From positions 1 to 33,739 of the IMG/VR virus record IMGVR_UViG_3300046009_005905: a DNA stretch of 33,739 nucleotides; one strand, 5' to 3'. A program made the translations under genes and the position numbers. The DNA comes from a virus. The notes beneath the pieces were generated by a model, which was given only the letters and a program-made list of their open reading frames with translations, had not been told where the DNA came from and searched no databases. Numbering within the stretch: the stretch's first letter is position 1; the number at the start of each line of letters is the position of its first letter. Below are positions 1-33,739 of this stretch, piece by piece.

Positions 1-3
1 GGG

Positions 4-129
4 ACGCTATTCAAAATGGATATGAATTAGATGAGTTACACAATGTGTTAATTGATGATTTAACACTTTCTAATAATGATATTATTCAATACGATAGTGC
101 CACTTCACTTTGGAAAAACAAACAATTAG
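4..129. repeat. Terminal direct repeat (assembly overlap), left copy
   Basis: These 126 bases are identical to 33614-33739. The repeat lies inside a tail gene and keeps its frame (position 45 equals 33655, exactly 331 codons after the ATG at 32662). This is what an assembler produces when it reads round a circular or circularly permuted molecule. A physical terminal repeat is less likely because it would sit in the middle of a gene. Bases 1-3 (ggg) do not match the corresponding bases 33611-33613 (tat). Confidence 0.95.
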
Positions 130-875
130 AAACTTCATTTATACCTGATTTAAAAGGTTTAGAAACTTATAGGGGGATATCATTCAATAACAATAGTACA
201 ACTGTTATTTCTGATGGTGGAGTTACAATGTCATCAAGTGCATCTACTTTGGCTCAATCGGTTGCATCTACTAATTTTGCAACAAAACAAATAAGATTAA
301 GGTATTATTCAACTACTGTGTCAAGTGGAAGGTATACAGGAACTAGAGGATCGGCATTACTTTGGTATATTCACGGTGGTTTTAAATATGTTTGCGATTT
401 CAATATTTCAGATACTACATTTTCAGCAGGTTGTCAACAATTCTATGGGTTGGCAGGTCAAACAACCGATTTAGCTTATGGTGGGGCAGGTGGCACATTG
501 GTAAACACATTAACTAATATAATCGGCGTAGGTAGTGAAGTTGGCGATACTAATTTACAAGTTTTTCATAATGATGGAAGTGGTACAGCCACAAAAATAG
601 ATTTGGGAGTTGATTTTCCAGCTAACAGAACAGCTGGAGCAATTTCAACAACTGTATATTCAATAAAAATATACAACAAACCTAATTCTACAGATGTAAA
701 ATATGAAGTAGTTAATAATGAAACTGGAGTAATTGCAAATGGTACAATTTCAACGAATTTACCTTTAAGCACACAAGGTTTAAATTTCTTTGCTAGTAGA
801 TGTATGTCAACGACTTCTTTAACTAATTCAGGACAATTTGACTTATCAAAATTAGGTGTTTATTCAATCATATAA
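4..875 (+). CDS. Tail/receptor-binding-type protein, 3' part (continues from 32662)
   Basis: C-terminal part of a 607-aa protein whose 5' part is at 32662-33739. An internal GTG at 45 could be mistaken for a start, but the frame is open to the left and joins perfectly with the right end through the 126-bp overlap. The last 277 residues are rich in Ser, Thr, Gly and Asn, with short beta-type segments (for example GSALLWYIHGGFKYVCDF), as in phage lectin-like or receptor-binding domains. It follows the tape measure gene and a small HTH gene, which supports a tail-tip or side-fibre role. The exact function is inferred; no catalytic motif is visible. Confidence 0.8.
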
Positions 876-878
876 AAA

Positions 879-1103
879 ATGGAACAATTTACATTACAAC
901 ATACGATTATTATTGAAGATGACTTACAAGCAAATGTTTGCTTAAAACCTACAAATGAAGGTTTAAAAAATTTCATAGCAACTTATAAAGTGTATGATAC
1001 AGAAAATGAAGCTTTAAATGATTTGGATAATTTTAAAACAGAAATGACAGTTAAATTATTCAATGATTTGCCTAATGAGATAAAAGTTAACTACTTTTTA
1101 TAA
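879..1103 (+). CDS. Hypothetical 74-aa protein downstream of tail protein
   Basis: Starts three bases after the stop of the preceding tail gene, so it is almost certainly co-transcribed with it. The 74-residue product is acidic, soluble, without a membrane segment or cysteine cluster, and not recognised. Its place between the receptor-binding-type gene and the prohead protease suggests a small tail or fibre accessory protein or chaperone, but that is context only. Confidence 0.65.
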   Translation: MEQFTLQHTIIIEDDLQANVCLKPTNEGLKNFIATYKVYDTENEALNDLDNFKTEMTVKLFNDLPNEIKVNYFL

Positions 1104-1158
1104 TTTACTGACATTTTAACGTCAAATTAACACAAAAACAATACTTTAAATTTACAAT

Positions 1159-2292
1159 ATGATAGGAAACGTATATATAAAAGGTCAAATTGGTAATTCA
1201 TACGATGAAAATGGTTTGATTACCCAAAAAGGCGTGGAATTAATAGACGTTGTTTCGCAAGTTCAAACACTAGGAGAGGTTGATACAATTAATGTACATA
1301 TAGATTCTGAAGGTGGTTACGTTGAGGTTGGTCGTTCAATTGCTCAATTTATTTCTTCATTAGGAAACGTTAATACAATAGCTGAAAATCTTTGTGCGTC
1401 AATTGCAACTGAAATTCATTTATCAGTTCCTTTAAACAATCGTTTTATTCAAGAAGGTACATCATACATTATTCACAATCCATTCTTAATGAATGTAACG
1501 GGTGATGCTAACGCACTTGAAGAAATGTCTAAAAACATTAAAGAAACTGAAAGCGAAATGATTAACAACTACGCTAAAGCAACAGGAGTTTCAAAAGAAG
1601 CTTTAAGTGGATTAATGAAAATTGAAACTAGCTTAACAGCGGATCAATGTTTGAAATTGAATTTTGCAAGTGCAATAGTTCCAAAACAGCAACAAAGGGC
1701 AGTAGCCTTAATTTATAATCAAAAACAAACAAATATGAAAAAACCACTTATGGAAAGAGTTGCTCTAGCAATGTCTATATTGAAAGGTGAGGAGGCTGTC
1801 GCTACGGTTGAAAGAAACGAGTTAGCGATGATGGTTGAAACTGATAAAGGTATTTTACAATTACCTTATGAGGATATTCAAGTTGGTGATGCTGTTTTAT
1901 TGGAAGACGGTACAAATGCCTTAGATGGTACTTACTTAACTCCTGAAGGTGCTAAAATCGTTATTCTTGACGGTTTAGTTTCTGAGTATATGGAAGCTCC
2001 TGAGAAAGAAGTTGAATTAGAAGTTGAACTTTCAGCGGTTCCAACACAAGAAGAAATGGACGCTTTGACTGCAGAAAATGAGTCTTTAAAAGCTGAAATT
2101 GAAGCTTTAAAATTAGAGTTAGACAAAGCAAATGGTGTTGCTGAAACAGTAGTTGCAAAAATGGAAGAATTAGCGAAAATTGGGAGCAATTTTACACCAC
2201 CAGCTCAAGCAACTGTATTTAGAGAGATTGAAACTCCGAAAAGTATTAAGGAGCAAATGAGAGAAAGAAAATTAATTAGTAAAAACAAATAA
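1159..2292 (+). CDS. ClpP-like prohead protease fused to scaffold domain
   Basis: Residues 1-180 have a ClpP/SppA-type serine protease fold: HIDSEGGYVEVG (48-58) matches the oxyanion-loop region, Ser81 in CASIA is the expected nucleophile, and His106 in IIHNP the expected base. The third catalytic residue is uncertain; Asp162 in TADQCLKLNF is a candidate. Residues about 290-345 are a Glu/Lys/Leu-rich coiled coil (AENESLKAEIEALKLELDKA) typical of scaffolding domains, and the C-terminus is basic. It lies directly before the major capsid gene, the usual position for a head-maturation protease. An ATG at 1735, in an A-rich context (caaacaaatATG), could give a separate scaffold of about 185 residues, as in lambda C/Nu3. 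That internal product is an inference. Confidence 0.87.
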   Translation: MIGNVYIKGQIGNSYDENGLITQKGVELIDVVSQVQTLGEVDTINVHIDSEGGYVEVGRSIAQFISSLGNVNTIAENLCASIATEIHLSVPLNNRFIQEGTSYIIHNPFLMNVTGDANALEEMSKNIKETESEMINNYAKATGVSKEALSGLMKIETSLTADQCLKLNFASAIVPKQQQRAVALIYNQKQTNMKKPLMERVALAMSILKGEEAVATVERNELAMMVETDKGILQLPYEDIQVGDAVLLEDGTNALDGTYLTPEGAKIVILDGLVSEYMEAPEKEVELEVELSAVPTQEEMDALTAENESLKAEIEALKLELDKANGVAETVVAKMEELAKIGSNFTPPAQATVFREIETPKSIKEQMRERKLISKNK

Positions 2293-2305
2293 ATAACAAA
2301 TAAAC

Positions 2306-3382
2306 ATGGCTTTAATAGACGTAACAGATTTAACATTCAACGGTGAAGAAATAAAAGCAATATCGGAAGCGGTATTCGAAAGTGCTTTTGCTAAACCTGA
2401 GTTAACTAAATTTCATTCAGTAGTTAATGGAATTGTAGCTAAAAAACAAATAGCAATCTTAGGAAGATTGAACGGATTAGTAGGAAAAGGTACAGGTTCT
2501 TGTGACCCAGCTTCAGCAACTAACGCTATCGTAAACACTGAGAAATTTTGGGAACCTGCAATGGTATCTGATAGATTCGAAGCTTGTTGGACTGATTTAA
2601 AAGAAACTTTCTTTTTATACGGTACGAAAAAAGGAATTGAAAAGTATGATTTAACAGGTACAGATTTTTTGAACTTTGTTGAGGAATTGGTTTCTGACGC
2701 TATTCAAGAAGCAGTATACAGAATTGCTTGGTTTAGTGATGTTGATGCTGAAACAGTAGCTGATGGAGGTATATTGAAAAACGGAACTGATCTAGCTTAT
2801 TTCAACAAAATCAATGGTTTTTGGAAACAAATAGCTGCAATTGTTTCAGCTGATTCAACTCGTTTAACTACTGATTTAGCTTCAAGAAATGGGCAATCTA
2901 CATTTGCATTACAAGCGTTCACAACAACAGATACAACAAACAAAGTAGTTTCTAACGCTTTACAAAATATGCGTTTTGGTGCTGATTACAGACTACGTGA
3001 AAAACAAAATTTAGTTTACGTTGTAACTCAATCTGTAGCTGATCAATACGAAAGAGAATTATTAGCTTATAACGTAGCTTTCACAACTGAAAGATTGGAA
3101 AACGGTATTACTTTGTTAAAATCAGGTGGTATTGAGGTTTATTCTTTTAATCTTTGGGATAGAATCATTAGATCTTACTACTCAAATGGAACTAAATACC
3201 ATTTACCTCACAGAGCTATTTTGGTAACTCCTGAAAACTTACAAGTAGGAACTGAAGAAATTACAGCTTTATCTGGAATGGACGTTTTCAACGATAAAAA
3301 ATCTAAGAAAAATTATATTGATTTCGCTTTCAACATCGATGCAAAAGTTGTATTGGATTACGAAATTCAAGTTGCTTACTAA
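2306..3382 (+). CDS. Major capsid protein (HK97-type, putative)
   Basis: 358 residues, directly after the protease-scaffold gene and followed by a strong hairpin terminator, as expected for the most abundant virion protein. No cysteine pair or enzyme motif stands out; the composition is mixed alpha/beta with a Thr/Ala-rich middle. The N-terminal region (GEEIKAISEAVFESAF) is helical, like the N-arm, and the end (DAKVVLDYEIQVAY) is a beta strand. The start at 2306 follows an A-rich leader (aaataaac) that suits Bacteroidetes initiation. The assignment rests on size, position and general resemblance to capsid proteins of flavobacterial phages, not on a decisive motif. Confidence 0.82.
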   Translation: MALIDVTDLTFNGEEIKAISEAVFESAFAKPELTKFHSVVNGIVAKKQIAILGRLNGLVGKGTGSCDPASATNAIVNTEKFWEPAMVSDRFEACWTDLKETFFLYGTKKGIEKYDLTGTDFLNFVEELVSDAIQEAVYRIAWFSDVDAETVADGGILKNGTDLAYFNKINGFWKQIAAIVSADSTRLTTDLASRNGQSTFALQAFTTTDTTNKVVSNALQNMRFGADYRLREKQNLVYVVTQSVADQYERELLAYNVAFTTERLENGITLLKSGGIEVYSFNLWDRIIRSYYSNGTKYHLPHRAILVTPENLQVGTEEITALSGMDVFNDKKSKKNYIDFAFNIDAKVVLDYEIQVAY

Positions 3383-3394
3383 GAAATAAATATT

Positions 3395-3420
3395 GGGAGC
3401 GTAAAACCTCCCTTTTTTTT
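3395..3420 (+). terminator. Intrinsic terminator after capsid gene
   Basis: Stem gggag (3395-3399) pairs with ctccc (3408-3412) around an 8-base loop and is followed by eight Ts (3413-3420). The stem is short but fully G-C rich, unlike the surrounding AT-rich DNA. It lies 13 bases after the capsid stop codon. Confidence 0.7.
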
Positions 3421-3443
3421 ACTAACTTTTAAAAAATATATAT

Positions 3444-4019
3444 ATGTCAGTAGTATGTGGAGCAATTGCTTCGAATATTTTAATAAGTTGCGAAACACCG
3501 ATGCAAGGTGGTACACGTGATAGAGCGGTTATATTTAATTATGACGACATAGCTTCTATTGTGTATGATACAACAAACACAGCAACGGTTGAGGATATAG
3601 TTCTAGCAACTGGTAAATTTGCTTACCAAATTGATGGTAAAAACAACTCTATTGCACCAAAAGCAATGATGGTTAAAGTTGGATTTAATAATATGTTTGA
3701 TCATTCAGTTCAAATGAAAGGTTTTGACCTATCACCTGAAATTAAAGAACAACTTAACTCAATGAAAGACGGTCGTTTTGTAATTATTACAGAAAATTAT
3801 TACAAAGGAACTAACGGAAATTCTGCTTTTGAGATTTACGGTTTAACCACAGGACTTGAAATGTCAATTTTGGAAAGAGATCCAAACAATGCAGACACTC
3901 AAGGTGCTTTTGATTTCACTTTCACAACAATTAACAATAAAGAGCCACGCTTACCAAACTCTTTATTCGTTACAAGTTATGCAAGTTCGAAAGCAGTAGT
4001 AGATAGTTTATTGGATTAA
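3444..4019 (+). CDS. Putative major tail (tube) protein
   Basis: 191 residues between the capsid and portal-side genes, with its own terminator directly downstream, which suggests an abundant structural protein. The sequence is beta-rich. A C-terminal stretch DTQGAFDFTFTTINNKEPRLP resembles the conserved end of tail tube proteins in Bacteroidetes phages. A decoration or minor head protein cannot be excluded, because the gene sits among head genes and not next to the tape measure gene. Confidence 0.6.
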   Translation: MSVVCGAIASNILISCETPMQGGTRDRAVIFNYDDIASIVYDTTNTATVEDIVLATGKFAYQIDGKNNSIAPKAMMVKVGFNNMFDHSVQMKGFDLSPEIKEQLNSMKDGRFVIITENYYKGTNGNSAFEIYGLTTGLEMSILERDPNNADTQGAFDFTFTTINNKEPRLPNSLFVTSYASSKAVVDSLLD

Positions 4020-4041
4020 TTAAAAAATTATTACTATTTTT

Positions 4042-4071
4042 AAGGGTGCTAAATATTAGTACCCTTTTTTT
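4042..4071 (+). terminator. Intrinsic terminator after tail tube gene
   Basis: Ten-base-pair stem: aagggtgcta (4042-4051) pairs with tagtaccctt (4057-4066) with one G-T wobble, a 5-base loop, and a T run continuing to 4071. It lies between the stop at 4019 and the next start at 4078. Confidence 0.85.
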
Positions 4072-4077
4072 ATAAAT

Positions 4078-4548
4078 ATGCAAGAAAAAATTGATAAAAT
4101 ATTAAGCTACGAAAAAACCAAAAGTATATGGAGAGGTAACCACCTTTCTACTGAGTGGATAGAAGCTAATGAGTTAAACATTTCTTTATTTGGAATAAGT
4201 CTAAATAGAAGTGCTAAGTGCGAGTGTTTAGAAGATCTATTTTTTGCTTTAAAAAGACCGAATATAATAAATAAAATAACAGAAAAAATGGAAAAACAAT
4301 TTCACGTTAAAAAAGGAAAGGTGATAATGTCATTTGGAACAGATGCAATTACTGAGCATTCAACTGATAAACAATGTATTGCTGCCTTAAAAAACAATCC
4401 TGTTTTAATTAAATTTTTTGAGAAAGTACCTGAGAATTGGGAAAAAATAGTAGGTATTGTAGAAGATGTTAAAGAAATAACAGAGGACGTTAAAGAAGTA
4501 GTTCAAGCGGTTAAAAAAACACGTGCTAAACGCAAAATAAATGGCTAA
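4078..4548 (+). CDS. Hypothetical 156-aa protein upstream of portal
   Basis: 156 residues, with a charged heptad-like helix near the end (GIVEDVKEITEDVKEVVQAVKK, about 129-150) and a very basic tail (KKTRAKRKING). Its stop overlaps the portal start, which indicates translational coupling. The family is not recognised. Its position just before the portal and its coiled-coil, basic end would suit a head-assembly or DNA-contacting minor protein, but that is inference. Confidence 0.65.
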   Translation: MQEKIDKILSYEKTKSIWRGNHLSTEWIEANELNISLFGISLNRSAKCECLEDLFFALKRPNIINKITEKMEKQFHVKKGKVIMSFGTDAITEHSTDKQCIAALKNNPVLIKFFEKVPENWEKIVGIVEDVKEITEDVKEVVQAVKKTRAKRKING

Positions 4549-5878
4549 GGTTAAATCAACGGCTCAAAAGGTCACACAAAGAATTGATGTTATAGATAAC
4601 ATTGGTTTTTTTGTAAAGAAATACGACTTTGACAATAAATACCCTCAAAGGGTAAATGATATTGTCAATGATTCTGGAACTGCAAAAACTTGTTTGAAAC
4701 TATATGAAAAATTTGTTTTTGGTGGTGGTCTTAAAGATACTGATTTCTACAAAAGTAAGATCAACTCAAAAGGTGAAACTACGGATAAATTTGTACGTAA
4801 ATTAGTTAAAGACTTTGGAAAATACGGAGGTGTTGCTATTCACGTTAACTATAATGGACTTTATCAAAAAAGAGAGGTTAGTTTAATACCTTTTGAATTT
4901 TGTAGGCTAACTCCTGAAGGCGACCCGCACGAAGGAATGATACAAGTTTATGACGATTGGGGACACACTAAGCATAAGAAATTTGATAAGACTGATATAA
5001 TTTATATCAATCCTTACAATCCGTCAAATGTTGAGAAAGAGGTTGAAGAAGCAGGAGGATGGGAATTTTATAAAGGTCAAGTTTATTACTCTCCAATGAA
5101 CGAATATCCCTTAGCTCCATTTGATGCGGTTTTAGAAGATATGTTAACAGAAGGTCAATTAAAGAAATTCAAACATTCAACTGCAACTGATAATTTTTTA
5201 GCTAGTCATTTATTGGTTATGGGTAAAACTGAAAGTGATGAAGATGCTGAATTGTTTGATGAAAATATGAGAGCATTTCAAGGTGGTGAAGGAGCAGGTC
5301 GTATAATGGTTATTGAACGTGAAAGTAATGAAGAAGCTATTGAACTTAAAAAATTAGATATTCAAAATTATGACGGTCTTTATGAATATACCGAAAATTC
5401 ATCAAGAGATGCTATAATTAAGATGTTTTTAATACCGCCAGTTTTACTTTTACGCGTTGCTGGTAGTTTAGGAACTTCAAAAGAGATTAGTGATGCTTTT
5501 GATTATTATAACGGAGTTACTTCGGACGATCGTTTAATAATTGAAGAAATTTTAACAGAAATATTTAGCAACTTTTATTATAATATTTGCCCTTCAAATG
5601 ACTATTCTATTTTGCCGTTGAAATATAGCAAAGCAATCGCGCCTGAATATCTTTCTTATTACACAAAAAATGAGATTCGTATAGCAAATGGAGATGAAGA
5701 AGCTACTGATGTTAAAGCAGACACTACTTTGTTAGCGGTTACTTTGGGAGTAGGAGGAACACAAGCTTTGACAAGTATTTTAAGTGATCCAACATTAACA
5801 ATAGAACAGAAAAAAGGTACTTTAAAGGTATTATTCGGATTAAGTGATGAACAAGTACAACAAATGCTTACATTATGA
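4541..5878 (+). CDS. Portal protein
   Basis: 445 residues, the usual length for a siphovirus portal, which forms the ring through which DNA enters the head and on which the connector assembles. Features seen: an N-terminal alpha/beta wing, an insertion ending in FDAVLEDMLTEGQLKKFKHSTATDNF (stem-helix-like), then a helical crown with IKMFLIPPVLLLRVAGSLGTSKEISDAFDYYN. The I-P-P...G...SKEI pattern in the second half is common in portals. The gene overlaps the upstream one by 8 bases and the connector gene by 4 bases. The assignment rests on fold-like pattern and position. Confidence 0.85.
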   Translation: MAKVKSTAQKVTQRIDVIDNIGFFVKKYDFDNKYPQRVNDIVNDSGTAKTCLKLYEKFVFGGGLKDTDFYKSKINSKGETTDKFVRKLVKDFGKYGGVAIHVNYNGLYQKREVSLIPFEFCRLTPEGDPHEGMIQVYDDWGHTKHKKFDKTDIIYINPYNPSNVEKEVEEAGGWEFYKGQVYYSPMNEYPLAPFDAVLEDMLTEGQLKKFKHSTATDNFLASHLLVMGKTESDEDAELFDENMRAFQGGEGAGRIMVIERESNEEAIELKKLDIQNYDGLYEYTENSSRDAIIKMFLIPPVLLLRVAGSLGTSKEISDAFDYYNGVTSDDRLIIEEILTEIFSNFYYNICPSNDYSILPLKYSKAIAPEYLSYYTKNEIRIANGDEEATDVKADTTLLAVTLGVGGTQALTSILSDPTLTIEQKKGTLKVLFGLSDEQVQQMLTL

Positions 5879-6411
5879 TAACAACAAAATTAATAACACT
5901 TCAAAATATACAAGCTGTTAAATCAATTTCATTAAATGTAAATGAGGTTAAACAGTTAACTCCGCATATTTTAGAAGCTCAAAACTTTGATTTAAGGGAA
6001 TTAATCGGTGATGCCTTTTATTTGGATTTAATAACTGATTTTACTTCTTTACCTTCTTTAACTAAATATAGCTTTATATTCAACGGTGGTCAATATACTT
6101 ATCAAAATGAAACTTATTATCTAGACGGTTTAAAACATTATTTAGTTTATTCAAGTTACTCTAGATATTTAGCTAATTCAAACGTAATTAGCACAGCAAC
6201 AGGATTGGTCCACAAAACAAACCAATATAGCGACAAAGTAGAAGAAAAAACAATTGCTAGATTAGTATCACAATCGCGTTCAGCAGCAACGTTTTGCGAG
6301 GAAAATATAAAAAAATATTTGGAAAGAAATAAATCTAGTTATCCGTTATATAAATGCGATAAAAATGTTAATTTTACTAATGGTATAAAAATTAGAAATA
6401 TAGGCTCATGA
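5875..6411 (+). CDS. Head-tail connector/adaptor protein (putative)
   Basis: 178 residues, overlapping the portal stop by ATGA. The segment HILEAQNFDLRELIGDAFYLDLI (about 31-53) resembles the helical start of head-completion adaptors, and the middle (GLKHYLVYSSYSRYLANSN) is a helix likely to dock on the portal. Size, helix-rich N-terminus and place directly after the portal match gp6/gp15-type adaptors. The exact family was not established. Confidence 0.65.
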   Translation: MITTKLITLQNIQAVKSISLNVNEVKQLTPHILEAQNFDLRELIGDAFYLDLITDFTSLPSLTKYSFIFNGGQYTYQNETYYLDGLKHYLVYSSYSRYLANSNVISTATGLVHKTNQYSDKVEEKTIARLVSQSRSAATFCEENIKKYLERNKSSYPLYKCDKNVNFTNGIKIRNIGS

Positions 6412-9260
6412 ATAGCGAAAATATAATTTTAAGAGAAACGGATAATTTACCGTTAATAAATAAAAATGACTACTTAGACAACGCGGATTTCGACAATAAT
6501 TTTATCAATATTTATAACGATTTCTTAGCTTTATGTAGTACCGATTACGTTGATACTTTTGACAACTCGAAAACTTATACAATAGGCGAATACGTTGTTT
6601 ATAACGGTAAAATGTGGACATCTATTTACGATGGTTTTGTTAATATTACTCCAGGAACAAATGAGATATATTGGCAGGACACTTTTCCAACGTTTTTAGC
6701 TCACGTAAAAAATAGAGATACAAAACTAGGAGAGGGTACGGATAACGAAGTTACAGCACAAGAAATAAGAGCTTTCATAGATGCTGGATTGACTTCTACT
6801 ACTAACTTATCTTTGTCGACTAAAACAACTACTAGCTTTAAGATTGAAAGTTCAACAGGTACAGATGTTATCGTACCTCAAGCGACAACAAAAGAAGCTG
6901 GTTTACTTTCAGCCTTTGACAAAGCTAAGCTAAACAATTTAACAGGTGTTAATAGTGGAGATCAAACTCTTGAAAGTTTAAATGGGGAAAATGTAGACAA
7001 TAAAGCGGTTGATTTCACAACAATTAATGATACTCTTTATCCTACTACACAAGCGGTTGATACTTATATAACCGAGCAAGTACCTGATTTAGTTGAAACT
7101 TTTGTAGACGCTTCTTTTGAAAAAATAGATAATAAAGCAACAGACTTTACAACGGTTAATGACACTTTATATCCTACGGTTAAGGCAGTAGATGACCATA
7201 TAAATAGTAAATTAACAGGATTGTGGGACGATCGTGGAGGTTACGATGCTTCTTCAAATGTTTTTCCTTCAAGCGGTGGAAGTGGTGGTTCAGGTGCTAT
7301 TTTAAAAGGGGATATTTGGACAATTAGTATTGAGGGTACTTTGGGGGGTACATTAATGCACGTTGGTGATACTGTTAGAGCATTAACTGATGCCCCGGGA
7401 CAAACTACTTCAAATTGGGCATTATTAGAAAATGCAATTGGTTACGTTCCTGAGAATGTGAATAACAAAGTAACTACATTTGTAGGAAATACAAGTTCAG
7501 ACACTAAATATCCAAGTGTTAAAGCTATTGTTGATAATTTTGACAGCACTAATATTAAAAGTATTTTAGGTATTACAACATTAAGTGGAAATAATACAGG
7601 CGATCAAGATTTAAGTAATTTACTAGAAAAAAATACATCAATTACTGGAGCAACTAAAACAAAAATTACTTACGATTCAAAAGGTTTAGTTACTAGTGGA
7701 ACAGACGCGACTACTTCCGACATTGCAGATTCAACAAATAAACGTTATGTAACAGATGCGCATCTTACTGTATTAGGTAATACAAGCGGAACAAATACAG
7801 GCGACCAAATTATCTCGGACGCTACGTTAACAACGAGTGATATAACAACTAATGATGTGTCGATAACAAAGCACGGATTTGTACCAAAAGCACCAAACAA
7901 CACAACTCAATATTTAAGGGGCGATGGTACGTGGGCAACTCCTTCAGCAGGTGGATTAACCTACTTTACAGAGGCTCAATCAACAGCTTCACCAAACGCA
8001 ACAGTTAACGTTGATTCATTAACAGCGGTTGCATCAACTACAAATGCTGATTTTGCTGTTATACCAAAAGGTACAGGAGCTTTAATAAGTCAAATTCCTG
8101 ACAGCACAACAGTAGGTGGAAATAAAAGAGGTATTAGAGCTGTAGATTTTCAAAGAAATAGAGCTGGTGCGACACAAGTAGCTAGTGGAAATGAATCTTT
8201 TATTGGAGGAGGTTCTGAAAATATGGCTAGTGGTTCACAAAGTACATCTATTGGTGGTTATAGAAATTATGCCACTAATACTGGCGCAACTACATTAGGT
8301 GGTTATCAAAATCAAGCAAATGGTTCATATTCAGCAACAATAGGTGGTCAATTAAACCAAACAAATAACACTTATGCTATAAGTGGTGGTTATTCATCAC
8401 AAGCAAATGGTAATTCATCAATTGCTTTGGGATATTTTAGTACAGCAACATCATCAGGTTCAATAGCATTAGGTTCAAATTCAAGTGCAAGTAACACAAG
8501 CGCAGTTGCAATTGCAGGTGGAAACGCAACTGGTAGTGCCTCATTTGCTATAGGTGCAAATGGTCTTTCAACAGCAAATGCAACTGGTACGGGTTCAGTA
8601 GCTTTAGGTGGGGGTACAGCATCAGGTAATTATTCATTTGCAACAACATTTAATCAGGCATCAGGCGACCAAAGTGTTGCTTTAGGTGGTTCATACGGTG
8701 GAGGCAGCGGAGCTGTAGCTTCCGGAAGAAATTCATTTGCATTAGGTGAATCTACAAGGTCTACTGGTGGATACTCTATGGCTATAATTGCCAATTCGGA
8801 CACATTTTCACACAGATACAGATTATCTCATGGAGCATACAATTCAAGTGCTTCAAATGGTATAGGTTCAATTCAAGGTTCTACATTAGTTGTTGCTGCT
8901 GAAACATCAGGTGCAACACCTACTACAATGACAACTTATGGTGGTACAGCTATTGCTTTAATTTTACAAAATAATAATGTTGTAAGAGTAAAAGGTTCTA
9001 TTACTGGAAAACAAAGTGCATCAACAAATGTAGGAGTTTGGGATATAGATTGTGTTATTGTTAGAGGTACAACAGCAGCAACAACAGTAATTGCAGGTAC
9101 ACCAACGGTATCACTTGTTGTAAATACTGGTTCATTTGGTAATCCAACTTTAACAGCTGATACAACAAATGGTGGTTTAGATATTAAAGTTACAGGAGTT
9201 GCAGCTACATCAATAAGATGGACAGCAGTATTAAATACCGTAGAAACAATTTTAGCATAA
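6408..9260 (+). CDS. Large tail fibre protein with YadA-like head repeats
   Basis: 950 residues. The N-terminal 110 contain GEYVVYNGKMWTSI, a carbohydrate-binding-module-like or attachment segment. Residues about 180-470 hold repeated units: NDTLYPTTQAVD, NDTLYPTVKAVD and SDTKYPSVKAIV, with three GDQ motifs (SGDQTLE, TGDQDLS, TGDQIIS). Residues about 585-800 are short repeats of the SxAxGxxxxAxG kind (SIALGSNSSASN, SVALGGGTASGN), the left-handed beta-roll of trimeric autotransporter heads such as YadA. The last ~105 residues form a C-terminal domain shared with the next gene. It is therefore probably a trimeric adhesive fibre that binds the host surface. The start overlaps the connector stop. 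Confidence 0.85.
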   Translation: MNSENIILRETDNLPLINKNDYLDNADFDNNFINIYNDFLALCSTDYVDTFDNSKTYTIGEYVVYNGKMWTSIYDGFVNITPGTNEIYWQDTFPTFLAHVKNRDTKLGEGTDNEVTAQEIRAFIDAGLTSTTNLSLSTKTTTSFKIESSTGTDVIVPQATTKEAGLLSAFDKAKLNNLTGVNSGDQTLESLNGENVDNKAVDFTTINDTLYPTTQAVDTYITEQVPDLVETFVDASFEKIDNKATDFTTVNDTLYPTVKAVDDHINSKLTGLWDDRGGYDASSNVFPSSGGSGGSGAILKGDIWTISIEGTLGGTLMHVGDTVRALTDAPGQTTSNWALLENAIGYVPENVNNKVTTFVGNTSSDTKYPSVKAIVDNFDSTNIKSILGITTLSGNNTGDQDLSNLLEKNTSITGATKTKITYDSKGLVTSGTDATTSDIADSTNKRYVTDAHLTVLGNTSGTNTGDQIISDATLTTSDITTNDVSITKHGFVPKAPNNTTQYLRGDGTWATPSAGGLTYFTEAQSTASPNATVNVDSLTAVASTTNADFAVIPKGTGALISQIPDSTTVGGNKRGIRAVDFQRNRAGATQVASGNESFIGGGSENMASGSQSTSIGGYRNYATNTGATTLGGYQNQANGSYSATIGGQLNQTNNTYAISGGYSSQANGNSSIALGYFSTATSSGSIALGSNSSASNTSAVAIAGGNATGSASFAIGANGLSTANATGTGSVALGGGTASGNYSFATTFNQASGDQSVALGGSYGGGSGAVASGRNSFALGESTRSTGGYSMAIIANSDTFSHRYRLSHGAYNSSASNGIGSIQGSTLVVAAETSGATPTTMTTYGGTAIALILQNNNVVRVKGSITGKQSASTNVGVWDIDCVIVRGTTAATTVIAGTPTVSLVVNTGSFGNPTLTADTTNGGLDIKVTGVAATSIRWTAVLNTVETILA

Positions 9261-9276
9261 TTAAAATATATAAAAA

Positions 9277-10509
9277 ATGCCAGTAATTAGTAATCAATAC
9301 CTTCAAGGTATAAATCAAACAACAGGAACAGGTGCGCCAACACATTCAGCGGTTGCAGGGGATAGATATACCGATACATCAACGGGTAATACTTATCAAT
9401 ATACTACAAGTTGGCAAACTGTATCATATAGCGCAGGTGGATTGACTTATTTCACAGAAGCTCAAAATACAAGTGCGCCTAATGCTACCGTACCAGTAGA
9501 TAGTTTAACAGCTGTTTCTAGTACTACAAATGCCGATATGGCGTTATTGCCAAAAGGTACTGGTGCTTTTATAGTAGGACATATACCTGATAATACACCT
9601 ACAAATGGTGCTAAAAGAGGAAATTATGCAGTTGATATTCAACCAGCTCCAATGAATTATGCAGCTGGTGCTACTGGAAATAATTCTGTATGTATAGGTT
9701 CAGAAAGTACATCAAGTGGAGCATTAGCTGTATCTATTGGTTATACATCAAGGTCAACATCAAGTGGAGCATTAGCATTAACAGCTGGCTATGCAACTGG
9801 TATTAACTCAGTAGCTATTTCAAGTGCTTCAACCGCTTCTAATACATATTCATTTGCTATACAAGGTGGTAATTCATCAGGTGCTGGGGGATTTGCTGGT
9901 ATTAATTCAACTGCATCAGGCACTAATTCACTAGCTTTATCAGGCACAGCTTATGAAGGAGCAACAGCTAGCTCTACTAATTCAGTTGCAATTGGGAAAG
10001 GTACAGTTTCAAATGCTTCTCATTCTATTTCATTAGGAAATTGGTCTAGTTCAAAATCAATTGCTTCTAAATTATCACTTGGTTCATTTATTGATACAGC
10101 ACCTTATTTAGTAGGTTCTACGCAATTAGGTTTGTCAAGTTCTTTAGCTAATACAACAACTAATACAACTGTGGAACTTTCAACACAAGGTGGTACAGCT
10201 ATTTGTTTAACTCTACAAAATAATGAAGCTATAAGAGTAAAAGGTTCAATAATTGGTAAACAAACAGCTAGTACAAATGTTGCTTGTTATGATTTTGATT
10301 GTGTAGTTGTAAGGGGTACAACAGCAGGAAGTACAATTTTACCATTAAATAATCTTAATCTAGTTTTAGACACAATTACATTAGACACTATACCATCATT
10401 AACAGCTAATACAACAATAGGTGGTTTATCAGTTAAATCAGGCGCAAAAACAACAACTACAATTAAATGGAGTTGCAGAATAGATTCAACAGAAGTAATT
10501 CTAGCTTAA
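9277..10509 (+). CDS. Second tail fibre protein, paralogue of upstream fibre
   Basis: 410 residues. Residues about 54-120 (GGLTYFTEAQNTSAPNATV...) match residues ~515-580 of the fibre encoded at 6408-9260, and the last ~105 (GGTAICLTLQNNEAIRVKG...) match its C-terminus. Between them are YadA-like repeats (NSVAIGKGTVSNAS and similar). The N-terminus differs: GAPTHSAVAGDRYTDTSTGNTYQYTTSWQ is a short module often found at the base of phage fibres. The pair looks like a duplicated adhesin with a shared tip and a different anchor. It may form a side fibre or a mixed fibre with its neighbour. Confidence 0.82.
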   Translation: MPVISNQYLQGINQTTGTGAPTHSAVAGDRYTDTSTGNTYQYTTSWQTVSYSAGGLTYFTEAQNTSAPNATVPVDSLTAVSSTTNADMALLPKGTGAFIVGHIPDNTPTNGAKRGNYAVDIQPAPMNYAAGATGNNSVCIGSESTSSGALAVSIGYTSRSTSSGALALTAGYATGINSVAISSASTASNTYSFAIQGGNSSGAGGFAGINSTASGTNSLALSGTAYEGATASSTNSVAIGKGTVSNASHSISLGNWSSSKSIASKLSLGSFIDTAPYLVGSTQLGLSSSLANTTTNTTVELSTQGGTAICLTLQNNEAIRVKGSIIGKQTASTNVACYDFDCVVVRGTTAGSTILPLNNLNLVLDTITLDTIPSLTANTTIGGLSVKSGAKTTTTIKWSCRIDSTEVILA

Positions 10510-10549
10510 AAATAAATTAGTAATTTTACAAATAAAAAAATAAACAATT

Positions 10550-10897
10550 ATGAAAATTAAAACATTAGTACGAGTAACTTATAACAATGGAATAACAGGT
10601 CAAGAAACAGGTTTAGTAACGGGAGTTTTACAAGGTTGTACACAAGGATTAAGATTTGGATTTGAATCAAATTATATGTTTGAATATACGTCTGAAAGTG
10701 GTCAGACAATTGCAAATAATATGTACCCTGTATCAGCTGAAGAAACAAATGCCTTGTATGAGTTAGTTAAAAGTGAAGTTCCAACTGGATTAAGTTATTC
10801 AGAAACAACTACATATTTATACTATTTAGGTTTCAGGCAGCAAATGGCTCAAACTTTTGGTATTGATATTGATGATATTGAAATAATATTAGAATAA
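10550..10897 (+). CDS. Hypothetical 115-aa protein after fibre genes
   Basis: 115 residues, soluble, acidic at the end (GIDIDDIEIILE), with one cysteine and many Tyr and Gly residues in the first half. The family is not recognised. It lies between the fibre genes and the lysis cassette, so a fibre-assembly chaperone or small tail protein is a reasonable guess. The start codon follows an A-rich leader (aaaaaaataaacaatt). Confidence 0.6.
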   Translation: MKIKTLVRVTYNNGITGQETGLVTGVLQGCTQGLRFGFESNYMFEYTSESGQTIANNMYPVSAEETNALYELVKSEVPTGLSYSETTTYLYYLGFRQQMAQTFGIDIDDIEIILE

Positions 10898-10909
10898 TAA
10901 CTATATTTA
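10878..10909 (+). promoter_or_regulatory. Possible weak promoter before lysis genes
   Basis: TTG (10878-10880), 21 bases, then TATATTTA (10902-10909): one mismatch from the Bacteroidetes -7 box TAnnTTTG. It would start transcription about 10-15 bases before the 10929 gene. In DNA this AT-rich a near-match can occur by chance. Confidence 0.3.
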
Positions 10910-10928
10910 TAGTTTAAAAAAATAGTAT

Positions 10929-11144
10929 ATGAATGAATTTGTAAATATCACAAAAAAGTACGGTGTAACAGGAGTACTTGCTTGTTGGCTTTGGTTAACA
11001 AACGACAGAGTAGAGGCATTAGAAAATAAACTTGTAAATTGTTATCAATTTCAAATGATGAGAAATGCTAAAACTCAAGCGAAAATTACAGATTCATTCA
11101 TGTATGCTATTTTACCGGAAAAATTAAAGATAAAAAAAGCATGA
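10929..11144 (+). CDS. Small membrane protein, holin candidate 1
   Basis: 71 residues. A short hydrophobic segment (GVTGVLACWLWLT, about 13-25) is followed by a helix with heptad character (DRVEALENKLVNC) and a basic C-terminus (LPEKLKIKKA). One membrane helix plus a charged coil resembles BhlA-type phage holins. Its stop overlaps the start of the next small membrane protein, which overlaps the endolysin, so the three form a lysis cassette. Confidence 0.55.
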   Translation: MNEFVNITKKYGVTGVLACWLWLTNDRVEALENKLVNCYQFQMMRNAKTQAKITDSFMYAILPEKLKIKKA

Positions 11145-11329
11145 AAGAAATTCAAAAACGTTGGAAAGCAACAACACCACCTTTCTTTAAGAAGGTTATA
11201 CATATAGGAATAGTACTAGGTTTAATAGGTGGAGGTTTGGTAACCGTTCCAGCTACGGCATCAGTAGGAGCAATACTTGTAACAGTAGGTACAACAGCAA
11301 CTGCAATCGCTAAACTTACCAAAATATAA
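11141..11329 (+). CDS. Small membrane protein, holin candidate 2
   Basis: 62 residues: a basic amphipathic N-terminus (KEIQKRWKATTPPFFKK), then two hydrophobic stretches (VIHIGIVLGLIGGGLVTV and ASVGAILVTVGTTATAIA), ending KLTKI. The RWK..TPxFxKK start with a following glycine-rich membrane hairpin is common in putative holins of Bacteroidetes phages and prophages. Its stop overlaps the endolysin ATG, and translational coupling with the lytic enzyme is likely. Confidence 0.65.
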   Translation: MKEIQKRWKATTPPFFKKVIHIGIVLGLIGGGLVTVPATASVGAILVTVGTTATAIAKLTKI

Positions 11330-11739
11330 TGGAAAATATTAGTAAACATATAACATTTAAAGAAGCTACACAAAGTAATACAGCGATAAGATTTGGTATT
11401 AAAAACAATCCAAATTCTATTGAGTTAGAATCTATGAAATTAGTAGCTAATCAATTATTTGAACCGTTGCGAGAATGGTATGGTAAACCTATTAAAATAA
11501 ATAGTTTTTTTAGATGCGAAGAACTTAATAAAAAGGTTGGTGGTTCAAAAACTAGCGGACACGTTTTGGGTAATTCTATCGATATAGACGCTGGAAGTAT
11601 TGAAGAAAACAAGAAACTTTTTGATTATATTAAAGACAATTTAATGTTTGACCAATTAATAAACGAATATAATTTTTCGTGGGTACATATTTCTTACAAA
11701 AAAAATTCTAATCGTAAACAGATATTAGTAATTAAATAA
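11329..11739 (+). CDS. Endolysin, M15-family peptidase
   Basis: 136 residues, one M15-type zinc peptidase domain (M15_3 / VanY-like). Zinc ligands are visible: His78 and Asp85 in SGHVLGNSIDID and His120 in SWVHIS; the upstream FFRCEELNKKVGG segment corresponds to the conserved region that normally reads SGYRs...N..vGG. Such enzymes cleave peptide bonds in peptidoglycan stem peptides or cross-links. There is no signal peptide, so export or release depends on the adjacent holin candidates. It is the last gene before a strong terminator. Confidence 0.92.
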   Translation: MENISKHITFKEATQSNTAIRFGIKNNPNSIELESMKLVANQLFEPLREWYGKPIKINSFFRCEELNKKVGGSKTSGHVLGNSIDIDAGSIEENKKLFDYIKDNLMFDQLINEYNFSWVHISYKKNSNRKQILVIK

Positions 11740-11777
11740 CTATATTTGTTATCATAATTTTTTTAGTTTAAAGTTGT

Positions 11778-11813
11778 AAAACGAGGTAATTTAAAACTAT
11801 CTCGTTTTTTTTA
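11778..11813 (+). terminator. Intrinsic terminator after lysis cassette
   Basis: Eleven-base-pair stem: aaaacgaggta (11778-11788) pairs with tatctcgtttt (11798-11808) with one G-T wobble and a 9-base loop, followed by further Ts. It separates the late lysis genes from the early promoter at 11836. Confidence 0.88.
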
Positions 11814-11835
11814 TTAAAATAATTTAATTAAACTA

Positions 11836-11865
11836 TTGTATATTTAAAATAAAGTAGTATATTTG
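11836..11865 (+). promoter_or_regulatory. Early promoter P1 (Bacteroidetes type)
   Basis: TTG at 11836-11838, 19-base spacer, TATATTTG at 11858-11865: a perfect match to the Bacteroidetes -33/-7 consensus TTG-N17..23-TAnnTTTG. The predicted transcript starts near 11871 and runs into the 11901 gene. The element and the 27 bases at 11880-11906 are duplicated at 14724-14796. Confidence 0.85.
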
Positions 11866-11900
11866 TCATATAAATAACAAACAACTAAAAATTAGAAATT

Positions 11901-12104
11901 ATGAAAACTATTTATCACACAGAATTTACTCGCAAAGGGTACGGTCAATGGACAATTACAATTGAATTTATTGACGGTCAAGAAATCAAGATTTTTACAA
12001 CAGATAGTCAACTATATGATGAGTGGAGTAACCTTGATAGCGAAGAAAAAAACAATCTAATTGCAGAACGTTTAGATTATAAAATTGAAGAACTTTTAAA
12101 CTAA
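11901..12104 (+). CDS. Hypothetical 67-aa early protein
   Basis: First gene behind promoter P1. The 67-residue product has a beta-rich first half (GQWTITIEFIDGQEIKIFTT) and an acidic helical second half (LDSEEKNNLIAERLDYKIEELL). Not recognised. The start is fixed by the duplicated leader (acaactaaaaattagaaatt) that also precedes the first gene of the second early operon. As first gene of an early operon it could act on host functions, but nothing in the sequence shows how. Confidence 0.7.
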   Translation: MKTIYHTEFTRKGYGQWTITIEFIDGQEIKIFTTDSQLYDEWSNLDSEEKNNLIAERLDYKIEELLN

Positions 12105-12108
12105 ATTT

Positions 12109-12312
12109 ATGGAAACATTTGTAAACTACGGAATGATAGAATTGCGTTGTGAGTATGAGATTGAGGAATATTGCCCAGCTACATATTTGCAACCTGAAGA
12201 AGGAGGTAATATATACGATTTATGTATATATGTTGACAGCCAAGAAATATCTCAATTATTAAGTGATGATAAAATAGAATCAATTAAAGAACTAATCATT
12301 GAACAATTATGA
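12109..12312 (+). CDS. Hypothetical 67-aa acidic protein
   Basis: 67 residues, strongly acidic. The pattern ELRCEYEIEEYCPATYLQPEEGG followed by YVDSQEISQLLSDD resembles small proteins common in early regions of Bacteroidetes phages. No catalytic motif. Four bases separate it from the previous stop, and its end overlaps the ERF start (ATGA). Confidence 0.65.
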   Translation: METFVNYGMIELRCEYEIEEYCPATYLQPEEGGNIYDLCIYVDSQEISQLLSDDKIESIKELIIEQL

Positions 12313-12818
12313 AAATATATAAAAAAATACACGAAGCTAAGAAAGAAATTGGAGTAGTTAAGAAAAACGCTAAGAATCCACATTTCAAGAATACGTACGC
12401 TGATTTAAACGCGTTAATTGAAGCAGTTGAGCCGATACTACTAGATAAAGGTTTGATTATGTTACAGCCAATAAAAGACGGAAAAGTGTTTACGCAAATA
12501 ATCGATATTGAAACTTTTGAAATGGTTGAAAGTGCAATTGATTTAAGTGCTAATTTAACAGCTCAAGCTTTGGGAAGTCAAGTAACATATTACAGAAGAT
12601 ACACTTTGCAAAGTTTGATGAGTTTACAAGCTGACGATGACGATGGGCAAAGAGCAAGTACACAGCCACCAATTAAAGAAATATTACAAATAGGCTCTAG
12701 CAATTTTATTCGTTGCCTAGATGCTTTAAAAGAAGGTAAAGGAACGATTGAGCAAATCAAATCAAAGTATAATGTATCAAGTGAAGTAGAAAAAATATTA
12801 ATTGAAAAATCTAAATAA
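12309..12818 (+). CDS. erf: ERF-family single-strand annealing protein
   Basis: 169 residues matching the ERF family of phage recombinases, which bind ssDNA and anneal complementary strands. Diagnostic segments: KNAKNPHFKNTYADLNALIEAVEP (about 19-42), GLIMLQPIKDGKVFTQII, and the family signature AQALGSQVTYYRRYTLQSLMSLQADDDDGQ (about 86-116). The C-terminal 50 residues are variable. It lies in an early operon with a DUF3127 protein, and together they form a recombination and ssDNA-handling module. No exonuclease partner is visible. Confidence 0.93.
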   Translation: MKIYKKIHEAKKEIGVVKKNAKNPHFKNTYADLNALIEAVEPILLDKGLIMLQPIKDGKVFTQIIDIETFEMVESAIDLSANLTAQALGSQVTYYRRYTLQSLMSLQADDDDGQRASTQPPIKEILQIGSSNFIRCLDALKEGKGTIEQIKSKYNVSSEVEKILIEKSK

Positions 12819-12819
12819 A

Positions 12820-13320
12820 ATGGAAAATTTAAACGACATAGATAGACAAGCACAAGCATATTACGAAAACGTGCCTCAACAAAATCCTTTTCATTTATCG
12901 GTGGTAACTGAATCAACGGTGCTAACTTTACAAGACCATTTCGATATGATGATACAAGCAGTTAGAAATGGCGAACTAGACGCTTTAAGCCTTTATACTA
13001 TTTCTAAGGAAGTAAAAGATATTGCTGAGAAAGTTAATAAGGAAGTTCAAGAACTAGCGATTGAAGAAGCTGAAAAGCATACAGAAAAAAGTTTTAAGTA
13101 TGGTAATAAAATGATTACTAAAGTAGAAGGTCGCAAAATGATTGACTATTCAAATATTGAGGAGTGGCGAATTGCAAAAGACAACTTGAAAGAAATTGAG
13201 GATAAATACAAGCAAGTAGCATTATCATCTTTAAGTACGCTAGACGAATCAACTGGCGAAGTATTACAACGTCCAATAGTAACATTTAGCAAATCATCTA
13301 TAACTATTAAGAAATGTTAA
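12820..13320 (+). CDS. Conserved phage protein next to ERF, function unknown
   Basis: 166 residues from the ATG at 12820, one base after the ERF stop; a longer reading from TTG 12802 is less likely because it would begin inside the ERF coding end. The protein is largely helical (LSLYTISKEVKDIAEKVNKEVQELAIEEAEKHTEKSF) with a conserved-looking middle (YGNKMITKVEGRKMIDYSN) and ends in a short beta segment. The length and helical character recall recombination-associated phage proteins, but no named family can be assigned. The end overlaps the next gene by 7 bases. Confidence 0.72.
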   Translation: MENLNDIDRQAQAYYENVPQQNPFHLSVVTESTVLTLQDHFDMMIQAVRNGELDALSLYTISKEVKDIAEKVNKEVQELAIEEAEKHTEKSFKYGNKMITKVEGRKMIDYSNIEEWRIAKDNLKEIEDKYKQVALSSLSTLDESTGEVLQRPIVTFSKSSITIKKC

Positions 13321-13502
13321 AAGTATTTTTATTTTGTCTATTGGTAACAATTAGCTTTCTTTGTTTTTTACAAAAAGCAAAAGAACACGAAAGAAGAATT
13401 AAGTTAATAGAAAGGAACGATGAACTATATCGAGATAGTACAGGAGTAGAAAAAGAGTATTTAAATAGTAACCAAATAATAAATAATAGATATGAACATT
13501 GA
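13314..13502 (+). CDS. Small membrane-anchored protein
   Basis: 62 residues: a hydrophobic N-terminal segment (MLKVFLFCLLVTISFLCFL) followed by a charged helix (QKAKEHERRIKLIERNDELYRD). The architecture, an N-terminal anchor plus coiled coil, resembles an inner-membrane spanin, but the gene sits in an early operon, far from the endolysin. Not recognised; overlapping genes on both sides support that it is translated. Confidence 0.55.
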   Translation: MLKVFLFCLLVTISFLCFLQKAKEHERRIKLIERNDELYRDSTGVEKEYLNSNQIINNRYEH

Positions 13503-13830
13503 AATCAAAGGGAAAATTGTAGGTATAAATGAAACCGTACAAGTAAGTGAAACTTTTAGCAAAAGAGAGTTTAAAGTAACAACAAATGAAACGTATCCAA
13601 ATACGTACAAAATTCAAGTAACGAAAGACAAATGCGCTTTACTAGATAGTTTCAAAACAAATGACGAGGTCACTGTATTTTGTAACTTAAACGGTCGTGA
13701 TTGGACGAATCCAACTACTCAAATAATTAGCAATTTTATTTCATTAGATGCGTGGAAAATTGAAGTTAATAAACCTGAGATAAAAGTTGAAAATACTATT
13801 TTGGAAGAACCTTCAGACTTACCATTTTAG
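13492..13830 (+). CDS. DUF3127-like OB-fold protein, ssDNA-binding candidate
   Basis: 112 residues. The order of segments follows DUF3127: an N-terminal strand (IEIKGKIVGIN), SKREFKVTTNETYPNTYKIQVTKDKC, then EVTVFCNLNGRDW and ISLDAWKIE. The C-terminus ends in an acidic DLPF tail, as in single-strand-binding proteins that recruit partners through an acidic end. A role as the phage's ssDNA-binding protein alongside ERF is likely; binding itself is inferred. Confidence 0.8.
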   Translation: MNIEIKGKIVGINETVQVSETFSKREFKVTTNETYPNTYKIQVTKDKCALLDSFKTNDEVTVFCNLNGRDWTNPTTQIISNFISLDAWKIEVNKPEIKVENTILEEPSDLPF

Positions 13831-14046
13831 ATGAAACCATTAATAGACAAAAAAGAGTGTGACGAGGTTAGAAATAGCTTTGTCACACTTGAACTTAAGC
13901 AACGAAAAACATTCGGTCTTAAGGTTAGCTCTCCATTACGAGAAAAAGTTTTAGAATCAATAACAAGAGCAACGTATAATAAGTTCATTATTTATAAAAT
14001 GCCAGTTAGCGAGAAAGTATTAAATGTGTTTAAATTATATTTATGA
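13831..14046 (+). CDS. Hypothetical 71-aa protein
   Basis: Starts at the base after the DUF3127 stop (tag-atg) and overlaps the next gene by ATGA. 71 residues, basic, with no membrane segment or recognisable motif. The tight packing is the main evidence that it is real. Confidence 0.55.
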   Translation: MKPLIDKKECDEVRNSFVTLELKQRKTFGLKVSSPLREKVLESITRATYNKFIIYKMPVSEKVLNVFKLYL

Positions 14047-14252
14047 CAGCAAAAGAAAAAGCAGAAGAGTTAACACATAAATTTTATGAAACAGAAAATG
14101 ATTCACTATATTATGGAGTTAATTGGAATATTGCAAAACAATGTGCAACATTATGTGTTGATGAGATAATGGAAATTATAACAAAATACGATAATCATTT
14201 GCTTGATTTTAGATATTGGCAAGAAGTTAAACAAAAAATAGAAAAATTATAA
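14043..14252 (+). CDS. Small phage protein, copy 1 of a tandem pair
   Basis: 69 residues with the pattern MTAKEKAEEL...AKQCATLCVDEIMEII...YWQEVKQKIEKL. The next gene has the same pattern, so the two are tandem paralogues. This short helical family is frequent in early or replication regions of Bacteroidetes phages; its function is unknown. Confidence 0.72.
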   Translation: MTAKEKAEELTHKFYETENDSLYYGVNWNIAKQCATLCVDEIMEIITKYDNHLLDFRYWQEVKQKIEKL

Positions 14253-14458
14253 TGACACCAGAAGAAAAAGCATATGAATTGTATGAAAAAATACTTTTTG
14301 GTTTTCAACATACGATTGATGAATATACGGCTAAAAAATGTGCATTAATTGCAGTTGATGAGATATTAGGAGATGATATGTATGATATGAGTGAAGAACT
14401 ATTTGAAAAAAGAATAAGTTATTGGGAAGAAGTTAAAGAAGAAATTGAAAAATTATGA
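14252..14458 (+). CDS. Small phage protein, copy 2 of a tandem pair
   Basis: 68 residues: MTPEEKAYELYEKI...AKKCALIAVDEIL...SYWEEVKEEIEKL, aligned end to end with the gene before it. Starts at the last base of the previous stop (taATG), giving coupled translation. The two copies are clearly diverged, so the duplication is not recent. Confidence 0.72.
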   Translation: MTPEEKAYELYEKILFGFQHTIDEYTAKKCALIAVDEILGDDMYDMSEELFEKRISYWEEVKEEIEKL

Positions 14459-14652
14459 AACTAAAATATTTTAAAAAAAAACTAAAAAGATATGAGGTTG
14501 TTAGTTTAATGGCTCATATAGATGTTAAAGATGAAATGCTTAAAAAAGCACAAGACGAAGGTTGGGAAATATGTGGGGATATTTTAATTAAAAATAAAGA
14601 TGGATGGTGTGGAAATACATTTTTTCATATACCTATGAAACGAAAATTATGA
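14455..14652 (+). CDS. Hypothetical 65-aa basic protein
   Basis: 65 residues, last gene of the first early operon, ending 9 bases before the terminator stem. Basic N-terminus (KLKYFKKKLKRYE), two cysteines and a GWEICGDILIKNKDGWCGN segment with repeated GW. Not recognised. It overlaps the preceding gene by ATGA. Confidence 0.6.
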   Translation: MKLKYFKKKLKRYEVVSLMAHIDVKDEMLKKAQDEGWEICGDILIKNKDGWCGNTFFHIPMKRKL

Positions 14653-14660
14653 ATTATTTT

Positions 14661-14700
14661 TAAAATTAACTATCTGAATAATAGGTAGTTAATTTTTATT
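14661..14700 (+). terminator. Intrinsic terminator of early operon 1
   Basis: Fourteen-base-pair stem: aaaattaactatct (14662-14675) pairs with aggtagttaatttt (14683-14696) with one T-G wobble and a 7-base loop, followed by a T-rich tail. It lies just before promoter P2. Confidence 0.85.
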
Positions 14701-14723
14701 TTACATTTATTTTAAATAAACGC

Positions 14724-14753
14724 TTGTATATTTAAAAAAAGTATGTATATTTG
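14724..14753 (+). promoter_or_regulatory. Early promoter P2, near copy of P1
   Basis: TTG at 14724-14726, 19-base spacer, TATATTTG at 14746-14753. The first 14 bases (ttgtatatttaaaa) are identical to P1, and the spacing is the same. The leader that follows ends in the same 27 bases (14770-14796) as the P1 leader, including the first two codons. Confidence 0.85.
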
Positions 14754-14790
14754 TAGTGTACAAACAAACAACAACTAAAAATTAGAAATT

Positions 14791-14946
14791 ATGAAAGCAA
14801 TTAAAATCAGCAGAACAGTATTTCCAAAAGACAAACCAAAAGACTACAATGAATGGGCTATGTGGTTTTGGGGTTGCTACAAAATGGAAATGGAAAAAGT
14901 TAAAACAGGGTGGGATAAGAATATTTACATACCAAAAAACAAATAA
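14791..14946 (+). CDS. Small 51-aa protein behind promoter P2
   Basis: 51 residues, MKAIKISRTVFPKDK...WAMWFWGCYKMEMEKV, aromatic in the middle, basic, ending IYIPKNK. Its ATG sits exactly where the duplicated leader places the start of the first gene in the P1 operon, which is strong positional evidence. A longer overlapping reading in another frame (from 14849) is therefore rejected. Function unknown. Confidence 0.7.
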   Translation: MKAIKISRTVFPKDKPKDYNEWAMWFWGCYKMEMEKVKTGWDKNIYIPKNK

Positions 14947-14947
14947 G

Positions 14948-15175
14948 ATGAAAGCAAAATTAGACTTATTGACAAAACTACATTATGAATTAAATTTAGA
15001 CAATTTTTTCAACGTAGAATTCAACGAAACAAAATTATATTTACTAGCTTTTCACACAAATGAATTAGAAGTATTATTATTCAACAAACACTACCAAGTT
15101 CAATGGGATAGAGTGAGAGAAAAGTACATCTATGATTCAGACGATTTGAAAATTGTATTAAGTGAAAGATTATGA
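14948..15175 (+). CDS. Hypothetical 75-aa protein
   Basis: 75 residues from the ATG at 14948, one base after the preceding stop. A longer in-frame reading begins at 14849, but that part is the out-of-frame shadow of the 51-aa gene. The product is helical with a mixed alpha/beta end (NKHYQVQWDRVREKYIYDSDDLKIVLSERL). Not recognised; the end overlaps the next start (ATGA). Confidence 0.62.
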   Translation: MKAKLDLLTKLHYELNLDNFFNVEFNETKLYLLAFHTNELEVLLFNKHYQVQWDRVREKYIYDSDDLKIVLSERL

Positions 15176-15459
15176 AAAGAACATGTAAAATATGCAACAA
15201 AGAAAAGAGATTAACTGAGTTACATTTCGTTAAATTTTTAGACAAATATTATACGCACCAATGTAGAAAATGTTTGAGTGATTTAGGCAAAGAAAGACAT
15301 TTGTATAAGAAGTTTTTTGAAGCACAACAAAGAGAAAAAAATATGCGAATAAATAGAGTATGCTTAGGTCATAAAGATGAAGCTTACTATACAGATGAAA
15401 ATTATAAATATGTTCCACCAACTTATGAAGAAATACTAAAAGAATATGAAAACAATTAA
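15172..15459 (+). CDS. Small zinc-ribbon protein
   Basis: 95 residues. CKIC (5-8) and CRKC (31-34) form a Cys4 zinc-binding pair, spaced as in the knuckle of HNH and endonuclease VII proteins, but no HNH catalytic core follows. The remainder is charged, with VCLGHKDEAYYTDENYKYVPP near the end. It may be a DNA- or protein-binding zinc ribbon; nuclease activity is not supported. Confidence 0.65.
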   Translation: MKRTCKICNKEKRLTELHFVKFLDKYYTHQCRKCLSDLGKERHLYKKFFEAQQREKNMRINRVCLGHKDEAYYTDENYKYVPPTYEEILKEYENN

Positions 15460-15559
15460 AATAAACAAAACAACTTACTACATACATTTTGAAAACAATG
15501 ATTACTATCTAGTAAGTAAAACAAAAGATGGTGCTAAATTTAAAATTGATAGAAAATGA
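15446..15559 (+). CDS. Small 37-aa overlapping ORF
   Basis: 37 residues (MKTIKINKTTYYIHFEN...), starting inside the end of the zinc-ribbon gene and ending with ATGA overlap at the next start (15556). The compact beta-type sequence and overlaps at both ends fit the style of this operon. Too short to recognise. Confidence 0.5.
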   Translation: MKTIKINKTTYYIHFENNDYYLVSKTKDGAKFKIDRK

Positions 15560-15855
15560 ACAGACAGATACAAAAACAGCTAAGGCATAACCAATATTTA
15601 TCAGATAAACAAAACTACGATGTAAAAGCGTGTGTTATTGCTGGTGTTCTACCTACTATTTTAGAGTATTTTGAAGACCTTAGAGAGGTTTTTCCTGAGC
15701 ATTACACTAAAGACGTTATCTTTGCACTAAATAATCATTTAAACGCGATTTATTTTAAATGTCCTGAAAATGAAAAATTAGCAGTTGCAACTCAACAAAT
15801 GGCGATTACTACTAGTTTTGAAAATTGGATTGAAACAAATTTTAAAAATGACTGA
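15556..15855 (+). CDS. Hypothetical 99-aa protein
   Basis: 99 residues, helical, with no signal peptide and one VCIAG-like hydrophobic patch (KACVIAGVLPTILEYFEDL). Not recognised. Both ends overlap small neighbours, so it belongs to the P2 operon. Confidence 0.6.
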   Translation: MNRQIQKQLRHNQYLSDKQNYDVKACVIAGVLPTILEYFEDLREVFPEHYTKDVIFALNNHLNAIYFKCPENEKLAVATQQMAITTSFENWIETNFKND

Positions 15856-16021
15856 AAACGATAAAACTAAAATTGCTATTCGTATGGAATATATTAATGC
15901 AACTAATGAACATTATTTAGACAACATAGCAAAATATTGTGATTTCTTAGAATTTAAACTTATAAAATATGAAAACAAAAAACAAGCACAGAAAAATATA
16001 TCTAGCAAGAAAAAACTTTAA
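15848..16021 (+). CDS. Hypothetical 57-aa protein
   Basis: 57 residues from the ATG at 15848, overlapping the previous stop by 8 bases. The longer reading from 15785 is unlikely because its extra part is a shadow of the upstream gene. Charged helix with a basic end (KKQAQKNISSKKKL). Not recognised. Confidence 0.5.
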   Translation: MTENDKTKIAIRMEYINATNEHYLDNIAKYCDFLEFKLIKYENKKQAQKNISSKKKL

Positions 16022-16142
16022 AACTTTATTTTGTATAGCTTTTAAAACTAGAGATAAGATTGTTTTAAAGCATAATAAAAAGGAATTATTTGGATATGCA
16101 ATTACAAATTATAAAAAAGAATACGTAAATAATGAGTTATAA
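15969..16142 (+). CDS. Small 57-aa basic ORF overlapping methyltransferase start
   Basis: 57 residues (MKTKNKHRKIYLARKNFKTLFC...YVNNEL), highly basic, starting inside the previous gene and ending 11 bases into the methyltransferase. It fills what would otherwise be a 110-base gap, and both overlaps suit the operon. Real translation is plausible but unproven. Confidence 0.45.
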   Translation: MKTKNKHRKIYLARKNFKTLFCIAFKTRDKIVLKHNKKELFGYAITNYKKEYVNNEL

Positions 16143-17187
16143 TTGGACTTTAAAAGATGCAGTGTTTACCAAAGATAAAGGAAAAGTGTTTAGCTGTTTT
16201 GCTTGTGGTGGCGGTTCAACAATGGGGTATAAATTAGCAGGATTTGATGTAATAGGTCATAATGATATTGACGTTAAAATGGTAGAGGTTTATAAAGAAA
16301 ACCATAAACCAAAGTATAGTTATTTAGAAAGTATTACAACATTTGCAAAACGTAAAGACTTACCAAAAGAGTTATATGAATTAGATATTTTAGACGGTTC
16401 ACCGCCTTGTTCGAGTTTTTCAATGGCTGGTAATAGAGAAAAAGACTGGGGAAAAGAAAAGAAATTTAGAGAAGGTCAAGAGTTACAAGTTTTAGATACT
16501 TTATTCTTTGATTTTATAGATTTAGCAAAAGAATTACAACCAAAAGTAGTAGTTGCTGAGAATGTAAAAGGGCTGTTATTAGGTAATGCAATTGATTATG
16601 TGCGTAAAATATACAAGGCATTCGATGAGGCTGGATATTATTGTCAACATTTTTTATTAGATGCTTCAAAAATGGGAGTTCCACAACGTAGAGAAAGAGT
16701 CTTTTTTGTATGTTTACGTAAAGATTTAGCACCTAAATTTCTTGAAAGTGTAGATATGTTTACTGAACTACCTAAAATTAAAATGGAATTTAATGAAAAA
16801 GAAATACCTTTTAAAGATTTTGATAGTGGTAAACCAGGCAGAAAAATAACAAAATGTATATTAGAATGGTATGACAAAACAGATATAGGTGAATCAGTAG
16901 GTAATTGCATAAGAAGACACGGATTTAAAGAAAAATTATTTTCATATTCAAAATTAGATCCTAATAAACCTTTAAAAACAATTCTTTCAGCTTATGATAG
17001 TGGGGAATTTAGACACGACACACCACATTATTTACACGAAGAAGATATAATTAAGGGTGGAAGTTATCCAACAGATTATAATTTTTTAGATGTTAAACCT
17101 AAATATCTTGTAGGAATGAGTGTCCCACCTTTAATGACAAAAAGAATAGCAGTAGAAATATATAATCAATGGTTAAGTGAGTTATAA
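16132..17187 (+). CDS. DNA (cytosine-5) methyltransferase, orphan
   Basis: 351 residues with the C5-methyltransferase motif order. Motif I is FACGGGSTMG (23-32), which binds AdoMet; motif IV is GSPPCSSFS with Cys93 as the catalytic nucleophile; motif VI is AENVKG (142-147); motif VIII is QRRERV (185-190); motif X is LVGMSVPPLMTKRIA near the end. The enzyme would methylate cytosine in a sequence set by the region between VIII and X, which cannot be read from sequence. No restriction enzyme is adjacent, so protection of phage DNA against host restriction is the likely role. It is the last gene of the P2 operon. Confidence 0.95.
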   Translation: MSYNWTLKDAVFTKDKGKVFSCFACGGGSTMGYKLAGFDVIGHNDIDVKMVEVYKENHKPKYSYLESITTFAKRKDLPKELYELDILDGSPPCSSFSMAGNREKDWGKEKKFREGQELQVLDTLFFDFIDLAKELQPKVVVAENVKGLLLGNAIDYVRKIYKAFDEAGYYCQHFLLDASKMGVPQRRERVFFVCLRKDLAPKFLESVDMFTELPKIKMEFNEKEIPFKDFDSGKPGRKITKCILEWYDKTDIGESVGNCIRRHGFKEKLFSYSKLDPNKPLKTILSAYDSGEFRHDTPHYLHEEDIIKGGSYPTDYNFLDVKPKYLVGMSVPPLMTKRIAVEIYNQWLSEL

Positions 17188-17206
17188 TTTATAAACTCAT
17201 TTTACT

Positions 17207-17236
17207 AGCCAGTCATTAATTTGATTGGCTTTTTTT
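17207..17236 (+). terminator. Intrinsic terminator of early operon 2
   Basis: Stem agccagtc (17207-17214) pairs with gattggct (17223-17230) with one G-T wobble, an 8-base loop, and seven Ts counting from 17230. It closes the P2 operon after the methyltransferase. Confidence 0.88.
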
Positions 17237-17249
17237 GTACCTTTATTCT

Positions 17250-17444
17250 ATGAAATACCTTATAATTTTCCTACTATTTTCTTGTCAATCTTATAGCGTA
17301 CACGAGCAAAATCTAATCCAACAACAAAAAAGAATGGAGCAACTTGATGAACAAAGTAGAAAAAAACAACAGAAAATTAGAGATAGCAGAAAAAAAAATT
17401 GTGTAAAGATTAGAAAGTTACACAAAAATAGAAAATATATTTAG
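17250..17444 (+). CDS. Small lipoprotein (64 aa), possible outer-membrane spanin
   Basis: 64 residues from the ATG at 17250 (a TTG at 17235 lies in the terminator and is rejected). The N-terminus MKYLIIFLLFSC is a lipoprotein signal: a short hydrophobic core with lipobox LFSC and lipidation at Cys12. The mature part is a Gln/Lys/Arg-rich helix (QQQKRMEQLDEQSRKKQQKIRDS) with a very basic end. The design fits an o-spanin or an envelope-located exclusion protein. It lies alone between the operon 2 terminator and the control region. A box TACCTTTA (17238-17245) sits 4 bases before the ATG, so the transcript might be leaderless. Confidence 0.6.
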   Translation: MKYLIIFLLFSCQSYSVHEQNLIQQQKRMEQLDEQSRKKQQKIRDSRKKNCVKIRKLHKNRKYI

Positions 17445-17539
17445 CCACATAACCGCATTCTCTTTATATACCGATTTTTGAGATAAAATAAAATAGGGGG
17501 GGGGTACCTAAAAAACCGATTTTGTGCTGGTTATGTGGC
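17444..17539. repeat. Inverted repeat flanking a G9 run
   Basis: gccacataacc (17444-17454) and ggttatgtggc (17529-17539) are perfect 11-base inverted repeats 74 bases apart. Between them lie nine Gs (17496-17504) running into ggtacc, and two direct repeats, accgatttttg (17470-17480) and accgattttg (17515-17524). The G run is exceptional in this AT-rich genome. Protein-binding sites, an origin element or a large stem are all possible. Confidence 0.6.
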
Positions 17540-17665
17540 AGTGATTTGATTTTCAAATAGTTATAGTGGTAAATATGTGGTTTAATATATGGTATTAATT
17601 TAATTATTTGGTTTTCAATTATTTAACTTGATTTTTAGATATATTTTAGATTTATTTTAAAAATT
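17540..17665. other. AT-rich non-coding stretch, possible origin region
   Basis: No ORF, very AT-rich, with one small hairpin, atttga (17544-17549) with tcaaat (17553-17558). It lies just upstream of the promoter and replication genes. Location and low melting stability would suit an origin of replication, but no iterons or DnaA-box cluster were seen. Confidence 0.35.
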
Positions 17666-17698
17666 TTGTAATTTATATTAATATTATTAGTATTTTTG
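17666..17698 (+). promoter_or_regulatory. Promoter P3 before structured RNA and replication operon
   Basis: TTG (17666-17668), 22-base spacer, TATTTTTG (17691-17698), matching TAnnTTTG. The predicted start, about 6 bases downstream, falls at the first base of the hairpin at 17705. No other promoter match was found before the primase gene. Confidence 0.72.
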
Positions 17699-17703
17699 TA
17701 ATA

Positions 17704-17795
17704 CAGTTCTCATCCTACATTATAAGAACTTAAGGATTTTAAACCCTTACAATGAACCAGAGGTAGGATGCTGGGGATTTGTGAGGGTTTTTTTA
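17704..17795 (+). ncRNA. Kissing-loop structured RNA ending in a terminator hairpin
   Basis: Hairpin 1: agttct (17705-17710) pairs with agaact (17725-17730), leaving a 14-base loop. Hairpin 2: aaacccttacaa (17741-17752) pairs with ttgtgagggttt (17779-17790) with one wobble, then an inner stem ccag (17757-17760) with ctgg (17771-17774) and a 10-base loop. Eight bases in loop 1, catcctac (17711-17718), are the exact complement of gtaggatg (17763-17770) in loop 2, so the loops can kiss or form a pseudoknot. Hairpin 2 ends in seven Ts (17788-17794), an intrinsic terminator. A promoter lies directly upstream. It could be a free small RNA of about 90 bases or a leader that controls read-through into the replication genes. 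No known RNA family is recognised. Confidence 0.75.
17788..17794 (+). terminator. T-tract of the RNA's terminal hairpin
   Basis: Seven Ts directly after the 12-bp stem 17741-17752/17779-17790. The stem plus T-run forms an intrinsic terminator 17 bases before the start of the 17812 gene, so the downstream genes would be expressed only by read-through or from an unseen promoter. Confidence 0.75.
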
Positions 17796-17811
17796 TTTAA
17801 AATATGTTAAA

Positions 17812-18042
17812 ATGAATGAAGAAATTTTCAAAGAAAGAAAAAGTAAACTTGAAAGAATTGTTATAGATATTTCAGATTTACGAGTTAATCCATCAACCTA
17901 TGATTTTGATTTTTATTTTATAGGTGGAACATTTAATTTTTATATAAATGATATACCAATTAGAAAAGAAATAATTAAAATAACTAAAAATGAATGGTTA
18001 AATCTTGAATATATTTTTATTAAAACAGTTGAACAATGCTAG
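17812..18042 (+). CDS. Hypothetical 76-aa protein, first gene of replication operon
   Basis: 76 residues, acidic and beta-rich in the middle (YDFDFYFIGGTFNFYIND). Not recognised. It overlaps the primase-helicase start by 7 bases, so it may act in or regulate replication. Confidence 0.62.
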   Translation: MNEEIFKERKSKLERIVIDISDLRVNPSTYDFDFYFIGGTFNFYINDIPIRKEIIKITKNEWLNLEYIFIKTVEQC

Positions 18043-20396
18043 AACCTTTTAACACAAAAATATCAGTATTTAAGAACTTATTTAGTTCAAAGGATACTCC
18101 GTTTTCATTAACTATTACAGAAGTTTATGAACGTATCAAACTTGGTAATCCTATTTTAATTGATAAGATTAATACTATTAGAACTACACAGGATAAAGAA
18201 TTAAGAGATAAAACAAAAAATAGTTTATTAGCTATAATGTTTAATGGAATATTTATTGAAAGAACTGATAATTCGCTTGAAGAACATTCTGGATGTTGTA
18301 TTTTAGATTTTGATAAATATCCAACATTAGAAATAATGAATCAGGAACGTGAAAGATTAATAAAAGATAAGCACGTTTTAATGGTATTTACATCTCCAAG
18401 TGGTAATGGTTTAAAAGCTTTAATTCGTATTCCAAAAAGTAATAAATTAGAACACAAAAGAAGATTTAACGCATTTAGAAAGTATTTTGAAAGTGATTAT
18501 TTTGACGAGAAAAACTGCAACGTTTCTCGAGTTTGCTTTGAAAGTTATGATCCTGATATTTATTTAAATCAATTTTGCGAAGAGTTTACAGAAATTGAAG
18601 AAGAAAAAGGATTTACCTATTCTGAAAAAGTACCTTCGATTATTTTAAGAGATGAAAGAAAAATAATTGAAAGAATAATGAAATTTGATTTTAAAGGTGG
18701 TTTTGAAGAAGGTAACCGAAACAACTACATTTTAAAATTGGCTATGTCATTTTCTGAATATGGAATAAGTCAGGATACTGCTGAAGGATATATTTTTAAC
18801 AATGTTGTAATTGGTGATTTTTCAGAAATAGAAACAATAAATACTATTCGTTCAGCATATAGAAAAACAAATTTTGATAGTAAATATTTTGAGGATTTTT
18901 CTACAATTAAAACAATACAAAATAAAATAAAAAGTGGAATAAATTTAGAAGATATTCAAAAACAACTTAATGTTGAAAAAGAAATAATTAACGAAATAAA
19001 ATTTCAATTAGTTGAGTCTGAAGATATATTTTGGAATATTCAAGTAAATAAAAGTGGAGTTGAAACAATAACTATTGAACCTTTTAAATATGCTTCTTTT
19101 TTGGTGAAAAATGGATTTAATAAATACTATCCTGAAACTTCAGAAAATCCAACTTTTGTAAGAGTAAAAGAAAATAAAGTAAACCTTTCATCAGTTGCTC
19201 AAATAAAAGATTTTGTATTAAATTATTTACTTGAAAGAAGTTTAATAAATGTATGGAATTACTGCTCTAAAAGTCCATACCTATTTACTGAAAGTCATTT
19301 AAATATGATTGATAGTATTTACTTAAAAATGTTGTCAGATGAAAAAGATACTGCTTATATTCCATTTAAAAATGGAGTTGTTAAAGTAACTGCTGATAAT
19401 ACTGAATTACTTAATTATATTGATGTCGATGGATATATTTGGGAAAATCAAATAATAAATAGAGAATTTAAAAAAGTAAGTGATTACACAAATGATTTTC
19501 AAGATTTTATACGTAAAGTAAGTGCAAACGATGATGAAAGAACAAAATCATTAGAACTTACACTAGGATATTTAATTCATACCTACAAAGATAAAACAGA
19601 CCAAAAAGCAATTATATTTAATGACCAAGAAATTGACGACAATCCAAATGGGGGAAGTGGAAAAAGTTTAGTTTTAACTTCTCTTTCACATTTTAGAAAA
19701 TTAATTAAAATTGATGGAAAAGCATTTGACCCGAAAAAATCTGATTTTGTTTATCAACGTGTTAATTTAGACACTCAAATTCTTTCATTTGATGACGTTA
19801 AAAAGAACTTTAATTTTGAACAATTATTTTCTTTAATTACTGAGGGGATAACAGTTAACCGAAAAAATAAGGATGAAATATTTATTCCCTTTGAACGCTC
19901 ACCAAAAATTATTATTACAACTAACTATGTAATTAATGGAATTGGAAGCTCACACGAAAGAAGAAGGCACGAAATAGAGTTTTTTCAGTATTTTAATAAT
20001 AAAAGAAGCCCACTTTCTGAATATGGTAGATTGCTTTTTGATAGTTGGAATGTAAACGATTGGAATAAATTTGACAACTATTTTATTAATAATTTACAAA
20101 TGTTTTTAAAATATGGTTTATCTAAAACAATTTCTATTAATGGAAATGCTAAAAGATTTATTCAGGGTACAACGAAAGATTTTTATGATTGGACTGAAGA
20201 GGGTAATTTACAAGTCAATAAAAGAATCTATACTGTTGAAATTGTATCTTTATTTCTTCAAGAATATAAAAATTATAAAGAATTAAGTCCAAGAGATTTT
20301 ATGAAATGGGTGCGTGAATATTGTAACTACAAAGGTTATGATTTTGAAAAGAACAGAGACCAACAAGGTAGATATTTTGAAATAAAAACTAATTAA
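18036..20396 (+). CDS. Primase-helicase (VirE_N/BT4734-type primase + SF3-like helicase)
   Basis: 786 residues. The N-terminal region matches the VirE_N/BT4734-type archaeo-eukaryotic primase: catalytic acidic pair in ILDFDKYP (Asp91, Asp93), SPSGNGLKALIRIP (120-133), and NVSRVCFESYDPDIY (162-176). A helical PriCT-like segment follows (about 228-265). The C-terminal half is a helicase-type ATPase with Walker A NPNGGSGKS (536-544), Walker B-like ILSFDDV and a sensor-like IIITTNY, as in SF3 replicative helicases. The protein probably synthesises primers and unwinds DNA at the phage origin. It is followed after 7 bases by a second helicase gene. Confidence 0.9.
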   Translation: MLEPFNTKISVFKNLFSSKDTPFSLTITEVYERIKLGNPILIDKINTIRTTQDKELRDKTKNSLLAIMFNGIFIERTDNSLEEHSGCCILDFDKYPTLEIMNQERERLIKDKHVLMVFTSPSGNGLKALIRIPKSNKLEHKRRFNAFRKYFESDYFDEKNCNVSRVCFESYDPDIYLNQFCEEFTEIEEEKGFTYSEKVPSIILRDERKIIERIMKFDFKGGFEEGNRNNYILKLAMSFSEYGISQDTAEGYIFNNVVIGDFSEIETINTIRSAYRKTNFDSKYFEDFSTIKTIQNKIKSGINLEDIQKQLNVEKEIINEIKFQLVESEDIFWNIQVNKSGVETITIEPFKYASFLVKNGFNKYYPETSENPTFVRVKENKVNLSSVAQIKDFVLNYLLERSLINVWNYCSKSPYLFTESHLNMIDSIYLKMLSDEKDTAYIPFKNGVVKVTADNTELLNYIDVDGYIWENQIINREFKKVSDYTNDFQDFIRKVSANDDERTKSLELTLGYLIHTYKDKTDQKAIIFNDQEIDDNPNGGSGKSLVLTSLSHFRKLIKIDGKAFDPKKSDFVYQRVNLDTQILSFDDVKKNFNFEQLFSLITEGITVNRKNKDEIFIPFERSPKIIITTNYVINGIGSSHERRRHEIEFFQYFNNKRSPLSEYGRLLFDSWNVNDWNKFDNYFINNLQMFLKYGLSKTISINGNAKRFIQGTTKDFYDWTEEGNLQVNKRIYTVEIVSLFLQEYKNYKELSPRDFMKWVREYCNYKGYDFEKNRDQQGRYFEIKTN

Positions 20397-20403
20397 AAAA
20401 GAA

Positions 20404-21996
20404 ATGTTAAACGAAGAACAACAAGAATTGCAAAATCAATTAATAGATTTTATAGAACAAGAAGAAAATGGTTTTTTTGGTGTAGTCGGTGCTGGTGGGA
20501 CTGGAAAAACTTATACTATTTGTCAAACAATAGATGTTTCAAAAGCTATTTTTTTAGGTGCAACAAATAAAGTGGTTGGTAATTTAAAAAATCAATTAAA
20601 AGATTTAGGACATTTAAATTTTAAAGCTAAAACAATCGATAGTTTTTTAAATTTTAAAATGATAAAAGACCATAACAACAAAACAATAACTAAAAGAAAA
20701 CTTCCTAAAAATGGAGATATTCCAAATATTATTGTAATTGATGAAATATCTTTAATTAATAATGAATGTTTTGATTTATTAATGAAATTAAAAGACAAAA
20801 GAAAGTTTATTTTAATAGGTGATAATAGACAAATTCCACCTATTGAGGATGATTTTGAGCGAGATAGTCAAGATTTTAAAGTAAGTAAAATATTTAATAA
20901 ATTAGATTACAGTTTTGAATTAACTATTCAGCAAAGACAAAAAGAAGGTACAGATTTAAAAGATTTAATTAAAAAGTTTAGAGATAATATGCATCTTAAA
21001 ATTAATTTTGAAAAAATGGCTGAAAAATTTAAAAATGATTCTGATATACTTTTTTACAATAATAATTCAAAAGAACTTAAGCAAATAATAAAAGGTCAAA
21101 ATCCAATAGCTGTATGTTTTAAAAATTTAACTTGTCTTTCATTTAATTGGTTAATAGGTTCTACAAAATCAAATAATTTAGGGTATAAAGTAAATGAATT
21201 AAATATTGGTGATGTTGTTTTTTTTGATGGTTTCTACTCAAGAGATGATGAAAAATTTTACACTTCAGAAATAGTTGAAATAATAGATATTGAACATTTT
21301 GTAGAAGAAGAAAAAGAAATATATCCTGGTGAAATTGCAAAATTTAATTATAAAAAAATATTAGTTAAAAAAGAAAGTGGAGTTAGTGTTATTATTTATG
21401 TTGGTAATGGTTACCAAAATACTTTATATCCTATTAAATACAGAATTGATAAAGTAGTTGGTAAAATAAAAAAAGAAATTGAAAAATTAAATGAAGGCAA
21501 TAAATATAAATTTGTGCTTCAAAAAAAAATAGCTGAATTAAATACAAAATATAATGATTTAAAGCTAGGTTTTGCTACACTTAAAAAACCTTTTGCTATT
21601 ACTTCACATAAAAGTCAAGGAAGTACATTTAAAGACGTTATAATTCCAATTTATGACTATGCTAATAAAAATCCTCAAGATGTTAATCAGTTAATGTATG
21701 TGGCTATGTCAAGAGCAAAAAATAGAATAATATTTGTAAATAAAAAATCTAATTTTAAAGATAATTCTAATAGATATTCTTTTTCAGAAATGGAGCGTTC
21801 AGCGATTGCATCAAGTCAATCTTATAATTGTAATATTTGTGAAATTGAACTAAATGATAATCGAGAATTTGATATAGACCATATTATTCCAATTGCAAAT
21901 GGTGGAAAAAATACATTAGATAATCTTCAAGCTATTTGCAAAAAATGTCATTCTGAAAAAACTAAAGCAGAAAAGTATGGAATTGAATTAAAATAA
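20404..21996 (+). CDS. SF1 (RecD/Dda-like) helicase with C-terminal HNH nuclease domain
   Basis: 530 residues. Helicase motifs: Walker A GAGGTGKT (29-36), Walker B VIDE (111-114), motif III GDNRQIPP (139-146), and near residue 400 ITSHKSQGSTF (motif V-like), then YVAMSRAKNRIIFV (motif VI with the conserved Arg). This fits the RecD/Dda branch of superfamily 1, DNA helicases that move 5'-3'. Residues 476-516 add a complete HNH motif: CNIC (476-479), DIDH (490-493), NGGKNTLDNL (499-508) and CKKCH (512-516), so the zinc Cys pairs and the catalytic His493 are all present. The two domains lie in one uninterrupted frame. The HNH part might nick or cut DNA during replication or recombination, or target host DNA. 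Confidence 0.9.
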   Translation: MLNEEQQELQNQLIDFIEQEENGFFGVVGAGGTGKTYTICQTIDVSKAIFLGATNKVVGNLKNQLKDLGHLNFKAKTIDSFLNFKMIKDHNNKTITKRKLPKNGDIPNIIVIDEISLINNECFDLLMKLKDKRKFILIGDNRQIPPIEDDFERDSQDFKVSKIFNKLDYSFELTIQQRQKEGTDLKDLIKKFRDNMHLKINFEKMAEKFKNDSDILFYNNNSKELKQIIKGQNPIAVCFKNLTCLSFNWLIGSTKSNNLGYKVNELNIGDVVFFDGFYSRDDEKFYTSEIVEIIDIEHFVEEEKEIYPGEIAKFNYKKILVKKESGVSVIIYVGNGYQNTLYPIKYRIDKVVGKIKKEIEKLNEGNKYKFVLQKKIAELNTKYNDLKLGFATLKKPFAITSHKSQGSTFKDVIIPIYDYANKNPQDVNQLMYVAMSRAKNRIIFVNKKSNFKDNSNRYSFSEMERSAIASSQSYNCNICEIELNDNREFDIDHIIPIANGGKNTLDNLQAICKKCHSEKTKAEKYGIELK

Positions 21997-22025
21997 TTAT
22001 ATTAGCGCAAAAAAACTAAATAGAT

Positions 22026-22424
22026 ATGTTAGCAGAAAGTAAACAAACATCTTTAGTTATTCATGTAACAGATATAAACGACAGCACGTTTAAAGGTACT
22101 GTGCTAGTAGCAGATGAGAAAAACAATGTAGGCGACAACGTTACTTATATCAAATCGTATTTTAATTTTACAGACCCAATTGTTAGTTCTGTTATCAATA
22201 AATTCAAAAAACGTTCTGAGTTAGGTATAAAAAAATACGGAACTACTTTAGAAGATAATAATACAGATAATTTTTTGGAACATCTTTCAGAGGAGTTAAT
22301 GGATAGTTTACTATACATTCAAAAGATTAAAGATTTACGCAAAACAATTGAAGATTTACAGATACAGTTGAGCGTTAATCGTGGTTACTTAAATGAATAC
22401 ATTAATAAATACGGAAGTTTATGA
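22026..22424 (+). CDS. MazG-like nucleotide pyrophosphohydrolase candidate
   Basis: 132 residues. The segment RSELGIKKYGTTLEDNNTDNF followed by EHLSEELMDSLLYIQKI (about 63-100) has the E-x-x-x-E-E-x-x-D helix of all-alpha NTP pyrophosphohydrolases of the MazG/dUTPase-2 type. The first ~50 residues are a beta-type extension of unknown role. Such enzymes in phages cleanse or tune nucleotide pools, possibly including ppGpp. Confidence in the fold is moderate because only one metal-binding helix is clear. Confidence 0.6.
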   Translation: MLAESKQTSLVIHVTDINDSTFKGTVLVADEKNNVGDNVTYIKSYFNFTDPIVSSVINKFKKRSELGIKKYGTTLEDNNTDNFLEHLSEELMDSLLYIQKIKDLRKTIEDLQIQLSVNRGYLNEYINKYGSL

Positions 22425-22603
22425 TAATTCAACCAATTTTAGATTTACCCAATAGATATAGAATAATAACTAAATATGGTAAAATTGAGAACCTTCATAA
22501 AACTACAAATGAATGGTACAAATCTGAAGGTAGTAGCGTATTTATGCACGAGTTTGTTATTTATATAGTTCGTGAATATTCACAATTTAAAACGTACAAA
22601 TGA
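22421..22603 (+). CDS. Hypothetical 60-aa protein
   Basis: 60 residues, overlapping the previous stop by ATGA and the next small ORF by ATGA. Aromatic-rich, beta/alpha, not recognised. The chain of overlapping starts supports translation. Confidence 0.55.
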   Translation: MIIQPILDLPNRYRIITKYGKIENLHKTTNEWYKSEGSSVFMHEFVIYIVREYSQFKTYK

Positions 22604-22698
22604 CAGTTGAAGTTTTTGAATGGATAGAAATGGTAGTGTATCATAACTACAGATGTGAAAAATTTAATTATATTTACGAATTAATATGCAACAATTAA
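22600..22698 (+). CDS. Small 32-aa overlapping ORF
   Basis: 32 residues (MTVEVFEWIEMVVYHNY...), starting at ATGA with the preceding stop and ending 13 bases into the next gene. It fills an 82-base gap in an otherwise continuous chain of genes. A single hydrophobic-aromatic helix; function unknown. Confidence 0.42.
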   Translation: MTVEVFEWIEMVVYHNYRCEKFNYIYELICNN

Positions 22699-22898
22699 AG
22701 AAACTAGAGCAATATTGTAAGGTTAGGGATATTAAAGCTACTTTTGTAGATGGTATCTTAATCGAACCTTTACCGATAGTTAAGTCTAATTATAGAGTAA
22801 GAAAAGAACCTTATTTTATTGATTTGGCGGTTGCTAGATATGGTTGTTCTACTGTTGTTGAGGCAATGTTTAATAAACAAATGACATTAATACTTTAA
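22686..22898 (+). CDS. Hypothetical 70-aa protein upstream of terminase
   Basis: 70 residues, basic N-terminal helix then IEPLPIVKSNYRVRKEPYF and a short helical end. Not recognised. It is the last gene before the terminase pair. Confidence 0.6.
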   Translation: MQQLKKLEQYCKVRDIKATFVDGILIEPLPIVKSNYRVRKEPYFIDLAVARYGCSTVVEAMFNKQMTLIL

Positions 22899-22901
22899 TT
22901 T

Positions 22902-22923
22902 TCAGTTAACTAATTTAAACTGA
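22902..22923. promoter_or_regulatory. Inverted repeat upstream of terminase small subunit
   Basis: tcagtt (22902-22907) and aactga (22918-22923) form a 6-base inverted repeat with a 10-base centre, 9 bases before the ATG at 22933. There is no T-tract, so it is not a terminator. It could be a regulator site or part of a packaging start, but 6 bases is weak. Confidence 0.3.
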
Positions 22924-22932
22924 TTCTAAATA

Positions 22933-23217
22933 ATGGATAATAGAAAAAATAATAAAGGAACTAAAGGAAATAATGGAGGTAGACCTTCAAAAGCTGAAGA
23001 ACAAAATTTAATACAAAAGTTGTCACCTTTAGAAGAACAAGCTTTTTTAAAATTAGCTGAAGCAATTGACAATGGAAAAGATTGGGCAATTAAAATGTTT
23101 TTTGAATATATGTTTGGTAAGCCTAAACAACAAACGGATATTACTTCAATGGGTGAAAAGATTCAAAATGTTATACATTTAGGAAGTGGAATAAATCCAA
23201 ATGAAACTACTAATTAA
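22933..23217 (+). CDS. Putative terminase small subunit
   Basis: 94 residues. An Asn/Lys/Gly-rich start (NKGTKGNNGGRPSKAEEQ) is followed by a helical core (LSPLEEQAFLKLAEAIDNGKDWAIKMFFEYMFGKPKQ). The GRPSK...LSPLEE...FFEYMFGKPKQ pattern is common in small proteins directly upstream of phage large terminases in Bacteroidetes and fits a DNA-recognition subunit. It overlaps the large subunit by 17 bases, which suggests coupling. Confidence 0.7.
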   Translation: MDNRKNNKGTKGNNGGRPSKAEEQNLIQKLSPLEEQAFLKLAEAIDNGKDWAIKMFFEYMFGKPKQQTDITSMGEKIQNVIHLGSGINPNETTN

Positions 23218-24505
23218 ACAGGAACACGCCACATTTTATTTACAAGATAAAACTACAGAAGAGGTTCTTTATGGCGGAGCAGCTGGTGGAGGAAAATCAG
23301 CATTCGGTTGTTTATGGTTAATTTCAATGTGTCAAAACTATCCAGGAACTAGGTGGTTAATGGGTCGTTCTAAACTTAAAACATTAAAAGAAACTACTTT
23401 AAATACTTTCTTTGAATTAGCTAGTAAATTAGACATAGGAGATGAATTTAATTTTAACGCTCAATCAAATGTTATTTATTTTGAAAATGGTAGCGAGATA
23501 ATACTCAAAGATTTATTTTTATATCCATCTGATCCGAACTATGATAGTTTAGGTTCATTAGAAATAACAGGAGCATTTATAGATGAATGTAACCAAGTCG
23601 TATATAAGGCTTGGCAAATCGTTAAATCTAGGATAAGGTATAAACTAAACGAATATAATTTAATACCTAAAATGTTAGGAACTTTAAATCCTGCAAAGAA
23701 TTGGACGTATAAGGAATTTTACCAACCATCTAAGAATGGAACTTTAAAAGATTATAGAAAGTTCATACAAGCTTTACCACAAGATAATCCACATTTACAC
23801 CCTTCTTATTTAAAATCATTATTGCAGTTAGACAATAACGCTAAGCAAAGGCTTTATTATGGTAATTGGGAGTATGATGATGACCCTAGCACATTAATTG
23901 ATATGGCCGCTATTATAGACTATTTTAATCCAGTTCATTTAAACGATAATGGTAAACATTATATAACTATTGACGTTGCGCGTAAAGGTAAAGATACAAC
24001 CGTTTTTAGGGTGTGGAATGATTGGAAATGTATAGATGTTATAATATTTGATAAAAACACAATAGTAGAAGCTTATAATGAAGCTCGAAGATTACAAGCT
24101 AAATATAATGTACCAAATAGTCAAACAATAGCCGATGAGGACGGTGTGGGTGGCGGTTTGGTTGATATGTTAAGATGTGAGGGTTTTGTGAACAATAGCA
24201 AAGCATTGAATGGTGAAAACTATGAGAATTTAAAAAGTCAATGTTCTATTTTAATGGCTAAAAAAATACAAAATAGAGAATGTGGAGAGGTTTCAAACAA
24301 TAATCATATTAGAGATTTAGTTAGTGAAGAAATGGAGCAAATTAAACAAAAAGAGATTGACAAAGATACTAGACTAGGTATTATTTCAAAAGATGTTATA
24401 AAAGCTAATATAGGACGTTCGCCCGATCATTGGGACAGTATTATGATGAGATACTATTTTGAGTTGAAACCAAAAGCAAAAGCACCAAAAAGTCGTTTAT
24501 TATGA
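23201..24505 (+). CDS. terL: Terminase large subunit
   Basis: 434 residues. The ATPase part has a Walker A-like GGAAGGGKS (25-33) and Walker B GAFIDECNQV with the catalytic Glu. The C-terminal RNase H-like nuclease part shows YITIDVARKGKDTTVF, IADEDGVGGG and DHWDSIMMRYYF, giving the acidic residues expected for metal-dependent cleavage. The enzyme translocates DNA into the prohead and cuts the concatemer. The gene overlaps both neighbours. Whether it cuts at a fixed end or by headful cannot be told, though circular assembly of the contig favours permuted ends. Confidence 0.95.
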   Translation: MKLLIKQEHATFYLQDKTTEEVLYGGAAGGGKSAFGCLWLISMCQNYPGTRWLMGRSKLKTLKETTLNTFFELASKLDIGDEFNFNAQSNVIYFENGSEIILKDLFLYPSDPNYDSLGSLEITGAFIDECNQVVYKAWQIVKSRIRYKLNEYNLIPKMLGTLNPAKNWTYKEFYQPSKNGTLKDYRKFIQALPQDNPHLHPSYLKSLLQLDNNAKQRLYYGNWEYDDDPSTLIDMAAIIDYFNPVHLNDNGKHYITIDVARKGKDTTVFRVWNDWKCIDVIIFDKNTIVEAYNEARRLQAKYNVPNSQTIADEDGVGGGLVDMLRCEGFVNNSKALNGENYENLKSQCSILMAKKIQNRECGEVSNNNHIRDLVSEEMEQIKQKEIDKDTRLGIISKDVIKANIGRSPDHWDSIMMRYYFELKPKAKAPKSRLL

Positions 24506-25152
24506 TAAAATTCAAAACTAAAATAAAGGATTTTAATCTTCCTACAAACTGGTCCGACATTAAATTCAAAGATTATTTAAAGTTGCAAAATTCAAATGAA
24601 ATTGAAGCTTTAAAAATACTTACAGGATTAAACGAGGTTGAAATATCATTGATAGATATTGAAGAAATAACACCTTATTTAGAATTTTTAAAAGACGATC
24701 CGACAAAATTTGAAGAAAATAATTTTATAAATGATATTGAACTACCATTTGATTTAGGTCAAGAAAGTTACGAAAAGAAAATATTAGCTTGTAGGGACAT
24801 TTCAAACGTGTATGAGATAATTAAAATATATTCCGGAGTAGATTGTTTAGAATTAGATTGTGATAGCGTATTTTCAGCTTATTGCTACCTTTTAAACCGT
24901 TTAATTAAAATTATTGAACGAGATAATGAACGTTTAAAATCAGACGTTACTATTGAACAACAAAGAGCCGGTGTAAATATGTTTAATGAGTTAGGGGATT
25001 TCAATACTATTGATATGATAGCAGAGAAATATAAATATACTCATTCGGAAGTTGAACAGTTACCTTATAATTTAATTTTTTTAATATTACTAAAACAAAA
25101 TATAAGTAGTAAATTTGAAAGTAATTACGCTAAAATAATACAAGAAAAATGA
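24502..25152 (+). CDS. Hypothetical 216-aa protein downstream of terminase
   Basis: 216 residues. The start NLPTNWSDIKFKDYLKLQNSNEIEALKILTGLNEVEI is a pattern found in tail-assembly-chaperone-like or virion-associated proteins of many phages, and the rest is helical. Its stop overlaps the next start by ATGA. It may be a tail assembly chaperone displaced from its usual place before the tape measure gene; that is a weak inference. Confidence 0.55.
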   Translation: MIKFKTKIKDFNLPTNWSDIKFKDYLKLQNSNEIEALKILTGLNEVEISLIDIEEITPYLEFLKDDPTKFEENNFINDIELPFDLGQESYEKKILACRDISNVYEIIKIYSGVDCLELDCDSVFSAYCYLLNRLIKIIERDNERLKSDVTIEQQRAGVNMFNELGDFNTIDMIAEKYKYTHSEVEQLPYNLIFLILLKQNISSKFESNYAKIIQEK

Positions 25153-25589
25153 CAATAAAACAATTGATAAGCGGTCACGTTGCTTCAATGGACGCAAATA
25201 ATAAAAGTTATACTTTTCTACATTCGGAAACTCAATGGCAAAATCTTATGGCAGATGAACAATTATTGCCTTGTGTGTATTTGGATATGCCTATGAAATA
25301 TAATCCTAATATAACGATTACAGGAGCGTTTCAAAAGACTTATATCTGTGTAGCTTTATTTCTATTCAAAAGTGAGTTAGATGATAACGATACACAACAA
25401 GAACAAACTTTTGTAATGGCAGAAAATGCTCAACGTGAATTTCAATTAAAACTTGAAAATGATGTTGATAACGTTCGTGATTTAAAAGTTGATACTTGCG
25501 TTCAGGTTCAAAATCTTTTCGATACAAATATGAGTGGCGTAATGATGCCTTTTAGCTTTAGAATGATTAATAGTGATGGAGTATGTTAA
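25149..25589 (+). CDS. Putative tail/adaptor protein (146 aa)
   Basis: 146 residues, mixed alpha/beta, about the size of head-completion or tail terminator proteins. The middle (FQKTYICVALFLFKSELDDND) is a beta hairpin with an acidic turn. The family is not recognised. Overlaps on both sides place it in the tail operon. Confidence 0.55.
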   Translation: MTIKQLISGHVASMDANNKSYTFLHSETQWQNLMADEQLLPCVYLDMPMKYNPNITITGAFQKTYICVALFLFKSELDDNDTQQEQTFVMAENAQREFQLKLENDVDNVRDLKVDTCVQVQNLFDTNMSGVMMPFSFRMINSDGVC

Positions 25590-25675
25590 AATTTAACCAT
25601 AAAAAAAACCTTTGGATAATAACGATTGGAAGTTGGGTATTAATAGCTTTTATATTGTATTGTTGTGACAAGTAA
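25583..25675 (+). CDS. Small 30-aa single-membrane-span ORF
   Basis: 30 residues, MLKFNHKKNLWIITIGSW..., with one clear membrane span (LWIITIGSWVLIAFILYCC) after a basic N-terminus. It begins 6 bases before the previous stop and overlaps the next GTG start by 11 bases. It fills the gap between two virion-type genes, so translation is plausible; function unknown. Confidence 0.45.
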   Translation: MLKFNHKKNLWIITIGSWVLIAFILYCCDK

Positions 25676-26120
25676 TAAAGAAATATTTGATCAGTTTGTA
25701 AATATTGTAATACCCGAATTACAAAAGGTTAGCGGTTCTTTTGGTAAAACAATTGAAGTAGAAACAACTGAAAATAGTATGACTATTTATGCTAGTCCTT
25801 TTATTCGTGTTTTAATAGATGGTCGTAAACCTACTTCGTTTGGAGCTAAAAAAGGTAACCCAACTTTACAACAGGCAATATTGGATTGGATAGATAGAAA
25901 AAACATTACTCCTTATGCAAAAGCAGATGGTAATATACCAACGAAAGAGCAGTTAAGTTGGATTATCTCAAAATCAATTCATTTGTACGGAACTAAATTG
26001 TATCAAAGAGGAGGAGGAAATAATATATTTGATTCTATTTTGACAGCTAATCGTATTGATAATTTATTATCTTTAATGAGTCAAAAATATTACACGCAAA
26101 TAACAAGCATTGTAAAATGA
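25665..26120 (+). CDS. Putative tail completion/adaptor protein
   Basis: 151 residues from a GTG start at 25665; the first internal ATG would remove a large part of the N-terminus. The sequence is beta-rich then helical, with FIRVLIDGRKPTSFGAKKGNPTLQQAILDWIDRKNI, a pattern seen in gp10-type or HK97 gp10-like tail completion proteins (basic loop followed by helices). The assignment is moderate. Its end overlaps the next gene by ATGA. Confidence 0.55.
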   Translation: MTSNKEIFDQFVNIVIPELQKVSGSFGKTIEVETTENSMTIYASPFIRVLIDGRKPTSFGAKKGNPTLQQAILDWIDRKNITPYAKADGNIPTKEQLSWIISKSIHLYGTKLYQRGGGNNIFDSILTANRIDNLLSLMSQKYYTQITSIVK

Positions 26121-27193
26121 GTATAAGCATTTCAAAATATCCAACTATATTAATAAATGGACATCAATCTAAATGGTTTCCAGCGCACCAACCTATAACA
26201 TTTGAAGTAAAAAGACAAGATACAACAGTATTACAAAGATTCGTACAAAATGGATTGATAAATTACAGATGTTCATTCGTACCTAATACGGTTTACGCAG
26301 GTCAAAAAATACAATACGTTATTTCAGATACGGTTACTTATACTTTAACCGTTCATAGCGTTTCGGGAAATATAATAAGGGTTGTTTACATTCCAGGACC
26401 AGTAAGCGGAGCGTTAGGGTTTATAAATTTTATAGATACTTACAAAGGTTATTTTATTGAAACTCAGGTAAGCTATATTGATACAACAAACAACTATCAA
26501 ATAATTGGAAGTGTAAAAAATAAACCAGCCACCAATGGAATAGCAAAGGTATCTGTTCAAGAATTACTAGCAACAAAATGTATTAATCAAAATGATTTTT
26601 TATATAATAAAATAAATTCTAAGCAATTTGGCGAAGGTTCAAAATTTAATATTCAAATAAGAGAAAATTATAACGGTATAAGCGGTAAATATTCGTCTTT
26701 GAGCACGAATTCAGCTTTGTTTTATTCCAACTCGGCAAAACAAATTCAGGAGCAGTATGGTTATAATATGGCTGAATATGTACCTACTTATGATGCTGCT
26801 AGAACGGTTAAAGCTAAGTTTCAAAGTGTATTCAAAAAACCTACTTACTTTATAGGTTATCCGTTTTCTTTAAATTTTTTGTACTCAGATAATATGTTGA
26901 ATTATCAATTAGTAAGAAAGGAAAGAACAAAAGATATTAACGGTAACACAATAGCTACAACAACGGATAATTTATTCGCCCCTGAACGTGAATTTTCAAA
27001 TAGATTGATGTTAAAACAAGGATATACAAGTAATATTAAAACTATTGATATTTGGCTTGAAACAAACGGAACTACATATCAAAACCCTGTAAATCCTTGG
27101 AATAATTACGGACCTAATATTTTTAGACCTTTACCAATAAGAGGATTATATAATGCAAATCCAACTTTTTATTCCAAAAATTTATACGAATGA
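26117..27193 (+). CDS. Tail structural protein (358 aa), unknown type
   Basis: 358 residues, beta-rich. The N-terminus SISISKYPTILINGHQSKWFPAHQPITFEVKRQD looks like an immunoglobulin-type or fibronectin-type fold start. The C-terminal half contains many aromatic residues and loops. It belongs to a tight series leading to the tape measure gene, so a tail-tip or baseplate component is likely. Not recognised further. Confidence 0.6.
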   Translation: MSISISKYPTILINGHQSKWFPAHQPITFEVKRQDTTVLQRFVQNGLINYRCSFVPNTVYAGQKIQYVISDTVTYTLTVHSVSGNIIRVVYIPGPVSGALGFINFIDTYKGYFIETQVSYIDTTNNYQIIGSVKNKPATNGIAKVSVQELLATKCINQNDFLYNKINSKQFGEGSKFNIQIRENYNGISGKYSSLSTNSALFYSNSAKQIQEQYGYNMAEYVPTYDAARTVKAKFQSVFKKPTYFIGYPFSLNFLYSDNMLNYQLVRKERTKDINGNTIATTTDNLFAPEREFSNRLMLKQGYTSNIKTIDIWLETNGTTYQNPVNPWNNYGPNIFRPLPIRGLYNANPTFYSKNLYE

Positions 27194-27633
27194 TAGTAAC
27201 AGAAACAAAAACAATAAAAATAGATAGGGAATGTAAAACAAACCCTGTATTTATTTCGTGGTTGAACGTTTACGGTGGTCGTGAACATTGGTTATTTTCA
27301 AAAGTACATACAAAAGGTATAGTAACACAAAATAATGGAAGCTATGAAAATTATGTTGAAGATTTATCCAATTCAAGAGGACAAATAAACGATATTAGTA
27401 GATTCGCAACTCCATTATTAATTGTTAATGCTATGGTAGACATTGAAGATATTGAAGGAATAAAAACACTTCTTTACTCTCCTTGCGTTGAAATGTTGGT
27501 TAGCGAAAACCCTATTAAGTGGCAAACTGTACGTCCTCAAGTTGGTAGCTTCAAATTATATGATACAACTCAATTAAAAGCTACAATAGAAATAACTTTT
27601 GAATTACCTTACATAAATATACAAGGTCAATGA
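27190..27633 (+). CDS. Tail protein (147 aa), unknown type
   Basis: 147 residues, starting at an ATGA overlap. Contains FISWLNVYGGREHWLFSKV and ends with a beta segment (KATIEITFELPYINIQ). The size and place next to the large 670-aa tail gene suggest a distal tail or hub partner. Function not recognised. Confidence 0.58.
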   Translation: MIVTETKTIKIDRECKTNPVFISWLNVYGGREHWLFSKVHTKGIVTQNNGSYENYVEDLSNSRGQINDISRFATPLLIVNAMVDIEDIEGIKTLLYSPCVEMLVSENPIKWQTVRPQVGSFKLYDTTQLKATIEITFELPYINIQGQ

Positions 27634-29642
27634 ATCAATTAATAATTAATGGTAAAACAGTTGATTTATCCGATCAGACAAATATAGGTATAACGTTTTG
27701 CGCTAATAATATTGGAGAGTTACAGGATAGACAAGGTAATTTTACGAATAATTTTAAGCTTCCGATAACAAAAAGAAATATAGAAATATTTGAATGGTCC
27801 AATATTCAAACATCATCAAGTTTATTACCTTACAAAAAATTAAAGGCTACATATATACAAAATGGAGTTGAGTTATTAAGCGAAGGGATAGCAGAAATTC
27901 AAAGTGTAGATGAATATTTTAATATCGTTGTATATTCGGGTAATTTAGACTTTATAGATACAATAAACGATGTTACAGTAGGTGAATTATACAAAAATGA
28001 TACTCCAATTGTTTGGAATTTGAATACCGTTTTAAATTACAGAAATTTAAACAATCATGTTGTTTTTCCTATCGTTAATTGGCGAAAAGATGTAGCAAAC
28101 TTTTTAACTGCAGACGGTGTGATAGATTCAGAGTTTATGCTTCCATCTTTAACAATGCCTAATTTATTCACTCGTCTTTCAAATTATACGGGTTACAATA
28201 TAACAGGTAATTATTTAACAAACAGCGATCATTTGTCAATGATTTTAACTCCTAATAATTTTCAAGCTTTAACTCCTCCGACAATTAAAACTAGCAATCC
28301 TTTGACCGCTGTTGGAACGACTGGAGGAACGCAAATAAGCTCAGGAAGTGCAATATCTACAGTTTCCGTTTTTCCAACATTTAGAAACGAGAATAATGCT
28401 TCTGAATTTGCTTATGGGGATTTCCGACCTAGTATAAATAAAATAGGTATATTGTCTTTTAGCGGTGAATATCAAATAAAATGGATAGCTTTAACAAACA
28501 ACATTAACGAATCAACAAAGAATTGCTATATTGACGCTCAATTTATAGATCAAGGAAGTAACGTTATACACACTACTACATTTGGACCATATACTTTCCC
28601 TAGAAACAAAAATATATCGGATAAAATTGTTTTAGAAATTGAAACTCCTGAAATGACTTTTCTTTCTTCTAAACAATATAAAGTACGTTTAAATTGTAGG
28701 ATTGAACAAAAAAATGTTAATACTGTATTTAATTTGTATCAATATCCAATTACAAACACGACTAATCAACCGATTGGATTTTTCAGTCCTGGATCAACAA
28801 CTACAAACGTTTATCCTAGATTTATGAAATTTGTCGGAACTAATAAAATTGCTTTTGGTAATGCTTTGGATTTACCGAGTTTATTTACAATGAAAGTAAA
28901 GGACGTTTTGAAAGATATATTGAATTTACGAGGTATAATATTACAAACAAATAATTATTCTAAAACTATTCAATTCAATGTTTTTGAGGACGTAAAAAAC
29001 AATATTTATTTAGCAAAAAATTGGAGTAGTAAATTACAAAGCAATAAAGTTTTAGGTTTCAAATTTGGTAACTACGCTAAGAAAAACAATTTTAAGTTCA
29101 AGAAAAACACAGATAGTGAGGATATGATTGAAGGTATTAATGATTATTACTTCAATTTATCAAATGAGAATTTAGAAGATGAAAAAACGGTTGTTCAATT
29201 GGGACATTCATCTACAAAAATTTATAGTGGTTTTGGAAGTCGTTTAATTGCTAGAATACCTTTTTTAACAAGTGCTACGTATAATTGGGATTCTAATGTT
29301 GGTTGGAAGATATTAAATTGCTATCCTGAAGATATACCGTTTTCTGTAACCTATAAATATTCAACTACGAATATCAACTCAAATGTTTCAATTCCTTACT
29401 GTAAAATGTTAGGTTTTCAAACATTAGTACCTAAATACTACAATGCTTTAACTGAAATGTTAACAGAAACTAAAGTGTTGAAAATAGATGTAAAATTAAA
29501 TGTCAATGATGTATCAGACTTTGATTTTTCAATTCCTGTACAAATAAATAGACCAGATTTGAATATTGATGGTTATTTTTATGTAAATAAAATTGAGAAT
29601 TATAAAGGCGGTATAACACGTTGTGAAATTGTAAGGATATGA
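27630..29642 (+). CDS. Large tail-tip/baseplate-hub-like protein
   Basis: 670 residues. The N-terminus (IINGKTVDLSDQTNIGITFCANNIGELQDRQGNFTNNFKLPITKRN) resembles the start of putative tail-tip proteins of Bacteroidetes phages; the remainder is beta-rich. It lies directly before the tape measure gene, in place of the usual position of the distal tail and hub. No peptidase or lysozyme motif is visible, so a structural role is favoured. Stop overlaps the next start. Confidence 0.65.
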   Translation: MNQLIINGKTVDLSDQTNIGITFCANNIGELQDRQGNFTNNFKLPITKRNIEIFEWSNIQTSSSLLPYKKLKATYIQNGVELLSEGIAEIQSVDEYFNIVVYSGNLDFIDTINDVTVGELYKNDTPIVWNLNTVLNYRNLNNHVVFPIVNWRKDVANFLTADGVIDSEFMLPSLTMPNLFTRLSNYTGYNITGNYLTNSDHLSMILTPNNFQALTPPTIKTSNPLTAVGTTGGTQISSGSAISTVSVFPTFRNENNASEFAYGDFRPSINKIGILSFSGEYQIKWIALTNNINESTKNCYIDAQFIDQGSNVIHTTTFGPYTFPRNKNISDKIVLEIETPEMTFLSSKQYKVRLNCRIEQKNVNTVFNLYQYPITNTTNQPIGFFSPGSTTTNVYPRFMKFVGTNKIAFGNALDLPSLFTMKVKDVLKDILNLRGIILQTNNYSKTIQFNVFEDVKNNIYLAKNWSSKLQSNKVLGFKFGNYAKKNNFKFKKNTDSEDMIEGINDYYFNLSNENLEDEKTVVQLGHSSTKIYSGFGSRLIARIPFLTSATYNWDSNVGWKILNCYPEDIPFSVTYKYSTTNINSNVSIPYCKMLGFQTLVPKYYNALTEMLTETKVLKIDVKLNVNDVSDFDFSIPVQINRPDLNIDGYFYVNKIENYKGGITRCEIVRI

Positions 29643-32425
29643 GCGAAGAAAAAACTATATTATTAAACGTTAAGCTAGACACTACGGATTTAAAAAAGAA
29701 CGCTGAAATTGCTGAGAAAAACGTAGCAAAATTAAAAGAGGAGCAAAAAAAGTTATTGGAAACAACAGATAAAAATTCCATTGAATATAAAAAGCTTCAA
29801 TTTGAAATAAAGCAAAATGAAAAAGTAATCAATGATTTTATTAAGGTTACCAAAATAAGTCAAAACGAAAGTGCGAAGCAAAACAACTCGCTAAACGATC
29901 AAGCTCAACAATTAGCTGCGATGAAAACAGCTTATAGAAGTATGAGCGAAGAGATGAGAAATAGTGATGCTGGAAAGCAATTACTAGCAGATACAGAAAG
30001 GATAAACGAATCTTTAAAAGCTTCCGAAAAAGCTTATGGAGATAATCAAAGAAATGTAGGTAATTACGGAACTGCCTTAGCTGACTTGAAGCGTGAATTG
30101 AAAGCTTTAAAGGGCGAAATGGTAACATTAGATGCTGGAAGTGAAGAATATCAACAAGCTTCTGAAAAAGCAGGTATCTTAGGGGATAAAATAAAGGAAG
30201 TAAACGAAAATGTTAAGGCTTCAACTGGAGGTACTGGCTTTGAAAAATTATCCAACAATTTAAGCCTAGTTCAAGACGACTTAATGAACTTGGATTTTGC
30301 TGGAGTTTCTGAAAAAATGAAACAAATGGCGGTTATTTCTAAATCAATGACGTTTTCTGAAGTTTTAGGAGGTCTTAAAAATATGGGTAGTGCTTTGCTT
30401 TCACTTGGAAAAGCTATATTAATGAACCCTTTATTCTTAATAGCTGGTGCGGTTGTCGGAATTGTTGCAGCTTTAAAATTATGGAGCGATTCAATTAACG
30501 AAAAAGCTATAAAATCACAAGAAAATCACACGAATAGCATCTTAAAAAATATAAGTGCTATGCAAGAACAACGTAAATTGAGTGAAAAAATAACTGAATT
30601 AACGATAAAACAAGCAGAATTAGAGGGTAAATCAACCGAAGAAATAGGTAAGATGAGGTTAAAAGCTTTAGATAAGTCAAATAAAGATGACTTTAAAGAG
30701 CGAATGAAGTATTTTGATGCTATTCAAAGTGCTAGAAAATCATATAATTTAGCTGAAGAGGAGGAAGATAAAAAGAAATATGCCGAACAAATAAAGGATT
30801 TGCAAGGAAACTATAAGGAATTGTTAAATAATTCAAAAACGTACGGTTTAGAAAGAAAAAATTTACAATTAGAAATAAATAACCAATTAATAGAGGAAAC
30901 AAAAGCGAATAACGAAAAACTAAAAAATCAAGAAACTCAAAATAACGCTGAACGTTTAGAAATAGCTAGAAAATTAAAAGATTTGATGCTTGATAATGAA
31001 GATCTAAAAAATGAAAATCAAGCGAAAATTATTGAAGCTCATTACAAATTTTTAGAGGATAGCGCAAACGGTAATATTGAAGAACTATTAAGGATTCAAG
31101 AAGAAAAAAATACGAAACTAAATGAATTAGATTTAGAAATTTATAACGATTCCTTAGCTAGACAAAAAGAAAGTTATAAACGTGAAATTGCTGAAGCAAA
31201 TGGTAATGGTAAAATTATTGCTGAGATAAAAGAAAAAAATCAATTAGAAATTCAAAGAATAAATATTGAATTTGAAAATAAACAAAAAACACGTGAACAA
31301 CAACAAGTAAAAGACAAAGAAAATTTTGAGAAACAGAAACTTGAAAGTGAACGAAAAGCAAAACAAGAGATTGGTTTGATAAATGCTGAATTGAATCTAT
31401 TAAAAGCAAAAGGAACGGATCAAGAAAAACAAGCTTTCTTAAATTACCAAAATGAAAAAATTAAAGTACTTGAAGAAAACGCTAAGAAAGAAATTGAACT
31501 AAATAATCTCGTTGGTGCGGAAGCTGAAAAGGTAAATGCACAACTTCTTTTAGATACTAAAAAAATTCAAAGCGAGGAGTTAAAAACAAAGGAGGAAACG
31601 AAAGAACAAGAAACTGAAATTGTATTAACGAAAGAACAAGAAAAACTACAAAAGCAAACAGTACTTGCTATTAATAGCGCGGTACAGTTAACCGATTCAT
31701 TAAGTCAAATTACACAAAATAGAATTGAAAGAGAACTACAAGATGAGCAAAATAAATACAACGATCAAGCGGATTTATTAAAATCTCAATTAGATGCAAA
31801 CTTAATTTCAGAAGCTGAATACAACGCTCAAAAAAGTACAATAGATGCTGAGTTTAAAGCTAGAGAAAGAGAATTAAAAACCGAAGCGTTTAAGAAAGAA
31901 AAACAAGCTAATATTTTGAAAGCAATTATGAATACTGCGGTTGGTGTAGCTGGTGCTTTACCTAACATTCCTTTGTCTGTTTTAGCGGGTGTTTTAGGTG
32001 GTGTTCAAGTTGGGTTAATTTCTTCACAACCTATCCCGCAATTTGCAAAAGGGGGTGTTTTTGGTGGGAAAAGTCATTCAAACGGAGGTACAAAAGGTTA
32101 TTTTGAGGACGGTACACAAATAGAGGTTGAAAAAGATGAAAGTTTCTTTATTTTAAATAAACGCGCTACTCCTTTGATTAGTCAACTATCAAATATTAAT
32201 CAATCAACTGGTGGAGTACCTTTAATGGCTAACGGTGGAATGGTTAAATTTGCAAACGGTGGAATGGTGGCAAATTCAATAAGCGGTAATTTAGATCAAC
32301 AATTTAACCAACAAAATCAGTTAATAAATCTAGTTTCAGCATTACCAAAACCAGTAGTTGTGGTCCAAGATATTAACGATGCACAAGGAAATTTGATAAA
32401 TATTGAAAATAGAGCGAATTTTTGA
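29639..32425 (+). CDS. Tail tape measure protein
   Basis: 928 residues. A long helical coiled coil with Lys/Glu/Gln repeats covers most of the protein (for example LKKNAEIAEKNVAKLKEEQKK near the start and 300-740 in the middle). A hydrophobic segment at about 259-281 (ILMNPLFLIAGAVVGIVAAL) and another near 761-793 are typical of tape measure proteins and are thought to act during DNA ejection. The C-terminal GG-rich part (FAKGGVFGGKSHSNGGTKGY) is common in tape measures of Bacteroidetes phages. With about 1.5 angstrom per residue, the tail would be around 140 nm; that estimate is only approximate. Confidence 0.92.
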   Translation: MSEEKTILLNVKLDTTDLKKNAEIAEKNVAKLKEEQKKLLETTDKNSIEYKKLQFEIKQNEKVINDFIKVTKISQNESAKQNNSLNDQAQQLAAMKTAYRSMSEEMRNSDAGKQLLADTERINESLKASEKAYGDNQRNVGNYGTALADLKRELKALKGEMVTLDAGSEEYQQASEKAGILGDKIKEVNENVKASTGGTGFEKLSNNLSLVQDDLMNLDFAGVSEKMKQMAVISKSMTFSEVLGGLKNMGSALLSLGKAILMNPLFLIAGAVVGIVAALKLWSDSINEKAIKSQENHTNSILKNISAMQEQRKLSEKITELTIKQAELEGKSTEEIGKMRLKALDKSNKDDFKERMKYFDAIQSARKSYNLAEEEEDKKKYAEQIKDLQGNYKELLNNSKTYGLERKNLQLEINNQLIEETKANNEKLKNQETQNNAERLEIARKLKDLMLDNEDLKNENQAKIIEAHYKFLEDSANGNIEELLRIQEEKNTKLNELDLEIYNDSLARQKESYKREIAEANGNGKIIAEIKEKNQLEIQRINIEFENKQKTREQQQVKDKENFEKQKLESERKAKQEIGLINAELNLLKAKGTDQEKQAFLNYQNEKIKVLEENAKKEIELNNLVGAEAEKVNAQLLLDTKKIQSEELKTKEETKEQETEIVLTKEQEKLQKQTVLAINSAVQLTDSLSQITQNRIERELQDEQNKYNDQADLLKSQLDANLISEAEYNAQKSTIDAEFKARERELKTEAFKKEKQANILKAIMNTAVGVAGALPNIPLSVLAGVLGGVQVGLISSQPIPQFAKGGVFGGKSHSNGGTKGYFEDGTQIEVEKDESFFILNKRATPLISQLSNINQSTGGVPLMANGGMVKFANGGMVANSISGNLDQQFNQQNQLINLVSALPKPVVVVQDINDAQGNLINIENRANF

Positions 32426-32437
32426 TTAATTTTAAGT

Positions 32438-32665
32438 ATGTCAATAAAATTATTAGAAAAATTACACGATAGCGGAGAGTTGCATGACTTATTACGCTCA
32501 GGCTTAATATCGGTTAATGTTTTAACTTGGTATAAAATATATAAGTCTTTTAAATTTCAAATGCAAAATGGAGTAAAAAAAACACAAGCTATAACAGATG
32601 TAGCAGATATTTTTGGAGTTAGTGAAAGAATAGTATACAGAATAATAAAACGATTTGAACAATGA
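32438..32665 (+). CDS. Small helix-turn-helix protein in tail operon
   Basis: 75 residues. KKTQAITDVADIFGVSERIVYRIIKRFEQ (about 47-75) has a helix-turn-helix pattern with a recognition helix ending in YRIIKRF. The N-terminal half is a separate helix (LLEKLHDSGELHDLLRSG). It is unusual inside a structural operon, and may be a late regulator or a virion-associated protein of unrelated role. It overlaps the next gene by ATGA. Confidence 0.65.
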   Translation: MSIKLLEKLHDSGELHDLLRSGLISVNVLTWYKIYKSFKFQMQNGVKKTQAITDVADIFGVSERIVYRIIKRFEQ

Positions 32666-33739
32666 AAATCTACAAAAAAGGGAATTACATTTATTTAGTA
32701 AATGCAAGTGGTGATATTAAACAAGACCACGCAAATGAGGTTAAAATAACCAAAACAAATACATCTAGCGAAACGTATAGTATCTATTCAGATGATTTAG
32801 GAATAAATTACGTTACTTTTAGTGAATTAACTCAGGAAAACGGATTACCTTATGCAAGTATAGGAGCTTGGGAACTTTGGTACGCTGAGAACACGGGTTT
32901 TAATCCAGCCTCGGGAGGTAGCGGGGCGGGAACTGTTATAAATACAGTTTCAAATTTTTCAAGTTTACCCGATCCAACTTTAGTTTCAAATGATTTCTAT
33001 TGGGTTTCAAATTCACAAGGTTTCAGGATATTAGGAACGTATAAGGCAAACGGTTTATATTATTCAAATGGAATTAGTTGGGAGTTTATAGACGCACCAA
33101 CAACAGCGACACAAAGTGAGGTTAACACAGGAACGTTGACGGATAAATATTTAACTCCTTCGACTTTTGAAAACGCTAGTAAATGGGCAAATTATTTAGA
33201 TAAATCAACTTATGATACCGATAACGATGGAATAGTTGACAAGGCTAAAAAAGAAGTAGTTGAAATAATTAACAAAACAGGTGCGACATTAACAAAAGGT
33301 ACAATAGTTTACATTAAATCTTCTTCTAGTTCAGCTACTCATCCAGAGGTTTTAAAAGCCAACGCAAGTACGGAAGCGACATCGAGTAAAACAATAGGAG
33401 CTATTTATGAAGATATTTTAGAAGGTGCGGTTGGTTTAGTTGTTACAAGTGGTGAAGTTTCAAATTTAAACACTTCAGCGTATTCAATAGGTGCGAAATT
33501 ATGGTTAAGTACAACGGATGGATTGATAACAACAATTCCACCAACGCAACCAAATCACACAGTGTTTATTGGTCACGTGACTAGGTCACAAACAACAAAC
33601 GGTCGTATTTTATACGCTATTCAAAATGGATATGAATTAGATGAGTTACACAATGTGTTAATTGATGATTTAACACTTTCTAATAATGATATTATTCAAT
33701 ACGATAGTGCCACTTCACTTTGGAAAAACAAACAATTAG
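32662..33739 (+). CDS. Tail/receptor-binding-type protein, 5' part (continues at 130-875)
   Basis: Open frame from the ATG at 32662 (ATGA overlap with the HTH gene) to the end of the window; through the 126-bp overlap it continues to the stop at 875, giving 607 residues. The N-terminus KIYKKGNYIYLVNASGDIK is followed by FSSLPDPTLVSNDFYWVSNSQG, a segment frequent in fibre N-terminal regions. Residues ~175-330 (HPEVLKANASTEATSSKTIGAIYEDIL and similar) are a beta-type fibre domain. The complete gene is the last of the tail block before the head block. Confidence 0.85.
   Translation, partial: MKIYKKGNYIYLVNASGDIKQDHANEVKITKTNTSSETYSIYSDDLGINYVTFSELTQENGLPYASIGAWELWYAENTGFNPASGGSGAGTVINTVSNFSSLPDPTLVSNDFYWVSNSQGFRILGTYKANGLYYSNGISWEFIDAPTTATQSEVNTGTLTDKYLTPSTFENASKWANYLDKSTYDTDNDGIVDKAKKEVVEIINKTGATLTKGTIVYIKSSSSSATHPEVLKANASTEATSSKTIGAIYEDILEGAVGLVVTSGEVSNLNTSAYSIGAKLWLSTTDGLITTIPPTQPNHTVFIGHVTRSQTTNGRILYAIQNGYELDELHNVLIDDLTLSNNDIIQYDSATSLWKNKQL
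33614..33739. repeat. Terminal direct repeat (assembly overlap), right copy
   Basis: Identical to bases 4-129. Removing one copy and the three unmatched bases 1-3 gives a circle of 33,610 bases with every reading frame continuous. Confidence 0.95.

Follow-up and report, generated by a model that had tools for sequence, protein, structure and literature searches.

Hairpins that kiss through fully paired loops of 6-8 nt, encoded beside a replication gene, operate in RNAI/RNAII-type plasmid copy control. The C4 antisense RNA of P1/P7, which is represented in Rfam, and CA of N15 are trans-acting RNAs tied to antirepressor operons. In P4, the antisense segment of the CI RNA has two complementary copies to pair with, one upstream (seqA) and one downstream (seqC), and it stops transcription into the replication genes (PMC4825925). 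IsrK of the Salmonella prophage Gifsy-1 is made from one promoter that yields a terminated small RNA and a read-through mRNA sharing its start sequence, and IsrK activates translation of this read-through mRNA (PMC4825925).

The window analysed here is the whole of a 33,739-nt stretch (IMGVR_UViG_3300046009_005905, positions 1 to 33,739) from a virus of Bacteroidota bacteria. It encodes an RNA that, judged from sequence comparison, belongs to a new RNA family, widespread in phages of Bacteroidota and apparently undescribed. Its logic is best read as similar to that of P4 CI, P1 C4 and Gifsy-1 IsrK, in an RNA family unmatched in Rfam. The RNA consists of two hairpins with complementary loops: the loop word K1 lies in hairpin H1, and its complement K' in hairpin H2, an intrinsic terminator. 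A sister form (type C) repeats the loop word as K2, which lies 0-5 nt ahead of the first gene's start codon.

As with P4 CI, the RNA is encoded in the leader of a replication operon and is proposed to affect transcription into replication genes, and the placement of seqA and seqC around the antisense segment parallels the order K1 - K' - K2 (PMC4825925). Encoding in an operon leader, a feature of P4 CI and P1 C4, is apparent here from position and spacing, the regulation itself being putative. CI is processed from a longer transcript, whereas the leader RNA has an internal intrinsic terminator; its upstream copy sits in a kissing-hairpin loop, and K2 is missing in the window. P4 is, moreover, temperate, whereas the bacterial genomes searched almost entirely lack the leader RNA.

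An antirepressor link, as for C4 and CA, is seen in Tenacibaculum phage Gundel_1, where the RNA lies directly before the Ant gene. In contrast to C4, the window RNA and a type-C member have no Rfam match, the fold is a compact kissing structure with a terminator, and the downstream genes are mostly replication genes. The predicted arrangement of a terminated leader and read-through upstream of phage regulatory genes resembles IsrK (PMC4825925), and a single promoter, an intrinsic terminator and a target gene without another promoter can be read from the sequence. However, three-way covariation of the kissing pair is not described for IsrK, and sequence and host phylum differ. Fully paired 6-8-nt loops between two hairpins near a replication gene recall RNAI/RNAII, but both hairpins here lie on one transcript, versus sense and antisense RNAs there.

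These comparisons suggest that many Bacteroidota phages control replication genes via an RNA leader, a logic known only from a few enterobacterial phages. Covariation is very strong and extends to a rare three-way co-change, in which both loops and the start-codon sequence vary together, so that simple compensatory mutations can test function. The compact kissing fold, its loops exchangeable, would also add to the few RNA tools of this phylum.

Architecture of the RNA in the window

A preliminary description had proposed two hairpins, a promoter and a terminator at this locus, and all are confirmed from the sequence at the coordinates given there (Table 1). The 8-base complementarity that it reported between the loops is exact, and the Bacteroidetes promoter that it placed directly before H1 is kept in relatives, where the TAnnTTTG element stands at the same distance and the RNA starts right behind it. 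Its outer helix of 12 bp and run of seven T are both present; the run, however, does not follow the full helix, since its first three T pair with AAA at 17741-17743, so that the T run comes after a 9-bp core. A search of the window for the K1...K' pattern finds this single instance, and 100 shuffled versions contain none. Folded without the kissing helix, the nested structure is moderately stable (-24.6 kcal/mol, z -2.2, ViennaRNA).

Table 1. Coordinates of the leader RNA and the adjoining genes in the window
Feature	Position	Strand	Description and basis
Promoter	17665..17698	+	TTTG 17665-17668 and TATTTTTG 17691-17698, the TAnnTTTG -7 box of Bacteroidota; sequence, and equal distance before the RNA in relatives
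Hairpin H1	17705..17730	+	Stem AGTTCT 17705-17710 / AGAACT 17725-17730; 14-nt loop holds K1; 5/6 pairs changed two-sidedly
K1, CATCCTAC	17711..17718	+	5' half of kissing helix; sequence, shuffles, covariation
Single-stranded linker, TAAGGATTTT	17731..17740	+	Family consensus AAGGTATTATT; conserved in alignment
Hairpin H2, intrinsic terminator	17741..17790	+	Outer helix, internal loop, P3, apical loop AG + K'; sequence, folding, covariation
H2 outer helix, AAACCCTTACAA / TTGTGAGGGTTT	17741-17752 / 17779-17790	+	Read from sequence
H2 internal loop, TGAA / GGAT	17753-17756 / 17775-17778	+	Read from sequence
H2 inner helix P3, CCAG / CTGG	17757-17760 / 17771-17774	+	Read from sequence
K', GTAGGATG	17763..17770	+	3' half of kissing helix, in terminator loop; exact complement of K1
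T7 run of terminator	17788..17794	+	Read from sequence; T run in 38/38 aligned relatives
First gene after leader, 76-aa ORF	17812..18042	+	Function unassigned: no Pfam or PHROG match; 21 nt after stem
Primase-helicase, BT4734/VirE-N type (BT4734-like_N, PriCT_1)	18036..20396	+	Replication gene of operon; Pfam/PHROG searches

Variation in the flanking signals was seen among relatives. Many type-A RNAs (e.g. L101:5510-5550) have a GCAAC/GAAAC word about 19 nt before TATATTTG, replacing the usual -33 TTTG; this word could be a phage-specific promoter element. The T runs of the Gundel_1 and L003/L005-type RNAs are weak or interrupted.

Covariation of helices and loops

An alignment of 38 sequences, including varied loop words, has standard pairs in 97.6% of its pair cells, compared with 78.6% after shuffling. 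Within the kissing helix pairing reaches 99.7%; five of its eight pairs have changed on both sides and the other three are invariant. Covariation in both loops, the check that the preliminary description had asked for, is thus found. Pairing is complete (100%) in the outer helix of H2, where 6 of 11 pairs changed on both sides, and in P3, where 3 of 4 did. When the register is slid by one to three columns, pairing drops to 32-49%. Uncompensated loop changes, named beforehand as refuting evidence, were looked for in all 38 sequences: K and K' pair perfectly in 37, over eight matched loop words. The remaining one (L130:3375-3468) is a natural chimera that combines a K1 of CCTTCGAC with a K' of GTCGGATG and keeps 7 of 8 pairs.

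The sister form has loops of 6-7 nt, fully complementary between its two hairpins, and its internal loop is AGTA/GAA in place of the TGAA/GGAT of the window's form; the two are known rigid non-canonical motifs (loop E and tandem GA). Judged by the alignment, the RNA is genuinely structured and its loop-loop helix is real, the structure being under selection.

Distribution of the family

The same architecture was found in more than 120 distinct sequences from IMG/VR contigs and in one cultured phage, Gundel_1 (NC_062747.1, 33902-33998), which carries the RNA in a stretch without annotation. Gundel_1 is the sole isolated phage and the sole BLASTN match in the phage collection. Relatives of the primase show the same layout with different loop words. 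A first, loose descriptor was swamped by AT-rich chance matches. The descriptor used instead required H1 and K/K' between a promoter and a terminator, which served as anchors. Run on both strands of 2.35 Mb, it gave 119 real matches and one evident false one; at primase loci it found the RNA in 28 of 93, and in 0 of 465 shuffled upstream regions.

A DNA pattern for type A, built on linker and terminator arm, matched 85 IMG/VR contigs, and all but three of the 80 listed carry the RNA. The pattern for the sister form matched at least 120 contigs; the type-C set used below comprises 69 distinct RNAs with enough flank and an exact K1, rows without K1 looking off-target or truncated. The different loop words number about 19, and almost every one has a perfect match in the partner loop. 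One RNA per genome is present in 22 of 24 records. L005 has two copies (4484-4567 and 5893-5978) with loop words GCGTAGGA and GCGTGGAA, one preceding a NUMOD4-HNH-like gene and the other the primase. A second match of the R1 search in the window (270-383) lies inside a coding region and mainly reflects the linker word; it was rejected.

Searches of bacterial genomes gave few matches. The type-A pattern had 27 in an 84,980-species set, with the RNA in 0 of these 27 sequences, and the type-C pattern had 0 among 397 genomes from the family to which Flavobacterium sp. TAB 87 belongs. In that same family the R1 search matched 1 of 397 genomes, absence being weak evidence with 10 candidates scored per genome; the match (L378:313-407) comes from a Flavobacteriaceae genome (G114:C164), where it precedes a 265-aa ORF on a contig of 3.5 kb. 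This ORF looks like a phage replication protein, and the contig is perhaps a prophage or a co-binned phage. A role in lysogen immunity like that of P4 CI is doubtful, because the type-A genome matches are not the RNA and just one of the 397 genomes in the Flavobacterium-family sample has a match, on this short contig.

The view that this is not a known family is borne out by Rfam (cmscan), where the window has no gathering-level match and a permissive threshold adds only weak, chance-level ones; a type-C member is likewise unmatched. One such match, to the CRISPR repeat RNA CRISPR-DR66, reached 18.2 bits against a gathering threshold of 45 and was discarded. No RNA of such kind was found described in the literature covered, which excluded subscription papers.

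Position upstream of early operons

The RNA precedes the opening gene of an early operon, usually one for replication, mostly by 14-28 nt. On positional evidence it is a leader and not a free-floating phage small RNA. The first gene is co-directional, its start codon following the terminator stem at a median of 22 nt (IQR 18-23). The 129 distinct first proteins form 21 clusters that share no detectable similarity with each other, and they include replisome organisers/DnaD-like loaders, primase-helicase, NUMOD4-HNH endonucleases, DNA methylase, a ParB-like protein and the Ant antirepressor. As a gap of about 22 nt leaves no room for a second promoter, the replication genes must be reached by terminator read-through. 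In the window, the preceding operon is insulated by its own terminator at 17207-17230.

Not all primase loci have this leader. It is absent from 65 of 93, where a promoter of the same kind lies 25-35 nt before the primase, and L009 and L012, which match in upstream region and primase start, differ by the RNA cassette. Together, these observations identify the RNA as an optional leader module and not part of an origin. A comparison upstream of the primase in L044 and L064 shows the RNA and a NUMOD4-HNH endonuclease gene occurring together; phages with both and without both have primase genes that are 92% identical. A joint insertion of the RNA with the homing endonuclease is possible.

K2, a further copy of the loop word beside the start codon

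Of the upstream and downstream complementary copies that flank the antisense segment in RNAs of the P4 CI and P1 C4 type, K1 would correspond to the first, present in all members, and K2, present in part of them, to the second. K2 equals the RNA's own K in 50 of 69 type-C RNAs, over six K words (permuted mean 13, maximum 23), a co-change that rests on the remaining 2-3 positions because the type-C search pattern fixes CTGC of K'. In an overlapping set, K2 equals the own K in 19 of 77, compared with a permuted mean of 3.8 and a maximum of 9; these 19 comprise 12 RNAs with K = CCTTCGAC, out of 20 that have this word, and 7 of type C. The own K occurs within 50 nt downstream in 18 of 71, foreign K words in none. 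K2 thus varies together with K1 and K' across relatives. It is absent from the window (duplex energy -0.7 kcal/mol) and likewise from most type-A members, so that K'-K2 pairing cannot be the general function.

Proposed mechanism and alternatives

Anatomy, covariation, the conserved promoter, position, spacing and K2 co-change are supported by sequence. With moderate confidence, we read the RNA as a self-terminating leader (attenuator) of the phage replication operon, in which an antisense loop has one or two alternative partners. Transcription would start at about 17703-17705. H1 would fold first and expose K1, with which K' could pair on leaving the polymerase; the H2 terminator would then close, and most transcripts would end near 17791-17795, giving an RNA of about 90 nt. 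Predicted folding of growing transcripts places the K1-K' paired state before the terminator. Only read-through transcripts would reach the primase genes, so the leader would cap replication-gene output and is probably a built-in brake on virus replication.

K' would be the antisense element, with K1 as its partner everywhere. In many relatives, but not in the window, K' could instead pair with K2 and block translation of the first gene, acting either within the read-through mRNA (in cis) or, from the terminated RNA, in trans. We infer transcription, termination, attenuation, competition between K1 and K2 (or between kissing helix and terminator) and the direction of control. A more elaborate scheme is tentative and somewhat doubtful: K' would choose between K1 (gene on) and K2 at the start codon (gene off), and the same RNA would end transcription and, once released, act in trans, thereby sensing phage genome number and holding down replication-gene output.

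It is unlikely that the element is an independent small RNA which targets host or other phage messages in trans and merely happens to lie before the operon, leaky read-through supplying the replication genes. Such an RNA would have its own promoter and terminator, a compact predicted product of about 90 nt and a conserved single-stranded linker, all of which are present, but the tight spacing kept before 21 unrelated kinds of first gene, the single copy in most genomes and the occupation of K' in cis by K1 argue against it. Nor is K clearly enriched at other start codons of the genome (11 observed, versus 8.2 for foreign K).

Less probable still is a ligand- or protein-sensing switch (riboswitch, ribosomal-leader-like or HK022 put-like antiterminator) with the kissing fold as sensor and the terminator as expression platform. 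Known aptamers are unmatched in Rfam and the downstream genes suggest no metabolite, although the conserved unpaired linker and the TGAA/GGAT or AGTA/GAA internal loop, with their covarying helices, would suit a sensor. No universally conserved alternative (antiterminator) fold was found in the family, and the one predicted for the window is not conserved by eye in the alignment. Pairing of linker AAGG with terminator arm CCTT was considered as an antiterminator; it fits the window but not members with the arm GCCAT, and is no family feature.

That the transcript primes DNA synthesis or belongs to the origin is very improbable. The RNA does have an origin-like repeat region on one side and the primase gene on the other, yet the origin-like motif CTCTT(T)ATATACC goes with the primase: 28 of 67 loci have it upstream of this gene, and 544 kb of sequence downstream of the primase start lack it. 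With this motif at just 6 of 120 RNA loci, the RNA as an origin part was rejected, and the RNA-free primase loci and the RNAs heading operons without a BT4734/VirE-N primase likewise speak against it. Intermolecular loop-loop pairing as the main function (a multimer or scaffold RNA, as phi29 pRNA) is also highly improbable: the loops are fully complementary to each other, but a short linker joins the hairpins, so intramolecular pairing should win, and the RNA is located at early genes and not at packaging genes. Chance, that is, an accidental 8-base match between an ordinary terminator and a neighbouring hairpin in an AT-rich intergenic region where hairpins are common, can be set aside, as the alignment already refutes it; the earlier argument against chance is upheld by the window shuffles, the shuffled upstream regions and covariation, the decisive evidence being comparative (covariation and descriptor counts).

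Other features of the window's replication region

Ahead of the replication region, positions 16132-17187 encode a C5 cytosine DNA methyltransferase. A single ORF at 20404-21996 encodes a Dda/PIF1-like helicase with a C-terminal HNH endonuclease domain. At 17444-17454 and 17529-17539, a perfect 11-bp inverted repeat, GCCACATAACC...GGTTATGTGGC, flanks CTCTTTATATACC and a G9 run in an origin-like arrangement.
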